Source: Gemmatirosa kalamazoonensis (GTDB taxonomy: Bacteria > Gemmatimonadota > Gemmatimonadetes > Gemmatimonadales > Gemmatimonadaceae). Taken from it: a stretch of DNA of 64,000 bases. A program made the position numbers and the translations under genes. The notes beneath the pieces are model-generated. The model did no database searches, had not been told where the DNA came from, and saw nothing but the letters and a program-made list of their open reading frames with translations. Positions 1 through 64,000 of this stretch are shown piece by piece (positions within the stretch are counted from its first letter, which is position 1; the number at the start of each line of letters is the position of its first letter). The DNA lies in NCBI RefSeq assembly GCF_000522985.1, contig NZ_CP007128.1:2774220-2838219 (forward strand). The letters run 5' to 3'.

Positions 1-1901
1 GCGCGCCGCAGATCGGCGAGGACATCTTCCGCGCGATCACGCGCCTGCCCGGCATCGCGGGGAACGACCTCACCGCGCAATTCCATCTGCGTGGGGCCCC
101 GCAGGACGAGCTGTACGTGTCGCTCGACGGCATGGAGCTGATCGAGCCGTTTCACCTGAAGGAGCTCGACAACGCGCTGTCCATCGTCGACGTGAAAGCG
201 ATCGGCGGCGTCGACCTGACGAGCGGCGGCTTCTCGGCGGAGATCGGCGATCGGCTGACCGGCGTGCTCACCATGCGCTCGATCGAGCCGCGCACGGATC
301 GCACGCACGTCTCGGCGGGGCTCAGCATCACGAACGCGCGGGTGAACGCCGATGGCGGGTTCGCGAAAGGGCGCGGAGGGTGGGTGCTCTCCGCGCGCCG
401 CGGCTACGTGGACCTCGCGATGAAGTTCACGGACGCCACGGACGGGTTCAAGCCGCGCTACGGTGACGCGTTCGCGAAGGCGCAGTACGATCTGCCGTGG
501 GGCGGGCGCGTCGCCGTGCACGGGCTCTGGGCCGCGGACGATCTCAACTTCGTGGACTCCACCGACAGCGCGGTGCGGAGCAGGTACCGCAGCGGCTATG
601 CGTGGCTCACGTGGGACGACGGCGTCGGCGACCGGCTGCGCGCGCGTACCGTGCTCTCGACGTCGTCGCTGAGCTGGCGGCGCGGGGGACTCGACTTCAG
701 CAGCCGGCGCGAGGCGCTGGCGAGCGTGGCCGACCGGCGGACGCACCACGCGTTAGGCGCGCGACAGGACTGGACGCTCGACGTGGCGCCGTGGGCGATG
801 CTGCGGTGGGGCGGCGACGTGCGGCGCGAATCCGCGACGTACGACTACCTGGACTGGCGGCGCGATTACCGCGTGGACGCGACGCACACCGACGTGCGCT
901 TCGTGTACGACAGCACGGTGTCGGCCGTCGCGCCCGACGGCACGCGTTACGGCGCGTACGTCTCGGCCCGCATGCGTGCGCGCGACGGGCTGCTCGCGGA
1001 GGTCGGCGTGCGCGACGACGGCGCGACGTGGGAGCGCGACCGCGCGATCAACCCCCGCGTGAATCTCTCGTGGACGCTGCGCACCGGCACGACGGTCCGC
1101 GCGGCGTGGGGCCGGTACTCGCAGGCGCAGGCGCTGTTCGGGCTGCAGGCCGGCGACGGCGCCCTGGACTTCGGGCCGATCGAGCGTGCGACGCAGCGAG
1201 TGCTCGGCATCGACCAGACGCTGCCGAAGCAGATGCGTCTGCGCGTGGAGGGCTACGACCGCCGCCTCGGCACCGTGCGGCCGCGCTGGGTGAACGTGGT
1301 CGGCGACATCGACGCGTTCCCCGAGGTCGGCTACGACCGCGTGCTGATCGCGCCGAGCGCGGCGCGCGCGCGCGGCGTGGAGCTGTTCGTGTCGCGCGAC
1401 GACGGGGCGCGGTTCGACTGGTCCGCGAGCTACGCGCTCGCGTCGGCCGTCGACGTGTTGGACGGCCGCGACGTGCCGCGCCCGGTGGACCAGCGCCACA
1501 CGCTGCGCGGCGACTGGTCCGTGCACCCGCTCACGAACCGCTGGCGCCTAACGGTCGCGGGGCTGTGGCATTCCGGCTCGCCCGCCACGCCCCAGTCGGT
1601 GCAGCTCGACACGGTGTACCGGGCGAACGGGTTCGACGTCTGGACGCGGTGGAGCGCGGGCGCGCTCGCGTCGGTGCGACTGCCCGCCTACCACCGGGTG
1701 GACGTGCGCTGGACCCGCTACTTCGATACCCGCCGGGGCCGCGTGTCGATGTTCGCGGAGGTGTTCAACCTGTTAGGCACCCAGAACGAGCGCAGCCTCT
1801 ACACGAACGTCGACTTCCGCGGCACGAACGCGACGTTCCAGCAGGGCACCAGCCACCAGGTGCCGCGCATCCCGACGCTGGGGGTCGCGTGGGAGTTCTG
1901 A
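1..1901 (+). CDS. TonB-dependent outer-membrane receptor, 5' partial
   Basis: Outer-membrane TonB-dependent receptor for uptake of an unidentified ligand, cut by the left edge of the window. The reading frame is open from base 3, giving 632 visible residues. The visible N-terminus is the late plug domain (EDIFRAITRLPG, then FHLRGAPQDELYVSLDGMEL), so a start at the GTG at 117 would begin inside a domain and is rejected. The rest is alternating barrel strands, and the protein ends in Phe (GVAWEF), the usual barrel-assembly signal. Its last 13 bases overlap the GTG of the next gene, a serine-hydrolase lipoprotein, so the two are probably co-translated. It contains three GTTAGGC/GCCTAAC words (752, 1546, 1772). 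Family is clear; the substrate cannot be told. Confidence 0.93.
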   Translation, partial: APQIGEDIFRAITRLPGIAGNDLTAQFHLRGAPQDELYVSLDGMELIEPFHLKELDNALSIVDVKAIGGVDLTSGGFSAEIGDRLTGVLTMRSIEPRTDRTHVSAGLSITNARVNADGGFAKGRGGWVLSARRGYVDLAMKFTDATDGFKPRYGDAFAKAQYDLPWGGRVAVHGLWAADDLNFVDSTDSAVRSRYRSGYAWLTWDDGVGDRLRARTVLSTSSLSWRRGGLDFSSRREALASVADRRTHHALGARQDWTLDVAPWAMLRWGGDVRRESATYDYLDWRRDYRVDATHTDVRFVYDSTVSAVAPDGTRYGAYVSARMRARDGLLAEVGVRDDGATWERDRAINPRVNLSWTLRTGTTVRAAWGRYSQAQALFGLQAGDGALDFGPIERATQRVLGIDQTLPKQMRLRVEGYDRRLGTVRPRWVNVVGDIDAFPEVGYDRVLIAPSAARARGVELFVSRDDGARFDWSASYALASAVDVLDGRDVPRPVDQRHTLRGDWSVHPLTNRWRLTVAGLWHSGSPATPQSVQLDTVYRANGFDVWTRWSAGALASVRLPAYHRVDVRWTRYFDTRRGRVSMFAEVFNLLGTQNERSLYTNVDFRGTNATFQQGTSHQVPRIPTLGVAWEF

Positions 1902-2947
1902 AGTCGGCGCTCGCCGTCGCGGTTGGCCTCGCGGGGTGCCGCGGCACCGTGCCGACGCAGCCCGCCACGCCCGCCGCGTCGCTCGCCGAGTTCGAGGGGC
2001 GCGTGGACGCGCTGCGCGCGTCGGCGCAGATCCCCGCGGTATCGGGCGCGATCGCGCGCGACGGCCGCGTGGCGTGGGCGCGCGGCTTCGGCGTGGCCGA
2101 CCTCGCGACGGGCCGCGCGGCGACCGACACGACGCTCTATCACCTCGCGTCGCTCACGAAGCCGTACGCGTCCACCGTGCTGCTGCAGCTCGTGGCCGAG
2201 GGGAGGATCTCGCTCGACGATCCGGTGTCGAAGTACGGCATCGTGCTCGCCGGACCCGGGGTCGTACGCGTGCGGCACCTGATGAGCCACACGTCGGAGG
2301 GCACGCCCGGCACCGCCTACCGCTACAACGGGGCGCGCTTCAGCCTCCTCGACTCGGTGATCGCGCGCGCCGACGGCCGGCCGTTCGCCGAGGCGGTGGC
2401 CGAGCGGGTGCTGCGGAGGATCGGCGTCACGCACACGGCGCCCAACCCGCTATCGCCGTCGTTCGCCGCGTCGATCGCGAGCCCGGCGCTCGTGCAGGCC
2501 ACGCTGGCGCGCGGCTACTCGTCGGACGGGCGCGCGGTCCCGACCGAGTACCCGGCGTCGTTCAGCACGGCGGCGGGGCTGGTCGCATCGGCCGTCGACG
2601 TCGCGCGCTTCTCGATCGCGCTCGACCGCGGTGAGCTGCTCTCGCCGGCGATGCGCGCGCTCGCGTTCGCGCCCACGGTCACGCCGGCGGGCGACACACT
2701 GCCGTACGCGCTCGGATGGTTCAGCACGCGGTACCGGGGCGTGCGGGTGATCTGGCACTACGGATACTGGACCGCGATCTCGGCGCTCATCGTGAAGGTG
2801 CCGGATCGCGGGCTGACGCTCGTCGTGCTGGCGAACACCGACGCGCTCTCGCGCCCGTACGCCCTCGGCGACGGGCGCCTCGACGGCGACCCGTGGGCCA
2901 CCGAGTTCCTCGACGCGTTCGTGCTCGGGTCGGCGCCGCTGCCCTGA
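1889..2947 (+). CDS. Serine hydrolase lipoprotein (beta-lactamase/PBP-like fold)
   Basis: Predicted lipoprotein of 352 residues in the class C beta-lactamase/serine hydrolase family. The GTG at 1889 gives a short hydrophobic signal with lipobox LAGC (Cys17), which decides this start; no ATG serves. The nucleophile motif S-L-T-K is at residues 88-91. The second motif reads YRYNGARFSLL: the Tyr is present, but Gly stands where the Y-x-N family usually has Asn. HYG near residue 290 is the third motif. The gene overlaps the receptor by 13 bases. Such proteins cleave esters or D-amino-acid peptides; the real substrate is unknown. An envelope location follows from the lipobox. Confidence 0.85.
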   Translation: MGVLKSALAVAVGLAGCRGTVPTQPATPAASLAEFEGRVDALRASAQIPAVSGAIARDGRVAWARGFGVADLATGRAATDTTLYHLASLTKPYASTVLLQLVAEGRISLDDPVSKYGIVLAGPGVVRVRHLMSHTSEGTPGTAYRYNGARFSLLDSVIARADGRPFAEAVAERVLRRIGVTHTAPNPLSPSFAASIASPALVQATLARGYSSDGRAVPTEYPASFSTAAGLVASAVDVARFSIALDRGELLSPAMRALAFAPTVTPAGDTLPYALGWFSTRYRGVRVIWHYGYWTAISALIVKVPDRGLTLVVLANTDALSRPYALGDGRLDGDPWATEFLDAFVLGSAPLP

Positions 2948-3135
2948 CCGGCGCGGTTGTCATTTTGACGACGGTGTCTGTCGCCGCGACCGGCGGACCG
3001 CCGCCGGCGCTGTCAGAGTGGCCGAGACGACGGGTACGCGCGCTGCCTCTCACGCGTGGCGTCGGCGCCCCGCGGTGGGGCGCTGGACCTCCGCCCGCCG
3101 GGCGAACGACAACCCCTCGTGAGGAGGCTAGCTCC

Positions 3136-3630
3136 ATGTCGACCAACCCGACCACCAACTACCCGTTCGACGCGATCTTCGACCGGATGCTCGGTCTCAG
3201 CCGGCAGATGGACAACGCGTTCTCGGGGCGCGCGTTCGGCACCGCGAACGCCACCCGCCCGCAGCTGTGGCTCCCGCCGGTGGACACGTACGAGACCGAG
3301 CACGCGTTCGTGATCGAGGCGGACCTGCCGGGGCTGCACCAGGAGAACATCGACGTCCACTTCGAGCAGGGGACGCTGACGCTCACCGGCCGCCGCGGCC
3401 CGACGCTGCCGGCGGCGGAGCAGGGCAAGCTGCGCGTCTACTCCTCGGAGCGGCTGAGCGGGGCGTTCTCGCGCTCGATCCGCCTGCCGGAGTACGTCGA
3501 CGGCGAGAAGATCGAGGCGACGTACAGCAACGGCGTGCTCACCGTGCGCGTGCCGAAGCTCGCGGCGGCGTTGCCGCGCAAGATCAGCGTCGCGGTGAAC
3601 GCGTCGGACGCGAAGCAGATTCAGGGCTGA
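3136..3630 (+). CDS. Small heat-shock protein, Hsp20/alpha-crystallin family
   Basis: ATP-independent holdase chaperone of 164 residues, cytoplasmic. The alpha-crystallin domain runs from about residue 50 to 155, with VDTYETEHAFVIEADLPG at the first strands and the family signature ATYSNGVLTVRVPK near the end. The ATG at 3136 follows a strong GAGGAGG ribosome-binding site at 3121-3127; longer frames upstream are shadow sequence. It stands alone with a 188-base upstream gap. No CIRCE or HspR box is visible there, but the ribosome-binding site could be masked by a small hairpin. A 28-bp hairpin follows the stop codon. Confidence 0.95.
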   Translation: MSTNPTTNYPFDAIFDRMLGLSRQMDNAFSGRAFGTANATRPQLWLPPVDTYETEHAFVIEADLPGLHQENIDVHFEQGTLTLTGRRGPTLPAAEQGKLRVYSSERLSGAFSRSIRLPEYVDGEKIEATYSNGVLTVRVPKLAAALPRKISVAVNASDAKQIQG

Positions 3631-3640
3631 TCCGAGTTGA

Positions 3641-3714
3641 ACCGCCGAGGACGCAGAGGGCGCCGAGGGGAACCACTGCTGGTTCTCCTCGGCGCCCTCT
3701 GCGTCCTCGGCGGT
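3641..3714. repeat. 28-bp perfect intergenic hairpin (word-repeat type)
   Basis: Arms 3641-3668 and 3687-3714 are perfect reverse complements, beginning ACCGCCGAGGACGCAGAGG. The 18-base loop carries a second inner pairing (AACCA/TGGTT), so the stem is effectively longer. The left arm repeats the words CGCCGAGG and ACGCAGAGG. It lies between the convergent stops of the Hsp20 gene and sucB and probably terminates both transcripts; there is no T-run. A GTTAGGC word holding the sucB stop begins nine bases after the right arm. Confidence 0.9.
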
Positions 3715-3723
3715 CGAAATCCG

Positions 3724-4992
3724 TTAGGCGATCAGCATCGTCGACGGATCTTCCATCAGCTCCTTCACGCGCACGAGGAACAGCACCGCCTGCTGCCCGT
3801 CGATGAGGCGGTGATCGTACGACAGCGCGACGTACATCATCGGGCGGATCACGACCTGGCCGTTCACCGCGACGGGGCGGTCCTGGATCTTGTGCAGCCC
3901 CAGGATCGCGACCTGCGGGAAGTTGATGATCGGCGTCGAGATGAGCGACCCGAACACGCCGCCGTTCGTGATCGTGAACGTGCCGCCGGTGAGGTCCTCC
4001 ATCGTCAGCTTGCCGTCGCGCGCCTTCTTCGCGAGCGCGACGATGTCGCGGCTGATCTCGAGCGTCCCCTTGCGATCGGCGTCCTTGATGTTCGGCACGA
4101 CGAGCCCCGCCTCGGACGCGACGGCGATGCCCATGTTCACGTAGTGGTGATGGACGATCGTGTCGCCGTCGAGGCTCGCGTTCACGAGCGGGTACGTCTC
4201 GAGCGCCATCACGGCCGCCTTCACGAAGAACGGCATGAACGACAGCCGCACGCCGTGCTCCTTCTCGACGCGCTCGCGCACCCGGTCGCGTAGCGCGCTC
4301 ACGGCGGACATGTCGATCTCGTTGAACGTCGTGAGATGCGCGGTCTGCTGCTGCGACGCGAGCAGGTTCTCGGCGATCCGGCGGCGCCGCGTCGTCATCT
4401 TCTCGCGAGTCTCCCGGCTCGCGCCGTTCACCCGCCCAGGTGCGGCGGAAGCGGGTGCTGCGGGAGCGGCTGAAGCGCCAGCGGATGCGGTGGGGGCTTT
4501 CGCGGCCTGCAGCACGTCGGGCTTGCTCACCACGCCGCCGCGACCCGTGCCGGCGACGCCCGCGAGGTCGACGCCGCGCTCGGCGGCCACGCGCTGCGCG
4601 GCAGGCGACGCGCGCACCTCGGCGTGCGCCGCAGCCGGCGGCGCGGTGGGAGCGGCAGCGGGCGCGGTACCCGCCGCCGCCGTACCCGCCCCCGCGGCAC
4701 CCGCCGCCGCACCCACCGCCGCCGTACTCGCTCCCGCCGCACCGGCTCCCGCCGCACCCGATTCGTCGATCTCGCCGAGCGCCTCGTCGACCGCGACCAC
4801 GTCGCCCTCGGCCTTGAGCCGCTTGGCGAGCACGCCGGACGACGGCGCCGGCACCTCGACGGTGATCTTGTCGGTCTCGAGCTCGACGAGCGTGTCGCCC
4901 GCCGACACGGCCTCGCCTTCGCGCTTCACCCAGCGCGAGATCGTCGCTTCGACGATCGACTCGCCGAGCGGCGGCACCTTGATCGCGATCAT
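3724..4992 (-). CDS. sucB: Dihydrolipoyl succinyltransferase, E2 of 2-oxoglutarate dehydrogenase
   Basis: TCA-cycle E2 enzyme (422 residues) moving the succinyl group from the E1 product to CoA. An N-terminal lipoyl domain (residues 1-78) has the lipoylated Lys42 in [11 protein letters not shown]. It is followed by a long Ala/Gly-rich linker, a peripheral-subunit-binding domain ([23 protein letters not shown]) and the C-terminal catalytic domain with [15 protein letters not shown], containing the active-site His and Asp. The ATG at 4992 gives the standard N-terminus [12 protein letters not shown]; longer frames are not conserved. The TAA stop lies inside a GCCTAAC word. E1 and E3 genes are not adjacent. 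An acetyl-transferring E2 is possible, but length, single lipoyl domain and C-terminus favour SucB. Confidence 0.93.
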
Positions 4993-5218
4993 TCCTGAGA
5001 ACCCGGTGGGATGAAGGTCGTACCCATCGCTCCGACTGGCAGCGCAGGTAGCCGGCCAGTAGCGTTCGCGGAATCTAGTCGAGGCGAGGGGTGGGCGGTC
5101 CCTAGGTACCAGGGCGGGGCTCCCCCCCCTTCGCCCATGGTTCGGCCGCGCTCGATCGACGTCGGGACCATTCCGACGCACGACCCGTCGCGCCCGACGA
5201 GCCACGACCCGCCACGAC

Positions 5219-6265
5219 GTGCGCGCGCTGACTCTCTCTGCCCACGGCACGCTCGACCAGCTCGAGTATCGCGACGATCTCCCGATCCCCGAGCTGCGCG
5301 AGCCGTCCGACGTGAAGGTGCGCGTCGAGGCCGCCGCGCTGAATCATCTCGACCTGTTCGTCGTCGGCGGGCTGCCGAACGTCGCCATCACGCCGCCGTG
5401 GATCGTCGGGTCCGATGGGGCCGGGATCGTCGAGGCGGTCGGCGCATCGGTGACGACGGTGCGGCCGGGCGACCGGGTGATCGTGAACCCCGGCACGAAC
5501 TGCGGCGTCTGCGAGTACTGCCTCGACGGCGAGCAGCCGCTGTGCCCGCGCTATCGCATCTACGGCGAGCACCTCCCGGGATTCCTCGCCGAGTACGTCG
5601 TCGTGCCCGAGCGCAATGTGCGCGCGGTGCCGCTCGAGGTCGCGCCCGAGTCGGCCGCCGCGTTCACGCTCGCGACGCTCACCGCGTGGCGCATGCTCGT
5701 CACGCGGGCCGAGCTCCGGCCGGGCGACGAGGTGCTGATCTGGGGGATCGGCGGCGGCGTCGCGCTCGCCGCGCTGCAGATCGCGAAGCGCTTCGGCGCG
5801 ACCGTGTGGGTGACGAGCGGCAGCGACGACAAGCTCGCGCGCGCCCGCGCGCTCGGCGCCGACCACACCCTGAACCACCGCACCGACGACGTGCCGCGCG
5901 TCATCCGCGACCGCACGGGCAAGCGCGGCGTGGACGTGGTCGTGGACAACGTCGGCGAGGCGACGTGGTCCCGATCGCTCCAGGCGCTCGGCCGGCGCGG
6001 ACGGCTCGTGACGTGTGGCGCGACGTCGGGGCCGATGGTGCAGACGGACGTGCGCCGGCTGTTCTGGAACCAGTGGAACATCCTCGGCTCGACGATGGGC
6101 AACGACGCGGAGTTCGCGGCGATCGCCGCCGAGCTGAGTGCCGGCCGCCTGCTGCCGCCGATCGATTCCGTGTGGCCGCTGGCGGATGGCCGGCGCGCGT
6201 ACGAGCGACTCGCGAGCGGCGAGCAGTTCGGCAAGGTCGTGGTGCGCATCGGAGCCGGCACATGA
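5219..6265 (+). CDS. Medium-chain (zinc-type) dehydrogenase/reductase
   Basis: NAD(P)H-dependent oxidoreductase of the MDR superfamily, 348 residues, cytoplasmic; substrate unknown. The GroES-like N-terminal domain keeps the four cysteines of the structural zinc loop ([16 protein letters not shown]). The catalytic-zinc ligands are not the usual ones: N-H-L-D stands where alcohol dehydrogenases have Cys, and GSDGAG replaces GHEGAG. The Rossmann fold shows [18 protein letters not shown]. The GTG at 5219 begins [10 protein letters not shown], the expected start. It is divergent from sucB across 226 bases and overlaps the next gene by four bases (ATGA). A quinone-reductase-like or crotonyl-CoA-reductase-like activity is as likely as an alcohol dehydrogenase. 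Confidence 0.88.
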
Positions 6266-6519
6266 GCGACGACCCGTCCGAAGGCACCGGCGACGCGCCC
6301 GAGCGCGCGCAGTACACGCCCGACGAGCAGCGCACGATCCGCGACGCGCTCGTCGCCGGCCAGCCGCCGGTCTGCCCGCGCGACGGAAGCCCGCTCACTC
6401 GCCGCGCGATCGGCGGCGGGTCGTTCGGGCTCGGGTACGCGCGTCGCCGGGAGTGGCTGATCTGCCCGACCTGTCGCCGGAGCGCGCTGTTCGACCTGCG
6501 ACGCGGCACGCGCAACTGA
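6262..6519 (+). CDS. Small zinc-ribbon protein
   Basis: An 85-residue soluble protein starting at an ATG that overlaps the stop of the dehydrogenase gene (ATGA), so it is probably translationally coupled. Two CxxC-like knuckles are visible, CPRDG near residue 38 and CPTC near residue 71, separated by a basic GLGYARRREW segment, which suggests a single treble-clef or zinc-ribbon fold. The N-terminus is acidic and probably disordered. I do not recognise a named family. A partner or regulator of the upstream oxidoreductase is conceivable from context only. Confidence 0.75.
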   Translation: MSDDPSEGTGDAPERAQYTPDEQRTIRDALVAGQPPVCPRDGSPLTRRAIGGGSFGLGYARRREWLICPTCRRSALFDLRRGTRN

Positions 6520-6602
6520 GCGCGGCGGTCGTCTGATGGCGGTGTGACGTGGGTGTGATGTGCGCCGGCGCAGACTGCTCGCCACACTCACTCCCCCACC
6601 CC

Positions 6603-7514
6603 ATGCGCCATCGCATCGCTCGTCTCGCCGCCGCGCTCTCCATCGCCGGCGCCGCGCACGCACAGACCCCGGACTCGATTCCCGAGGCCGTGCGGAGCCG
6701 CGTCCGCGTCGTCGACTCCACGCGCATCCAGTCGGTCCACCTGCGCGACGGCACGGCACTCATCGGCCGCATCGTCGTCGCGGGCACCGACACGATCCGG
6801 TTCCGCAGCTCCATCGGCGAGACCGGCATCGCCGTCCGCTCGATCGCGCGCATCGACGAGGCGCCGGCCGCCGCGCTGCGCCCGAACGGCGAGTTCTGGT
6901 TCCCGAACCCGAACGCCACGCGGCTGCTGTTCGCGCCGACGGGTCGCATGCTGCCGCGCGGCACGGGTTACTTCAGCGACTACTACATCATCCTGCCCGG
7001 GGTCGCGTACGGCGCCACCGACCGGGTCACGATCGGCGGCGGCGTGTCGCTCCTCCCCGGCGCGTCGACGCAGGCGTTCTGGGTCACGCCGAAGGTGGGG
7101 CTGTACAACCGCGAGCGGGTGAACCTCGCCGCGGGCGCGCTCGTCATCTACATCCCCGACCTCGACGACTCGCCGAGCAGCTCCGACCAGGGGCCCTACG
7201 GCATCGCCTACGGGGTCGGAACGTGGGGCGGTCCCGACGCGAGCGTCACGGCGGGCGTCGGCTACGCGTTCTCCAACAGGAACGTCTCGAGCCAGCCGGT
7301 CGCGATGCTCGGCGCGGAGGCGCGGCTCGCGCGCCGCGTCGCGTTCGTGACCGAGAACTACGTCATCCCGAACTTCCGCGAGGGGCCGCTGCTGTCGTAC
7401 GGGCTCCGGTTCATGGGCGAGCAGATCTCGCTCGACCTCGCGTTCATCAACGTGGCGCGCGATCCGATCTTTCCCGGGGCGCCGTTCGTCGGCTTCGTGT
7501 TCAACTTCCGATGA
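6603..7514 (+). CDS. Secreted hypothetical protein, possible outer-membrane barrel
   Basis: Protein of 303 residues with a clean signal peptide (MRHRIARLAAALSIAGAAHAQ, cleavage after AHA), which is why the ATG at 6603 is preferred to one at 6549. A short SH3-like or Tudor-like stretch follows (VHLRDGTALIGRIVVAGTDTI, about residues 40-80). After it come repeated amphipathic strands rich in Gly, Tyr and Phe, ending FVGFVFNFR, which suits a small outer-membrane barrel. The function is not recognised. It stands alone between the zinc-ribbon gene and the membrane protein at 7624, all on the same strand. Confidence 0.75.
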   Translation: MRHRIARLAAALSIAGAAHAQTPDSIPEAVRSRVRVVDSTRIQSVHLRDGTALIGRIVVAGTDTIRFRSSIGETGIAVRSIARIDEAPAAALRPNGEFWFPNPNATRLLFAPTGRMLPRGTGYFSDYYIILPGVAYGATDRVTIGGGVSLLPGASTQAFWVTPKVGLYNRERVNLAAGALVIYIPDLDDSPSSSDQGPYGIAYGVGTWGGPDASVTAGVGYAFSNRNVSSQPVAMLGAEARLARRVAFVTENYVIPNFREGPLLSYGLRFMGEQISLDLAFINVARDPIFPGAPFVGFVFNFR

Positions 7515-7623
7515 CGGCTGCGCGGCGGCGTGGCGCTCGCCCATCCGGCGCGGGGCGGAGGTAGATTCCGCGTCGGCGCGATGACGTTCCCACCGGACGC
7601 GCGCCGCCCACCTCCGCCCGTCC

Positions 7624-8355
7624 ATGACCTTCTTCGACCGCATTCAACAGAGCTTCGCGCAGCTCGGCACGTTCTTCCCCTCGCTGCTCGGCGCGCTCGT
7701 CATCCTGTTCGCGGGCTACCTGCTCGCGAAGCTGCTGGAGAAGGGGACGATCCGTCTGTTGAAGCGCGTGCGGCTGAACGACATGCTCGCGCGCGGCGGC
7801 GTGCTGCACGCGGTCGAGCGGTCGGGCACGCAGTTCAACCCGGTGCGCATCATCGCGAACCTCGTGTTCTGGTTCGTGATGTTCGGCGTGATGCTCATCG
7901 CCGCGAACGCGCTCGGCTTCGACCAGCTCGCGAACGTGTTCTCCGAGCTGGTGAGCTACATCCCGAGCGTCATCGCCGCGATCGTGATCGTCATCGTCGG
8001 CATCGTGCTCGGCGGGTTCGTGGGCGGGTTGATCATGGCGTCGGCCGGCGGGCTGCACGGCGGGCCGACGCTCGCGCGCGTGGGGCGCATCGGCATCATC
8101 GTCATCGCCGTGTTCATGGCGCTGCAGGAGCTCGGCATCGCCACCGACATCGTCACGACGGCGTTCGCGATCCTGTTCGGCGCGGTGGCGCTCGCGCTCG
8201 CGCTCTCGTTCGGCCTGGGCAACCGCGAGCTCGCGGGCCAGGTCACGCGCGAGTGGTACGAGCGCTACAAGGCCGAGCGCGCGGCGATCGACCGCGAGGC
8301 CGCGCGCGCGGAGATGGAGGACGAGGCGGACACGGGCGAGCACGGTCTACCGTGA
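7624..8355 (+). CDS. Conserved TM-helix membrane protein (mechanosensitive-channel-like)
   Basis: Inner-membrane protein of 243 residues with about four hydrophobic helices: residues 18-38 (LLGALVILFAGYLLAKLLEK), 78-100, 112-140 and 158-195. The segment FPSLLGALVILFAGYLLAKL and the later AFAILFGAVALALALSFGLG resemble the TM-helix repeats found in CmpX and small mechanosensitive channel relatives, although no MscS beta domain follows. The C-terminus is a charged helix. Such proteins are linked to envelope stress or osmotic responses, but no direct evidence exists here. It is monocistronic, with a 108-base gap upstream. Confidence 0.75.
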   Translation: MTFFDRIQQSFAQLGTFFPSLLGALVILFAGYLLAKLLEKGTIRLLKRVRLNDMLARGGVLHAVERSGTQFNPVRIIANLVFWFVMFGVMLIAANALGFDQLANVFSELVSYIPSVIAAIVIVIVGIVLGGFVGGLIMASAGGLHGGPTLARVGRIGIIVIAVFMALQELGIATDIVTTAFAILFGAVALALALSFGLGNRELAGQVTREWYERYKAERAAIDREAARAEMEDEADTGEHGLP

Positions 8356-8420
8356 GTGCGCGCGCGGCCGGGCGGCCCGCCGACCGCCCGACGGCGCGTG
8401 ATTAACGCATCCTCATCGCA

Positions 8421-9437
8421 TCACACTCGCGAGGGCGCCATGCGCCGACGCACACGCGCGCCGACGCCGATCGCGCACAGGCCGACGCCGACGAGCGTCA
8501 CGCTCACCGGCTCGGGCACGACGACGCCTGGCCCCTGCCCGGGAGCGAGCGCTTCCTCGCTGATGTACCAGCTGCCGTCCGTCGTGACGCCCGTGCCGAA
8601 CGGCACGTCGAAGCTGAACTCGTTCGTGTAGGTGCGGCCGTCGCTGCCGACGTGCGTGCCGGCGGCGTTCACAGCCGCGAGGAAGTACGGGAACCAGTTC
8701 ACCGCGCCGTCCGCGTCGTTCTCGTCGAACAGCTGATCCGTGGAGGGCGTGTTGAATGGCACGCCCTGCGCCGGACCGGGGGTCAGCGCGCCGTCGAGGA
8801 AAGCGTGCACGACCGGCTCGGTCACCGTGCGCGGATCCCACGGCACCCACTGCGTGCCGTCGTACAGCGCTCCGCCCCCGACGAGCGCGTCGATCGAGCC
8901 GATCTTGCCCGTGTTGATGTCGAAAGAGAAGTCCTTCGTCAGCGGCAGGTTGCCCGCCGTGAAGCGAATAGCGTCGAGCGGAGTCCCCGGTGGCAGCGCA
9001 CCACCGTCCGACTCCTTCGCGACCGAGCCGTTCTTGAAGATCCTCGACGCGTTGTAGTAGCTGCCATGGCTGTTGGCGATCGGATCGAGCCTGTCGAACA
9101 GCAAGCCGATCGTGGTGACCGCCTCGCCGAGATGCTCCTTACCCTGCGGGTCGGTGTCGAAGTCGACGGCGATCGCCGGGTCATTGCGCGCGGTGCGCCA
9201 GGACACGCTCGCGTCGGGCTGCGGGGTGGCGTAGCCGAGCGAGAGTGCGAGGTAGACGGACGTGGCGTTGTTGACCGCGATCCCACCGATGATCGCCGAC
9301 GCCAGACCGATCAGAACGGCCGTGAGGGTGATGGGGTCGGCGCGAGCGACGGTCGCCACGGTCACGCACAGCAGGAGGCCGACCGCGACGCCGATCGCGA
9401 CGCCGCGGCGGCGCCAGCGAATGCGAAATGGATGCAT
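8421..9437 (-). CDS. PEP-CTERM sorting-domain protein
   Basis: Exported protein of 338 residues. The ATG at 9437 has a good GGAGGG ribosome-binding site and gives a long signal/anchor (residues 8-33). The C-terminus carries a textbook PEP-CTERM tripartite signal: VVVPEPVSVTL, then a hydrophobic helix (VGVGLCAIGVGA), then RVRRRM. In families with this signal an exosortase cleaves after the PEP motif and the protein is sent to the envelope or the exopolysaccharide matrix. The middle is Asp/Asn/Gly-rich with no recognised fold. No exosortase gene is in the window. The cargo function is unknown. Confidence 0.85.
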   Translation of the reverse strand: MHPFRIRWRRRGVAIGVAVGLLLCVTVATVARADPITLTAVLIGLASAIIGGIAVNNATSVYLALSLGYATPQPDASVSWRTARNDPAIAVDFDTDPQGKEHLGEAVTTIGLLFDRLDPIANSHGSYYNASRIFKNGSVAKESDGGALPPGTPLDAIRFTAGNLPLTKDFSFDINTGKIGSIDALVGGGALYDGTQWVPWDPRTVTEPVVHAFLDGALTPGPAQGVPFNTPSTDQLFDENDADGAVNWFPYFLAAVNAAGTHVGSDGRTYTNEFSFDVPFGTGVTTDGSWYISEEALAPGQGPGVVVPEPVSVTLVGVGLCAIGVGARVRRRMAPSRV

Positions 9438-9677
9438 GTTCCCTCCGAGTGGAGGACTGGGCGCTTGCGCGCGAGGCGCGCGCGAAGGCGGACTTCCGTT
9501 CGCTCGACGGCATCTCGTGCTTCGTTCGAGCGGGCGACGACGGCTTCGCCTGGAGCTCGCGCCAGGGACGGGGGCGGCGGTCACCCCGTCAGCCGCGGCC
9601 GCGACAGTGGCGGCAGCGGGATGACCACGATACGGCGGCCGACATGCAGCGTCAATGCGCGCCGGTAGGCCCCCTGC

Positions 9678-11066
9678 CTAACGCGACGCCACCGGCGTGA
9701 GCAGCAGCGCCGCGTGCTTCCCCGACGCGTCGATGCCGCGCGCGGCCACGGCGCCGCTCGCGTTCACCGCGCCGAGGCTGTCGACGCGCCACCGCGTGTC
9801 GGAGAGCCGCAGCCGCGACACCGGTCCACCCGGGAAGCGCCACGTGTGCAGTGCGCCCGCGCTGTCGAGCGCCGCGACGATGCCGCCCTGCCGCGACAGG
9901 CGCACCTGCCCGCGGCCGACGTACCGGTCGAGCCACACGCTCTGCCCGTCGGGCACGAGCAGCGCCGGGTTACCGCAGTAGTCGACGAGCACGTTCGCGT
10001 CGTCGTCGAGGTCGATCGGGAGCGTGCGCGTGTAGCGGCCGGGCAGGTCGCACACCGAGAGCAGCGGTCCGCTCGGCAGCGGCCCGGGGACGAATCCCTT
10101 CGCCACGAGGCGCACGGTGATGTACAGGTCGAACGAGTTCGCCGTCGTGCCGACCGCCTGGCCGTTGTCGTTCAGCTTCACGTAGCGCGTGTCCGACGTG
10201 TCCTGCCTGCCCGTGCGCAGGTCGAGCGTCGCGGAGCGGAACGCGTAGTCGGGTGCCGGCGACGCGCCGAGCGCCTGGCGCGTGTCGGTGAGGTCGGCGG
10301 CGAGCGAGCAGCAGTAGCTTCGGAACCCCGCCGTGCCCGACGCGCCCACCGGCGTCATCGCGCCGTCCGCGCTCCGCACCCACACGGCGGTCGGCCAGTC
10401 GAAGCTGCCGTAGATCCCGCCGAAGCCGAGCAGCACGTCGCCGGCCGTGTTGACGTGCGTGGCCGTGACGTTCACTGCGGTGTCGACGGGGAGCACGGTG
10501 AGCGCGCCTGCGCGCCACACCGCGGCCCGACGCCGACCGTTAGGCCCGGTCACCCAACCGGCGACGTCGCCGCGCGTGCTGATCCCGTTCGCGCCGCCGC
10601 CGGCGCCGAGGTCGGGGAGCACCGTCACGGCGTAGTCGACGTCGGGGATGACGAACGTGCGCGTGATCGCGGCGCTGGCCACCACGCCACCGGGATCCTG
10701 CGTCACGATCGTGAACGTGTGCCGTCCCGGCGTCGGCGCGTAGACGGAGAGGCTCACCGAGTCGCGGCCGCCGGAGAACCAGCCGTCGTGCGACCAGCGG
10801 AAGTCGATCTGCGTCGCGGTGCCGGAGTCGGCGAACACGTGCAGCCCCTTGATCGGCCGGCCGTCGCGCCGGGTGACGACGAGCGCGAGCCCACGCTGCG
10901 CCAGCGTCTCGTCGGCCGGCGTCACCGTGAGCGCGAGCTGGCTCGGCGGCGCTGGCGGCGGTGCGGCGGGGGCGTCGGGCGCGCCGGCGCACGCGGCGAG
11001 CAGGAGCGCGCCGAGCAGCGTGGCAGGCAGCGTGGCAGGGAGGCGCGGACGACGGAGCGGCGGCAT
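9678..11066 (-). CDS. Lipoprotein with PKD-like domain and extracellular repeat units
   Basis: Predicted lipoprotein of 462 residues. The ATG at 11066 gives MPPLRRPRLP, a hydrophobic stretch and lipobox LLAAC. A Pro/Ala linker follows, then a PKD/Ig-like domain (about residues 55-150, with PGRHTFTIVTQDPGG). Next come a series of repeats with the pattern GISTRGDVAGWVTG, VNTAGDVLLGFGG and LNDNGQAVGTTAN, typical of HAF-type extracellular repeats, arranged like a propeller. The stop TAG falls inside GTTAGGC (9676-9682). It shares its strand with the PEP-CTERM gene, 240 bases downstream, in which I see nothing. Substrate or partner is unknown. Confidence 0.8.
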   Translation of the reverse strand: MPPLRRPRLPATLPATLLGALLLAACAGAPDAPAAPPPAPPSQLALTVTPADETLAQRGLALVVTRRDGRPIKGLHVFADSGTATQIDFRWSHDGWFSGGRDSVSLSVYAPTPGRHTFTIVTQDPGGVVASAAITRTFVIPDVDYAVTVLPDLGAGGGANGISTRGDVAGWVTGPNGRRRAAVWRAGALTVLPVDTAVNVTATHVNTAGDVLLGFGGIYGSFDWPTAVWVRSADGAMTPVGASGTAGFRSYCCSLAADLTDTRQALGASPAPDYAFRSATLDLRTGRQDTSDTRYVKLNDNGQAVGTTANSFDLYITVRLVAKGFVPGPLPSGPLLSVCDLPGRYTRTLPIDLDDDANVLVDYCGNPALLVPDGQSVWLDRYVGRGQVRLSRQGGIVAALDSAGALHTWRFPGGPVSRLRLSDTRWRVDSLGAVNASGAVAARGIDASGKHAALLLTPVASR

Positions 11067-11202
11067 GCGACGGCGGCGTGGGAGCGGCGATCCGGAGCTT
11101 AGCGCCGGGCGCGGCGCGAGCAAGCGGCCAGAAGGGCGCACGCGGGAACGGACGTCGCTCGTAAGTGTTTGATACAGAACGAGTTGCCAGGCAGGGCCCG
11201 GG

Positions 11203-11231
11203 TTGACTTCGGGGCCTGTTCAGGCGATATT
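11203..11231 (+). promoter_or_regulatory. Candidate sigma70-type promoter of gyrA
   Basis: TTGACT at 11203-11208 and GATATT at 11226-11231 are separated by 17 bases and lie 60 bases ahead of the gyrA start. The upper element matches five of six consensus bases and the lower four of six. AT-rich words are rare here, which adds some weight. No experimental start is known. Confidence 0.5.
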
Positions 11232-11291
11232 TCGAGCTTGCCTCGCGGCCATCGTGGCCCGGGAGCCGAGCGCCACATCCGGACGTAGAAC

Positions 11292-13811
<2,520 letters not shown>

Positions 13812-13815
13812 CCCA

Positions 13816-13898
13816 GAGGGCAGGAGGGCAGGAGCGCAGGAGGGCACGAGGAGCGGTTAGGCTCTCGTGCCCTCCTGCGCTCCTGCCCTCCTGCCCTC
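13816..13898. repeat. 35-bp perfect hairpin of GGGCAGGA words with GTTAGGC loop
   Basis: Arms 13816-13850 and 13864-13898 are perfect reverse complements made of repeated AGGGCAGG / AGCGCAGG units. The loop region GAGCGGTTAGGCTC holds the GTTAGGC word flanked by GAGC and GCTC. A further partial copy of the right arm follows to 13924. It sits between the stop of gyrA and the start of the dehydratase gene, which run in the same direction, and probably ends the gyrA transcript. Confidence 0.9.
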
Positions 13899-13970
13899 GG
13901 GGTCGCGCTCCTGCCCTCCTGCCCCGTGCCTTACTACATTGCGCCATCCGAATTACACGCTGCCGTTAGG

Positions 13971-14957
13971 ATGACGACGACACTCGAGCCGCAACTCGTC
14001 TCGCTCGACGCGATCCGCGCCGCTGCCGCCGTGCTCGACGGGGTGGCGGTGCGCACGCCGCTGCTGTCGGCGGCCGACGTGGTGCCCGAGGGGCGCGTGT
14101 GGGTCAAGCCGGAGATGCTCCAGCGCGGCGGCGCGTTCAAGCTGCGCGGGGCGTACACGTTCATGAGCGCGCTCGACCCGGCGCAGCGCGCACGCGGCGT
14201 GGTCGCGCCGTCGTCGGGAAACCACGCGCAGGCGGTGGCCCTCGCCGCTCGGCTGTACGGCGTGCCGGCCACCGTCGTCATGCCGACCACCGTGTCGGCG
14301 GCGAAGCGCGCCGGTGCCGAGCGGCTCGGCGCGCGCGTGGAGCTCGCCGGCACGACGACCGACGACCGCATGCGCCGCGCGCAGGAGATCGTCGACGAGT
14401 CGGGTGGCGTGCTCGTGCCGCCGTACGACCATCCGACGATCGTCGCCGGTCAGGGCACGGCGGGGCTCGAGATCGTCGACGATCTGCCGACCGTGCGCAT
14501 GGTGCTCGTGCCGATCGGCGGCGGCGGGCTGAGCGCCGGCGTGGCCACGGCGGTGAAGCTGCTCTCGCCCGACACGCGCGTGATCGGCGTCGAGCCGAGC
14601 GTCGCGCCGAAGCTCTCGCGCGCGCGCGCCGCGGGGCGGCCGGTGCACATCGGCGCGAACCGCGGCCTCGCCGACGGGCTGCTCGCCGTGCAGGTCGGCG
14701 ACGTGCCGTTCGCGCACCACCAGCGCTACGTCGACGACGTGGTGCAGGTCGACGACGCCGCGCTCCCGCGCGCCATGCGTGCGCTGCTCGACCGGCTGAA
14801 GCTCGTCTGCGAGCCGAGCGGCGCGATCACGATCGCCGCGCTCATGGAGGGGCTCGTGCGCCCGGCATCCGATGGCGACACCGTCGCGGTGCTGAGCGGC
14901 GGCAACATCGAGTGGCCGGGGCTGGTCGCGCTGTTGGGCGACCAGCCTGGCGCGTGA
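13971..14957 (+). CDS. Threonine/serine dehydratase-like PLP enzyme
   Basis: Fold-type II PLP enzyme of 328 residues. The PLP lysine is Lys57 in GGAFKLRGA, the phosphate-binding loop is SSGNHAQAVA, and the glycine loop is PIGGGGLSAG, all hallmarks of threonine dehydratase and serine racemase. No C-terminal ACT domain is present, so it is the short, catabolic or racemase-like type rather than biosynthetic IlvA. The ATG at 13971 immediately follows a GTTAGG word; a longer start at 13926 would run into hairpin-derived sequence. Its stop overlaps the GTG of the GGDEF gene by four bases. Likely reaction: threonine to 2-oxobutyrate plus ammonia, or serine racemisation. Confidence 0.9.
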   Translation: MTTTLEPQLVSLDAIRAAAAVLDGVAVRTPLLSAADVVPEGRVWVKPEMLQRGGAFKLRGAYTFMSALDPAQRARGVVAPSSGNHAQAVALAARLYGVPATVVMPTTVSAAKRAGAERLGARVELAGTTTDDRMRRAQEIVDESGGVLVPPYDHPTIVAGQGTAGLEIVDDLPTVRMVLVPIGGGGLSAGVATAVKLLSPDTRVIGVEPSVAPKLSRARAAGRPVHIGANRGLADGLLAVQVGDVPFAHHQRYVDDVVQVDDAALPRAMRALLDRLKLVCEPSGAITIAALMEGLVRPASDGDTVAVLSGGNIEWPGLVALLGDQPGA

Positions 14958-16486
14958 CGACGGCCCTCGACGCGTGGTCTCGCGACGTGGCCTCTGAGAC
15001 TCGCGCGGCCGGCGCGCGCATCCTCGTCGTCGACGACGACGCGGCGGTGCGCCAGAGCGTCGCGTGGGTGCTCGAGGAGTACGGCTACGAGGTCGTCGCG
15101 GTGCCGGGCGGTGGCGGGCTGCTGGAGCAGCTCGACGGTGACGGGCGCCCGCCCGACCTGCTGCTGCTCGACATCCTCATGCCCGACGCCGACGGCGTGC
15201 AGCTGCTGGAGCGGGTGAAGAGCGACGAGCGGTGGCGCGACGTGCCGGTGCTCATGCTCTCCTCGGTGCCACCGGAGGAGGCCACGGTGCGCACGTTAGG
15301 CCTCGGCGCGGCGGACTTCATCCGCAAGCCGTTCCGCGGCCGCGAGCTCGTCGCGCGCGTGCAGGCGCAGCTCCGCGCCGGCGCCATGCTGCGCGCCACG
15401 CGCGAGTCGCTGCTGCGCGCGGAAGAAGAGCTGCGCCGCGCGCGCGACGACGCGGAGAGCCGGCGCCGCCTCGTCGACATCCTGCACGAGGTCACGAGCG
15501 ACATCGCGGCGCACGAGGTCTATCACGTGCTCGCGCGCCGCGTGGCGCGCGCGCTCGCCGTCTCGCACTGCTCGGTGATCCTCGCCCGTCCAGGCGACAC
15601 GCGCGGCGTGGTGGCGAGCGCGTTCGAGAGCCCGAAGCACCAGAACGCCTCCGTGGAGCTCGACGACTTCCCGGAGGTGCGGCGCGCGCTGGAGACCGGC
15701 GAGCCGGTGCTCGTCGAGGACGTCGCCACGCACGCGCTCTACGCCGACGGCCGCCAGGCCCTCGGCCTCGACCGCACCGAGGTGCCCGTGCGCAGCTCGA
15801 TCGCGCTGCCATTCGCGATCGAGGGGGGACAGGCGGGCGTGTTCCTGCTGCGCCGCACGCGCGAGCAGCCGCCGTTAGGCCGCGAGGACGTGGCGTTCGC
15901 CGAGGCCGTGATCAGCGCGGCGGTGTCCGCGGTGCAGCGCGCGCAGGTGATCGAGACGACGCGCGCCGACAACGCGCGTCTCGCGCAGCTCGCGACGACC
16001 GACCCGCTCACCGCGCTGCTGAACCGGCGCGCGCTCACCGAGCGGCTGACGCGCGAGATGGAGCGCGCGCTGCGCAACGACAGCTCGGTCGCGCTGCTGC
16101 TGATCGACCTCGATCACTTCAAGCGGGTGAACGACACGCACGGCCACCTCGTGGGCGACGCCGTGCTGCGCGACGTGGCCGAGCTGCTCATCTCCGGCGT
16201 ACGGGGCAGCGACTTCGTGGGGCGGTTCGGCGGCGAGGAGTTCCTCGTCGTGCTCCCCGACACCGACGACGACGGCGCGGCGGCGTTCGCCGAGCGGATC
16301 CGCGAGCGCGTCGAGGCCCACTCGTTCGCCGGCCGCGACGGCGCGCCGCCGCTGCACATGACGGCGAGCATCGGCGTCGCCACGTTCCCCGCCGCGCTCA
16401 TCGAGAGCGTCGAGGACCTGTTCGCGCGGGCGGACGCTGCCCTGTACCGGGCGAAGGCGGAAGGGAGAAACCGCGTCAGAGCGTGA
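14954..16486 (+). CDS. Response regulator with GAF and diguanylate cyclase (REC-GAF-GGDEF)
   Basis: Signal-transduction protein of 510 residues. An N-terminal receiver domain (about 20-140) has DDD acidic residues and a likely phospho-acceptor Asp73 in LLLLDILMP. A coiled-coil rich in Glu/Arg leads to a GAF domain (about 180-335) and a C-terminal GGDEF domain (345-505) with active-site GGEEF. RGSD five residues before it is a canonical inhibitory I-site, so an active, product-inhibited c-di-GMP synthase is predicted. The GTG at 14954 overlaps the dehydratase stop (GTGA). The cognate histidine kinase is not in the window. Contains GTTAGGC at 15295 and 15874, both read as Leu-Gly. Confidence 0.93.
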   Translation: MTTALDAWSRDVASETRAAGARILVVDDDAAVRQSVAWVLEEYGYEVVAVPGGGGLLEQLDGDGRPPDLLLLDILMPDADGVQLLERVKSDERWRDVPVLMLSSVPPEEATVRTLGLGAADFIRKPFRGRELVARVQAQLRAGAMLRATRESLLRAEEELRRARDDAESRRRLVDILHEVTSDIAAHEVYHVLARRVARALAVSHCSVILARPGDTRGVVASAFESPKHQNASVELDDFPEVRRALETGEPVLVEDVATHALYADGRQALGLDRTEVPVRSSIALPFAIEGGQAGVFLLRRTREQPPLGREDVAFAEAVISAAVSAVQRAQVIETTRADNARLAQLATTDPLTALLNRRALTERLTREMERALRNDSSVALLLIDLDHFKRVNDTHGHLVGDAVLRDVAELLISGVRGSDFVGRFGGEEFLVVLPDTDDDGAAAFAERIRERVEAHSFAGRDGAPPLHMTASIGVATFPAALIESVEDLFARADAALYRAKAEGRNRVRA

Positions 16487-16488
16487 GG

Positions 16489-16543
16489 CTGCGTGGCTGC
16501 GTCGCTGCGTGCGGTGCGGTCACGCAGCGACGCAGCCACGCAG
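16489..16543. repeat. 23-bp perfect hairpin of GCTGCGT words
   Basis: Arms 16489-16511 and 16521-16543 are perfect reverse complements built from the repeated word GCTGCGTGGCTGCGTC, with a nine-base loop. It lies in the 63 bases between the convergent stops of the GGDEF gene and the CoA-binding protein gene and begins two bases after the first stop. A bidirectional terminator role is likely. Confidence 0.88.
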
Positions 16544-16549
16544 CGGTGC

Positions 16550-17029
16550 TCACCGCCCGATGAACCGCAGCTCGATCATCAGACAGCGGTCCTGCACCAC
16601 GTCGATCCCTGCGCGCGCGAGCCGTTCGGCCGCTTCGTCGTTGCGGATGCCCGACTGGAACCAGACCGCCTTCGGCTTCGCCGCGATGATGTCGTCGACG
16701 TGCGGCGGGATGTCGCGCGACCGGCGGAACACGTTCACGAGGTCGATCTCCCCCGGCACGTCGACGAGACGACGGTAGACGCGCTCGCCGAGGATCTCCG
16801 TCGCATCGGGGAAGTACACGGGCACCGGCACGATCTCGTAGCCCGCCTGCTGCGCGGCGCGCGGCACGTAGTACGCCGGCTGTCCGGTCTCCGCGGTCTT
16901 GATGCCGAGGACGGCGATGCGCCGCGTGCGCTCGAGCAGCGCCCTGAGTTGATCGTCGCGCATCAGGAGCCGCGCGCGCCAGTCGTCGGCGGCGGACGTC
17001 GCGCTCGCGTCGAAGCCAGGTCGGGTCAT
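16550..17029 (-). CDS. CoA-binding domain protein, YccU family
   Basis: A 159-residue cytoplasmic protein with a Rossmann-like CoA-binding domain: RIAVLGIKTAETGQPAYYVPRAAQQAGYEI is the nucleotide loop region, followed by VPVPVYFPDATEILG and KAVWFQSGIRNDEAAERLARAG. This pattern matches the stand-alone CoA-binding proteins related to the N-terminus of succinyl-CoA ligase alpha. The family's reaction is unknown. The start at 17029 is the furthest ATG; an internal ATG at 16963 is also possible because neither has a clear ribosome-binding site. It is divergent from the dehydrogenase gene at 17164. Confidence 0.88.
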   Translation of the reverse strand: MTRPGFDASATSAADDWRARLLMRDDQLRALLERTRRIAVLGIKTAETGQPAYYVPRAAQQAGYEIVPVPVYFPDATEILGERVYRRLVDVPGEIDLVNVFRRSRDIPPHVDDIIAAKPKAVWFQSGIRNDEAAERLARAGIDVVQDRCLMIELRFIGR

Positions 17030-17163
17030 GTCGGCGGTCGGGAAAGGGGAACGGCTCCTACCCAGCAGAACCCGCGCCCGACGAGCGGCCCCGGTTACGC
17101 CCTATCGGTGCCCCCCCGTTAAGTTGCCGGCTCGCTCCCCTCTTTTTCGGAGGCTCCCTCTCG

Positions 17164-18348
17164 ATGCGGATGCTCGTCCTCGGCGCGGGGCTGCAAGGCT
17201 CGGCCTGCGCGTTCGACCTGTTGCAGAACCCCGATGTCGTCGAGGTCCGCCTCGCCGACCTCAACGTGTCGCACCTCCCGGCGTTCCTCGCGCCGTACAC
17301 CGACGCCGCGAAGCTCGCCGGCGCGAAGCCACGACTGCTCCCCACGCCGCTCGACGCGAAGGACACCGAGGCGGTGCGCGCGCTCATGCGTCAGAGCGAC
17401 GCGGTGATGAGCGCGCTGCCGTACTACTTCAACGGCCCGATGGCGCGCCACGCGGTGGAGTGCGGCGCGCACTTCTGCGACCTCGGCGGCAACACCGAGA
17501 TCGTCTTCGAGCAGAAGCAGCTCGATGCAGCGGCGAAGGAAGCGAAGGTGTCCGTGATCCCCGACTGCGGGCTCGCGCCGGGGATGGTGAACATCCTCGC
17601 GCAGCACGGCATCGATCTCCTGCAGCGCGACGGCGCCGACGTGCAGTCGGTGCGCATCTTCGTCGGCGGGCTGCCGCAGCATCCCGAGCCGCCGCTGAAC
17701 TACCAGATCGTGTACTCGCTCGAGGGAGTGCTCGACTACTACACGACGCTGTCGTGGGTCGTGCGCGACGGCAAGCGCCACCAGGTGCGCGCGCTCTCCG
17801 AGATCGAGCCGGTGGCGTTCGAGTCGCACCCGGAGCTCGGCACGCTCGAGGCGTTCCACACCGCGGGTGGGCTGTCCACGATGGGCTTCCGCTACGAGGG
17901 GAAGATCCCGACGATGGAGTACAAGACGCTCCGCTACCCCGGCCACGCGCAGATGATGGAGGCGATGCGCGAGCTCGGCTTCTTCGGCCTGGAGCCGGTG
18001 GAGGTGAAGGGCGTGCGCGTCGTGCCGCGCGACGTCGCGCTCGCGCTCATGCAGCCGCGGCTCACGAAGCCGCAGGGGCGCGACCTCGTCGCGCTGCGCG
18101 TCGTCGTGGAGGGCACGAAGGGCGGCACCGCGGTGAGTCGCGGCTGGGAGCTCGTCGATCGCTACGACGACACGCGCGGCGTGAGCGCGATGATGCGGAC
18201 GACCGGCTACTCGCTGTCGATCACCGGACAGCTCCAGGCGAGCGGCGCGATCCCCGCCGGCGTCTGCACGCCCGACGAGTGCGTCCCGGCCGAGCGCTAC
18301 GTGGCGGAGCTGGCGAAGCGCGGGATCGAGATCGAGCCGATCGCCTAA
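17164..18348 (+). CDS. Saccharopine dehydrogenase-family protein
   Basis: NAD(P)-dependent dehydrogenase-like protein of 394 residues with an N-terminal Rossmann motif (MLVLGAGLQGSACAFDLL) and the family segment GAHFCDLGGNTEIVFEQ, then PDCGLAPGMVNILA. These match the saccharopine dehydrogenase/lysine 6-dehydrogenase group, which acts on lysine-derived amines. A GGAGG ribosome-binding site lies about ten bases before the ATG at 17164. The stop TAA (18346-18348) lies in a GCCTAAC word that also supplies the TAG stop of the convergent dacB. A lysine-catabolic role is inferred from the family only; neighbours give no support. Confidence 0.87.
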   Translation: MRMLVLGAGLQGSACAFDLLQNPDVVEVRLADLNVSHLPAFLAPYTDAAKLAGAKPRLLPTPLDAKDTEAVRALMRQSDAVMSALPYYFNGPMARHAVECGAHFCDLGGNTEIVFEQKQLDAAAKEAKVSVIPDCGLAPGMVNILAQHGIDLLQRDGADVQSVRIFVGGLPQHPEPPLNYQIVYSLEGVLDYYTTLSWVVRDGKRHQVRALSEIEPVAFESHPELGTLEAFHTAGGLSTMGFRYEGKIPTMEYKTLRYPGHAQMMEAMRELGFFGLEPVEVKGVRVVPRDVALALMQPRLTKPQGRDLVALRVVVEGTKGGTAVSRGWELVDRYDDTRGVSAMMRTTGYSLSITGQLQASGAIPAGVCTPDECVPAERYVAELAKRGIEIEPIA

Positions 18349-18349
18349 C
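18343..18349. other. Shared GCCTAAC word carrying the stop codons of two convergent genes
   Basis: On the plus strand the word supplies GCC TAA, the last codon and stop of the saccharopine dehydrogenase-like gene. On the minus strand the same bases read GT TAG GC and supply the TAG stop of dacB. The two convergent genes therefore overlap by four bases inside this single word. Confidence 0.95.
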
Positions 18350-19946
18350 GGCTGAACGCGGCCATGGTGGCGCCCATGCGATCGATGGTCGCGCGGGCGT
18401 TCCACCGGTCGTGGCCGTTGAACAGGAACGAGAACGCGAGCACCTCGCCGTTCTCCGCGGTGACGTAGCCCCCGAGGCCGATCACGTCGTTCGTCGTGCC
18501 GGTCTTCGCGTGCAGGTTGCCCTGCGCCGGCGTGAACTTCATGCGGTTGCGCAGCAGCTCCGACTCGCCGGCCACGGGAAGCGACGCGTGGAACGCGGAG
18601 CTCCACGGCGCCTTGTGCGCGTAGGCGAGCATCTGGATCATGGCGCGCGGCGTGACGTGGTCGAGCACCGACAGCCCGCACCCGTCGGTCACCGACACCG
18701 CGTTCGCCGACGCGCCGGCCTTCGTCGTCATGAACCGCTGCAGCAGCGCGTTGCCGTTCTCCGCCGAGCCTAACGTGTCGCGCTTCGGGCCGCGCACGGC
18801 GTTGCGGAACAGCAGCTCGGCGAAGTGGTTGATGCTCTCGCGGTTCATCGCGGCGATCAGCTCGCTGATCGGCGGCGACTTGTGCGAGGCGACGAGCGAC
18901 GCGTTCGCCGGCGTCTGTCCCATGCGGAGCTGGCCGTCGACGGTGATCCCCTTCGACGCGAGCGCGGCGCGGAGCGCGCCCGCGGTGAATCGCGGCGGAT
19001 CGGCGACGGTGAGCTGCAGCCGCCGCACCGCCGCGCGCTTGCCGATGGATCCGCGCGCCACGACGGTGCCGTCGGTCGAGCGGTAGATGTGCAGCGACGA
19101 GCCGCCGCCGCCGGTGACCTTCACCTGGTTCTCGACCGGGATCCCGGTCGTCGCCGGCTCGAGCACCACGCGGCCGTCGGGATAGACCGCGACGACGACG
19201 ATGTTCTCGTTCAGCGACAGGGCGGAGAACGGCGCCGCGTAGCCGGAGCCCGCGTAGCGCGACAGCCACCCGTCGGGAATGGTGCGCGACTCGAACGCGC
19301 TCGCGTCGGCGACGAGATCGCCCTTCACGTGCTTGATCCCGGCCGCCGCGACCTTGTCCGCGAGCTCCTGCATCGGCGCGTCGAGGCCGGGGCCCGGCAC
19401 CCACCGCTTGCTCAGCGCGGGGTCGCCGTCGCCGCGCAGGTACAGGTTGCCGGCGAGCGTGCCGTCGCCGCCGACGGCGCCGTCGCGCAGGACGTCGGTG
19501 CTGAACTGCCAGTTCGGGCCGAGCCGGTCGAGCGCGAGCACGGACGTGAACATCTTCAGCGTGGACGCCGGCGTGCGCGGGTCGTCGGGCGCGAGCGCGA
19601 ACAGCGTGTCGCCGCGCGTGAGCGAGACGACCATCGCGCCCCAGTGTCCGTCCTCCTTGCGCGACAGGATGCTGCCAAGGTCGGAGGACAGCGCCGAGGC
19701 GCCGCGCGGCCGCGTCCAGCCGGCGGCCGGCGCGACGGCGGGCGTCGCGCGGCGCGCGCGCGTGGTGCGACGTCCGGCCGTCGACCGCTTCCGGGTGGTC
19801 GTGCGCTTCTTCGGCTTCGGCTGCTCGACCGCCGTGCCGCCCGTATCGACGGGAGATGGCGCGGCCACCGACGTGTCGGGGACGAAGCACGCCGCGGCCA
19901 CCGCGGCCACGGCGAGGATGCGGCGAAGGAACCGGCTGTACGTCAT
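18345..19946 (-). CDS. dacB: D-alanyl-D-alanine carboxypeptidase/endopeptidase (PBP4, class C)
   Basis: Periplasmic penicillin-binding protein of 533 residues that trims or opens peptidoglycan cross-links. A signal peptide occupies residues 1-29 (RRILAVAAVAAACFV). The three active-site motifs are visible: S128-T-L-K131 in PASTLKMFTS, S-I-N in NRESINHFAELL, and K-T-G in HAKTGTTNDV. DGCGLS stands where many homologues have DGSGLS. An unusual Lys/Arg-rich stretch (about 44-66, KPKKRTTTRKRSTAGRR) lies between the signal and the enzyme. Length agrees with PBP4 proteins. The TAG stop lies in the shared GCCTAAC word. Upstream, 131 bases separate it from the next minus-strand gene. Confidence 0.93.
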   Translation of the reverse strand: MTYSRFLRRILAVAAVAAACFVPDTSVAAPSPVDTGGTAVEQPKPKKRTTTRKRSTAGRRTTRARRATPAVAPAAGWTRPRGASALSSDLGSILSRKEDGHWGAMVVSLTRGDTLFALAPDDPRTPASTLKMFTSVLALDRLGPNWQFSTDVLRDGAVGGDGTLAGNLYLRGDGDPALSKRWVPGPGLDAPMQELADKVAAAGIKHVKGDLVADASAFESRTIPDGWLSRYAGSGYAAPFSALSLNENIVVVAVYPDGRVVLEPATTGIPVENQVKVTGGGGSSLHIYRSTDGTVVARGSIGKRAAVRRLQLTVADPPRFTAGALRAALASKGITVDGQLRMGQTPANASLVASHKSPPISELIAAMNRESINHFAELLFRNAVRGPKRDTLGSAENGNALLQRFMTTKAGASANAVSVTDGCGLSVLDHVTPRAMIQMLAYAHKAPWSSAFHASLPVAGESELLRNRMKFTPAQGNLHAKTGTTNDVIGLGGYVTAENGEVLAFSFLFNGHDRWNARATIDRMGATMAAFSR

Positions 19947-19981
19947 GCGGGAGAGCAGGGCAATCGACGTTCCATGCCAGG

Positions 19982-20080
19982 GAAATGGCGGAAACTACTT
20001 GAAACGGCGGATGGTCCGCGGCGGCAGCTCGAGGCTCACACCGCAAGCCATCCGCGGCTTCGGTCGTTTCCGCCGCTTCA
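19982..20080. repeat. Imperfect inverted repeat with GGCGGAAAC words
   Basis: Arms 19982-20014 and 20048-20080 (33 bases each) pair imperfectly: eight outer base pairs next to the loop (GGCGGATGG side), and a second block around GGCGGAAAC, with one slip. The right arm includes the TGA stop of the NagX-like gene. It lies downstream of that gene and upstream of dacB, so it may be its terminator. Confidence 0.6.
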
Positions 20081-21355
20081 GACCTTGAAGATGAAGTTCC
20101 GCTTCTGCGCGAAGCGAAGCCCCGCGTAGAACACGGCGACGAAGCAGAGCGCGAACAGCAGCGACGCGTTGCGCGGCGCGAGACCGATCTTCACGAACGT
20201 CTGGTAGATCGCCTCCACCGGCGACACGCTCTTGCCGTCGTACTGCACCCGCATGATCGAGTAGATCGTGCGCGCCACCAGCCCCGAGCCGACGAACGCG
20301 AGCATCGGGTTGAGCCCGAACGGGAGGAACGGCTTCGCCCACGCGCCCCACTTCTGCACGTCGACGAGCCAGATCACCGTGGCGAGCGCCACGCACGCCA
20401 TGCCGGCGCAGAACAGCGCGTAGGAGCTCGTCCAGAGCGACTTGTTGATCGGAAACGACCAGTTCCACATCAGGCCGCCCATCATCGCGAGCGCGCCGGC
20501 GGCGAACAGCGCGGCGAGCCGCTCGTGGATCGACCGCTCCTTCATCCCGATCCACCGGCCGGCGAAGTTGCCGAGCAGCGCGGTGCCAGCGGCGGGGATC
20601 GTGGAGAACAGCCCTTCCGGGTCGCGCAGCCCGTCGCCGCCCACCCACAGGTGGTTCGGCGTGAGCAGCACGCGGTCGAGCCATGCGTCGAGCGTCGCGC
20701 CCGGCTCGCTCAGCACGAGCTGACCCACCATCCCGTGCGGCGGCACCGGCACGAGCGTCATGAGGAACCAGTAGCCGTAGAGCATCGTCGCCAGCATCAC
20801 GATCTGCTGCCGCAGCGTGGTGCGGATCGAGATCATCGCCGCGATGATGTACGCGAGGCCGATGCGCTGGAGGACACCCATGATGCGCAGGTGCTCCACG
20901 CGATAGACGAGGCGGTCGGCGAACGACGGCGCGGCGATCCCCGGCACGTCGCCCCACTGGAAGAACGGGAACCAGTTCAGCGCCAACCCGAACAGGAAGA
21001 TGAGCGCGCCGCGCTTCAGCACCTGCCGGGTGATCGCCGAGTCGTCGGCGCCCTGCGCTCGCCGCGCGTTCAGCGAGAGCTGCGTCGTGATGCCGACGAT
21101 GAACAGGAAGAACGGGAAGATCAGATCCGTCGGCGTCCACCCGTGCCACGGCGCGTGCTCGAGCGGGGGGTAGATCGCGTCCCACGACCCGGGGTCGTTC
21201 ACGAGCAGCATCCCGGCGACGGTGAGCCCGCGGAAGACGTCGAGCGAGACGAGTCGCTCGCGGCGCGGTGGCTCCGGCGCGACGGTCGTGAGGGGTTCGT
21301 GCGGGGTGGCCGCGGAGTCCGAGCGCTCGGTCCGCGGCGGCAGCATGGTGGTCAC
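20078..21355 (-). CDS. NagX/HGSNAT-like multi-pass acyltransferase-family membrane protein
   Basis: Integral membrane protein of 425 residues with about 9-10 helices. The opening RLVSLDVFRGLTVAGMLLVN followed by WTPTDLIFPFFLFIVG is typical of the DUF5009/HGSNAT family, whose eukaryotic member acetylates glucosamine ends using acetyl-CoA. Bacterial relatives (NagX) sit with amino-sugar catabolism. The GTG at 21355 is chosen because it overlaps the upstream TGA (GTGA) and has GGAG eight bases before; an ATG at 21346 is the alternative. It follows a small lipoprotein gene on the same strand. A role in cell-wall or glycan acetylation is inference. Confidence 0.85.
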   Translation of the reverse strand: MTTMLPPRTERSDSAATPHEPLTTVAPEPPRRERLVSLDVFRGLTVAGMLLVNDPGSWDAIYPPLEHAPWHGWTPTDLIFPFFLFIVGITTQLSLNARRAQGADDSAITRQVLKRGALIFLFGLALNWFPFFQWGDVPGIAAPSFADRLVYRVEHLRIMGVLQRIGLAYIIAAMISIRTTLRQQIVMLATMLYGYWFLMTLVPVPPHGMVGQLVLSEPGATLDAWLDRVLLTPNHLWVGGDGLRDPEGLFSTIPAAGTALLGNFAGRWIGMKERSIHERLAALFAAGALAMMGGLMWNWSFPINKSLWTSSYALFCAGMACVALATVIWLVDVQKWGAWAKPFLPFGLNPMLAFVGSGLVARTIYSIMRVQYDGKSVSPVEAIYQTFVKIGLAPRNASLLFALCFVAVFYAGLRFAQKRNFIFKV

Positions 21356-21891
21356 GCGCTCTGCTCCACTGTGGAGTCCCTGAGGTGCCAGCCCGCGGTG
21401 TCGCAGGCGAACCGGTAGCTGCGCGGGCCGGCGTGCTGGCCGTCGGTCGCGCCGCCGACGTAGTGCCCGGCGAGGCTCACCGACGCGGAGCCGCCCTGCT
21501 TCTCCGCGCCGCGCCGCACGACGAGCAGCGTGGTGTAGTCGCCCTTCTCGTGGAGCTGGCCGCGCACCTGGGTCTGCAGCGCCGGATCGCCCGGAAAGAG
21601 GTACGTCGGCCCCTTGTCCTGCAGCGCCGTGAGCCCCGCGTCGCCGAGGGCCGAGTCCGTGCCCGCGGAGACGAGGAACCGCTCCGGCTTCGGCTTCGCG
21701 GCCTTGATGTAGTGCGTCACCGCGAGTCCCACGGCGTCGTCGAGGCTGGCCCGACAGGGGGGCGGCGTTCCGGCACCGCGCTGGGCCGTTCGCGCGGACG
21801 TGCGCGCGTCCGAGCCGCCGCCGCATGCCGCGAGCACGACCGCGACGGCGAGCGAGCAGCGGGGCGCGCGGGAATGCGTGAGGGGATGCAT
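21352..21891 (-). CDS. Lipoprotein of unknown function
   Basis: A 179-residue predicted lipoprotein: MHPLTHSRAPRCSLAVAVVLAACGGG contains lipobox LAAC. The mature part has DDAVGLAVTHYIKAAKPKPE and a C-terminal YRFACDTAGWHLRDSTVEQ; no domain is recognised. The ATG at 21891 is chosen for the signal sequence; a longer frame to 22050 reads into shadow sequence. It is the first gene of a two-gene unit with the NagX-like gene (four-base overlap) and is divergent from the membrane protein at 22068. Confidence 0.72.
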   Translation of the reverse strand: MHPLTHSRAPRCSLAVAVVLAACGGGSDARTSARTAQRGAGTPPPCRASLDDAVGLAVTHYIKAAKPKPERFLVSAGTDSALGDAGLTALQDKGPTYLFPGDPALQTQVRGQLHEKGDYTTLLVVRRGAEKQGGSASVSLAGHYVGGATDGQHAGPRSYRFACDTAGWHLRDSTVEQSA

Positions 21892-22067
21892 CGGTCTAAG
21901 GTGTCGGGAGGACCAGGGAGTGTCGAGTGGAGCGAAAGCCGTTCCCGGCGCGCCTTGGCCGCGGCACTTCGCATGCGGTCCCCGACCTTGCGGGGCATGA
22001 CCCCGACCGCAGATTGGCGATCGAGGACGAACCGCGACGCGACTCACCATCTGTCGAAGGAGGTCCC

Positions 22068-22568
22068 ATGCTCCAGGAGCACCGCACGCTGCGCGAGGGG
22101 ATCACGGCCGGCATACTCGGCGCGACGGCCGTCGCAGTGTGGTTCCTCATCTTGGACACCGTCGCCGGCCGGCCGTTCGCGACACCGGCGATGCTGGGCT
22201 CCTCGGTAGCGACGCTGTTCGGTGCGCCGGGCACGGGGCCGGCCGCCGTGCACGTGCTCGGGTACACGCTGTTCCACTACGTGGTGTTCATCATCATCGG
22301 GATGATCGTCGCGGCCGTGATCAACAACGCCGAGAACGAGCCGTCGTTGCTCATCGGGTTCGTGATCCTGTTCATCGCGTTCGAGATCGGCTGGTACGGC
22401 TGGACCGCGCTGCTCGCGCGCCCCGAGAGCTTCGGCCAGCTCGCGTGGTACCAGGTGCTGGTCGCGAACTTCATCGCCGCCGCCGCGATGGGCTTCTACA
22501 TGTACCGTCGCCACGCCACGCTCCCGCGCCGCTTCATGGCGTCGCTCGCGGGGGACGAGACCGCCTGA
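22068..22568 (+). CDS. Four-helix hypothetical membrane protein
   Basis: A 166-residue inner-membrane protein with a near-ideal AAGGAGGT ribosome-binding site just before the ATG at 22068. Hydrophobic helices lie at about residues 12-30, 61-84, 91-113 and 128-147; the ends carry charged residues (MYRRHATLPRRF). It resembles unnamed four-helix proteins of Acidobacteria and Gemmatimonadota, but I cannot name the family. It stands alone between a divergent lipoprotein gene and a convergent chemoreceptor gene. Confidence 0.8.
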   Translation: MLQEHRTLREGITAGILGATAVAVWFLILDTVAGRPFATPAMLGSSVATLFGAPGTGPAAVHVLGYTLFHYVVFIIIGMIVAAVINNAENEPSLLIGFVILFIAFEIGWYGWTALLARPESFGQLAWYQVLVANFIAAAAMGFYMYRRHATLPRRFMASLAGDETA

Positions 22569-22572
22569 CGGC

Positions 22573-22655
22573 GAGGGCAGGAGGGCAGGAGCGCGGGAGG
22601 GCAGGCGAGCCTAACAGCTCCTCCTGCCCTCCCGCGCTCCTGCCCTCCTGCCCTC
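22573..22655. repeat. 33-bp perfect hairpin of GGGCAGGA words with GCCTAAC loop
   Basis: Arms 22573-22605 and 22623-22655 are perfect reverse complements of AGGGCAGG and AGCGCGGG units. The loop holds GAGCCTAACAGCTC (22607-22620), which is the reverse complement of the gyrA hairpin loop except at one base. It fills the gap between the convergent stops of the membrane protein and the chemoreceptor. Confidence 0.9.
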
Positions 22656-24440
22656 TCAGGTCCGGAACTCCGACACCATGCCGTGCACCCGCACGGCACC
22701 CGCCTGCAGCATCTCGGCGGTGGCCGAGACCTGCTGGACGGTGGCCGCGGTCTGCTCGGTGGAGGCGGCCACCTCCTCGGCCGCGGCGGCGTGCGAGGCG
22801 GCGGCGTCGCGCGCGCTGGCGAGCGCCTCCTCGGCCGCGGCGAGCGCGGCGTGGTTCTCGAACACCATCTCGGTCACCCGCGCCGACGCCGTCTCCACGC
22901 GCGCCACCGCCTGCTCGATGCGCGCGAGCGCGCCGGTCGCGCCGTTCGCCACCGTCTCGGCGTCGCGCAGCCGCGTGCGCCCGGTCTCCGCCGCCGCCGT
23001 GGCGCTCGCGACGCGCGCGCGGATGCGGCGCACGTTGTCCGCCACCTCGTCGGCCGCCTTCGCGCTCTGCTCGGCGAGGGCGCGCACCTCCTGCGCGACG
23101 ACGCCGAAGCCGCGTCCAGCGCTGCCCGCGCGCGCCGCCTCGATCGCGGCGTTCAGCGCGAGCAGGTTCGTCTGCGACGCGATCTCCGCGATCACCGCGG
23201 CGAAGTCGTCGACCACCGATGCGGCGTCGCGCAGCGACGCCATCTCGCGCGACGATTCCTCGACGACGGCCCGGGCGCCTAACAGCGCGTCGAGCGCGCG
23301 CGAGATCTCGGCCTGCGTCGCCGTCGTCGTCTGGCGGATGTCGCGACCCGCGCGCTCCTGCTCCTCGGCGGCGTCGGCGATCGCGGCGCCCTGATCGGCG
23401 AGCTGCGTCATCGCCGCGCTCGCGGAGTGCAGCGCGTCGAGCTGCACCGCCGCGCCGGAGGAGATCTCGGTCACCGCGCCCGTCACGTGCTGCGTGCTCG
23501 CGGCGGCGCCGTTCGCGCTCTCCGCGAGCTCCACCGCCGCGCCGGTCACGCCGTCGGCCTCCGCCTGCACGTTCGCGAGGAGCGCTCGCAGCCGCGACCG
23601 CGCGCCGTCGATCGCCCGCGCGAGCTGCACGTACTCCTGGGCCGGGTCCTCGTCGGCGATCCACCGTTCGAGGTCCCGCTCGTCCGAGGCGCTCGCGCCG
23701 GCGGCGGCGCGGGCATGCGCGTCGCGCAGGTCGCCGGCGCCGATCGCCTCCGTCTCGCGGCCGAGCGCGGCGAGCGGGCGCGTCACGGCGCGCGAGGTCG
23801 CCGCGCTGAAGAACGCCGCCACGGCGAGCGTCACGGCGAGCAGGGCGGCGAGCATGAGCTCGCGCCGGCGAAGCAGCGAGGTCATCTCCGCCTCGCGCTG
23901 CGCCATGCGCACCGCGGCCGCCGCCCGGAAGCGGCCGAGCTCCTCCTGCACTGCGTCGACGTCGTGGGCCGTCGCGGCCAGCACCCGGCCCGCGTCGCCC
24001 TCGCGGCCGACGGCGCGCCACGCCCGGGCGACCGCCAGCCGCGCCTCGAACGCGCTCTGGATGCGCCCCACCGCCTCGAGCCGCGCCCGCTCGTCGACGC
24101 CGATCTGGGGCAGGCGGATCGCGGCCCGCCGCAGCCCCTCGGCCTCGTCGACGAGGGTGAGGTAGCGGCGCTCGTCGGCCGCGTCGCGGGTCTCCACGAA
24201 GCGGGTGCCGGCGACGACCTCGCGGAGCACCGTCGTGACGACCTGCTGGACGGCCTCGTACTCCTCGCTCAGCACCGCCGCTGCCGCCTGGTTGCGGCTG
24301 TTCGCGTCGCGCAGCGCCGCCACGCAGAGCGTGCCGGCGAGCGCGAGAAGGCAGAGCGTGGCGCCGAAGCCGGCGCGGAGCCACGACGTGATGGTCCGGG
24401 GGCGGAGCCGCGGTCGCCGGCGGCGCGGCAGGCCGGTCAT
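22656..24440 (-). CDS. Methyl-accepting chemotaxis protein
   Basis: Transmembrane chemoreceptor of 594 residues. TM1 is at about 21-44, a helical periplasmic sensor region (about 45-195) follows, TM2 is at about 196-216, then comes a HAMP-like segment and the cytoplasmic signalling coiled coil. The conserved tip [21 protein letters not shown] followed by [18 protein letters not shown] identifies the family and contacts CheA/CheW. There is no C-terminal pentapeptide for CheR docking (ends MVSEFRT). The ATG at 24440 overlaps the stop of the upstream substrate-binding lipoprotein (ATGA), so the pair is co-translated. No che genes are nearby. Confidence 0.93.
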
Positions 24441-25615
24441 CGGGCACCCTCCGTCGCGGTCGCGACGGCCGGCGCGGAGCCGGCGACGGTCACGATGGCG
24501 ACCGAGCGGTCGCGGGCGTCGTGCGATCGGTCGAACGCGATGGCGCCGGTGGCGCCCGGGATCGCCGGAGTGGCCGAGCCGACCCCCGCCACCCAGTCCC
24601 GGATGCGGAGCCGGTCGCGGCCGACGGCGAGCGTCGCCCGGCCGATCACCAGGGCGGCGTCGTAGGCGAGCGCGGCACGTGCGGTCGGCGGCTCGTGCCA
24701 GCGGGCCGTGTAGGCCGCGACGAACGCCGCGGCGGCGGCGGTCCGGGGGGCGTGGTCCGCGCTGTACGGCGTGGCGTAGCGGGCCCCGGCGAACTCGGTC
24801 TGCTCGGCGAGTGAGGCGACCGCATCGCCGCCGACGAACGGCACGCGCACCCCGGCCCGGCGGAGCGCGCTGAGGAACTCGGCCGCGTCCTCGGCGCTCC
24901 CCGGAAAGAGGATCGCGTCGGCGCCGGTCCGGGCGGTGTACGCGGCGATCGCGTCCCACTCGGTGATGCCGGTGACGTACGGGTCGCGCTGGACCACGGC
25001 GCCGCCGCGGGCCCGGAACGCCGACACGAACGCGGCGGTCCAGTCGCGGCCGTAGGAATCGTTGCGGTAGACGACCGCGGCGCGGCGGGCGCCGAGGGAA
25101 TCGGAGAGGTAGGCGGCGGTGGCCTGGCTCACCGCGGCGTCGGTCGGCGTGACGCGGAAGATCCACGGGCTCCGACCGGTGAGCGACGTGCTCGTCGCGG
25201 TCGGGGAGACGGCCACCACGGCCCGCGCCCCGGCGTGCTCGAGATCCTCGAGCACCGGGATCTCGTCGAGCGTGCGGCCGCTCTCCGCGTCGCCGACGAT
25301 GCCGACGACGTCGGGATCGTCGCGCAGCCGTTGGGCGATCTCGACCGCGCTCGTCACGGTGCGCGGCGGCTCGTGCGTCACGAAGCGGATGCCGAGCGCC
25401 CGGGCCGCCGAGTCGCGCGTGAGCGCTTCGGCGGCGAGCGCGGCGCCGCGGGCGATCTCGTGCATCCCGGCGCGCTGCGGGTTGTAGGCGATGCCGATGA
25501 CGGCGTCGCCCGCGTCGTGGCGACCGTGGGCGAGCGCGCGGCACGCGCCGAGCGAGCCCGCCGCGACGAGGGCGGCGAGCAGCGTGAAGCGAGTCGGATC
25601 CGGCGTACGCAGCAT
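24437..25615 (-). CDS. Periplasmic amino-acid-type binding lipoprotein (LivJ-like)
   Basis: Predicted lipoprotein (392 residues; lipobox LGAC after a hydrophobic stretch) with the type I periplasmic binding fold of branched-chain amino-acid/urea receptors. Segments such as [39 protein letters not shown] and [14 protein letters not shown] fit that family. No ABC permease or ATPase genes accompany it; instead the chemoreceptor gene follows with a four-base overlap. The simplest reading is a ligand-binding protein that signals to the chemoreceptor. The ligand is unknown. The ATG at 25615 starts [20 protein letters not shown]. Confidence 0.88.
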
Positions 25616-25858
25616 GCGTCGAAGTGGGGCTGGCGCGTCTCATGCGCGCGGGGCGTCCTGTTCCATACAGACGAGCGACGCCGGCGGTAGAAACGCGCGC
25701 GGCTGCGTCGGCAGCATGTTGCGAGCATGACGATGTCCGAATTGCCGCTGGGCGTTGCTTGATTTGGCTGGAACGCGCCGTTTAGCTTTGCGTGGCTTGA
25801 CGCCAACCTCGACAGCGCCTGCGGGCGCTCCCGACTCGTTGCTCCCAGGACGCTTGGC

Positions 25859-27259
25859 ATGACAAGGATCCACCGCCCGCGGCGGTTGGCGCTGCTCGCA
25901 CTGGCGGGCGTCGCCGCGCTCGCGCTGGCCGCGTGCAGCTCCGCCGACTACCCGAACTCGATCTTCACGAAGAACTCCGATACCAACACGGATATCGGAC
26001 ACCTCTTCAACCGCTTGTTCTTGTTCGGGACGATCGTGTTCGTGCTCGTGGAGGCGCTGCTCCTCTACGTGATCATGAAGTTCCGGCGGAAGCCCGATCA
26101 TCCGGAGCCCGAGCACGTCCACGGCAACACCACGCTCGAGGTGTTGTGGACGGCGATTCCCGCGGTGATCCTGATCTTCATCGCGGTGCCGACGGTGCGG
26201 ACGATCTTCCGCACGCAGGCGAAGGCGCGGCCCAACGCGCTGACCGTCGAGGTGATCGGGCACCAGTGGTGGTGGGAGTTCCGCTACCCGGAGTACAAGA
26301 TCACGACGGCGAACGAGCTGTACATCCCGGCGGGGCGCACCGTCAACTTCGAGCTGAAGACGGCGGACGTGATCCACTCGTTCTGGATCCCCGCGCTCTC
26401 GGGCAAGCGCGACGTGATGCCTAACCACACGAACTTCATCTGGTTCACGCCGGACTCCGCGCTCGGCGCGCAGGTGTGGAACGGGCACTGCGCGGAGTAC
26501 TGCGGCACGTCGCACGCGAACATGAAGTTCCGCGCGTACACGGTGACGGCCGAGCAGTTCGACTCGTGGGTGCGTGGCCAGCAGGCGGTCGCCGCGTTCG
26601 GCGCGGCGCCGAGCCCCGCGCAGAGCGCGGCGCCGACGTCGCCGGGCGACTCGGCCGCGGCGCGCGCCACAGCGTCGCAGGCCGGCGCACCGGCCGCGGT
26701 GACGCCGTCGTCGGCCGCCGGCAGCCAGCAGGCGCCGACGGTGCCCGCGGGTGCGGCGCCGGGTGCAGCGCCTGGGGCAGCTGGCGCGCAGCTCGCGGCG
26801 GGCACGCCTAACGCGCCGGCCGCGACGACCGCCGGCTACGTGTTCCCCGTCGAGAACATGCCGCTGCACACGCGGCCGCAGACGCCGACGCCGGACGGCC
26901 TGTCGATCGCCGCGGGCTTGCAGGGCGACGCGACGCGCGGCCAGCAGGTGTACTCGCGCTCCGCGTGCATCGGCTGCCACTTCATCAACGGCAACCCGTC
27001 GTCCATGGGGCAGCTCGGGCCGAACCTCACGCACGTCGGCTCGCGCCACACGATCGCCGGTGGGCTGTTCCCGAACGACGCGCGCCACCTCGCTCTGTGG
27101 ATCAAGAACGCGCGGTGGATGAAGCCGGGCGTATCGATGCCCACGCTGGGGCTGAATCAGCGCGACCCGATCATGAAGTCGACGGTCACCAAGGCTACGG
27201 GCGGGCTGTCCGATCAGGAGATCGTGGACATCGTCGCCTACCTCCAGGCCCTGAAGTAA
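25859..27259 (+). CDS. ctaC: Cytochrome c oxidase subunit II with fused cytochrome c domain (caa3 type)
   Basis: Subunit II (466 residues) of an aa3/caa3 haem-copper oxidase. A signal with lipobox LAAC is followed by two TM helices (about 52-75 and 92-113) and the CuA cupredoxin domain: VIHSFWIP, then CAEYCGTSHANM with the two Cys, His and Met ligands. After a long Ala/Pro/Gln linker (about 240-320) comes a cytochrome c domain with haem site CIGCH and a later Met-rich region. The fusion lets it take electrons directly, as in caa3 enzymes. It is the first gene of ctaC-D-E-F-G. A weak promoter may lie in 25755-25790 but is not convincing. Confidence 0.96.
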   Translation: MTRIHRPRRLALLALAGVAALALAACSSADYPNSIFTKNSDTNTDIGHLFNRLFLFGTIVFVLVEALLLYVIMKFRRKPDHPEPEHVHGNTTLEVLWTAIPAVILIFIAVPTVRTIFRTQAKARPNALTVEVIGHQWWWEFRYPEYKITTANELYIPAGRTVNFELKTADVIHSFWIPALSGKRDVMPNHTNFIWFTPDSALGAQVWNGHCAEYCGTSHANMKFRAYTVTAEQFDSWVRGQQAVAAFGAAPSPAQSAAPTSPGDSAAARATASQAGAPAAVTPSSAAGSQQAPTVPAGAAPGAAPGAAGAQLAAGTPNAPAATTAGYVFPVENMPLHTRPQTPTPDGLSIAAGLQGDATRGQQVYSRSACIGCHFINGNPSSMGQLGPNLTHVGSRHTIAGGLFPNDARHLALWIKNARWMKPGVSMPTLGLNQRDPIMKSTVTKATGGLSDQEIVDIVAYLQALK

Positions 27260-27278
27260 CGGAGCAACGGACCGAATC

Positions 27279-29276
27279 ATGGCAACCACCGTAGCGGCGC
27301 CTGCCTACGCCCCCGCGAAGACGCACGCCGAGACTGGCCTGTGGAGCTGGCTGACGACGGTCGATCACAAGCGGATCGGCATCCTCTACCTCTTCACGTC
27401 GCTCGCGTTCTTCGTCATCGGCGGGCTGGAAGCGTTCCTGATGCGCATCCAGCTCGCCGGGCCGAACCAGCACGTGGTGAGCGCGGAGACGTTCAACCAG
27501 CTCTTCACGATGCACGGCACGACGATGGTGTTCCTCGCCATCATGCCGATGTCGGCCATCTTCTTCAACTATCTCATCCCGCTCCAGGTCGGCGCGCGCG
27601 ACGTCGCGTTCCCGCGACTGAACGCGTTCTCGTACTGGATCTACCTGTTCGGCGGCCTGTTCATCACGCTGCCGATCCTGTTCCGCGCCGCGCCGGACGG
27701 TGGGTGGTTCGGCTACACGCCGCTCACGACGCGCGCCAGCTCGCCCGGGATCAACATCGATTTCTGGGTCGTCGGCCTGCAGATCCTCGGCATCTCGACG
27801 CTGGCGGCGAGCTTCAACTTCATCACGACGATCATCAACATGCGCGCGCCCGGGATGAACCTGTTCCGGATGCCGATGTTCACGTGGAACGCGTTCGTGG
27901 TGCAGTTCCTCATCCTGCTCGCGTTCCCGGTCATCACGATCGCGCTGCAGTTCCTGATCTTCGACCGGTTCTTCGGCACGACGTTCTACGAGACGGCGGC
28001 GGGCGGCGACCCGCTGCTCTGGCAGCACCTGTTCTGGATCTTCGGCCACCCCGAGGTCTACATCCTCATCCTGCCGGCGTTCGGCCTCGTCTCCGAGGTC
28101 ATCCCGACGATGAGCCGCAAGCCGATCTTCGGCTACCCGGTGATGGTGTACGCCACGGTGCTCATCGGCTTCCTCGGCTTCGGCGTGTGGGCGCACCACA
28201 TGTTCGCCGTCGGCATGGGTCCCGTCGCCGACTCGCTGTTCAGCCTCACGACGATGCTGATCGCGATCCCGACGGGCGTGAAGATCTTCAACTGGATCTC
28301 CACGATGTGGGGCGGCGCGATCCGCTTCACGACGGCGATGAAGTTCGCGACCGCGCTCGTCGGCATGTTCACGATCGGCGGCATCTCGGGCGTCATGCAC
28401 GCGTCGCCGCCGGCTGACCTGCAGCAGACCGACACGTACTTCATCGTCGCGCACTTCCACTACGTGCTGTTCGGCGGCTCCATCTTCGGCATCTTCTCCG
28501 GGCTGTATCACTACTACCCGAAGATCACGGGCCGGCTGTGCAGCGAGAAGCTCGGCGACTGGAGCTTCTGGATCATGTTCGTCGGGTTCAACCTGACGTT
28601 CTTCCCGATGCACTTCTCGGGGCTGCTCGGCATGCCGCGCCGCATCTACACGTACGACGCGGACCAGGGCTACACGAACTTCAACCTCGCGTCGACGATC
28701 GGCACCGCGATCCTGGTCGTCGGCATCGCGATCAGCCTCTGGAACTTCATCAAGAGCCGGAAGAACGGGGCGATCGCGGGGAACGATCCGTGGGAGGCGG
28801 GCACGCTGGAGTGGAGCATCCCGTCCCCGCCGCCCGACTACAACTTCGCCGAGATCCCGCGCGTGACGTCGCGCTACCCGCTGTGGGACATCACGCACCC
28901 GGAGATGATGCACGACGTGCCGCACACGCGGCATGGCGACGAGCGCATGGGCGTCGCGGTCGGGCAGGGCGTGCAGGGCAAGGAGGTCGGCGAGACGCAC
29001 GTGAACCCGGCGAACAGCCAGGTCGAGGGGACCGGCGCGCGCATGCACGTCGAGTCGGCGACGCGGCTGAAGACGGCCGCGGAGCTCGGCATCCCGATGC
29101 CCAACCCGTCGATCATGCCGCTGCTCGTCGCGGCCGGCATCGTGTTCATGTTCATGGGGCTGCTGATGCTCGACAAGAGCACGAAGTTCGGCGTGGCCTG
29201 GATTCTCGCGGGCGCCGCCTGGTGGGTGGCCTGCCTCTACAACTGGCTCACCACCCCGCTCGAGGACGCGCACTGA
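27279..29276 (+). CDS. ctaD: Cytochrome c oxidase subunit I
   Basis: Catalytic haem-copper subunit (665 residues) reducing oxygen to water and pumping protons. Family motifs include WGHPEVY-type FGHPEVYILILPAFG (CuB His and cross-linked Tyr), HHMFAVGM (CuB histidines) and HFHYVLFGG (haem a and a3 ligands). Twelve core helices are followed by a C-terminal extension with a helix pair (IMPLLVAAGIVFMFMGLLML and AWILAGAAWWVACLYNW), common in caa3 oxidases. It lies 19 bases after ctaC and one base before ctaE. Confidence 0.97.
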   Translation: MATTVAAPAYAPAKTHAETGLWSWLTTVDHKRIGILYLFTSLAFFVIGGLEAFLMRIQLAGPNQHVVSAETFNQLFTMHGTTMVFLAIMPMSAIFFNYLIPLQVGARDVAFPRLNAFSYWIYLFGGLFITLPILFRAAPDGGWFGYTPLTTRASSPGINIDFWVVGLQILGISTLAASFNFITTIINMRAPGMNLFRMPMFTWNAFVVQFLILLAFPVITIALQFLIFDRFFGTTFYETAAGGDPLLWQHLFWIFGHPEVYILILPAFGLVSEVIPTMSRKPIFGYPVMVYATVLIGFLGFGVWAHHMFAVGMGPVADSLFSLTTMLIAIPTGVKIFNWISTMWGGAIRFTTAMKFATALVGMFTIGGISGVMHASPPADLQQTDTYFIVAHFHYVLFGGSIFGIFSGLYHYYPKITGRLCSEKLGDWSFWIMFVGFNLTFFPMHFSGLLGMPRRIYTYDADQGYTNFNLASTIGTAILVVGIAISLWNFIKSRKNGAIAGNDPWEAGTLEWSIPSPPPDYNFAEIPRVTSRYPLWDITHPEMMHDVPHTRHGDERMGVAVGQGVQGKEVGETHVNPANSQVEGTGARMHVESATRLKTAAELGIPMPNPSIMPLLVAAGIVFMFMGLLMLDKSTKFGVAWILAGAAWWVACLYNWLTTPLEDAH

Positions 29277-29277
29277 G

Positions 29278-29949
29278 ATGGCCACCGTGGACATGACCGC
29301 CGACGCGGCGCACCCGCCGATCCAGCATCACTACACGACCACGGGGCTCGACCACCGCAAGGTCGGGATCTGGGCCTTCATCGGCTCGGAGTGCATGCTG
29401 TTCATGTCGCTCATCTCGACGTACCTCATCTACAAGGGACGGTCGCTCGTCGGGCCGTTCCCGCACGAGGTGTGGCGCGATCCGAGCACGGGGCACGTCT
29501 TCAAGCCGATCCTCAACATCCCGGTCACGTCGGCGTCGACGTTCGTGCTGCTCATGTCGTCGCTCGCCATGGTGCTCGCGCACGACGCCGTGGTGCACGC
29601 GGACGACCCGAACCGGAAGGGCTACCAGAACTCGAAGCTGTGGCTCGCCGCGACGGCGATCCTCGGCACGACGTTCCTCGGCTTCCAGGCGTTCGAGTTC
29701 ACCTCGTTCGTGCACGAGGGGCTGACGATCCGCCGCAACCTGTTCGGCTCCTCGTTCTTCACGCTCACCGGCTTCCACGGCGGGCACGTGACGGCGGGCG
29801 TGATCTGGCTGCTCACGCTGCTGGCGATCGACATGAAGCGCGGGCTGAAGCCGAAGGACGCGCTGAACGTCGACCTCGCGGCGCTGTACTGGCACTTCGT
29901 CGACGTGGTCTGGATCGCGATCTTCACGCTCGTCTACCTCATCAAGTAG
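29278..29949 (+). CDS. ctaE: Cytochrome c oxidase subunit III
   Basis: Membrane subunit III of the oxidase, 223 residues with five helices. KVGIWAFIGSECMLFMSLIS, FHGGHVTAGVIWLL and LYWHFVDVVWIAIFTLVYL are typical of the family; the last motif contains the conserved WHFVD. Translation begins one base after the subunit I stop, consistent with coupled expression. It stabilises subunit I and may help oxygen entry. Confidence 0.96.
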   Translation: MATVDMTADAAHPPIQHHYTTTGLDHRKVGIWAFIGSECMLFMSLISTYLIYKGRSLVGPFPHEVWRDPSTGHVFKPILNIPVTSASTFVLLMSSLAMVLAHDAVVHADDPNRKGYQNSKLWLAATAILGTTFLGFQAFEFTSFVHEGLTIRRNLFGSSFFTLTGFHGGHVTAGVIWLLTLLAIDMKRGLKPKDALNVDLAALYWHFVDVVWIAIFTLVYLIK

Positions 29950-29959
29950 GACGCGACCG

Positions 29960-30331
29960 ATGGCACATCCCTACACGCACGACGCACAAGGCCACGGCGC
30001 GCACGACCCGAACGACCCGTCGGATCCGCACTCGCATCCGACGGCCGGGACGTACGTGAAGGTCGGCGTCTTCCTAACCGCCATCACGGTCGCCGAGGTG
30101 TGGGCGTATTACATCCCGGCGTTCGTCGCGTCGCACTTCTTCATCCCGTCGCTGCTGATCATGTCGGCGGTGAAGTTCGCGACGGTGGTGCTGTTCTACA
30201 TGCACCTGAAGTACGACCACCGGCTGTTCCGCGCGCTGTTCACGGGGCCGTTCATCGTGGCCGCGCTGTCGCTCATCGGGCTGATGTTCCTGTTCGGCAA
30301 GCTCGCGATCCGGCTCGGGCTCCTTACCTGA
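29960..30331 (+). CDS. ctaF: Cytochrome c oxidase subunit IV (prokaryotic type)
   Basis: Small subunit of 123 residues with a His/Asp-rich N-terminus and three helices (about 33-55, 58-80 and 92-114). The segment KVGVFLTAITVAEVWAYY and VKFATVVLFYMHLKYDH are typical of caa3 subunit IV. It starts ten bases after ctaE. The stop TGA lies in the outer stem of a large hairpin that separates it from ctaG. Confidence 0.9.
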   Translation: MAHPYTHDAQGHGAHDPNDPSDPHSHPTAGTYVKVGVFLTAITVAEVWAYYIPAFVASHFFIPSLLIMSAVKFATVVLFYMHLKYDHRLFRALFTGPFIVAALSLIGLMFLFGKLAIRLGLLT

Positions 30332-30444
30332 TGGGGCGGCGCTGGAGCTTCGGCGCTGATACCACGGCGCTGGAACGGCGGCGCTGATCCCGCGCGGTTT
30401 CAGCGCCGCCGTTCCGGCGCCGCAGGTCCAGCGCCGCCCCATCA
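30329..30444. repeat. Large nested hairpin of GGCGGCGCT words inside the oxidase operon
   Basis: An outer 18-bp stem (30329-30346 with 30427-30444) and an inner 16-bp stem (30372-30387 with 30400-30415) are perfect; the left side has an extra 13 bases or so. The arms repeat GGCGCTGGA/GGCGGCGCTG. The outer stem contains the ctaF stop codon. It may attenuate or process the transcript between the structural subunits and the assembly gene ctaG. Confidence 0.85.
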
Positions 30445-30457
30445 GCACCGCTGCATC

Positions 30458-31267
30458 ATGCTTCTCCATCCAGTCGTCGAGGTCGGGAAGGGCTTCTCGA
30501 TTCACGCGAGCACCGTCGTCGGCATCGTCGCCTTCGGCGGGGTGTACGCCTGGCGCGCTGCGCGGCGCGACGGTCCCGGGCCGTCGGTCGCGCAGCGCGC
30601 TGCGTTCTATGCCGCGCTGCTCGTGCTGTTCTTCACGCTGAACGGGCCGCTGCACGACCTGAGCGACACGTATCTGTTCAGCGCGCACATGGTGCAGCAC
30701 CTGGTGCTCACGCTCGTCGTGCCGCCGCTGCTCATCGTGGGCACGCCGGGGTGGATGCTGCGGCCGTTGCTCCGCCCGCCGCTCGTGCGCGCCGTGGCCG
30801 AGCGCGTGACGCGCCCCGCGAGCTGCTTCGTGCTGTTCAACGTGGTGCTCGCGGCGTGGCACCTGCCGCCGATGTACAACCTCGCGCTGGCGCACCACCC
30901 CGTGCACATCGTGCAGCACCTGCTCTTCCTCGCCGCGTCCGTGCTGATGTGGTGGCCGCTCGTCAGCCCGCTGCGCGAGCTGCCGCGGCTGTCGTACCCG
31001 GGGCAGATGCTGTACTGCTTCCTGATGACGATCCCGATGTCGGTCGTCGCGATCTACGTCACGATGGCCGACCGCATTCTCTACCCGGCGTACGCCATCG
31101 CCCCGCGCGTGTGGGGCATGACGCCGATGGACGACCAGCACTACGGGGGGCTCATCATGTGGATCCCCGGAGGGCTGTTCTTCTACGGCGTGATGACGGT
31201 GGTGTTCGCGAAGTGGACGCTGCGCGGCGGCGCCGACGAGCGCGAGGCGGCGCAGGCGGCCGCCTGA
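30458..31267 (+). CDS. ctaG: Cytochrome c oxidase assembly protein, CtaG (caa3 type)
   Basis: Inner-membrane assembly factor of 269 residues with about seven helices. FSAHMVQHLVLTLVVPPLLI with its paired histidines, HPVHIVQHLLFLAASVLMWW, and the final QHYGGLIMWIPGG match the CtaG_2 family, which is needed for caa3 maturation (CuB delivery). The ATG at 30458 lies 13 bases beyond the hairpin that follows ctaF. A GGGCAGGA hairpin follows its stop. Confidence 0.92.
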   Translation: MLLHPVVEVGKGFSIHASTVVGIVAFGGVYAWRAARRDGPGPSVAQRAAFYAALLVLFFTLNGPLHDLSDTYLFSAHMVQHLVLTLVVPPLLIVGTPGWMLRPLLRPPLVRAVAERVTRPASCFVLFNVVLAAWHLPPMYNLALAHHPVHIVQHLLFLAASVLMWWPLVSPLRELPRLSYPGQMLYCFLMTIPMSVVAIYVTMADRILYPAYAIAPRVWGMTPMDDQHYGGLIMWIPGGLFFYGVMTVVFAKWTLRGGADEREAAQAAA

Positions 31268-31273
31268 CGGCGG

Positions 31274-31357
31274 AGGGCAGGAGGGCAGGAGGGCAGGAGG
31301 GCAGGAGGCCTAACGGATCTCCTGCCCTCGCTTCGTGCCCTCCTGCCCTCCTGCCCT
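31274..31357. repeat. Imperfect hairpin of GGGCAGGA words overlapping a coding end
   Basis: The left arm (31274-31306) is four tandem GGGCAGGA-type units. The right arm (31319-31357) pairs with it but has an extra CGAAGCGAG-type insertion. The loop contains GCCTAAC (31308-31314), which supplies the TAG stop of the convergent aminotransferase gene. The right arm therefore encodes the last residues of that enzyme (GGQEGTKRGQEIR). Confidence 0.85.
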
Positions 31358-32536
31358 GATTCTCGTCACGGCCTCGCGAATCCGCTCCTCGCTCGTCGTG
31401 AACGCGAGCCGCAGCATGCCCTCGCCGCGCCGGCCGTAGGCGGCGCCCGGGATGCACGCCACGTCGTGCTCGCGCAGCAGGCGGTCGGCGAGCGCCACGC
31501 ACGTCTCGCCCGCGCGCAGCAGCCCGGCGACGTCGGCGAAGACGTAGAACGCGCCGTCCGGCGCCTCCGCGCGCACGCCGGCCACGCCGCGCAGCCCCGC
31601 GACGAGCGCGTCGCGGCGCGCGCGGAACAGCTCGCGCATGGCGATCGCGTCGTCCTGCGGCCCGGTGAGCGCGGCGAGCCCCGCGTGCTGCACGAACGCC
31701 GGCGCGCACGTCGTGCTCTCGTTCACGAGCGCGGTCACCGCCGGCACGAGCGACGACGGCATCACGCCGTAGCCGAGTCGCCAGCCGGTCATCGCGTACG
31801 TCTTCGAGAAGCCGTCGACGACGACCGTGCGCGCCGCCATGCCGGGAAGCGCGGCGACGCTCGACGCGGCGCGGTCGTCGTAGCGCAGCCCGTCGTAGAT
31901 CTCGTCGCTCACCACCCACAGGTCGCGCTCCTCGGCCAGCTCGGCGATCGCGAGTCGCTCGTGGTCGTCGAGCACGCACCCCGTCGGGTTCTGCGGCGTG
32001 TTCAGCACGAGCACGCGGGTGCGCTCGCGTACCGCCGCGCGGAGCGCGTCGACGTCGAGCCGGAACTGTGCGCCGTCGCGGGCGAGCGGATAGTGGCGCA
32101 CCCGCGCCCCGGCGATGCGCGCGGCCGCGGCGTAGCCGGGATAGCCGGGATCCGGGACGAGCACCTCGTCGCCGCGCTGCACGAGCGCGAGCAGCGCGTA
32201 CAGCAGCATCGGCTTCGCGCCGGACGTCACGACGACCTGCTCGGCCGTCGCGGCGACGCCGCGCGTGCGCTGCACGTCGGCGATCGCGGCACGCAGCGGG
32301 GGGATGCCGGCGGGCGCGACGTAGCGCGTGGCACCGGCGCGCAGCGCGGCCACGCCCGCCTCGACGATGTGCGCGGGCGTGGGAAGATCCGGCTCGCCGA
32401 TGTCGAGTCGCACGACGTCGTGCCCCTCGGCCGCGCGGCGCCGCGCCTCGGCGACCATGCGGGGGACGAGACCGTCGGTCGCCTCCGACGCGCTCCGCCG
32501 TCGCGTCACGTTAGGCCGGGGTCGCGTGCCCGTCAC
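31310..32536 (-). CDS. Class I/II aminotransferase, probably aromatic
   Basis: PLP-dependent fold-type I aminotransferase, 408 residues. Lys245 in DGFSKTYAMTGWRLGYG binds PLP; NTPQNPTG and SDEIYDGLRY are the other signatures. The GTG at 32536 overlaps the chorismate mutase stop (GTGA), which supports this start; a longer frame reads into shadow sequence. As the third gene after prephenate dehydratase and chorismate mutase it most likely converts phenylpyruvate to phenylalanine, although aspartate-type activity cannot be excluded. Its C-terminal tail GGQEGTKRGQEIR is encoded by the intergenic hairpin and looks acquired. Confidence 0.9.
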   Translation of the reverse strand: MTGTRPRPNVTRRRSASEATDGLVPRMVAEARRRAAEGHDVVRLDIGEPDLPTPAHIVEAGVAALRAGATRYVAPAGIPPLRAAIADVQRTRGVAATAEQVVVTSGAKPMLLYALLALVQRGDEVLVPDPGYPGYAAAARIAGARVRHYPLARDGAQFRLDVDALRAAVRERTRVLVLNTPQNPTGCVLDDHERLAIAELAEERDLWVVSDEIYDGLRYDDRAASSVAALPGMAARTVVVDGFSKTYAMTGWRLGYGVMPSSLVPAVTALVNESTTCAPAFVQHAGLAALTGPQDDAIAMRELFRARRDALVAGLRGVAGVRAEAPDGAFYVFADVAGLLRAGETCVALADRLLREHDVACIPGAAYGRRGEGMLRLAFTTSEERIREAVTRIRAGGQEGTKRGQEIR

Positions 32537-32934
32537 GCGTCCACCACCAGGTCGGGGCGGAGTGCGCGCGCCTCGCGCAGGTAGACGGGCCGCAGTCGGC
32601 GACCGTCCGCGACGGCGACGTGCAGCAGCACGCGCACGCATCGCGACAGGGGCTCCGTCACCTCCATCTCCGCCATGCACAGCATCGGTACGTCGGTCCA
32701 GCCGATCGCGCGCGCCGCCGCGGCGGGCGGCCGGCTGCGCAGGTCGCACGTCGTGGAGAAGATCGCGCTCACCACGTCGTCCGGCCCGAAGTCGTTCATC
32801 GACGTGAGCGCGTGCAGCAGCTCCGCCACCGCGTCGTCCACCGCTTCCGGCGCGTCGAAGGCGACGGTCGTCGCGCCGCGCACGCCGCGCATGCGCGGCA
32901 CGACGCGCGGCGCGTCCGTAAGCGAGGCGATCAT
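32533..32934 (-). CDS. aroH: Chorismate mutase, AroH class
   Basis: Trimeric, Bacillus-type chorismate mutase of 133 residues converting chorismate to prephenate. GVRGATTV, the later FSTTCDLRSRPPAAAARAIGW, CMAEMEV and RCVRVLLHV correspond closely to the AroH family, including active-site Arg and Glu/Cys positions. YLREARALRPDL matches the conserved C-terminus. The ATG at 32934 overlaps the prephenate dehydratase stop (ATGA), and its stop overlaps the aminotransferase start (GTGA). A separate small mutase rather than a fused P-protein is the notable arrangement. Confidence 0.93.
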   Translation of the reverse strand: MIASLTDAPRVVPRMRGVRGATTVAFDAPEAVDDAVAELLHALTSMNDFGPDDVVSAIFSTTCDLRSRPPAAAARAIGWTDVPMLCMAEMEVTEPLSRCVRVLLHVAVADGRRLRPVYLREARALRPDLVVDA

Positions 32935-33629
32935 GCGCGTCCTCCCTCGTGGCGGCGCAGCACGGCGAAGCGCGTCTCGTTGTCGGCGTGGTCCTGCACG
33001 GCGCTCGCGAGCACCACGAGCCCGTGACGCTGCGCCGCCGCCTCGCTCGCGATGACGGCGAGCGTCTCGGGCGCCGCCTGGGGCACGCTCGCGTACCACG
33101 GCGGGGTGAGCCCCTGCGGCGCGCCGCCCACGAGCGCCGCGAGCTCGCGCGCCGCGCCCGCCGTGTCGAACGCCTCGTACGCGGTGACGAGCGGGTGCTC
33201 GGCGAAGAACCGCGCGCACTGGCCGAGCGCCGCGTGATGGCTGCCGACCGCGCGCACCGAGGCGAGCGACGCGCCCGGGAGCGCGAGCACCGCGTGGTGC
33301 ACGGGGAGCGCCACCTCGTCGATGACCTCGACGCGCGTGCGGTTGTCGTACAGCAGCTCGTGCGCGCCGAGGATCGGCCCGATGGTCGAGTTCCACGTCG
33401 GGAGCACCGCGAGGTCCACCTGGCGCGCGAGCAGCAGCCCGATCACGCGCGGAAAGGTGGTCGCGCCGACGGCGACCGCGTGGCCCTCCCAGCGCTGGGC
33501 GATCGCGGCCTCGCCGAACGCGCCGGGCTCGCCCTGATACGCGACGCGCGGGCCGAGCGCGGCGCCGACTGCGCGGAGCGGTCCGGGCGTGTCCATGCGT
33601 TGGAGGGGTGAAGTCCATGCGGCGATCAT
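32931..33629 (-). CDS. pheA: Prephenate dehydratase
   Basis: Converts prephenate to phenylpyruvate; 232 residues. RVAYQGEPGAFGEAAI at the start, LAVLPTWNSTIGPI (family VPIENS-like site), and the later AVQDHADNETRFAVL (N-x-T-R-F motif) are typical. There is no ACT domain, so allosteric feedback by Phe may be absent and control left to the leader region. The ATG at 33629 is chosen for its GGGAGGT ribosome-binding site; an ATG at 33596 lacks one. It is the first enzyme gene of a three-gene Phe operon with ATGA/GTGA overlaps. Confidence 0.9.
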   Translation of the reverse strand: MIAAWTSPLQRMDTPGPLRAVGAALGPRVAYQGEPGAFGEAAIAQRWEGHAVAVGATTFPRVIGLLLARQVDLAVLPTWNSTIGPILGAHELLYDNRTRVEVIDEVALPVHHAVLALPGASLASVRAVGSHHAALGQCARFFAEHPLVTAYEAFDTAGAARELAALVGGAPQGLTPPWYASVPQAAPETLAVIASEAAAQRHGLVVLASAVQDHADNETRFAVLRRHEGGRA

Positions 33630-33655
33630 GCCTACCTCCCGGCACAAGCGGAACG

Positions 33656-33685
33656 AAAAAGGCCCCCGGTGTGAGCCGGGAGCCT
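33656..33685 (-). terminator. Rho-independent terminator in the pheA leader (attenuator)
   Basis: On the minus strand a 10-bp stem (AGGCTCCCGG with CCGGGGGCCT, one G-T pair, loop CTCACA) is followed by TTTTT-type U-run, the only clear stem plus T-run terminator I saw. It lies 27 bases before the pheA start, so transcription would stop before the enzymes unless it is prevented from folding. Its 5' arm GCTCCCGG is complementary to an upstream leader segment at 33739-33746. Confidence 0.85.
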
Positions 33686-33711
33686 GGGGCGGAGCGCGTC
33701 GTGCGATCGAT

Positions 33712-33807
33712 CTATCGCGACGTACGCCAGCGCCTGCAGCTCCCGGAGCGAATCCGGAGGCTGGTAAACGTAAAGACGCTAAAGCTGGCGGCGCGGTAGC
33801 TCGTCAT
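33712..33807 (-). CDS. pheL: Phe-codon leader peptide of the pheA operon
   Basis: A 31-codon open frame (MTSYRAASFSVFTFTSLRIR...) between the upstream gene and the attenuator terminator. It reads Phe at residues 9, 12 and 14, all as TTT, in a genome that nearly always uses TTC. Directly after the Phe codons lies a segment (33754-33763) able to pair with 33737-33746, which in turn can pair with the terminator's 5' arm. This is the layout of ribosome-mediated attenuation: stalling at Phe codons frees the middle segment and blocks the terminator. No good ribosome-binding site is visible; the message may be nearly leaderless. Confidence 0.8.
   Translation of the reverse strand: MTSYRAASFSVFTFTSLRIRSGSCRRWRTSR
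33737..33763 (-). promoter_or_regulatory. Antiterminator segments 1 and 2 of the pheA attenuator
   Basis: Segment 1 (33754-33763, CAGCCTCCGG on the minus strand) begins one codon after the third Phe codon. Segment 2 (33737-33746) contains CCGGGAGC, which pairs either with segment 1 (imperfectly) or exactly over eight bases with GCTCCCGG in the terminator. The two pairings exclude each other. Confidence 0.7.
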
Positions 33808-33854
33808 GGTTGCCCATGATTGCACCGCCGAGGCTGGAGCGCAAGTGCGCCGCG

Positions 33855-35750
33855 TCACAGCGGCACGCCCTCCGCCGAACCGACCATCGCCTCCGGGTTC
33901 AGCACGCGGTCGAGCGCCTCGCGCGTGAGCAGCCCACGCTCCAGCACGAGATCGTACACACCTCGTCCGGACTCCAGCGCACTGCGCGCGATGTCGGTCG
34001 CCGTCTCGTAGCCGAGCACCGGCACGAGCGCGGTGACGATCCCGATCGAGTGCTCGACGAAGTACCGCATCCGGTCGGCGTTCGCCGTGATCCCCTCGAT
34101 GCACCGCTCGCGCAGCACCACGCACGCGTTGCGCAGCTCGGCCAGGCTGCCTAACAGCCGGTACGCGATCACCGGCTCGAACACGTTGAGCTGAAGCTGC
34201 CCGGCCTCCGCCGCGAGCGTGACCGCGACGTCGCCGCCGATGACGTCGAAGCACACCTGGTTCACGACCTCGGGGATCACCGGGTTCACCTTGCCCGGCA
34301 TGATCGAGCTCCCCGGCTGCATGGCCGGGAGATTGATCTCACCGAGGCCGGCGCGCGGCCCCGACGCGAGCAGACGCAGATCGTTGCAGATCTTCGAGAG
34401 CTTCACCGCGCAGCGCTTCATCACGCCCGAGAGCTGCACGAACACGCCGGTGTCCGCCGTCGCCTCGACGAGGTCGGGGGCGGTGATCAGCTCGCGGCCG
34501 AACACACGCGAGAGATGCGCGCGCACCGCCTCGGTGTATCCCTGCGGCGCGTTGATGCGCGTGCCGATCGCGGTCGCGCCCATGTTGATCTCGCGGATCA
34601 GCCCCTGCACCTCGCCGAGCCGGTCGACGTCCTCGAGGATCGTGTGGCCGAACGCGGTGAACTCCTGGCCGAGCGTCATCGGCACCGCGTCCTGCAGCTG
34701 GGTGCGCCCCATCTTCAGCAGCGGCGCGAACTCGCGCCCCTTCGTCAGGAACGCCTGCGCGAGGTCGCGCATCGCCTCGCGCAGCCGGTCGATGCTCGCG
34801 TGCAGGGCGAGCTTCACCGCCGTCGGGTAGACGTCGTTCGTCGACTGGCTGAGGTTCACGTGGTTGTTCGGGTGCACCACGTCGTACTCGCCGCGGCGGC
34901 GCCCGAGCAGCTCCAGCGCGCGGTTCGCGATCACCTCGTTCGCGTTCATGTTCGTCGAGGTGCCCGCGCCACCCTGGATCATGTCGACGAGGAAGTGCTC
35001 GTGGTGCCGCCCCTCGGCCACCTCGCGCGCCGCCGCGACGATCGCGTCGGCGACCTCGGTGCCTAACAGGCCGAGGTCGCGGTTGGCGAGCGCCGCGGAC
35101 TCCTTCACCATGGCGAGCGCGCAGACGAGCTCGGGGAACTCGCGCAGCGCGACGCCGGTGATGGGGAAGTTCTCCAGCGCGCGCAACGTCTGCACGCCGT
35201 ACATCGCGGCCTCGGGCACCTCGCGCTCGCCGAGCAGGTCGTGCTCGCGTCGCATGCCGCCGCCGGAGAACGCCATCACGCGTCCGTGGCCGACGAGCGT
35301 CGCCGACGCGACGCGCAGCCGCTGGGCGATGGTGCGCGCCGACCGCTGGACGAGCGCGGCGTAGAGCTGCGGCGCCTCCTTCACGAGTGACTCGAGCGCC
35401 TCGTGCGTGAGGATGAGCGCCTCGACGTCGCCGATGGCGCGCGCGGTGGTGCCGTGCTTCGCCGTGTCGCCGAGCAGCAGCCCCTCGCCGACCGCCTCGC
35501 CGGCCCCGAGCGTGCCCAGTCGCGCCGTGTGCCCCTCGGCCGACTTCTCGATCGCCACCGCGCCGGAGACGACGATCGCGAACAGCTCGCGCGGCCGTCC
35601 TTCCTGGAACAGCGTCTCGTCGGCGGCGAAGTGCCGCGGGACCATGGCGCGCGACAGCCGCCAGAAGTACGAGTCGGGGAACCCCTGCAGGAACGCCGTG
35701 GCCCGCAGCTGCTCGGCGACGGAGGATGGGGAGAGAGTCGTCTCGGTCAT
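33855..35750 (-). CDS. aspA: Aspartate ammonia-lyase with N-terminal cyclic-nucleotide-binding domain
   Basis: A 631-residue fusion. Residues about 12-145 form a CRP-like cNMP-binding domain (LGAGEAVGEGLLLGDTAK); the phosphate-binding Arg-Ser of CRP aligns with His-Gly here, so classic cAMP binding is doubtful. Residues about 165-625 are a full aspartase/fumarase-superfamily enzyme: IQGGAGTSTNMNANEV, HPNNHVNLSQSTNDVYP and GSSIMPGKVNP with the catalytic Ser loop. The wording matches aspartase better than class II fumarase. Likely reaction: aspartate to fumarate plus ammonia. The ATG at 35750 starts the regulatory domain. It is divergent from the Uma2 gene; the Phe leader follows downstream. 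Confidence 0.9.
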   Translation of the reverse strand: MTETTLSPSSVAEQLRATAFLQGFPDSYFWRLSRAMVPRHFAADETLFQEGRPRELFAIVVSGAVAIEKSAEGHTARLGTLGAGEAVGEGLLLGDTAKHGTTARAIGDVEALILTHEALESLVKEAPQLYAALVQRSARTIAQRLRVASATLVGHGRVMAFSGGGMRREHDLLGEREVPEAAMYGVQTLRALENFPITGVALREFPELVCALAMVKESAALANRDLGLLGTEVADAIVAAAREVAEGRHHEHFLVDMIQGGAGTSTNMNANEVIANRALELLGRRRGEYDVVHPNNHVNLSQSTNDVYPTAVKLALHASIDRLREAMRDLAQAFLTKGREFAPLLKMGRTQLQDAVPMTLGQEFTAFGHTILEDVDRLGEVQGLIREINMGATAIGTRINAPQGYTEAVRAHLSRVFGRELITAPDLVEATADTGVFVQLSGVMKRCAVKLSKICNDLRLLASGPRAGLGEINLPAMQPGSSIMPGKVNPVIPEVVNQVCFDVIGGDVAVTLAAEAGQLQLNVFEPVIAYRLLGSLAELRNACVVLRERCIEGITANADRMRYFVEHSIGIVTALVPVLGYETATDIARSALESGRGVYDLVLERGLLTREALDRVLNPEAMVGSAEGVPL

Positions 35751-35841
35751 GCGGTCGAAGCTAGCGGACGCCCGTGCGCGGGGTAGGGGAGCGGATGCCG
35801 CGTGCTTTCCGCCGGGTGCGCCCGGGCATATACTCGGCCGC

Positions 35842-36453
35842 ATGAGCGAACCCGCCGGCGGACCGCGCTTCCTGACGGTCGACGAGTACCGCGCGCTCGA
35901 GGCGACGTCGGAGCTGCGACACGAGTACGTGCGCGGTGCCGTGCGGGCGATGACCGGCGCGTCGCGGCGTCACATCCGGATCGTGCTCAATATCGCCCGC
36001 CGTCTCATGGACGCCGCCGGCAGCGGGTGCCGCGTCTACGTGAACGACCTTCGTGTGCGCGTCGACGAGGACGTCTTCTACTATCCGGACGTCGTCGTGT
36101 CATGCGAGGAGCCCGACGACGGTCACGAGGAGGCCGCGCCCGGTTTCGTCGTCGAGGTGCTGTCGCCGTCCACGGAAGCGACCGACCGACACGAGAAGGC
36201 GGTCTACTACGCGCGCAAGCCCGGTCTGCAATCGTTCCTCCTTGTACACCAGCACGACCGTCGCGTGGAGCGGCACCACCGGGACGACGACGGCACGTGG
36301 CGGAGAGACGACGTCACCGGCAGCGGCGACGTCACGGTGCCGTGTCCGGCGACGAGTCTCACGCTCGACGAGATCTACGCCGGCGTCGAGCGCGAGGGCG
36401 GCGAGCCGTGGCCGCGGCCGCGTCGCGTGCGCGAACCGGAGCCGCAGCTCTGA
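35842..36453 (+). CDS. Uma2-family PD-(D/E)xK protein (DUF820)
   Basis: A 203-residue protein of the Uma2 restriction-endonuclease-like fold. MSEPAGGPRFLTVDEYRALE and the segment ELRHEYVRGAVRAMTGAS are the usual N-terminus; YYPDVVVSC and FVVEVLSPSTEATDR supply the predicted Asp and Glu metal ligands, and KAVYYARKPGLQSFLLV follows. Members are abundant in cyanobacteria and a few other phyla; their biological role is unproven, with mobile or defence links proposed. It is 91 bases from the divergent aspartase gene; its start is the ATG at 35842. Confidence 0.9.
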   Translation: MSEPAGGPRFLTVDEYRALEATSELRHEYVRGAVRAMTGASRRHIRIVLNIARRLMDAAGSGCRVYVNDLRVRVDEDVFYYPDVVVSCEEPDDGHEEAAPGFVVEVLSPSTEATDRHEKAVYYARKPGLQSFLLVHQHDRRVERHHRDDDGTWRRDDVTGSGDVTVPCPATSLTLDEIYAGVEREGGEPWPRPRRVREPEPQL

Positions 36454-36482
36454 CGTCGAACGAACCTCAACCCGATCCCATC

Positions 36483-37661
36483 GTGTCGATCTCCCGTCGC
36501 GACTTCCTCGGCGCCGGTGCCGCGGCCGCCGGTCTCTCGCTCGCGCGTGCCGCCGACGCGCAGCCGCTCGTCACGCGCGTCGTCGACCGCGCCAGCCTCG
36601 AGCCCGCGCGACGCGTGGCGACGCGTCCCGTGATCGTGTCGGCCGAGAACGGCTATACCGCCGACGCGAGCGGCAAGCGCGGCATCCAGGTCGCCTGGGA
36701 TCTGCTGAACGCCGGCAGCGACCCGCTCGATGCGATCGTCGCCGGCGTGAACGTCGTCGAGCTGAACCCCGAGGACCAGTCGGTGGGGCTCGGCGGGCTG
36801 CCTAACGAGGACGGTGTCGTGCAGCTCGACGCGAGCTGCATGCACGGACCGACGCGACGCGCCGGCGCCGTCGCCTGCCTGGAGGGCATCGCGACGCCGT
36901 CGCTGGTCGCGAAGGCGGTGATGGACCACACCGACCACGTGCTGCTCGTCGGCCAGGACGCGAAGCGGTTCGCGCTGCGTATGGGCTTTCACGAGCAGAA
37001 CCTGCTCACCGAGAAGAGCCGCGAGCGGTGGCTCAAGTGGAAGGAGACAGGCGGCGACGTGCACAACTGGCTCGACACGCGGCCCGGCGCCCCGAAGCGC
37101 ACGTCGCAGGCGTTCCAGCGCGCGCACGAGTGGGCCGCCGAGGGCGATCTCGCGTACACCACCGGCACGATCAACATGAACGCTGTCACCGCGGGCGGCG
37201 ACATCGCGAGCGTGACGACGACGAGCGGGCTGTCGTGGAAGATCCCGGGACGCGTCGGCGACAGCCCGATCATCGGCGCGGGACAGTACTGCGACAACAC
37301 CGTCGGCGCCGCGGGGTCGACGGGACGCGGCGAGGCGAACATCAAGGTCTGCGGCGCGTTCCTCGCCGTGGAGTTCATGCGGCAGGGGATGGACCCCCAG
37401 ACCGCGCTCATGAAGGTGATGGAGCGCGTGATCGCGATGACCGAGCCGCGGCTGCTGAACGAGAAGGGCCGGCCGTTCTTCGACCTGCAGTACTACGCGG
37501 TGTCGAAGGACGGACGCTACGCCGGCGCGACCGCCTACGAGGGCGCCAACTTCGCCGTCGCCGACGCGAAGGGCGCTCGCGTGGAGCCGATGGCGTTCCT
37601 CTACAAGTCGAGCGAGCGCCCGTCGAACAAGCCGCTCTCCGGCATGGCGCCGAAGCCGTAG
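36483..37661 (+). CDS. Tat-exported N4-(beta-N-acetylglucosaminyl)-L-asparaginase
   Basis: Glycosylasparaginase-family Ntn hydrolase, 392 residues. The GTG at 36483 gives MSISRRDFLGAGAAAAGLSLARAADAQ, a twin-arginine signal peptide, so the enzyme is exported folded. Family marks are NPEDQSVGLGGLPNEDG, the putative autoprocessing Thr in TTGTINMNAV, TTTSGLSWK and the diagnostic RVGDSPIIGAG. The usual HDTIG before the cleavage Thr reads TTGTIN. The family hydrolyses the GlcNAc-Asn bond of N-glycopeptides after self-cleavage. The next gene is convergent. It follows the Uma2 gene by 29 bases, probably without functional link. Confidence 0.9.
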   Translation: MSISRRDFLGAGAAAAGLSLARAADAQPLVTRVVDRASLEPARRVATRPVIVSAENGYTADASGKRGIQVAWDLLNAGSDPLDAIVAGVNVVELNPEDQSVGLGGLPNEDGVVQLDASCMHGPTRRAGAVACLEGIATPSLVAKAVMDHTDHVLLVGQDAKRFALRMGFHEQNLLTEKSRERWLKWKETGGDVHNWLDTRPGAPKRTSQAFQRAHEWAAEGDLAYTTGTINMNAVTAGGDIASVTTTSGLSWKIPGRVGDSPIIGAGQYCDNTVGAAGSTGRGEANIKVCGAFLAVEFMRQGMDPQTALMKVMERVIAMTEPRLLNEKGRPFFDLQYYAVSKDGRYAGATAYEGANFAVADAKGARVEPMAFLYKSSERPSNKPLSGMAPKP

Positions 37662-37668
37662 CGGGTGC

Positions 37669-39096
37669 CTAACGCTCGCCGGCCGCGAGGTGGTCGGCGA
37701 GCCGCAGCGCGAGCGCGACGATCGTGAGCGTGGGGTTCGCGAACCCCGCCGTGGGGAACACCGACGCGCCGGCGACGTAGAGGTTCTCCACGGCGTGCAC
37801 GCGTCCGTCCGCGTCCACGACGCCCTCGCGCGGATCCTCGTGCATGCGCGTGGTGCCCGCGTGGTGGTGCGCGTTCGGGTCGGGCGACGCGTCGTCGCGC
37901 ACGTGCACCCGGCCCAGCGAGGCGAGCCCGCGCGCGACCACCGCGCGGAGCCGCACCAGACGCGCGTGCTCCTCGGTATGCCAGCGCCAGTGCAGCTCCG
38001 GCACGGGGACGCCGTACACGTCGCCGCGGCGGCCGAGCACCACGCGGTTGTCCGCGTGCGGCCGCTGCTCGACGTTCAGCAGCACGGTGAGTCCGTCGTA
38101 CGCGAGCCGGGGCGCGCGCCGGCGCGACCAGCCATGTCCCCCCCGCAGCCATCGCGCGCCCCACTGCCGGATCCGCGGCAGCAGCGTGCCCGACGCGTTC
38201 GGCAGATCGTGCGCGCGCACCGTGTTCGCGTCGAGCGCGAGGCGGCCGAGTATCGTGGTGCCGTCGACGACGTGCGCGTCGTAGAAACCGAGGTCCCGGT
38301 ACGCGCCCGGCCGCGGGAACAGCGTGATCGCCGTGTCGCGCGGATGCTCCATGAAGCCGCGCCCGACCAGTCCCCACGCGTTGCCGAGCCCCGCGCCGTC
38401 GCCCGACGCGAGCAGCAGCCGCGCGTTCTCCACCGCGCCGGCGGCGAGCACGAAGCGCCGCGCGCGCACGAGTCGCCGCACGCCATCGGGCGAGGCCACG
38501 ACGGCGTGGCGTACGCGCCACGCTTCCGTCGCCAGCCGCGTGACCGTGGCGCGCGTGAGCAGCGTCGCGTTGCCGGACTCGCGCAGGCGCTGTAAGGTGG
38601 GCCCCAGCAGCGCCTGACGCGCGCCGAGCTGATACACCCGTGACACGAGCCCATGCCCCTCGAGCTGGACCGGTGCACGCCCCGTCTCGGGGCGCGCCCA
38701 CGACGCCGCGTCATACGCGTATGGCCCCAGGCCGCACAGCGTCTGCGCGCGCTCGTAGTACGGGCGCAGCGTCGCGCCGTCGAACGGCCAGCGGCCGTCG
38801 ACGTCCACCCGGTCGAGCGGCACCCACTTCGCGCCGGGCGCGCCGCGCACGGGGGTGTTCCAGCTCTGCATGGCGCCGCCGACCTGCCGGCGGCGCGTGA
38901 CGCGCAGCCCCGCGTAGCGGTCGCCGACCACGTCGCCGTCGTTCAGCGCGTCGGCCTCGTCATCGGGTTCCTCGGCGCCGCTCTCCAGCAGCACGACCTC
39001 GCGCCCGCGCGCGACGAGCTCGCGCGCGACCACGAGCCCGGCCGGCCCCGCGCCGACGATGCAGACGTCGGTGTCGACCGTCGACGCGTGCGTCAC
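37669..39096 (-). CDS. GMC-type FAD-dependent oxidoreductase
   Basis: FAD enzyme of the glucose-methanol-choline superfamily, 475 residues. The dinucleotide motif VCIVGAGPAGLVVARELVAR opens the protein, LAAGAVENARLLL is the second FAD contact, and the C-terminus has HHHAGTTRMHEDP and FPTAGFANPTLTIVALALRL with the usual His/Asn region. Start is the GTG at 39096. The TAG stop lies in GCCTAAC (37667-37673). It is divergent from the glycosyltransferase gene across only 29 bases. Members oxidise sugars or alcohols; the substrate here is unknown, a glycan sugar being plausible from context. Confidence 0.9.
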   Translation of the reverse strand: MTHASTVDTDVCIVGAGPAGLVVARELVARGREVVLLESGAEEPDDEADALNDGDVVGDRYAGLRVTRRRQVGGAMQSWNTPVRGAPGAKWVPLDRVDVDGRWPFDGATLRPYYERAQTLCGLGPYAYDAASWARPETGRAPVQLEGHGLVSRVYQLGARQALLGPTLQRLRESGNATLLTRATVTRLATEAWRVRHAVVASPDGVRRLVRARRFVLAAGAVENARLLLASGDGAGLGNAWGLVGRGFMEHPRDTAITLFPRPGAYRDLGFYDAHVVDGTTILGRLALDANTVRAHDLPNASGTLLPRIRQWGARWLRGGHGWSRRRAPRLAYDGLTVLLNVEQRPHADNRVVLGRRGDVYGVPVPELHWRWHTEEHARLVRLRAVVARGLASLGRVHVRDDASPDPNAHHHAGTTRMHEDPREGVVDADGRVHAVENLYVAGASVFPTAGFANPTLTIVALALRLADHLAAGER

Positions 39097-39125
39097 GGCG
39101 CGACCACCGGCGTGATCGTTAGGCG

Positions 39126-40031
39126 GTGCCGCGCGTGAGCGAGCGCGCGATCACGGTCGTGGTACCGACCCGCGGACTGCGCGAGCGCGCCGAGCTGCTG
39201 CTCGAGGCGATCGACAGCGTGACGGCGCAACACGGCGTGCGCTGCGTGCCGCTCGTCGTCGTGAACGGCGTGCGCTGCGATCCGGACGTGATGCGCACGC
39301 TGCGCAACGACGCGCGCGTGCGGCTGCTGCTGCGCGACGAGGCCGACCTTCCCGCTGCGCTCCTCGCCGGTCGCGCCGCCGTGGACACGCCGTGGTTCGC
39401 GACGCTCGACGACGACGATCGGCTCGTCGACGGCGCGATGGCGCTGCGGCTCGCCGCGCTGGAGCGGTCGGCGCAGCTCGACGTCGTCGTGACGAACGGC
39501 TTCCGTCACGACGGCGCGTGCTGCGAGCCGAACGTGCCGCCCGACAGCGCCGCGGAGGTGAACGCGGATCCGATTCGCGCGCTGCTGCGTCGCAACTGGC
39601 TTCTCCCCGGCTCGTGGCTCTGTCGGACGGACGCGGTGGGCGTGTCGCTGTTCGCGGGGATGCCGCGCTACCTCGAGTGCACGTGGCTCGCGGTGCGCTT
39701 CGCGACCGAGCACCGCATGCGCTGGCTCGGCGACCCGACGGTAGTCTACCGCGTCGGCAGCCCCTCGGCGGAGTCCCAGTCCGCGGCGTACGTCGGCGGG
39801 CAGATGGACGCGCTCCGCCGGATCCTGTCGCTGCCGCTGCCGGCCGACGTGCGTGCCGCCCTGCGGGAGCGCGTCGCCCACGCCTACCACGATGCGGCCG
39901 TCGACTCGCTGCGCGACGGCGCGCTCGTCGACGCATGGCGCTATCACGCGTGGTCGCTCGTGGGTCGCGGCGGCTGGCACTTCCTGCCGTTCACGCGCCA
40001 TCTCGCGCGCGCATCGCTCGACCGCTCGTGA
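39126..40031 (+). CDS. Family 2 glycosyltransferase
   Basis: GT-A fold glycosyltransferase of 301 residues, cytoplasmic, no TM helix. ITVVVPTRGLRERAELLLEAI is the nucleotide-binding start, FATLDDDDRLVDGAM carries the DxD-type metal site, and YLECTWLAVRF precedes the C-terminal helices. Start is GTG at 39126, directly after a GTTAGGC word; GTG at 39135 is possible. Its stop overlaps the GTG of the following phosphodiesterase (GTGA), so both are probably coupled. Donor and acceptor are unknown. Confidence 0.88.
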   Translation: MPRVSERAITVVVPTRGLRERAELLLEAIDSVTAQHGVRCVPLVVVNGVRCDPDVMRTLRNDARVRLLLRDEADLPAALLAGRAAVDTPWFATLDDDDRLVDGAMALRLAALERSAQLDVVVTNGFRHDGACCEPNVPPDSAAEVNADPIRALLRRNWLLPGSWLCRTDAVGVSLFAGMPRYLECTWLAVRFATEHRMRWLGDPTVVYRVGSPSAESQSAAYVGGQMDALRRILSLPLPADVRAALRERVAHAYHDAAVDSLRDGALVDAWRYHAWSLVGRGGWHFLPFTRHLARASLDRS

Positions 40032-41656
40032 CCCGCGACACCGAGCGCCCGCCGGCGCGGCTCGTGGTGCTCGGCGTCGATGCCGCGTCGCCCGAGCTGC
40101 TCGACCGGTGGATCGGCGACGGCACGCTCCCGAACCTGCGCGCGCTCGCCGAACGCGGGCTGGTGGCGCGCACGCGCGGCGTGGAGGGATTCTTCATCGG
40201 GTCGACGTGGCCGTCGGCGTACACCGGCACGAGCCCCGCGAAGCACGGCGTGCACTACCTGCTGCAGCTCGTGCCGGGCACGTACGCGCTGCACCGCGTG
40301 GCCGACGCGGCGTTCGTCACGCGGGAGCCGTTCTGGCGCGCGGTGAGCCGGGCGGGCATGCGCGTCGCGGTGCTCGATGTGCCGCTCACGCGACTGGACG
40401 AGTCGCTGAACGGCGTCCAGGTGGTGGAGTGGGGCGGGCACGACGCGCTGTACGGCTTCCGCACGCATCCACGGGAGCTCGCGCGAGAGCTGACGTCGCG
40501 GCACGGGTCGCACCCGTTAGGCCCGTCGTGCGACGGCGCACGCCGCTCGGCCGACGACTACGCGGCGCTCGTCGAGCGGCTGACGCTCGGCGCGCGGCGC
40601 AAGGGAGAATGGACGCGCGAGCTGCTCGCGCGCGGCGGGTGGGATCTGTTCGTCCAGGTCTTCACCGAGGCGCACTGCGCGGGACACCAGTGCTGGCACC
40701 TGCACGACGCCGCGCATCCCGCGCACGATCCCGCCGTCGTCGCGCGCACCGGCGATCCGCTCGAGCGCGTGTACCGCGCCGTCGACGACGCGTTGGGCGA
40801 CGTGTTGGCCGCGGCCGGCACCGACACGCACGTCGTCGTGTTCTCGGCGCACGGCATGTCGCACTGGTTCGGCGCCCAGTTCCTGCTCCGGGAGATCCTG
40901 CTGCGGCTCAGCGTCACCGTGGCGGACCGATCGCGCGAGCGGGGTGCGCCGTCGCTCGCGCGCCGGCTGTGGCACGCGCTGCCCGAGGTCGTGCGTCGCC
41001 CGGTGCGCGCGCTGCTCCGCGCGGTGCGTCCGACGCCGCCGACCCACGCGATCCCGTCGCTCGCGTTCGACCCCGCGCGCAGCCGGTGCTTCCCGCTGAA
41101 CAACGGGCTCGCCGTCGGCGGCATCCGGCTCAACCTCGTCGGGCGCGAGCCGCAGGGCGTGCTGCGGCCCGGCGCCGAGGCGCAGGCGTTCTGCGACGAG
41201 CTCGCGGCGGATCTGCTCGCGATCGTCGACGAGCGCACCGGTGCGCCGCTCGTGCGCCGCGTGCTGCGCACCGACGACCTGTACGCCGGCGAGGCGCGCG
41301 ATGCGCTCCCCGACCTGCTCGTCGAGTGGAGCGACGACGTGCCCACGGGGAGCACGGCGCTCGCCGGCGGCGCCGCGGCGCGGGTGCGCGCGCGCTCGCC
41401 GAAGATCGGCGTGGTGGAGGGCGCGAACGACTACGGGCGCACCGGCGAGCACCGTCCCGGCGGGTGGCTCCTCGCGGCGGGACCGGGGATCGCGCCGGGC
41501 CGCCTCGATCGCGTGCTCTCCCCGTACGATCTCGCGCCGACGCTCACCGCCATGCTCGGCGTCGAGCTGCCCGACAGCGACGGCGCGCCGGTGCCCGAGA
41601 TCGTGCGCCGCGACGCGTGGAGCACCGAGTCGTCATCCCGGCTTTCGCCGGGATGA
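40028..41656 (+). CDS. Alkaline-phosphatase-superfamily type I phosphodiesterase
   Basis: A 542-residue hydrolase. LVVLGVDAASPELLDRW gives the first metal Asp, GSTWPSAYTGTSPAKHG the nucleophile Thr/Ser region (IGSTWPS), FTEAHCAGHQCW the second metal His site and VVFSAHGMSHWFG the last metal ligands. These fit the nucleotide pyrophosphatase/phosphodiesterase branch. No signal peptide is visible. The gene overlaps the GT2 stop by four bases. Its last residues (SSRLSPG) are encoded by a short hairpin that also contains the stop. It may act on a lipid-linked or nucleotide-sugar phosphate, an inference from its partner. Confidence 0.87.
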   Translation: MTRDTERPPARLVVLGVDAASPELLDRWIGDGTLPNLRALAERGLVARTRGVEGFFIGSTWPSAYTGTSPAKHGVHYLLQLVPGTYALHRVADAAFVTREPFWRAVSRAGMRVAVLDVPLTRLDESLNGVQVVEWGGHDALYGFRTHPRELARELTSRHGSHPLGPSCDGARRSADDYAALVERLTLGARRKGEWTRELLARGGWDLFVQVFTEAHCAGHQCWHLHDAAHPAHDPAVVARTGDPLERVYRAVDDALGDVLAAAGTDTHVVVFSAHGMSHWFGAQFLLREILLRLSVTVADRSRERGAPSLARRLWHALPEVVRRPVRALLRAVRPTPPTHAIPSLAFDPARSRCFPLNNGLAVGGIRLNLVGREPQGVLRPGAEAQAFCDELAADLLAIVDERTGAPLVRRVLRTDDLYAGEARDALPDLLVEWSDDVPTGSTALAGGAAARVRARSPKIGVVEGANDYGRTGEHRPGGWLLAAGPGIAPGRLDRVLSPYDLAPTLTAMLGVELPDSDGAPVPEIVRRDAWSTESSSRLSPG

Positions 41657-41658
41657 CG
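41631..41658. repeat. 11-bp hairpin CGTCATCCCGG / CCGGGATGACG
   Basis: Perfect arms 41631-41641 and 41648-41658 with loop CTTTCG. It contains the last codons and the TGA of the phosphodiesterase gene and lies ahead of a convergent stop. Similar GTCATCCCGGCGAAAGCC-type words are common as intergenic repeats in many bacteria, so this is probably another repeat-derived terminator. Confidence 0.8.
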
Positions 41659-41678
41659 ATACGCGGAGCGACCGCCGC

Positions 41679-42587
41679 CTAACGCTGCGAGTGCCCGCCG
41701 ACGGCGGCGCCGAGCACGCTGCCCGCCACGGCGCCCATGATGCCGCCGCGCGCGCCGCCCCCGATGACCGCGCCGAGCACCGCGCCCGACGCCGCGCCGA
41801 GCACGGCGCCCTTGCCGGCCGACGAGCGGCGCCGGGTCGGAGCGGGCGAGGCCGTCGTCGTCGTCGTCGTGTCCGGCGCCGCGCTCGCGACGGTGGTCGT
41901 CGGCGCGCTCGCGCCGTCGGCCCGTGCGGCGGGCGCGGCAGTCGTCGACACACCGTCCACGCGCGCGGTCTCGCCGGCGCTCACGGTGGGCGCGGGCGGA
42001 ACGCGGCGGGCGGGGGCGCTGGCGACGCGCGTGACGCGTGCGGGCGTACCGCGCGCGGGCATACCGCGCGCGGGCATACCGCGGGCGGCTGTGCCGAGGG
42101 CGGGCGTGCGACGAACCGCGCGCACCGTCGCGCGCTTCACCTCATGACTGACCGCCGTCGCGGGCACGGGCACGGCGCGGGGCGCCGCAGCGACGGTTTC
42201 CGGGGCGAGCAGCGCCAGCCGCTGGCGGGCCTGCTCGGCGAGCGGCCCGCGGGGGGCGAGCGCGAGGTACCGGCGGTAGCCGAGCTCCGCGTACGCGGCG
42301 AGGCCGAGCGCGAGGCTCCGGTCGGCGATGCGGGCCACGAGCGCGGCGTCGGTGTCGGCGACCGTCACCGCCCCGGCGAGGCTCCCCTCCGCGGTCGCGG
42401 TGTCGCCGGTGGTCACGGCGCCCCGGGCCTCGTCGAGCAGCTCGTCCACGCGCGTGCTCGGGACGGCGGCCACCGCCGTGTCCGGCCGGAGCATCGATGC
42501 GTCGTGGTCGAGGGGCGCGACGTCGGACTTGCGGTCGCAGCCGGCGGCCATGGCGAGAACGACGAGCACGGACAAGCGACGATGCAT
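41679..42587 (-). CDS. Lipoprotein with repeat region and C-terminal glycine zipper
   Basis: A 302-residue predicted lipoprotein. The ATG at 42587 gives MHRRLSVLVVLAMAAGC with lipobox MAAGC. Residues about 40-140 are helical and TPR-like (AELGYRRYLALAPRGPLAEQ), followed by a basic/Pro region with three tandem ARGMP-type units encoded by 15-bp DNA repeats near 42040-42085. A Thr/Ala linker and a C-terminal glycine zipper follow (GAVLGAASGAVLGAVIGGGA), of the type that inserts in or spans membranes. It shares the helical domain with the next upstream lipoprotein. Stop TAG lies in GCCTAAC. Function unknown. Confidence 0.78.
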   Translation of the reverse strand: MHRRLSVLVVLAMAAGCDRKSDVAPLDHDASMLRPDTAVAAVPSTRVDELLDEARGAVTTGDTATAEGSLAGAVTVADTDAALVARIADRSLALGLAAYAELGYRRYLALAPRGPLAEQARQRLALLAPETVAAAPRAVPVPATAVSHEVKRATVRAVRRTPALGTAARGMPARGMPARGTPARVTRVASAPARRVPPAPTVSAGETARVDGVSTTAAPAARADGASAPTTTVASAAPDTTTTTTASPAPTRRRSSAGKGAVLGAASGAVLGAVIGGGARGGIMGAVAGSVLGAAVGGHSQR

Positions 42588-42678
42588 GCGTGGCTCCGGA
42601 AAAGGGGCAACGTGCATCCGCCGGCGATCTCGCTACCGGGGGATACGTAGTTCTACCCCCGGGCCAATCAGATGTTTC

Positions 42679-43182
42679 CTAACGGCGAGGACGATGGGGC
42701 TTCGCGGCAGGATGGTGCGCGCCGGTCGGCGCGCTGTCCGTCGCGGGCTCGACCTCGCCCGTCGCCACGAGCTGCTCGACGCCGAGCGGGTCGACGATGC
42801 GCGCGCGCATCGGGCCGGACACGAGCGCGAGCAGCCGGGTCCGCACGGAGTCCGCGACCGGGCTCGTCGGGGCGAGCGCGAGGTAGCGACGATAGGCGCG
42901 GGCCGCCGTGCCGACGTCGTCGAGCCGGTCGGCGAGCCGGGCCACGCGGTACGCCACGTCCGGGCTCGGCGTCGGCTGGCCGTAGGCGGAGGCGAGCGCG
43001 GCGCGGGCGATGTCGGGCTTGCCGTGCGCCATGGCGGTGTCCGCGGCGTCCAGCAGCGACGCGGCCCGCTGTCCGGCGGGATCGGGAATGATGCGAACCG
43101 CCGGCTCCCCGTCGCGCCACGTGCAGGCGGCGATGGCGATCGTGGCGACGGCGAGCACGATCGGGGGGAGAGTGCTGCGCAT
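42679..43182 (-). CDS. TPR-like lipoprotein, paralogue of its neighbour
   Basis: A 167-residue lipoprotein (signal MRSTLPPIVLAVATIAIAAC). The helical region ARAYRRYLALAPTSPVADSVRTRLLAL closely resembles the neighbour's YRRYLALAPRGPLAEQARQRLAL, so the two arose by duplication; this one lacks the glycine zipper and ends with a basic tail (HHPAAKPHRPRR). It is transcribed in the same direction, 91 bases ahead of its partner, and is divergent from leuS. Function unknown. Confidence 0.78.
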   Translation of the reverse strand: MRSTLPPIVLAVATIAIAACTWRDGEPAVRIIPDPAGQRAASLLDAADTAMAHGKPDIARAALASAYGQPTPSPDVAYRVARLADRLDDVGTAARAYRRYLALAPTSPVADSVRTRLLALVSGPMRARIVDPLGVEQLVATGEVEPATDSAPTGAHHPAAKPHRPRR

Positions 43183-43327
43183 GAGAAGCTCTCGCGAGAC
43201 GACGAGCGGGCGAGGGGCATCTCACGTACCATCGGGAACGTCTGGCGCGGAAAACGGTGCGCGTGGCGACCGCCTCGTAGCCGGACTCGCTAGATTCCGT
43301 GGACCATTCCGACCCCGCAGCCGCTCC

Positions 43328-45856
43328 ATGACCGTCCCCATCGAGTCCCCGCACGCCCCGTCGCCGGCCGACCAGCCGGCGCCGTACGATCCGTCCGCTG
43401 TCGAGCGGAAGTGGCAGCAGCGCTGGCAGGAGCGCGGCACGAACCGCGTCGACCTGTCGGGCGGCGAGCGCCCGTACTACCAGCTCATGATGTTCCCGTA
43501 CCCCTCGGCCGAGGGGCTCCACGTCGGGAACCTGTTCGCGTTCACGGGTGCGGACATCCAGGGGCGTCACCAGCGGCAGCTCGGCCACACGGTGTTCGAG
43601 CCGCTCGGCTTCGACGCGTTCGGGATCCACTCGGAGAACTTCGCCCTGAAGATGGGCGTGCATCCGGCGGAGATGACGCCGCGCAACGTGGCGAACTTCC
43701 GGCGGCAGCTGGAGCGCGCGGGGCTCATGGTCGACTGGCGCTATGTCGTCGACACGAGCCGACCCGACTACTACAAGTGGACCCAGTGGGTCTTCCTGCA
43801 GCTGCTGGAGAAGGGCCTCGCGTACAAGAAGCGCGCGGCCGTGAACTGGTGCCCGAAGGACAAGACCGTGCTCGCGAACGAGCAGGTGATCGCCGGCGCA
43901 TGCGAGCGGTGCGGCACGCCGGTCGAGCAGCGGCTGCTGGAGCAGTGGTTCTTCCGTATCACCGCGTACGCCGAGCGGCTGCTGAACGATCTGGACTGGC
44001 TCGACTGGTCGGAGACGACGAAGACCGCGCAGCGGAACTGGATCGGCAAGAGCGAGGGCGCGCGCGTCGACTTCCTCGTGCCTAACGACGGCGACACGAC
44101 GGCGGAGGAGGAGGCGGGCGCGAGCGACAACCCGATGGTGATGACGGGCACGCCGATCACCGTGTTCACGACGCGCCCCGACACGATCTTCGGCGCGACG
44201 TACCTCGTGCTCGCGCCCGAGCACCCGCTGGTGGAGCGCATCACGGCGCCGGCCCAGCGCGCGGCCGTCGACGACTACCGCGTGCGCGCCGGCCGGAAGG
44301 ACCTCGTCGCGCGCAAGTCGGCCGTCTCCGCGAAGGAGAAGACCGGCGTGTTCACCGGCGCGTACGCGCACAACCCGGCGACGAACGCGCTCATCCCCGT
44401 GTGGGTCGCCGACTACGTGCTGATGGACTACGGCACGGGCGCGATCATGGCCGTCCCGGGTCACGACGAGCGCGACTTCGAGTTCGCGACGCAGTTCGCG
44501 CTGCCGATCGTGCGCGTGGTCGCGGGCCCCGACGGCGACGCCGACGCGCCGCTCACGGAGGCCTACACCGACGACGAGCAGGGTCGCCTGGTGAACTCGG
44601 GCCGCTTCGACGGGCTGTCGGTGCCGGAAGGCATCCGAGCGATCTCGGCGTGGCTGGAGGAGATGGGGCAGGGGAAGGCGGTGACGAACTACCGCCTGCA
44701 CGACTGGACCATCTCGCGCCAGCGCTACTGGGGCCCGCCGATCCCGGTCATCTACTGCGACACGTGCGGCACGGTGCCGGTGCCCGTCGATCAGCTGCCG
44801 GTGGAGCTGCCGCTCACGCAGGACTTCAAGCCCGACGACAGCGGGGTGTCGCCGCTCGCGCGCGTGAAGGAGTGGTACGAGGTGCCGTGCCCGAAGTGCG
44901 GCGCGTTAGGCCGGCGCGAGACCGACGTGAGCGACACGTTCCTCGACAGCGCATGGTACTTCCTGCGCTACCCGAGCGCGGACCGCGACGACGTGCCGTT
45001 CGATCCGGCGCTCACGAAGAAGTGGCTGCCGGTGAACAGCTACATCGGCGGCAACGAGCACGCGGTCCTGCACCTGCTGTACTCGCGCTTCGTCACGATG
45101 GTGCTGCACGACATGGGGCACGTCGACTTCGACGAGCCGTTCACCAAGTTCCGCGCGCACGGGCTGCTGATCCGCGACGGCGCGAAGATGTCGAAGTCGA
45201 AGGGCAACGTGGTGAACCCGGACGAGTACGTGGAGAAGTGGGGGGCCGACACGCTCCGCACGTATCTCATGTTCCTCGGTCCCTACGAGGAGGGCGGCGA
45301 CTTCCGCGACGCGAGCATCAGCGGCGTGCGGCGGTTCCTCGACCGCCTGTGGGCGAGCGTGCGCGACATGACGACCGAGACCGCGCCGGATCCGGCGGTG
45401 CTGCGCAAGCTGCACCAGACGATCCGCAAGGTCGGCGACGACATCCCGCGGCTGTCGTACAACACGGCGATCGCGGCGATGATGGAGTACATGAAGACGC
45501 TGCGCTTCAACGAGCGCACGCCGCACCGCGACGAGGTGATGCCGCTGGTGCAGCTCGTCGCGCCGTTCGCGCCGCACCTCGCGGAGGAGCTGTGGGAGCG
45601 CGGCACGGGCGACGCCAGGAGCGTGTTCGACGCCGGCTGGCCGGTGTTCGATGCGGCGCTCGCCGCCGAGGACGAGATCGAGCTCGCGGTGCAGGTGAAC
45701 GGGAAGCTGCGCGGCCGCATCCGCGTGCTGAAGGAGATCGCGCAGGCGGATGCGCTGGCCGCCGCGCTGCGCGAGGAGAACATCGCGAAGTTCGTGACGG
45801 GGGAGCCGAAGAAGGTCATCTTCGTCCCCGGACGGCTGCTCAACGTCGTCGTGTGA
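43328..45856 (+). CDS. leuS: Leucyl-tRNA synthetase
   Basis: Class I aminoacyl-tRNA synthetase charging tRNA-Leu, 842 residues. The HIGH motif appears as PYPSAEGLHVGNL near residue 57, the CP1 editing domain as MTGTPITVFTTRPDTIFGATYLVLAPEH and later MAVPGHDERDFEFA, and the KMSKS loop as AKMSKSKGNVVNPDEYV. Zinc-type Cys pairs occur in CERCG and CPKCG. The ATG at 43328 gives the usual short N-terminus before YDPSAVERKWQQRW. Two GTTAGGC/GCCTAAC words lie inside (44080, 44905). It is monocistronic. Confidence 0.98.
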   Translation: MTVPIESPHAPSPADQPAPYDPSAVERKWQQRWQERGTNRVDLSGGERPYYQLMMFPYPSAEGLHVGNLFAFTGADIQGRHQRQLGHTVFEPLGFDAFGIHSENFALKMGVHPAEMTPRNVANFRRQLERAGLMVDWRYVVDTSRPDYYKWTQWVFLQLLEKGLAYKKRAAVNWCPKDKTVLANEQVIAGACERCGTPVEQRLLEQWFFRITAYAERLLNDLDWLDWSETTKTAQRNWIGKSEGARVDFLVPNDGDTTAEEEAGASDNPMVMTGTPITVFTTRPDTIFGATYLVLAPEHPLVERITAPAQRAAVDDYRVRAGRKDLVARKSAVSAKEKTGVFTGAYAHNPATNALIPVWVADYVLMDYGTGAIMAVPGHDERDFEFATQFALPIVRVVAGPDGDADAPLTEAYTDDEQGRLVNSGRFDGLSVPEGIRAISAWLEEMGQGKAVTNYRLHDWTISRQRYWGPPIPVIYCDTCGTVPVPVDQLPVELPLTQDFKPDDSGVSPLARVKEWYEVPCPKCGALGRRETDVSDTFLDSAWYFLRYPSADRDDVPFDPALTKKWLPVNSYIGGNEHAVLHLLYSRFVTMVLHDMGHVDFDEPFTKFRAHGLLIRDGAKMSKSKGNVVNPDEYVEKWGADTLRTYLMFLGPYEEGGDFRDASISGVRRFLDRLWASVRDMTTETAPDPAVLRKLHQTIRKVGDDIPRLSYNTAIAAMMEYMKTLRFNERTPHRDEVMPLVQLVAPFAPHLAEELWERGTGDARSVFDAGWPVFDAALAAEDEIELAVQVNGKLRGRIRVLKEIAQADALAAALREENIAKFVTGEPKKVIFVPGRLLNVVV

Positions 45857-45914
45857 CGACGGCCGAGCGGTCGAGTGCCGCGGCGGGTACGGGCTCGCCC
45901 CGCCGCGGCGCCGG

Positions 45915-46793
45915 TCATGGCTTCGGCGGCTCCTTCACGTTGACCGCGGGTTTGACGAGGCTCGGTCGCTGCGCGACCACGGGCTTCGGCGTCCAGAACG
46001 CGGGATCGCTCGCGACCATCCCCTCGGGGGCATAGCTCATCTTCGGGTTGAACATGAGCGTCTCCACCTCGCGCGAGATCACGGCGTCCGACGTCAGCTT
46101 GTCGTAGCGCGCGCGCTGCTCCATGGACATCGCCGCCCGCACCTTCGACGCATTCGCCGAGCGCGCGTCCATCTCCGCCATCGACCGGAACGGACGGATC
46201 ACCATGTACGTCGGCGTGGTGACGCCCTGCACGATCTCGTAGACGGCCGTGCCGTGCTCGAGGCCGGCTCTGGCGTACGCCGCGACGAGCGCGCCGCGCA
46301 TCTCCATCCAATCTGCGGTGTGCCCGGGACGCAGCCGGTACGTGGTGATCACGAACCCGCGCATCTTTCCGATATCCAGGGGCGCGCCGGGCGGGCCGGA
46401 GTCCGGACGGAGCTCGGCGAGGAAGGTCCGCGCGCCCGAGAGCATCTCGCCGTCCGCCGCCGAGAGCCGCTGCAGCTCGGCGCTGAGCCCCGGCGCCTTC
46501 GCGATCTCCTGGTCGTATGCTTCGAGCGTCGCGTAGTCCGGCACGGCCGTCATGAACCAGGCTTCCTGCCCGCCGGTGCTCGTCGTGGCGGCGAGATAGT
46601 GGTTCTTCGTCGCGGCCCTGCGGAACGCTGCCGGCCACTGCGCCTCGATCGTTTCGTGCGCGGACCCTTTGCCGACCTTCACATCCTCGCGGAAGATCTG
46701 CAGGATGACGGGCGGGCCCGCGGGCTGAGCGTGCAGCGGGAGTGCGGGGAGCAGGCACCCGGCGATCGCGAGCAACGTCAGTCGAGGACGCAT
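45915..46793 (-). CDS. Secreted protein of unknown function, repeated ferredoxin-like (NIPSNAP-like) fold possible
   Basis: A 292-residue exported protein. The ATG at 46793, preceded by GGAGGA, gives MRPRLTLLAIAGCLLPALPLHAQ, a signal peptide cleaved after HAQ. Two similar halves are visible: VILQIFREDVKVGKGSAHET with AWFMTAVPDYATLEAYDQ, and FVITTYRLRPGHTADWMEM with YMVIRPFRSMAEMD. This suggests a duplicated dimeric alpha-beta barrel. The C-terminus is Lys/Pro-rich. No catalytic residues are recognised. It is convergent with leuS and divergent from the PDZ gene; 46794-47025 shows no further feature. Confidence 0.75.
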   Translation of the reverse strand: MRPRLTLLAIAGCLLPALPLHAQPAGPPVILQIFREDVKVGKGSAHETIEAQWPAAFRRAATKNHYLAATTSTGGQEAWFMTAVPDYATLEAYDQEIAKAPGLSAELQRLSAADGEMLSGARTFLAELRPDSGPPGAPLDIGKMRGFVITTYRLRPGHTADWMEMRGALVAAYARAGLEHGTAVYEIVQGVTTPTYMVIRPFRSMAEMDARSANASKVRAAMSMEQRARYDKLTSDAVISREVETLMFNPKMSYAPEGMVASDPAFWTPKPVVAQRPSLVKPAVNVKEPPKP

Positions 46794-47025
46794 GGATCCT
46801 CCGTCTTGCATTGCCCGCTCGGCCCCGAGAATGGACGGGGGCGTCCGAAGATGGGCGATCACGGCGGGACCGTGAGCGGGTGTGGGGACATGCCACCCTC
46901 CGGTGCCCCTGTCAAGGAAGCCGCTACATCGCAGGGGGCGGCGCGGCGAGGTCTGGTCGGCAACCCTCCCCGCACGCCGGCGTGTCCTACCGGGTGAACC
47001 ACCCCTTCCTGGAGACACCCCGACG

Positions 47026-48210
47026 ATGCGACCCACCGTCTACCTGACGGCCGCCGCGGCGCTGGCTGCCGCGTCCCTCCTCGCTCCGCACACCGCCGCC
47101 GCGCAGGACGCCGGCAGCCGTCGAACGTACGAGACCCTCGTCCAGGCGCTCGGCCCCGGCGGCGTGAGCATCTGGCGCAGCGACGACTCCACGCGCGCGG
47201 TGCTCGGCATCTCGCTCGCGCCGGCGCGCAGTTCCAGCGACACGATCGGCGTGCGCATCGCCGACGTCGCCGAGGACGGCCCCGCCGCGAAGGCCGGCAT
47301 CGAGGAGGGCGACCGCATCGTGTCGATCGACGGCACGACGCTGCGCGTCGACCCGGCCGATGCCGACGATCCCGTGTTCCGCGACCTCGGATCGCGCCGA
47401 CTGCAGCGCGCGCTCGCGAAGCACAAGCCGGGCGACGAGGTGTCGCTCGTCGTGCAGCGCGGCCGCGAGACGCGCACCGTCCGCGTGAAGACGGTCGCCG
47501 CGTCGTCGCTGGAGCCGAGCCGCGCGTACGGTGTGGGCTTCGGGCCCGGCGGCTCGACGATCTTCCGCAGCGGCGCGTCGGCGCGCGCGTGGGCCGACAG
47601 CATCCGCACGCGCATGGAGCAGCGCCCCGCGCTCGGCCTAACGGTCGGCACCACGGGCAGCCGCCGCGACACGCTCGGCCTGTTCGTGAGCTCCGTCGCC
47701 ACCGACGGCCCCGCGGAGAAGGCGGGGATCGTGGAAGGCGCGCGCATCGCGGGCATCGACGGCGTGGATCTGCGCCTCTCGCGCGACGACGCCGAGGACC
47801 CGGAGTTCTCCGCGCTCCGCGCGCGCCGCTTCACGCGCGAGCTCGAGAAGCACAAGGCGGGCGACGACATCACGCTGCGCGTGTGGCAGAGCGGGAGCCT
47901 GCGCACGCTCACCGTGAAGGCGGCCCGTGCCGCGGACGTGTGGAAGAACCGCAGCGGCTTCGCGTTCTCGTTCGGCGACGGCGACGGCGCCATCGCGCTG
48001 CCGCGCACTCCCGTTGCGCCGCTGCTGCCGTCGACGCCGATGCGCATGGACGTGCCGTCGCTGCGCGTGCTGCCGCGCACGTGGATGTCCGCGCCGGTGC
48101 GTCCCGCGCTCCCGCGCGCGAGCGTGCGCACCACGTCGTTCGTCACCCCGCGCGTCGTCGTCCCGCGCGCCGTCGCGGTGCCGCGCGCCCGTCGCGTGAT
48201 CGAGATGTGA
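47026..48210 (+). CDS. Secreted double-PDZ protein without protease domain
   Basis: A 394-residue exported protein; signal peptide MRPTVYLTAAAALAAASLLAPHTAAAQ. Two PDZ domains are clear, about 55-150 (LGISLAPARSSS, AEDGPAAKAGIEEGDRIVSIDG) and 190-300 (LGLTVGTTGSRR, ATDGPAEKAGIVEGARIAGIDG), each followed by an inserted acidic segment (DADDPVFRDLGSRR / DAEDPEFSALRARR) and a KHKxGD strand. No HtrA or S41 protease domain is present. The C-terminus is Pro/Arg-rich. PDZ domains bind peptide C-termini, so an adaptor or chaperone role in the periplasm is a fair guess. Confidence 0.87.
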   Translation: MRPTVYLTAAAALAAASLLAPHTAAAQDAGSRRTYETLVQALGPGGVSIWRSDDSTRAVLGISLAPARSSSDTIGVRIADVAEDGPAAKAGIEEGDRIVSIDGTTLRVDPADADDPVFRDLGSRRLQRALAKHKPGDEVSLVVQRGRETRTVRVKTVAASSLEPSRAYGVGFGPGGSTIFRSGASARAWADSIRTRMEQRPALGLTVGTTGSRRDTLGLFVSSVATDGPAEKAGIVEGARIAGIDGVDLRLSRDDAEDPEFSALRARRFTRELEKHKAGDDITLRVWQSGSLRTLTVKAARAADVWKNRSGFAFSFGDGDGAIALPRTPVAPLLPSTPMRMDVPSLRVLPRTWMSAPVRPALPRASVRTTSFVTPRVVVPRAVAVPRARRVIEM

Positions 48211-48250
48211 CCGCTCGGCGCTGACCGCGTCTCCGCGTGAGCTCTCGGGC

Positions 48251-49099
48251 CTAACGAGTCCGCGCGAACGGGTGCTCGAACGACAGGTACAGGAACACGC
48301 CCGTATCCGCGTCGCCGCCGCTGAACGTCACGGGCACTGCCGCGCCGGGGACGATCTGGAGCCCGGAGCGGAAGTTGAACGCGTAGCGCACGCCCGGCGA
48401 CAGCGTGAATGACTGGTTCGACAGCGTGACCGCGTCACCCGCCCCGCGCGGCGTGACGCGGTTCGACGTGTGCGAGAACAGCGACTCCAGCATCACGTTG
48501 AACGTCGGCCGCGCGAGCCAGATGAAGCTCTGGCCGAGCGTGACGTTCGCGCTGCGCAGCCGCTCGCCGTCGCCGGTCTTGCCGCGCGGCACGAGCGTGC
48601 CGCCGACGTTCGAGTGCGACACGAGCGACGGCGTGAGCACCGCGGTGACCGGCAGGTTCACCTGCACTCCGGCGCCGCCGAGTCCCGTCCCCGCCGAAGC
48701 GCTGCCGGTCGGCAGGATCGCGGAGAGACGCGGCGCGAACAGCAGGTCTTCGTGGGCGAGGGCCTGGTAGCGGTAGTTCAGCAGCAGGTCGCCGAAGCGC
48801 GGCGACGCGCCGCGTCCTTCCGGGCGCGCGATCGGTATCGTGTAGCTCAGCTGATTCAGCTGCGTCGGGACGGGCCACTCCTGCGTGAACGTGTACAGCC
48901 AGCCGTTGCCCGTGGTCGCGCGCGAGAACGTGTTGATGTGCTGCACCACGCCGCGCTCCTGGTTGTACGCCTCCTCGACCAGGAAGCTGTTGTCCTCGAT
49001 CGGCGGCGGCGCGGAGTCGGGTGCGGCGGGAGTCTGGGCAGCGGCCAGCGCGGGCGCGGCCACGAGGGCCAGCGCCATCGTTAGGCGGGAGAATCTCAC
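48251..49099 (-). CDS. Outer-membrane barrel protein (transporter-like)
   Basis: A 282-residue protein with signal peptide (MALALVAAPALAAAQ) and beta-strand-rich body: LLNYRYQALAHEDLLFAPRL, FIWLARPTFNVMLESLFSHT, VRYAFNFRSGLQIVPGAAVP, VFLYLSFEHPFARTR. These strands resemble the MetA-pathway/phenol-degradation-type outer-membrane channel family. GTG at 49099 begins one base after the stop of the second kup gene, so it is the third gene of a kup-kup-barrel unit. The TAG stop lies in GCCTAAC (48249-48255). A role in potassium passage across the outer membrane is only inferred. Confidence 0.78.
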   Translation of the reverse strand: MRFSRLTMALALVAAPALAAAQTPAAPDSAPPPIEDNSFLVEEAYNQERGVVQHINTFSRATTGNGWLYTFTQEWPVPTQLNQLSYTIPIARPEGRGASPRFGDLLLNYRYQALAHEDLLFAPRLSAILPTGSASAGTGLGGAGVQVNLPVTAVLTPSLVSHSNVGGTLVPRGKTGDGERLRSANVTLGQSFIWLARPTFNVMLESLFSHTSNRVTPRGAGDAVTLSNQSFTLSPGVRYAFNFRSGLQIVPGAAVPVTFSGGDADTGVFLYLSFEHPFARTR

Positions 49100-49100
49100 G

Positions 49101-51086
49101 TCAGAACTCGATCTGGGTGCCCAGCTCCACGACGCGGTTGGGCGGGATGGAGAAGAACTGCGTCGCGGACCGCGCGTTACGCGACAGGAAGATGAACAGC
49201 ATCTTGCGCCAGCGCGCCATCTTGCCCGGACCGCTGGGGATGAGCTGCTCGCGGCCGAGGTAGTACGACGTCGCCATCGGGCGGGTCTTCACGCCGCGCG
49301 CGTTCAGGTGCTTCATGAGATCGGGCACGTTCGGCTGCTGCATGAAGCCGTAGGTCGCCCGCACGCGGAAGAAGCCCTCGCCGAGCTCCTCGACGACGAG
49401 CGTCTCGCGCTCGTCGACGTCCGGCACGTCGGCGACGCCGATCGACAGCAGCACGACCTGCTCGTGCAGCACCTGGTTGTGCTTGAGGTGATGCAGCAGC
49501 ACGACCGGCGCACCCTCGGAATGCGACGTCAGGAACACCGCGGTGCCGTTCACGCGCATCGGCTTCTTGCGCGCCACGTCCTCGATGAACATCGACATCG
49601 GGAGCGTGCGCCCCTGCAGGATGGTCCACAGCAGCCGCCGCCCCTCCTTCCACGTGCGCATGATCGTGAACAGCGCGACGCCGATGGCGAGCGGCACCCA
49701 GCCCCCCTGCTCGATCTTCAGCACGTTCGCGCCGAAGAACGCGAGGTCGATGAGCAGGAACGTGGCCGATGCGGCGGTGGCCTTCCACGGCGACCATCCC
49801 CACTGCTCGCGCGCGATGACGTGGAACAGCAGCGTCGTGATCGCCATCGTGCCCGTGACCGCGATGCCGTACGCCGCGCCGAGCGCCGTCGCCGACTTGA
49901 AGAACAGCACCACCACGATGCAGCCGAGTGCCAGCGCCTGGTTCACCTCGGGGATGTAGATCTGCCCCGCCGCGTGGTGCGACGTGTGGCGGATGTCGAG
50001 CCGCGGCACGAAGCCCAGCTGCACCGCCTGCTGCGTGAGCGAGAACGCGCCCGAGATGAGCGCCTGCGACGCCACGATCGCGGCGAACGTCGCGATCACG
50101 AGCAACGGGATCTGCAGCGCGCGCGGCGCCAGCAGGTAGAACGGGTTCGCCGCCGCCTCCGGGTGCGCGATGAGCAGCGCGCCCTGGCCGAAGTAGTTCA
50201 GCAGCAGACACGGGAACACGAACGTGAGCCACGCGAGGCGGATCGGCTTCTTCCCGAAGTGGCCCATGTCGGCGTACAGCGCCTCGGCGCCGGTCACCGC
50301 GAGCACCACGGAGCCGAGGATGAGGAAGCCGTGCAGCCCGTGCCGGAAGAAGAACGACACGCCGTAGCCCGGCCACACCGCCTTCAGGATCTCCGGGTGA
50401 TGCCGAAAGCCCGCGACGCCGAGCACCGCGAGGGTCGCGAACCACACGAGCATCACCGGCCCGAACATCCGGCCCACGCGCTCGGTGCCGGACCGCTGGA
50501 ACGAGAACAGCCCGAAGAGGATCACGATCGTGATGATGATCACCCAGCGGTCGAGCGCCGGTGCGATGACCTTCAGGCCGTCGACCGCGCCGAGCACGGA
50601 GATGGCCGGCGTGATGATGCCGTCGCCATAGAGCAGCGCCGCGCCGAACAGCGCGAGCGAGATGAGCACGAAGCGCGAGCCCTTGTCGTCGTCGCGCCGC
50701 CGACGCTGCATGATCAGGGCGAGCAGGGCGAGGATGCCGCCCTCGCCCTTGTTGTCCGCGCGCATGATGAACGTGACGTACTTGATCGTCACGATCATCG
50801 TCAGCGACAGCACGATCAGCGACAGCACGCCGTAGACGTCGGGTATGGTCGCCGGCACGCCGTGCTCGCGGCTGAAGCACTCCTGCAGCGTGTACAGCGG
50901 GCTCGTGCCGATGTCGCCGAAGACGACGCCGAGCGCCGTGAGCGTGAGCAGCGCGAGCCGTCGCCCAGTGGGGTTCGCGTCCGCGTGATGGTGCGGATGC
51001 GAGCTCGCGGGCGTCTCGGCGGTGGTGGCGGCTGGCTCGGCGATGACGGACGGCGTGAGCCCGCGGGAGGGGGAGGGCGTGGTCAC
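49101..51086 (-). CDS. kup: Kup potassium uptake protein (second copy)
   Basis: Proton-coupled K+ importer of 661 residues, with about twelve helices followed by a cytoplasmic C-terminal domain. LTALGVVFGDIGTSPLYTLQ is the Kup signature in TM1; GDGIITPAISVLGAVDGLK and the later FSLTQQAVQLGFVPR follow. A His-rich N-terminus (SHPHHHADANP) precedes TM1. The GTG at 51086 is two bases after the stop of the first kup. The copies share nearly the same motifs but differ in the N-terminal tail and loops, so this is an old duplication. Confidence 0.95.
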   Translation of the reverse strand: MTTPSPSRGLTPSVIAEPAATTAETPASSHPHHHADANPTGRRLALLTLTALGVVFGDIGTSPLYTLQECFSREHGVPATIPDVYGVLSLIVLSLTMIVTIKYVTFIMRADNKGEGGILALLALIMQRRRRDDDKGSRFVLISLALFGAALLYGDGIITPAISVLGAVDGLKVIAPALDRWVIIITIVILFGLFSFQRSGTERVGRMFGPVMLVWFATLAVLGVAGFRHHPEILKAVWPGYGVSFFFRHGLHGFLILGSVVLAVTGAEALYADMGHFGKKPIRLAWLTFVFPCLLLNYFGQGALLIAHPEAAANPFYLLAPRALQIPLLVIATFAAIVASQALISGAFSLTQQAVQLGFVPRLDIRHTSHHAAGQIYIPEVNQALALGCIVVVLFFKSATALGAAYGIAVTGTMAITTLLFHVIAREQWGWSPWKATAASATFLLIDLAFFGANVLKIEQGGWVPLAIGVALFTIMRTWKEGRRLLWTILQGRTLPMSMFIEDVARKKPMRVNGTAVFLTSHSEGAPVVLLHHLKHNQVLHEQVVLLSIGVADVPDVDERETLVVEELGEGFFRVRATYGFMQQPNVPDLMKHLNARGVKTRPMATSYYLGREQLIPSGPGKMARWRKMLFIFLSRNARSATQFFSIPPNRVVELGTQIEF

Positions 51087-51088
51087 GG

Positions 51089-53086
51089 TCAGAATTCGAT
51101 CTGCGCGCCCAGCTCCACGACGCGGTTCGGCGGGATGGAGAAGAACTCCGTCGCCGAGAGGGCGTTACGCGACATGAGCGCGAAGATCTTCTTCCGCCAG
51201 CGCGCCATGCGGCTCTTGCCCGTCGCGATCAGTCGCTCGCGCCCGAGGAAGAACGACGTGTCGCCCGGCCGCGTACGCACGCCGCGCGCGTTCAGGAACT
51301 TCATGATGTCCGGCACGTTCGGCTGCTCCATGAAGCCGTACGTGGCCAGCACGCGCCAGAAGCCCTGCCCGAGCTCCTCCACCTCCAGCGTCTCCTGCTC
51401 GTCCACGTCGGGCACGTCGGCCGTGCGGATGGAGAGGAGGATCACCTGCTGGTGCAGCACCTTCATGTGCTTCAGGTGATGCAGCAGCACCACCGGCGCC
51501 CCGCCGCGCGCGGACGTCATGAACACCGCCGTGCCGCTCACGCGGTGCGGCTTGCGCCGCGCGACGTCGGAGATGAACGCGTCCATCGGCAGCGAGCTGG
51601 TCTCCATGTGCTCGAGCAGGATGTCGCGCCCCTTCTTCCACGTCGTCATCAGCAGGAACACGATCCCCGCGATGGTGAGCGGCACCCACCCGCCGTGCGG
51701 CACCTTCAGCAGGTTCGACGCGAGGAACAGCAGGTCGATGAACAGGAAGCCGTAGAGGAACGTGCGCGCCTTGAGCTTGGACCAGCCGAAGCGCTGCCGC
51801 GCGATCACCACGAACAGCATCGTCGTGATCGCCATCGTCGCCGTCACCGCGACACCGTACGTCGCCGCGAGCGCGGCGGACGAGCGGAACGCGACGACGA
51901 GCAGCAGCGTGCCGACGGCGAGCGCCTTGTTCACCTCGGGGATGTAGATCTGCCCCGCCTGCTCGCTCGACGTGTGCACGATGTTGAGCCGCGGCGTGTA
52001 CCCGAGCTGCACCGCCTGCTGCGTGAGCGAGAACGCGCCGGAGATGAGCGCCTGCGACGCGACGATCGCGGCGAGCGTCGCGATCACGAGCAGGGGGATC
52101 TGGAACGCCGGCGGCGCGAGCATGTAGAACGGGTTCGACACCGCCGTGCGGTCGCGCAGCACCAGCGCGCCCTGCCCGAAGTAGTTCAGCAGCAGGCACG
52201 GAAGCACGAAGCCGAACCACGCCCATCGGATCGGCTTGCGGCCGAAGTGCCCCATGTCGGCGTACAGCGCCTCGCCGCCCGTGATCACGAGCACCACCGC
52301 GCCGAGCACGACGAACGACTCCTTCGGGTGCGCGGGAAAGAACGTCACCGCGTACCACGGGTTCATCGCGCGGAAGATGCCCGGGTGCTGCGTGATCTCC
52401 ATGATGCCCAGCACGCCGATGGAGACGAACCACGCGAGCATGATCCAGCCGAACGCGCCGCCCACCTTCGCGGTGCCTTTGTACTGGAAGTAGAACAGCG
52501 TGAAGATGATCGCGAACGTGATCGGCACGATGAACTTCGCGAGCGCCGGCGTCACGATCTGGAGCCCTTCGACCGCGCCGAGCACGGAGATGGCGGGCGT
52601 GATCATGCCGTCGCCGTACAGGAACGCCCCGCCGAACAGCCCCATCGTGATGAGGATCGCGCGCGTGCGACGCTCCGTGTCGCGCTGCTGCCGCGCGAGG
52701 ATGAGCGCGAGCAGGGCGAACACGCCGCCCTCGCCCTTGTTGTCGGCGCGCAGGATGAACGCGACGTACTTCACGCTCACGACGAGCACGAGCGCCCACA
52801 CGATGAGCGACAGCACGCCGTAGACGTTGACGGGGGTCACGGCCAGCCCGAACTCGCGGCGGAAGCACTCCTTGATGGAGTACAGGGGGCTCGTCCCGAT
52901 GTCGCCGTACACGACGCCGAGCGCCGTGAGCATCAGGGTGGCGAGCCGCCGGCCGGTGGGGTTGGCGTCGGGGCGGTGGTGGTGCGGCGCGCCGGTGGTC
53001 GGGTGCGTCTCCGTCGGGAACGCCTGCGTCACGAGGCCCGAGGGTTCGTCCGGCCCACCGGATGGTCGAGCTGACTCAGCGGACAT
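51089..53086 (-). CDS. kup: Kup potassium uptake protein (first copy)
   Basis: K+ uptake transporter of 665 residues, paralogue of the following gene. LTALGVVYGDIGTSPLYSIK, GDGMITPAISVLGAVEGLQ and FSLTQQAVQLGYTPRLNIVH are the matching signatures; the C-terminal VVELGAQIEF is nearly identical with the VVELGTQIEF of copy two. The ATG at 53086 is chosen because it starts MSAESARPS just before the His-rich tail; a longer frame is shadow. The 253-base leader upstream contains inverted repeats and is shared with the divergent TonB-family gene. Confidence 0.95.
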   Translation of the reverse strand: MSAESARPSGGPDEPSGLVTQAFPTETHPTTGAPHHHRPDANPTGRRLATLMLTALGVVYGDIGTSPLYSIKECFRREFGLAVTPVNVYGVLSLIVWALVLVVSVKYVAFILRADNKGEGGVFALLALILARQQRDTERRTRAILITMGLFGGAFLYGDGMITPAISVLGAVEGLQIVTPALAKFIVPITFAIIFTLFYFQYKGTAKVGGAFGWIMLAWFVSIGVLGIMEITQHPGIFRAMNPWYAVTFFPAHPKESFVVLGAVVLVITGGEALYADMGHFGRKPIRWAWFGFVLPCLLLNYFGQGALVLRDRTAVSNPFYMLAPPAFQIPLLVIATLAAIVASQALISGAFSLTQQAVQLGYTPRLNIVHTSSEQAGQIYIPEVNKALAVGTLLLVVAFRSSAALAATYGVAVTATMAITTMLFVVIARQRFGWSKLKARTFLYGFLFIDLLFLASNLLKVPHGGWVPLTIAGIVFLLMTTWKKGRDILLEHMETSSLPMDAFISDVARRKPHRVSGTAVFMTSARGGAPVVLLHHLKHMKVLHQQVILLSIRTADVPDVDEQETLEVEELGQGFWRVLATYGFMEQPNVPDIMKFLNARGVRTRPGDTSFFLGRERLIATGKSRMARWRKKIFALMSRNALSATEFFSIPPNRVVELGAQIEF

Positions 53087-53140
53087 GCCGGGTCTGAGAG
53101 AGACGCGGATCGGCCAGCTACGCCGGTCTCGCAAGAATCG

Positions 53141-53264
53141 GGTCGCGGGCCGAGCCGCGACCGTCGTGAATGATAGAGAGCCCCCGCCGGCAGCGTCCAG
53201 CGAGCGAGCTTCATCGTTCGCTCATGAGAACGCCGCCGTTTCTTCATCGACTCGCGAGCGAACG
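53141..53264. promoter_or_regulatory. Inverted repeats in the kup leader
   Basis: GGTCGCGG (53141-53148) pairs with CCGCGACC (53155-53162), and CGTTCGCTC (53215-53223) pairs with GAGCGAACG (53256-53264), both perfectly. They lie in the 253-base gap between divergent kup and TonB-family genes. They could be an RNA leader fold or operator halves. I see no known riboswitch core. Confidence 0.4.
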
Positions 53265-53339
53265 CTAACGCCGCCGCCACGGGGCGTTCATCTCGGCGCG
53301 CGATGCTTCTTCCGAACCCCAACCCCAGGAGGGAGCGCG

Positions 53340-54041
53340 ATGCAGCTACTGGAGTCGAGCGCGCGGCGGCGGCGCAGCCGCGCCGGAACGGCGGTGAGCA
53401 TCCTCGTGCATGCGACGCTGATCGCCGGTGCGGCGGTCGCGACGGCGAGCGCGCACGCCGGGCTGGAGGACCACGAGACGCGCGAGAAGACCATCTTCTA
53501 CGAGCCGCCGCGCGACCCGCCGCCGACCCCCGTGGCGTCGCGCACGTCGCGGTCCACCACGCCGTCCACGTCGCCGGCCGCGCCGAGCGCGCCGCAGGCG
53601 CCGCCGCTCACGATCGGGCCCATCGTCGACGGCATCCCGCCGATCGGCTCGATGCCGGACCCCACGCGCGGGCTCGGCGACACGTTCGTGAAGGGGCTGG
53701 CGAGCGGCGCGGAGGACGGAAGCGCCGGTGCGCCGACGGGCGACGCGCCGCGCGACGCGCGCTACGTCGACAAGGTCGCGGTCCCGCTCGGCCAGCTCCG
53801 GCCGCGCTACCCGGAGGCGCTGCGCGCGCAGGGGCTCGGCGGCCGCGTCGTCGTGCGCTTCGTCGTCGACACGCTCGGCCGCGTCGAGCAGGTGAGCGTG
53901 CAGCTCGTGACCGCGACCCACCCGGCGTTCGGCGACGCCGCGCTCCGCACCGTCGGCTCGCTGCGGTTCCGTCCCGCCGAAGCCGGCGGCCACCGCGTGC
54001 GTCAGCTCGTGGAGCTGCCGTTCGAGTTCCGGATCGAATGA
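53340..54041 (+). CDS. TonB-family energy-transducing protein
   Basis: A 233-residue periplasm-spanning protein. The N-terminal helix (about 14-37, AGTAVSILVHATLIAGAAVAT) anchors it in the inner membrane; a Pro/Ser/Thr-rich linker (PPRDPPPTPVASRTS) spans the periplasm; the C-terminal TonB domain covers about 145-233 (RPRYPEALRAQGLGGRVVVR ... FRPAEAGGHRVRQLVELP). AGGAGGG precedes the ATG at 53340. It would energise receptors such as the one at the window's start together with ExbBD, which is not in the window. Confidence 0.88.
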   Translation: MQLLESSARRRRSRAGTAVSILVHATLIAGAAVATASAHAGLEDHETREKTIFYEPPRDPPPTPVASRTSRSTTPSTSPAAPSAPQAPPLTIGPIVDGIPPIGSMPDPTRGLGDTFVKGLASGAEDGSAGAPTGDAPRDARYVDKVAVPLGQLRPRYPEALRAQGLGGRVVVRFVVDTLGRVEQVSVQLVTATHPAFGDAALRTVGSLRFRPAEAGGHRVRQLVELPFEFRIE

Positions 54042-54042
54042 C

Positions 54043-54119
54043 AGGGCAGGAGGGCAGGAGCGCAGGAGGGCAGGAGAGCATCGGACTCCTGCCCTCCTGC
54101 GCTCCTGCCCTCCTGCCCT
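54043..54119. repeat. 34-bp perfect hairpin of GGGCAGGA words
   Basis: Arms 54043-54076 and 54086-54119 are perfect reverse complements composed of AGGGCAGG, AGCGCAGG and AGGGCAGG units; the loop AGCATCGGA lacks the GTTAGGC word. It fills the gap between the convergent stops of the TonB-family gene and the CpxP-like gene. Confidence 0.9.
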
Positions 54120-54120
54120 C

Positions 54121-54474
54121 TCAGTTGTGGCTCTTCGTCCGCTCGATGTAGGCGTCGAACTTCGCGCGCTGGGCGTCGGTGAGCCGGAGCGCGATGGCGT
54201 GGCGCGCGGAGTCGCGCACCGCGTGGAGCCGCGGTTTCAGCGGGCCCATGATGGAGTCCATGACCCGGTTGCGCGCGGTGAGGATCGAGTCCACGGCCGC
54301 GCGCTGCGGGGCGGAGAGCTCGAGCTCCTCGGCGAACGCGTCGACGACCGAGATCTGCGGCGCCCCGGCGCGCAGCCGGTCGCTCACGATGCGATCCACG
54401 GTGAAGCCCAACGTACCGCCGACGACGAAGGCGCCGAGCAGGAACATCGCCGCCAGTTGCTGAGAGCGCAGCAC
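54121..54474 (-). CDS. Small membrane-anchored CpxP/Spy-like protein
   Basis: A 117-residue protein with an N-terminal helix (MLRSQQLAAMFLLGAFVVGGTLGF) and a helical periplasmic part. LELSAPQRAAVDSILTARNRVMD and LRLTDAQRAKFDAYIER resemble the LTxxQ repeats of CpxP/Spy and periplasmic heavy-metal sensors. It is the third gene after the ECF sigma and anti-sigma genes, suggesting a periplasmic sensor or chaperone that feeds the sigma system. Start is GTG at 54474; ten bases separate it from the anti-sigma stop. Confidence 0.78.
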   Translation of the reverse strand: MLRSQQLAAMFLLGAFVVGGTLGFTVDRIVSDRLRAGAPQISVVDAFAEELELSAPQRAAVDSILTARNRVMDSIMGPLKPRLHAVRDSARHAIALRLTDAQRAKFDAYIERTKSHN

Positions 54475-54484
54475 GGAATCGCTC

Positions 54485-55096
54485 TCAGGGCGTCGGGCGT
54501 CGGGGCGTGGTGTCGCGACGGGCGCGGGCGGAGTCCACCGGCGACGCGGCGTCGGGCGCCGGGTCGGCGGAGGCGTCGGGCGAGCCTTCCAGCTCCCGCG
54601 GCACGCGCGCGGGTCGCTTCACGCCGTCGGTCAGTAAGTATGCGGCCGCTCGCGCCTGGTCCGACGTCGCGCTCGACGCCGGTCCCCAGTTGTCGGTGGC
54701 GCGCGCGAACTCCTCGTCCAGCGGCTCGATGGTGAACGCCGGCGACTCCTCGAGGACCGCGCGATAGAGCGCGTCGGACCGGCTGCCGCGCGTCTGCAGC
54801 CACACGCCGCCCAGCACCCCGAGCAGCACGGTCGCCGCGGCGAGCCCCGGACGCGCCCAGCGCGCGAGCGTCTGGATCCACTCCGCGGCAGCCGCCGGCG
54901 CGGCGCGCCCGGCCCGCACCGCCGCCATGATCGTCGCCTCGAAGCCGTCCCAGTAGTTCTCCGCCGGCGGCGCGTACAGCGAGCGCAGCCGACCGGTGAG
55001 CGCCGGGTCCTCCTGGTCCTCCGGTGGCTCCTGGACGTCGTGCGTGTCGGTCGGTGGGCGATCGAGTCCGCCGCGAATGACGCGGAAGCGTCGCAT
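54485..55096 (-). CDS. Putative anti-sigma factor (single TM)
   Basis: A 203-residue protein starting at an ATG that overlaps the sigma factor stop (TGATG). A soluble N-terminal region (RSLYAPPAENYWDGFEATIM) precedes one TM helix at about residues 83-101 (PGLAAATVLLGVLGGVWLQ), then an extracytoplasmic part and an Asp/Pro/Arg-rich tail. No zinc HxxxCxxC motif is present. Position, coupling and topology argue for an anti-sigma factor; sequence alone does not prove it. Confidence 0.7.
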   Translation of the reverse strand: MRRFRVIRGGLDRPPTDTHDVQEPPEDQEDPALTGRLRSLYAPPAENYWDGFEATIMAAVRAGRAAPAAAAEWIQTLARWARPGLAAATVLLGVLGGVWLQTRGSRSDALYRAVLEESPAFTIEPLDEEFARATDNWGPASSATSDQARAAAYLLTDGVKRPARVPRELEGSPDASADPAPDAASPVDSARARRDTTPRRPTP

Positions 55097-55749
55097 CAGA
55101 GGTCCTCTCGCACGTCGCCGAGCAGCCGGCGGAGCTGGGCGCGGGCGTGGTGTAGGTCCGACCGAGCGGTGCCCTCGGGAATCCCGAGCGCGGCACCGAT
55201 CTCGGCGTGCTTGAACCCCTCGATGTCGTGCAGGACGATCACCGCACGCTGCCGCGCCCCGAGCTGCGCCATCGCAGCCTGCAGACGCGCCCGCAGCTCC
55301 TGCGACTCCGCCGGATCGCGCGACGGGCGCGGCGAGGCGACGGTCTCCGGCAGCTCGTCGGCGTCGCGCACCTTGCGGCGGCGCGCGATGTCGAGCGCGG
55401 CGTTGGCGACGATGCGATGGAGCCACGCGCCGAACGCCTGCTCCGGGCGGAATCGATCGAGCGCCCGGTACGAGTGCAGGAAGCCCTCCTGGACCGCGTC
55501 CTCCGCGTCCTCGTGCGTCAGCACGATCGCGCGGGCCACGGCGTACGCGCGCCGTTGGTGCATCCGGACGAGCCCGGCGAACGCGTGCGTGTCTCCCGCC
55601 TGGGCGGCGAGGACCAGCTCGCGCTCCGCGAGCGCGGCGTCCGAGACCGGTGCCGGCAGCGGCACCTGGGTCTCGACGCGCGCAGCGGGACGGACGGCGG
55701 CAGCCCTATCGGGGAGTCCGAAGGGCACGGCGAGCGCGGGTGAAGTCAT
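55096..55749 (-). CDS. ECF (sigma-70 family group IV) sigma factor
   Basis: A 217-residue RNA polymerase sigma factor. Region 2 is at about 50-115 (FAGLVRMHQRRAYAVARAIV, DAEDAVQEGFLHSYRALDRF, FGAWLHRIVANAALDIARRR), region 4 at about 160-212 (LGARQRAVIVLHDIEGFKHA, EIGAALGIPEGTARSDLHHA). The N-terminal 45 residues are an extra low-complexity segment. It leads a three-gene unit with the putative anti-sigma and the CpxP-like gene, the usual envelope-stress layout, and probably autoregulates, though I cannot define its promoter in 55750-55837. Confidence 0.93.
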   Translation of the reverse strand: MTSPALAVPFGLPDRAAAVRPAARVETQVPLPAPVSDAALAERELVLAAQAGDTHAFAGLVRMHQRRAYAVARAIVLTHEDAEDAVQEGFLHSYRALDRFRPEQAFGAWLHRIVANAALDIARRRKVRDADELPETVASPRPSRDPAESQELRARLQAAMAQLGARQRAVIVLHDIEGFKHAEIGAALGIPEGTARSDLHHARAQLRRLLGDVREDL

Positions 55750-55837
55750 CCTGGGGGGGCAGGAGAGGAGTTCGCACGGTCTACGCGCCGCTCACGAGGA
55801 GCGTTGGCGGGGGAAATCGAAGAGCTGTATCGGGAAA

Positions 55838-56413
55838 TCAGAGACCGAGCGCTGCGGATTCCGCGCGCATGGCCTCGATGACGAACGCGATGTGCTCGTC
55901 GAGCGGAACGCCGAGCTCCTCCGCCCCACGTAGAACGTCCTCCCGGCTCACTCCGCGGGCGAACGCCTTGTCTTTCATCTTCTTCCGAACGCCGCCAGCG
56001 TCGACGTCGTGGACGCTGCGGGACGGCTTCACCAGAGCGGTGGCCGTGATCAATCCCGTCAGCTCGTCGACCGCGAACAGGGTCTTCGCCATGCGGGTCG
56101 TACGGGGTGTCCCGGTGTACTCGGCGTGGCCGAGGATCGCCTCGAGGACATCCTCAGGATAGCCGGTCCGGCGGAGGATATGCACCCCCGCTGACGGGTG
56201 TTCTTCGGTCGGCGAGCGCGCCGCGTTCGGCCACCGCTCGTAGTCGAAGTCATGGAGCAGGCCGGCGAGTCCCCACCGCTCCTCGTCCTCACCGAACCGC
56301 CGCGCGTAGGCCCGCATCGCCGCCTCGACCGCGAGCATGTGCTTCCGCAGCGATTCCGACTTCGTGTACTCGTGGACCAGCGCGAGCGCGTCCTGGCGGG
56401 AAGGGAGGGGCAT
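55838..56413 (-). CDS. HD-domain phosphohydrolase
   Basis: A 191-residue cytoplasmic HD-superfamily protein. H-x-HD-H type ligands are visible: KHMLAVEAAMRAYARRFG, LAGLLHDFDYERWPN and later HPSAGVHILRR and LGHAEYTGTP. Proteins of this form hydrolyse phosphorylated nucleotides or act as predicted metal-dependent phosphohydrolases. ATG at 56413 is preferred over a longer frame because MPLPSRQDALALVHEYTKSE is the usual start. It stands between the sigma unit and the PG-binding-like gene without clear linkage. Confidence 0.88.
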   Translation of the reverse strand: MPLPSRQDALALVHEYTKSESLRKHMLAVEAAMRAYARRFGEDEERWGLAGLLHDFDYERWPNAARSPTEEHPSAGVHILRRTGYPEDVLEAILGHAEYTGTPRTTRMAKTLFAVDELTGLITATALVKPSRSVHDVDAGGVRKKMKDKAFARGVSREDVLRGAEELGVPLDEHIAFVIEAMRAESAALGL

Positions 56414-56513
56414 GTTGGATACGATAACGCCTGGCGGGCTCTTGCGCGCCAGGCGTCGGCCAGGGTTCGTCGCGCCGGTCCCCGGGAGTTCCGGGGCCGC
56501 GGGGCGGCGTCGG

Positions 56514-57074
56514 CTAACCGTCGTAGAAGTACTCGCGCAGCTCGGCGGGAAAGGCACCGTCGGCGAACAGCCTGAAGATCATCCCCTGGCGCTCGGCGAA
56601 CAGCACCGCGTTGAGCGCCGCGAGGGTGGGAGTCGAAGGGGCGGGCGGCTCGACTCTGCCGTCGCGAGCCGGGATCGTCGGCTGTGTCGCCTGGAAGTAC
56701 TCGATGAAAGCGATCGTCTGTGGACCGCAGACACCGTCGATGACGATCGGCGACGTGTCGGGGAGCGGCGGCCGAGCCGGCGGCGGCGGGTGCGGCGTGT
56801 GCCGTGGTGCCACCCCGATCGCCGCGCGGAGACCACCCGGGGGAGGCGGCGTGTACGACCCCGCCAGTACCGTGTCGGCCTGCATTGGCGCCGGCTGGGC
56901 GAATGCTTTCTCCGTCGCCACGCGGAGCAGGTACTGCACGAGCAGCACGTCCGCTCGGTCGTTCGGCGCCGCGCGGCCCACGGCCTGGTCGATCACGTAC
57001 ACCGGAGGAGGGCCACCTCCGACGCGTCTGATGTGAACGACGGGGACGATGCCGGGCAGCAGGAGACGGGGCAT
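56514..57074 (-). CDS. Hypothetical protein with peptidoglycan-binding-like repeat
   Basis: A 186-residue protein with no signal peptide. VIDGVCGPQTIAFIEYFQAT resembles the PG_binding_1 motif (DGxxGPxTxxAxxxFQ), and an earlier half (VLLVQYLLRVATEKAFAQP) may be part of the same fold. The middle is Pro-rich (YTPPPPGGLRA). Such modules occur in phage-like or secretion-linked proteins of this phylum, but the function is unknown. ATG at 57074 begins MPRLLLPGIV; a longer frame is less likely. Confidence 0.65.
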   Translation of the reverse strand: MPRLLLPGIVPVVHIRRVGGGPPPVYVIDQAVGRAAPNDRADVLLVQYLLRVATEKAFAQPAPMQADTVLAGSYTPPPPGGLRAAIGVAPRHTPHPPPPARPPLPDTSPIVIDGVCGPQTIAFIEYFQATQPTIPARDGRVEPPAPSTPTLAALNAVLFAERQGMIFRLFADGAFPAELREYFYDG

Positions 57075-57199
57075 GGCGCACCTCCGCGTGTGTGCGCCAT
57101 CATGGCGAGGCCCACGGCGCGTGACAAGGGCGTGCCCCACCGCTTGCGGAGCGGCGCGCCGGTCGCGACTCCACGTACGAGTGTTCGTTGGACCACGGC

Positions 57200-57270
57200 G
57201 GACTGAAGGAGGACTGAAGAAGGAAACACCAACAAGAAGTGTTGGTCCTTCTTCAGTCCTCCTTCAGTCC
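57200..57270. repeat. 25-bp hairpin of GGACTGAAGGA words
   Basis: Arms 57200-57224 and 57246-57270 are perfect reverse complements of the word GGACTGAAGGAGGACTGAAG; inner ACCAAC/GTTGGT extends the stem past a three-base bulge. Three extra tandem copies of the right-arm word (TTCTTCAGTCC) follow to about 57294. It lies downstream of the emrB-like gene and is unusually AT-rich for this window. Confidence 0.88.
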
Positions 57271-57335
57271 TTCTTCAGTCCTTCTTCAGTCCTACAGAAA
57301 CGCGTACGTGGACCCCAGGCCGCGCGCACCAGCCC

Positions 57336-58949
57336 TCAGTGCGCGTCCACCGCCACCCGCCCCTTCGGCCGCCGGAGGATGAACACCGCCGGGATCACGC
57401 ACAGGAACGACAGCAGGATGAACATCCACGCGTCGTTGTAGGCGAGCATCGCCGCCTGCTTCATCAGTGACCCCTCAAGGATCTTCAGCGCCTGCGTCCG
57501 CGCGTCGATCAGCGAGCCGCCCTTCGCCAGCATCCCCCCGACGAGCGCCTGATAGCGCTGCTCGAACGCCGGATTGCCGGGATAGAGGTTCGTCACGAGG
57601 TCGGCGCGGTGGAACGCGATGTGGCGCGTGAGATACGTGGTCAGCACCGCGATGCCGAACGACCCGCCGAGCTGCCGCGAGAGGTTGATGAGCCCCGACG
57701 CCTGCTGCGCCTCGTGCGGCTTCAGGCTCCCGAACGCGACGTTGTTGATCGGCGTGAACAGGAAGCCGAGCGACAGGCCGCGGATGATGAGCGCCATGCG
57801 CGCATCGCGCTCGCCGGCCACGGTCGTGAGGTGGCCGAGGTCCCACATCGCCCACAGCATGAGCGCCATGCCGACGAGGATCAGCACGCGCGCGTCGGCC
57901 TTCGGCTTGTCGCCGTTCAGCATGAAGCCGCAGAACAGCGCGACGCATGCCGTGGCGATGCCGCCCGGCATCATCGACAGCCCCGTGGCCGTCGGCGTGA
58001 AGCCGAGAATGGTCTGCGTGAACAGCGGGAACAGGATCGCGCCGCCGTACAGGCCGAAGCCGAGGACGATGAACAGGAAGATCGACGCCGACAGCTGACG
58101 GTTCTTCAGCACCCGCAGCTCGATCACGGGGTGCTTGTTGCGCGACGAGAGCTGCCACCAGAGCAGCGTGGCGAGCGACACCGCCGAGAGGATCGACAGC
58201 CGCACGATCCAGGCGTCGGAGAACCAGTCGTGCGAGTTCCCCTCCTCCAACACGTACTGCAGCGAGCCGACGCCGGCGATCAGCAGCCCGATGCCGAGCC
58301 AGTCGATGTCGCCGGTGTGGCGCTGCGCGTTAGGCGCATCGTGCAGGAACGTGGAGACGAGCAGCGTCGACGCGACGCCGATCGGCACGTTGATGAAGAA
58401 GCACCAGCTCCACGTGTAGTTGTCGGTGATCCAGCCGCCCAGCGTCGGCCCGAGCGTCGGCGCGACGATGATGCCGAGGAGGAAGATCGCCTGTACCAGC
58501 CCCTGCTCGCGCGCCGGGAAGATCTGTCGGAGCGTCGCCTGCGCGGTCGAGAGCAGCGCCGCGCCGCCGGCGCCCTGCAGCAGCCGGAAGAACACGAGCT
58601 CCCCGAGGCTCGACGACGTGCCGCACAGGAACGACGCGACGATGAACAGCACGATCGAGAACGTCAGATAGCGCTTGCGCCCGAACCGCGCCGTGAAGAA
58701 CGCGGTCATCGGCAGCACGACGACGTTCGCGAGGATGTAGGAGGTGCTCACCCACGCGATCTCTTCCTGCGTCGCGCTCAGGTTCCCCGCCATCTGCGGG
58801 AGCGCGACGTTGATGATCGTCGTGTCGAGCACCTCCATCACCGCGGCGGTGATGAGGCCCAGGAGAATGAACCAGCGGTACTGCTCGACGCCGGGGATCG
58901 CCTGGGCGGCGTGTCGCCCGCTCGGACGGGCGACGGCGGTCGCGCTCAC
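57336..58949 (-). CDS. emrB: MFS multidrug exporter, DHA2/EmrB type
   Basis: Proton-driven drug exporter of 537 residues with 14 helices. EVLDTTIINVALPQMAGNLS (motif D1), FTARFGRKRYLTFSIVLFI (motif A), LLQGAGGAALLSTAQATLRQ and LGPTLGGWITDNYTWSWCFF (motif C and the WRW/SW-type motif) are diagnostic. The GTG at 58949 overlaps the EmrA-type gene's stop (GTGA). It is the last gene of the TetR-TolC-EmrA-EmrB unit, forming a tripartite pump through the outer membrane. Confidence 0.95.
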   Translation of the reverse strand: MSATAVARPSGRHAAQAIPGVEQYRWFILLGLITAAVMEVLDTTIINVALPQMAGNLSATQEEIAWVSTSYILANVVVLPMTAFFTARFGRKRYLTFSIVLFIVASFLCGTSSSLGELVFFRLLQGAGGAALLSTAQATLRQIFPAREQGLVQAIFLLGIIVAPTLGPTLGGWITDNYTWSWCFFINVPIGVASTLLVSTFLHDAPNAQRHTGDIDWLGIGLLIAGVGSLQYVLEEGNSHDWFSDAWIVRLSILSAVSLATLLWWQLSSRNKHPVIELRVLKNRQLSASIFLFIVLGFGLYGGAILFPLFTQTILGFTPTATGLSMMPGGIATACVALFCGFMLNGDKPKADARVLILVGMALMLWAMWDLGHLTTVAGERDARMALIIRGLSLGFLFTPINNVAFGSLKPHEAQQASGLINLSRQLGGSFGIAVLTTYLTRHIAFHRADLVTNLYPGNPAFEQRYQALVGGMLAKGGSLIDARTQALKILEGSLMKQAAMLAYNDAWMFILLSFLCVIPAVFILRRPKGRVAVDAH

Positions 58950-60091
58950 TTCGTGTCGACGTGCACGACGACGCTCATGCCAGGACGCAGCGGACGGTCC
59001 TTGCCGAGCCCCTTCGTGATGTGGATGCGCACCGGCACGCGCTGCACGACCTTCGTGAAGTTCCCCGTGGCGTTGTCCGGCGGCAGCAGGGCGAACTTCG
59101 CGCCCGTCGCGCTGCTCAGGCTCTCCACGGTGCCCTCGATCGTCGCGCCGGCGTAGGCGTCGACCTCGACCTCCGCCTTCTGCCCGACGCGCAGATCCTT
59201 GAGCTGCGTCTCCTTCATGTTCGCCGTCACCCACGTGCCGGTGTCGGCGACGACCGACATCAGCGTCTGCCCGGGCTGCACGAGCTGCCCCACCTCCACC
59301 GTCTTGCGCGACACGGTGCCGGAGGCCGGCGCGTTCACCGTCGTGTACGAGAGCTGCAGCGCGGCATTGTCGCGCGCCGCCTTCGCCGCGCCGGTGCGCG
59401 CCTGCGCGAGCCGCACATTCGCCTCCGCGCTCTGCACGTTCGCCTGCGCGCCCGTCACGCCGGCGCCGGTGGCCGAGGCCTGGCGCTGCACCGCGAGCAG
59501 GTTCGCCCGCGCCGACGCGGCGGCGGCGCGCATCGCGTCGAGCGCCTGCTGCGACACGATCTGCTTCGACGCGAGATCCTCATAGCGGCGCAGATCGCTC
59601 TCCGCCTTGTCGAGGTTCGCGCGCGCGGCGGCGACCTGCGCCTCGCCGGCCGCGGTCTGGCTCGTCGCGCTCTGCACCTGCGCGCGCGTCTGGCCGACCG
59701 CGGCGGTGCCGCCGGTCGTCGTCGCCTGCGCGGCGGCGAGGTCGGCCTCCGCCTGCGCGAGCTTCACGCGGTACTCCGCGTCGTCGATCTGCACGAGGAG
59801 CTGCCCCTCGCGCACGGCCTGGTTCTCGACGACGGTCACGTTCTTCACGTAGCCGCCGACCTTCGCGATGACGGGGACGATGTGGCCGTCCACCTGCGCG
59901 TCGTCGGTCGACTCGTGGGCGCGGCCGTACGTCCACTGCTTCACGCCCCACGCGGCGCCGCCGAGCACGAGCAGCCCGACGATCGGCAGGACGAAGCGCT
60001 TCTTGGAGCCCGCGGGGGCGGGATCGGGTGCGGGCGTCGGCACGCGGGCGGGTGCGGGGCGGCTGGTCTCGGGAGCGGTCGCGGCGGACAT
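58946..60091 (-). CDS. emrA: HlyD/EmrA-type membrane fusion protein
   Basis: Periplasmic adaptor of 381 residues. A Pro-rich cytoplasmic tail and one TM helix (about 32-52, FVLPIVGLLVLGGAAWGVKQ) are followed by the lipoyl half (ESTDDAQVDGHIVPVIAKVG), a long Ala-rich coiled hairpin (about 105-240, LDKAESDLRRYEDLASKQIV) and barrel (TTVNAPASGTVSRKTVEVGQ). DAQV...VGGYV is typical of EmrA. It joins the MFS exporter to TolC. Start ATG at 60091; a GTTAGGC word lies 43 bases upstream. Confidence 0.94.
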   Translation of the reverse strand: MSAATAPETSRPAPARVPTPAPDPAPAGSKKRFVLPIVGLLVLGGAAWGVKQWTYGRAHESTDDAQVDGHIVPVIAKVGGYVKNVTVVENQAVREGQLLVQIDDAEYRVKLAQAEADLAAAQATTTGGTAAVGQTRAQVQSATSQTAAGEAQVAAARANLDKAESDLRRYEDLASKQIVSQQALDAMRAAAASARANLLAVQRQASATGAGVTGAQANVQSAEANVRLAQARTGAAKAARDNAALQLSYTTVNAPASGTVSRKTVEVGQLVQPGQTLMSVVADTGTWVTANMKETQLKDLRVGQKAEVEVDAYAGATIEGTVESLSSATGAKFALLPPDNATGNFTKVVQRVPVRIHITKGLGKDRPLRPGMSVVVHVDTK

Positions 60092-60156
60092 GTCGGAAAT
60101 CCTCGGGCGTGACGGAGAAGTCGTGTGCGGATCGTTAGGCGCGTCGTCGATCACGG

Positions 60157-61533
60157 TCAGGGCAGCTCGGTGAGCGAGCCCTGCGCGCGCGCGAGCGAGA
60201 CGCGGGCCGTCTGGTAGGCGGTGAGCGCGTCCACCGACGCGGTGCGCGCGGCGTTCAGCGAGAGCGAGGCGGTGATGACGTCCGCGTTGCCGGCGACGCC
60301 GGCGCGGAACCGCTCGCGTGCCTGCGACAGCTCCTGCTCGGCGAGGCGCACGCGCTCCGCCGTCGCGGCGACCTGCTCGCGCGCGGCGCGGAGGTCGAGC
60401 AGCGCGCCGCGGACCTCGACGGCGGCCTGCGCCTCCAGGTCGCGGCGGCGCAGCTCCGCCTCGTTCGCGACGGCCTGCTGCTCCTCGACGCGCCCCTCGC
60501 GGCGGAAGCCGTCGAAGATCGGCAGCGACACTTGCACGCCGTAGTCGTACGTCGGCAGCATGTGGTTCAGGTCCTTGCCGATGTTCCCCTGATCGACGAA
60601 GGCCGACACGGTGGGGAGCCGCTCCGCCTTGATGGCGCTCGTCTGCCGGCGCGCCGCCTCGACCTGCGCGGCGGCGGCGCGGAGGTCCGGCCGGTTCGCG
60701 AGGGCGCGCTGCACCGCATCGGTCTCGTTCGGCAGCGACTCGTTCGCCGGGAGCGTGCCTAACGAATCGGCGAGCCGGATCGGCGTGTCGAGCGACAGGT
60801 TCAGCGCGCGGCGCAGGTCGAGCTGCGCGCGGTCGCGGTCGGCGCGCGCGGTGATGAGCGCCGCCTGCGACTGCGCGATCTGCGACTGCGCGCGCGTGAC
60901 GTCGAGCGCGACACCCGTGCCGGCGCGGAGCTGCTCCTGCGCGATGCCGAGCAGATCGAGCGCGAGCGCGGAGTCGGCCGCGCGCGCGCGGTACTGTCCC
61001 TCGGCGCGCAGGGCGCGGAGGTAGGCGCTCGCCGCCTGCGTCGCGGCGAGGTCGCCCTGGTTCTCCGCCTCGGCGCCGGTCGCGCGCTGCGCGGACTGCG
61101 CGGCACGCACGCGCCCGAGGGCACCGAGGTCCAGCAGGTTCGCGGCGACGCGGCCGCGCACGTCCCACAGGTTCACCGGCCCCTCGACCTGGCCGTTCGG
61201 GTCGAACAGCGGCGGCTGGCCGGGCGGGGCGGGGAAGTCGATGCCGAACGTGGCCGTGTTGAACGTGCGGCCCGTGCGGCTCGCGTTCGCGGACAGGTCG
61301 GGCAGGAGCGCGGAGCGCGCCTGCGTGACGCGCGCGGCGGCCTCACGGGAGCGCTCGCGCGCGGCGAGCACCGCGGCGCTCTGGCGCGCGGCGAGGCGGG
61401 CGGCCTGGCCGAGCGTGAGCATCGTGTCGTGCGGGGTCGTCGGCGTCTGCGCGGCGAGCGAAGCGGGCGATGCGGCGCGCCCGGCCACGAGCGCGGCGGC
61501 GGAGAGCGCGAGAAATCGTGAGATCGTGGTCAT
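60157..61533 (-). CDS. TolC-family outer-membrane efflux protein
   Basis: Outer-membrane channel protein of 458 residues with signal peptide (FLALSAAALVAGRAASPASL). Two repeated OEP units: the first about 35-240 (LTLGQAARLAARQSAAVLAA, PDLSANASRTGRTFNT), the second about 245-455 (LPNETDAVQRALANRPDLRA, VSLPIFDGFRREGRVEEQQA). The YxxxxxQVSLPIFDG pattern is typical. It follows the TetR gene closely and precedes the EmrA gene, completing the pump. Confidence 0.93.
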   Translation of the reverse strand: MTTISRFLALSAAALVAGRAASPASLAAQTPTTPHDTMLTLGQAARLAARQSAAVLAARERSREAAARVTQARSALLPDLSANASRTGRTFNTATFGIDFPAPPGQPPLFDPNGQVEGPVNLWDVRGRVAANLLDLGALGRVRAAQSAQRATGAEAENQGDLAATQAASAYLRALRAEGQYRARAADSALALDLLGIAQEQLRAGTGVALDVTRAQSQIAQSQAALITARADRDRAQLDLRRALNLSLDTPIRLADSLGTLPANESLPNETDAVQRALANRPDLRAAAAQVEAARRQTSAIKAERLPTVSAFVDQGNIGKDLNHMLPTYDYGVQVSLPIFDGFRREGRVEEQQAVANEAELRRRDLEAQAAVEVRGALLDLRAAREQVAATAERVRLAEQELSQARERFRAGVAGNADVITASLSLNAARTASVDALTAYQTARVSLARAQGSLTELP

Positions 61534-61540
61534 TCTATCG

Positions 61541-62188
61541 TCAGGCCTCGCCGACGGCGGGGCGAAGTGCGTGAAGAGCGAAGTCGCAGAGCTGCTGGAA
61601 GAGTTGTTCCGGCGCCTCGGCGCCGACCGACCGCGCCATCTCGGGCTTGCAGTACCAGAGCGCGTGGCCGACGAACATCGCGGCGAGCGTGCGCGCGGTG
61701 GCGGCGGGGTCGACCCGTCGGAACTCGCCGCGCTCGATGCCGCGGGCGATGATGCCGGACACGAAGGCGCGGGCCGGCTTCACGACCTCCTCGAGATAGA
61801 ACGCGGCGAGCTCGGGGAAGCGGTGCAGCTCGCCGATGACGAGCCGGTAGACGGCGAGCGTGGCCGGCGTGCGGAGGAACTCCCACCAGTCGTGCATGTA
61901 GCTGCACAGCTGGTCGACGGCCGAGAGGTCGGGCTCGGCGGCGAGCTTGCCGCGGGCGGCCTCGAGGCGGGAGACGATGGTGTGGCGGACGACCTCGCGA
62001 AACAGCTCTTCCTTGTTCGGGAAGTAGAGGTAGATCGTCCCCTTCGCGACGCCGGCGCGTCGGGCGATGTCGTCGAGGCGGGCGCGGTCGAGGCCCTCCT
62101 CGTCGAAGACGGCGAGGGCAGCGTCGAGGATCTGCTGGGGGCGCTCGTCGGGCGCGCGTCGGCGCGCCGAGTCCAGAGGCAGCGTCAT
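61541..62188 (-). CDS. TetR-family transcriptional repressor
   Basis: A 215-residue regulator. The N-terminal helix-turn-helix is clear: QQILDAALAVFDEEGLDRAR followed by IARRAGVAKGTIYLYFPNKE. The C-terminal ligand domain (about 75-210) resembles AcrR/TetR_C regulators of efflux. ATG at 62188 is chosen because a GTG at 62215 would place an operator inside the coding region. It is the first gene of the efflux unit, so self-regulation through the palindromes at 62200-62270 is expected; an exported toxic compound is the probable inducer. Confidence 0.94.
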   Translation of the reverse strand: MTLPLDSARRRAPDERPQQILDAALAVFDEEGLDRARLDDIARRAGVAKGTIYLYFPNKEELFREVVRHTIVSRLEAARGKLAAEPDLSAVDQLCSYMHDWWEFLRTPATLAVYRLVIGELHRFPELAAFYLEEVVKPARAFVSGIIARGIERGEFRRVDPAATARTLAAMFVGHALWYCKPEMARSVGAEAPEQLFQQLCDFALHALRPAVGEA

Positions 62189-62199
62189 GGTTGTAATAA

Positions 62200-62211
62200 C
62201 TGACCAGTCAG
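62200..62211. promoter_or_regulatory. TetR operator 1 (proximal)
   Basis: CTGACCAGTCAG, inverted repeat CTGAC-CA-GTCAG, embedded in AACTGACCAGTCAGTCA, 11 bases before the TetR start codon. It matches the distal site in both half-sites. Confidence 0.75.
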
Positions 62212-62230
62212 TCACGAGCTTGCCATAAGA

Positions 62231-62252
62231 AAGCGCGCCACGTGGCGCGCTT
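62231..62252. promoter_or_regulatory. 22-bp perfect palindrome between the two TetR operators
   Basis: AAGCGCGCCACGTGGCGCGCTT is its own reverse complement. It lies between the two operator copies and could be a second regulator's site or an mRNA 5' hairpin. Confidence 0.7.
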
Positions 62253-62256
62253 AATG

Positions 62257-62270
62257 ACTGACCGGTCAGT
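62257..62270. promoter_or_regulatory. TetR operator 2 (distal)
   Basis: ACTGACCGGTCAGT is a perfect 14-bp palindrome with the same half-sites as operator 1; the centres are 58 bases apart, between five and six helix turns. Confidence 0.78.
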
Positions 62271-62315
62271 AATCTAAGGGGCCCCGCCGGGGTGTCAACC
62301 CGACCCCCGTGCGGC

Positions 62316-62495
62316 TCAGTGCGTGGCCGCCGCAGCCGCCCCCTCGGGAGCCTCGCCCGCGTACTTCTTGTTCGTCAGGGTCACGATCGTGACCACGACC
62401 ACGAGCAGGAACACGACCGCCGAGAGCAGGCCGAGGTACGCGGCCGGCTTGTCGACGTTCGGGGCGGGGTGGTGATGCGTCGTCTGGTTCGCCAT
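62316..62495 (-). CDS. Small single-TM membrane protein (59 aa)
   Basis: A short frame with ATG at 62495 and TGA at 62316-62318. The translation starts MANQTTHHHPAPNVDKPAAY and has one strong helix (LGLLSAVVFLLVVVVTIVTL, about residues 21-40), then NKKYAGEAPEG and an Ala-rich end. It lies 37 bases downstream of the cyclophilin gene on the same strand, possibly in its transcript. Codon use is that of a real gene. Function unknown; the layout (His-rich tail, single helix) resembles small respiratory-complex-associated subunits, a weak guess. Confidence 0.7.
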   Translation of the reverse strand: MANQTTHHHPAPNVDKPAAYLGLLSAVVFLLVVVVTIVTLTNKKYAGEAPEGAAAAATH

Positions 62496-62532
62496 GGGAC
62501 GGTTCGGTTCCGATCGATCGGCGCGGAGCGGA

Positions 62533-62994
62533 TCAGCTCACGCGCACCGTGTTCATCACGTCGTTCGCCTGGATCTGCTTCACCACGTCGAGCCCCTCCA
62601 CCACCTTTCCGAACACGGTGTGCACCCCGTTCAGGTGCCGCGTCGTCCGCTCGCTCAGCACGATGAAGAACTGGCTGCCGCCCGTGTTCGGCCCGGCGTG
62701 CGCCATCGACAGCGCGCCCTCCTCGTGCTTGTGCGGGTTGCCCGCCAGCTCGTCCGGGATCTTGTAGCCGGGCCCTCCGGTGCCGATCCGACGGTCGCCG
62801 GCCGGCAGGTCGCGCGACAGCGGGTCGCCCCCCTGGACCACGAAGTCCGGGATCACGCGGTGGAACTTCACGCCGTCGTAGAAGCCCTCGTTCGCCAGCT
62901 TCTCGAAGTTGGCGACGGTCTTCGGCGCCTCGGCGTCGTACAGCTCCGCGACGATGGTGCCGCGGTTGGTCTCGAACGTAGCGCGCTTGGCCAT
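62533..62994 (-). CDS. Peptidyl-prolyl cis-trans isomerase, cyclophilin type
   Basis: A 153-residue cytoplasmic isomerase (no signal peptide). [54 protein letters not shown] and [18 protein letters not shown] cover the entire cyclophilin core, including catalytic Arg in FHRV and the Q-F-F-I motif. ATG at 62994. It speeds proline isomerisation during folding. It is divergent from the GT9 gene at 63041. Confidence 0.95.
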
Positions 62995-63040
62995 GGATGC
63001 GGGTGAGAGACGGAGAACAAGCTAGTAGGTTCCGCCCTCG

Positions 63041-64000
63041 ATGGTACCGCCGCCCACCGCCCTCAACGTCGTCGTCAGCCGCACCGACCGCATCGGCGAC
63101 GTCGTGCTCACCCTGCCGCTGTGCGGGCTGCTGAAGGCGCGCGGCCATCGCGTCGTGTTCCTCGGCCGGCGCTACACGCGTCCGGTGCTCGAGGCGAGCG
63201 ACGCGGTCGACGAGATCCTCGAGTGGGACGACGCGCGCGGCGCGGAGGCCCGCGCGCGGCTCGCCGATGCCCGCGCCGACGTGGTGCTGCACGTGAAGCC
63301 CGACGTCGACATCGCGTGGGCCGCGTTCCAGGCGCGCATCCCGCTGCGCGTCGGCACCACGCGGCGAGCGTTCCACTGGCTGCTGTGCAACCGGCTCGAG
63401 TCGCTCGCGCGCAAGCGCTCGCCGCTCCACGAGGCGCAGCTGAACGTGCAGCTCGCGCGCACGCTGCTCCCCGCCGACGCGCTCGCACTGTCCCTCGACC
63501 GGCTCGCGGCGCGCGGCCGCCTGCGCCCGCGCGTGCCGGTACCCGACGCGCTGCAGCCGCTCGTCGCGCGCGACCGCTTCACGCTCGTCGTGCACCCGCA
63601 GTCGGGCGGCAGCGCGGCGGAGTGGCCGCTCGACCACTGGAGCGCGCTGGCCCGCGCGCTGCCCGCGGAGCGGTTCCGCGTGCTCGTCACGGGCACGCGC
63701 GCCGAGGGTGACGCGCTGCGCGCGTGGCTCGACGCGCAGCCGCCGCACGTGCACGACGTCACCGGCCGCACCGACGGACGCGAGCTGCTCGCGCTGCTCG
63801 CCGCCGCCGCCGGCTTCGTCGCCGCGTCCACCGGCCCGCTGCACGCCGCCGCGGCGTTAGGCACCCGCACGCTCGGCCTGTTCTCGCCGCGGCGCCCGAT
63901 TCACCCGGGGCGATGGGCGCCGATCGGGGAGCGGGCGGAGGTGCTCGTCCCGGAGCGGACGGGCGGGACGGCGGCCGACGACCTCGCCGCGATCACGCCG
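63041..64000 (+). CDS. GT9 (heptosyltransferase-like) glycosyltransferase, 3' partial
   Basis: The frame starts at the ATG at 63041 and is open to the right edge (320 codons). LNVVVSRTDRIGDVVLTLPL is the family N-terminus; VVLHVKPDVDIAWAAFQARI, VVHPQSGGSAAEWPLDHWSA and AASTGPLHAAAALGTRTLGL are the GT9 donor-binding motifs. The family adds heptose or related sugars to LPS core. The STGPLH motif carries a GTTAGGC word just after it (63856). The shadow frames on the opposite strand are not genes. Confidence 0.92.
   Translation, partial: MVPPPTALNVVVSRTDRIGDVVLTLPLCGLLKARGHRVVFLGRRYTRPVLEASDAVDEILEWDDARGAEARARLADARADVVLHVKPDVDIAWAAFQARIPLRVGTTRRAFHWLLCNRLESLARKRSPLHEAQLNVQLARTLLPADALALSLDRLAARGRLRPRVPVPDALQPLVARDRFTLVVHPQSGGSAAEWPLDHWSALARALPAERFRVLVTGTRAEGDALRAWLDAQPPHVHDVTGRTDGRELLALLAAAAGFVAASTGPLHAAAALGTRTLGLFSPRRPIHPGRWAPIGERAEVLVPERTGGTAADDLAAITP

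Follow-up and report, generated by a model that had tools for sequence, protein, structure and literature searches.

In the pheL-pheA system of Escherichia coli, a Phe-rich leader peptide is followed by segments 1 to 4 with a terminator just before pheA, and Phe is the signal. The pheA locus of the soil bacterium Gemmatirosa kalamazoonensis described here, part of a window (the whole stretch of DNA analysed) of 64 kb, has the same arrangement, with Phe as the predicted signal. Unlike pheL, its leader is unmatched by the Rfam Phe_leader model, has no Shine-Dalgarno (SD) sequence and is probably leaderless, and its segment 2 lies wholly within the open reading frame (ORF), with the stop codon about 20–22 nt beyond. 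It also differs from the E. coli system in that PheA is a monofunctional dehydratase without an ACT domain. The Phe_leader model (RF01859, gathering score 55 bits) scored E. coli pheL, used as a control, at 132.3 bits, and gave no match in three leader loci (L001, L007 and L059) even at E 10.

Mycobacteria reportedly possess a leaderless short ORF with clustered codons for the sensed residue that controls an operon, going by the title of the 2020 study by Canestrari. By that title, the mycobacterial poly-Cys attenuators resemble our probably leaderless locus in layout and in their clustered codons, with Cys instead of Phe. Leaderless poly-Cys ORFs of mycobacteria are cited in PMC13236596. In S. 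meliloti the trpL leader transcript begins at the leader ORF ATG, making it leaderless (PMC7298713), as is predicted here for the window leader; the two differ in the residue (Trp, not Phe) and in phylum. Outside Proteobacteria, classical attenuators have also been predicted by comparison, as here, for the trp, ilv, leu and cys operons of Actinobacteria, in a study whose abstract covers neither phe operons nor Gemmatimonadota (PMC1262725). No report of attenuators in Gemmatimonadota was found in the open-access literature searched, in agreement with a first-pass annotation of the window that knew of none. As far as checked, the mechanism is of a known kind (classical attenuation), while the lineage, scale and leaderless layout are new.

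Judging from sequence, we consider it highly probable (roughly 0.9) that a ribosome-mediated transcription attenuator lies upstream of pheA, sensing charged tRNA-Phe and governing a pheA-aroH-aminotransferase operon. The sequence features of this class (a Phe-rich ORF, a terminator before the first gene, and an antiterminator pairing that excludes the terminator) are all present at the locus.

Control region and operon

The leader ORF, MTSYRAASFSVFTFTSLRIRSGSCRRWRTSR followed by a stop codon (33807-33712), lies between aspA (end 33855) and pheA (ATG at 33629), and the remaining parts of the control region are given in Table 1. Phe is encoded by TTT at codons 9, 12 and 14, and this is the sole short ORF on either strand of the 64-kb window (71.6% GC) with at least three Phe per six codons and at least two TTT, confirming as unique within the window the cluster of three TTT codons in six residues that the first-pass annotation had picked out. 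The annotation had also set these codons against the TTC of local genes. The usage is as claimed (TTT/TTC counts of 1/5 in pheA, 0/20 in aspA and 0/7 in the aminotransferase gene), but the contrast is weak as evidence because TTT and TTC are freely mixed in relatives. A second ATG (in GCAATCATGGGC) was rejected as the leader start: it opens a 12-codon ORF without Phe, overlaps the proposed -10 element and would be untranscribed.

Table 1. Features of the pheA control region and operon (window positions).
Feature	Position	Strand	Basis or remark
Whole control region	33844-33630	-	Weak promoter-like site, ORF, segment 2, terminator, pheA SD
Candidate -35, TTGCGC	33839..33844	-	Best promoter-like site in upstream 150 nt
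Candidate -10, AATCAT with TG extension	33816..33821	-	17 nt from -35; end 8 nt before leader ATG
Leader peptide ORF, 31 codons, no SD, probably leaderless	33712..33807	-	Relatives' leaders similarly placed
Phe control codons, TTT-AGC-GTC-TTT-ACG-TTT (codons 9-14)	33766..33783	-	Phe clusters here in relatives too
Segment 1:2 hairpin, CCGGATTCGCTCCGG	33743..33757	-	Directly after last Phe codon; seen in 166-nt fold
Segment 2, CCGGGAGC, antiterminator 5' half, within ORF	33739..33746	-	Exact complement of 33683-33676
Segment 3, AGGCTCCCGG, terminator 5' arm	33676..33685	-	Terminator detection; complementarity to segment 2
Segment 4, CCGGGGGCCT, terminator 3' arm, then T-run to 33656	33660..33669	-	Terminator detection
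pheA SD region, GGGAGGTAGGC	33630..33640	-	Read from sequence
pheA, prephenate dehydratase, catalytic domain only	32931..33629	-	PF00800 only, no ACT domain
aroH, chorismate mutase type I	32533..32934	-	PF07736, 132 bits; 4-nt overlap with pheA
Class I/II aminotransferase, GTG 32536 likely start	31310..32536	-	PF00155

The terminator (AGGCTCCCGG-CTCACA-CCGGGGGCCT and T-run, 33685-33656) comprises 10 pairs and was recovered as two overlapping matches, against 0.0 ± 0.2 in shuffles. Segment 2 (33746-33739) is the exact 8-nt complement of GCTCCCGG (33683-33676) in the terminator 5' arm, with a duplex of -18.3 kcal/mol that is stronger than ~99% of dinucleotide shuffles of the same region (p about 0.01). 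Both the 10-bp stem with its T-run just before pheA and the exact eight-base alternative pairing had been proposed in the first pass, along with pairing between the segment after the Phe codons and a middle segment; all three were borne out, the last as a 1:2 stem of only 5 bp. Domain matches likewise upheld the order of the three downstream genes, and the SD of pheA is good (GGGAGGT).

When leaders were folded with a ribosome occupying the final Phe codon and without the as yet unmade terminator 3' arm, the antiterminator (5' arm with segment 2) formed in 5/5 cases. At equilibrium, the isolated window leader preferred the 2:3 pairing together with a 1:4 pairing, whereas a slightly longer stretch (166 nt) favoured the terminator. 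Because these two folds disagree, the balance between states would depend on timing, and equilibrium folds alone cannot settle the outcome; the modelled energies of the two states are close, as a switch needs.

From these parts we infer a sequence of start, stalling and read-through that responds to Phe. Transcription would begin on or just beside the first codon of the leader, as the promoter position suggests, and a ribosome would load on the leaderless 5' end. With ample Phe, it would pass the three Phe codons and segment 2 towards the stop about 20–22 nt on, with segment 2 either covered or locked in the 1:2 hairpin; the 3:4 terminator would then form and transcription would end before pheA. 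When Phe is scarce, the ribosome would stall at the Phe codons and mask segment 1, and the freed segment 2 would pair with segment 3 as it emerges, in which case no terminator would form and the operon would be transcribed.

The pheA gene is the sole match of its kind in this genome (7.48 Mb on four contigs, including a 5.31 Mb chromosome). A crude motif test found the ACT motif absent from 86/134 (about 64%) of the Gemmatimonadota prephenate dehydratases scored, and the leaders may explain how dehydratases without an ACT domain are controlled. By the same crude motif, ACT was absent from 17/21 genes with a leader versus 69/113 genes without one directly upstream, and a link between leader presence and ACT loss, not being clear from these counts, was set aside. 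In genus g35, dehydratase and AroH form a fusion protein instead. The upstream neighbour, aspA (33855-35843, minus strand), encodes a protein of the aspartate ammonia-lyase/fumarase type whose fusion to an N-terminal cyclic-nucleotide-binding domain (PF00027) is unusual.

Phe-rich leaders before pheA in other Gemmatimonadota

We searched for pheA in 179 genomes from the family and 150 from the phylum, many of the relatives being metagenome assemblies, and retrieved the loci. Leaders were located via pheA because searching close relatives for DNA similar to the window leader yielded chance-level matches only. Overall, 20 intact Phe-rich pheA leaders were found (including that of the window), in families f1 (genera g1, g28 and g35), f2, f4 and f5; their peptides are unrelated and the order of their parts is common to all, albeit with loci sampled by similarity to one PheA, such that frequencies are not unbiased. 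The Phe-rich frame, terminator and alternative pairing, which the first-pass annotation had suggested comparing among related genomes, recur in several families, and this recurrence argues for its reading of the locus as a Phe attenuator.

In another member of the Gemmatimonadaceae (LS_FP_2_bin.53, G115; locus L007), the leader MPARPFSTSFFFLAVSESGSCLARAHLAK ends in a stop codon and is followed by a terminator. The string TCCGGGAGCTG at segment 2 is identical in this leader and that of the window, and an exact 8-nt complement is again present in the 5' arm, while the stem at the 1:2 place has 11 bp and is stronger than that of the window. Leader types differ among the other lineages, being MTNFSFSATYYFCFFGYNRWGPRSRVQ in genus g35 and MVRNSSWFFYFSSAGAAVSPSGVGSVL in family f2 (each then a stop codon), with others in families f4 and f5. 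The frame of one g35 leader (L062, G177) is shifted within the Phe/Tyr region, with promoter and terminator kept, reflecting either decay or an assembly error.

Among 137 unique pheA upstream regions surveyed automatically, a Phe cluster in a short ORF preceded the terminator at 13 of the 22 loci with any terminator, where terminator counts are lower bounds as the detector misses interrupted T-runs. Phe was the residue most often clustered before pheA terminators, and the antisense control gave 0 for Phe. Complementarity between segments 2 and 3 was significant over 11 non-redundant pheA leaders (combined p = 8e-8), with modest individual values (0.01 for the window; some relatives not significant). 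Most pheA upstream regions in the phylum have no leader directly in front, partly because pheA lies inside an operon.

Probable leaderless start and position of the stop codon

In 17/18 pheA leaders, the top-scoring promoter-like site of the upstream 150 nt has a -10 element ending 6–9 nt ahead of the leader start (3.6% in the shuffled null). Start codons in this test were partly picked by eye; a fairer test, which used all in-frame starts of 48 Phe, His and Leu leaders, placed +1 on or adjacent to such a start codon in 38/48, versus 3.8 expected. The exception among the 18, L068, carries TTTACT-17-TAAGCT in the customary position too, but its score was matched or exceeded by that of a chance site. 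A nineteenth leader (L184), outside the 18-leader scan since the locus ends there, reads TTGACA-18-TAGCCT-6 nt-ATG. The promoter-like site of the window (TTGCGC-17-AATCAT-8 nt-ATG) is among the weakest of the set and, at 8 of 12 matches, goes unreported by a strict consensus scan; the same -35 hexamer and 17-nt spacing occur in L007. Transcription of the window leader would accordingly be expected to begin no more than about 3 nt from its start codon, and by the criteria of promoter position and missing SD it is probably a leaderless mRNA.

No SD was present in any pheA leader checked, which is explained if the likely transcription start coincides with, or adjoins, the first codon of the leader ORF. 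The first-pass annotation was correct that the window peptide has no clear ribosome-binding site and that its stop lies beyond segment 2, and it regarded both as unusual; against its relatives the leader is ordinary in each, given that the probable leaderless layout is shared and the stop is so placed in every pheA leader measured. In all of these, segment 2 starts 5–18 nt after the last Phe codon, within the ORF, and ends 6–30 nt (mostly 15–30) short of the stop codon; a further 19–32 nt separate that stop from the start of the terminator arm. With segment 2 inside the ORF, this geometry implies that a translating ribosome would cover segment 2 directly. In long genes from the same DNA, a TANNNT peak smaller than that of the leaders lies 6 nt before in-frame starts (14 versus about 3–4), so leaderless genes are probably more widespread in the phylum.

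Leaders at other amino-acid operons and competing explanations

Similar leaders precede operons of other pathways. Poly-His leaders with terminators were found before hisG at 22/30 sampled Gemmatimonadota loci (L265-L288), including in this genome, where the leader MSIVRAHHHHHVHHRHGPAGRGDARARG (L283, G000 C2:1443003-1443563, minus) has a segment 2:3 p of 0.003; over 19 his leaders the combined p for this pairing was 1e-4, with most single leaders not significant. This genome also carries a Leu-rich leader, MQRHAVLLLTSALGRLIGRGLSCLGGRSE, before leuA (L312, G000 C3:255497-256987, minus), one of seven loci at which Leu/Ile/Val-rich leader ORFs and terminators precede leuA or ilvB (L312, L301, L304, L307, L308, L314 and L333). 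Matches to miRNA families of Rfam in L312, and other weak matches, were taken as chance, those of L312 stemming from a long inverted repeat. In several genomes where pheA belongs to an aro-pheA operon, Phe/Tyr/Trp-rich leaders with a terminator lie about 0.9–1.5 kb upstream of pheA (L006, L011, L016, L020, L028, L051, L079, L149 and L174), as with MSNRAAATSYYYFSYWTLSGSYRRARTK in L006, where the closest PheA is encoded. The aro gene preceding pheA in L006, L009 and L012 is, by eye, a DAHP synthase, and the mixed leaders are possible multi-aromatic sensors. The control residue tracks the pathway, with Phe used before pheA, His before hisG, Leu before leuA and Phe/Tyr/Trp before aro-pheA operons.

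No argument against chance is stronger than this agreement between residue and pathway; accidental Phe codons were considered and discarded. The agreement bears equally on whether another sensor (a T-box, protein-binding or riboswitch-type leader) governs the terminator, with the Phe codons incidental. T-boxes or proteins often control terminators before amino-acid genes in other phyla, yet an independent sensor is hard to reconcile with a residue that changes with the pathway; moreover, no Rfam family, T-box included, reached its gathering score in the window, and amino-acid leader and T-box families were absent from 17 leader loci at relaxed cut-offs. We regard such a sensor as most improbable. 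Marginally less remote, and still very unlikely, is that the hairpin is a mere terminator of aspA and the small ORF accidental: aspA, which lies on the same strand, ends at 33855, and a terminator would be expected somewhere between the genes, but the stem stands about 170 nt beyond the aspA stop, just before pheA, and in relatives the Phe-rich ORF, complementary segment and terminator recur before pheA with no need of aspA. The ORF might instead encode a short peptide acting in trans, with attenuation secondary, following the proposal for S. meliloti peTrpL, an attenuator peptide that is leaderless and has a role in trans (PMC7298713). Beyond the Phe cluster and the codons of segment 2, the peptide sequence shows no conservation among genera, which speaks against a conserved peptide function and makes this reading about as improbable as that of a separate sensor.

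Ribosome-mediated attenuation at these loci would extend a textbook mechanism, systematically at phe, his, leu and aro operons, to a phylum for which no earlier report was found. We think it fairly likely that leaderless attenuators form a network throughout the Gemmatimonadota (at phe, his, leu/ilv and multi-aromatic aro operons, perhaps also trp), with ribosome loading at a 5'-terminal start codon and translation of the antiterminator segment. If true, control of amino acid synthesis would be coupled to leaderless initiation, in a distinct layout that replaces the SD-dependent leader of Proteobacteria. The layout predicts an mRNA 5' end at the start codon and no SD step, and the set of leaders is suited to asking how ribosomes on leaderless RNAs keep up with RNA polymerase. 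The leaders also predict gene regulation in organisms that are hard to grow.

Leaders rich in Trp were sought before trpE, and were suggestive in genus g32 only, where short ORFs upstream of trpE in L115 and L117 read MLHTVETWRPETAGDSWRCWRR and MFRTFASWRRNTGDAWRPWR, with no terminator detected. Beyond the phylum, Phe/Tyr-rich short ORFs followed by terminators were observed a few hundred bases upstream of pheA in four Acidobacteriota records (L206, L235, L237 and L251), and likewise upstream of pheA in L199, L211 and L213 (Thermoflexus/Chloroflexota).
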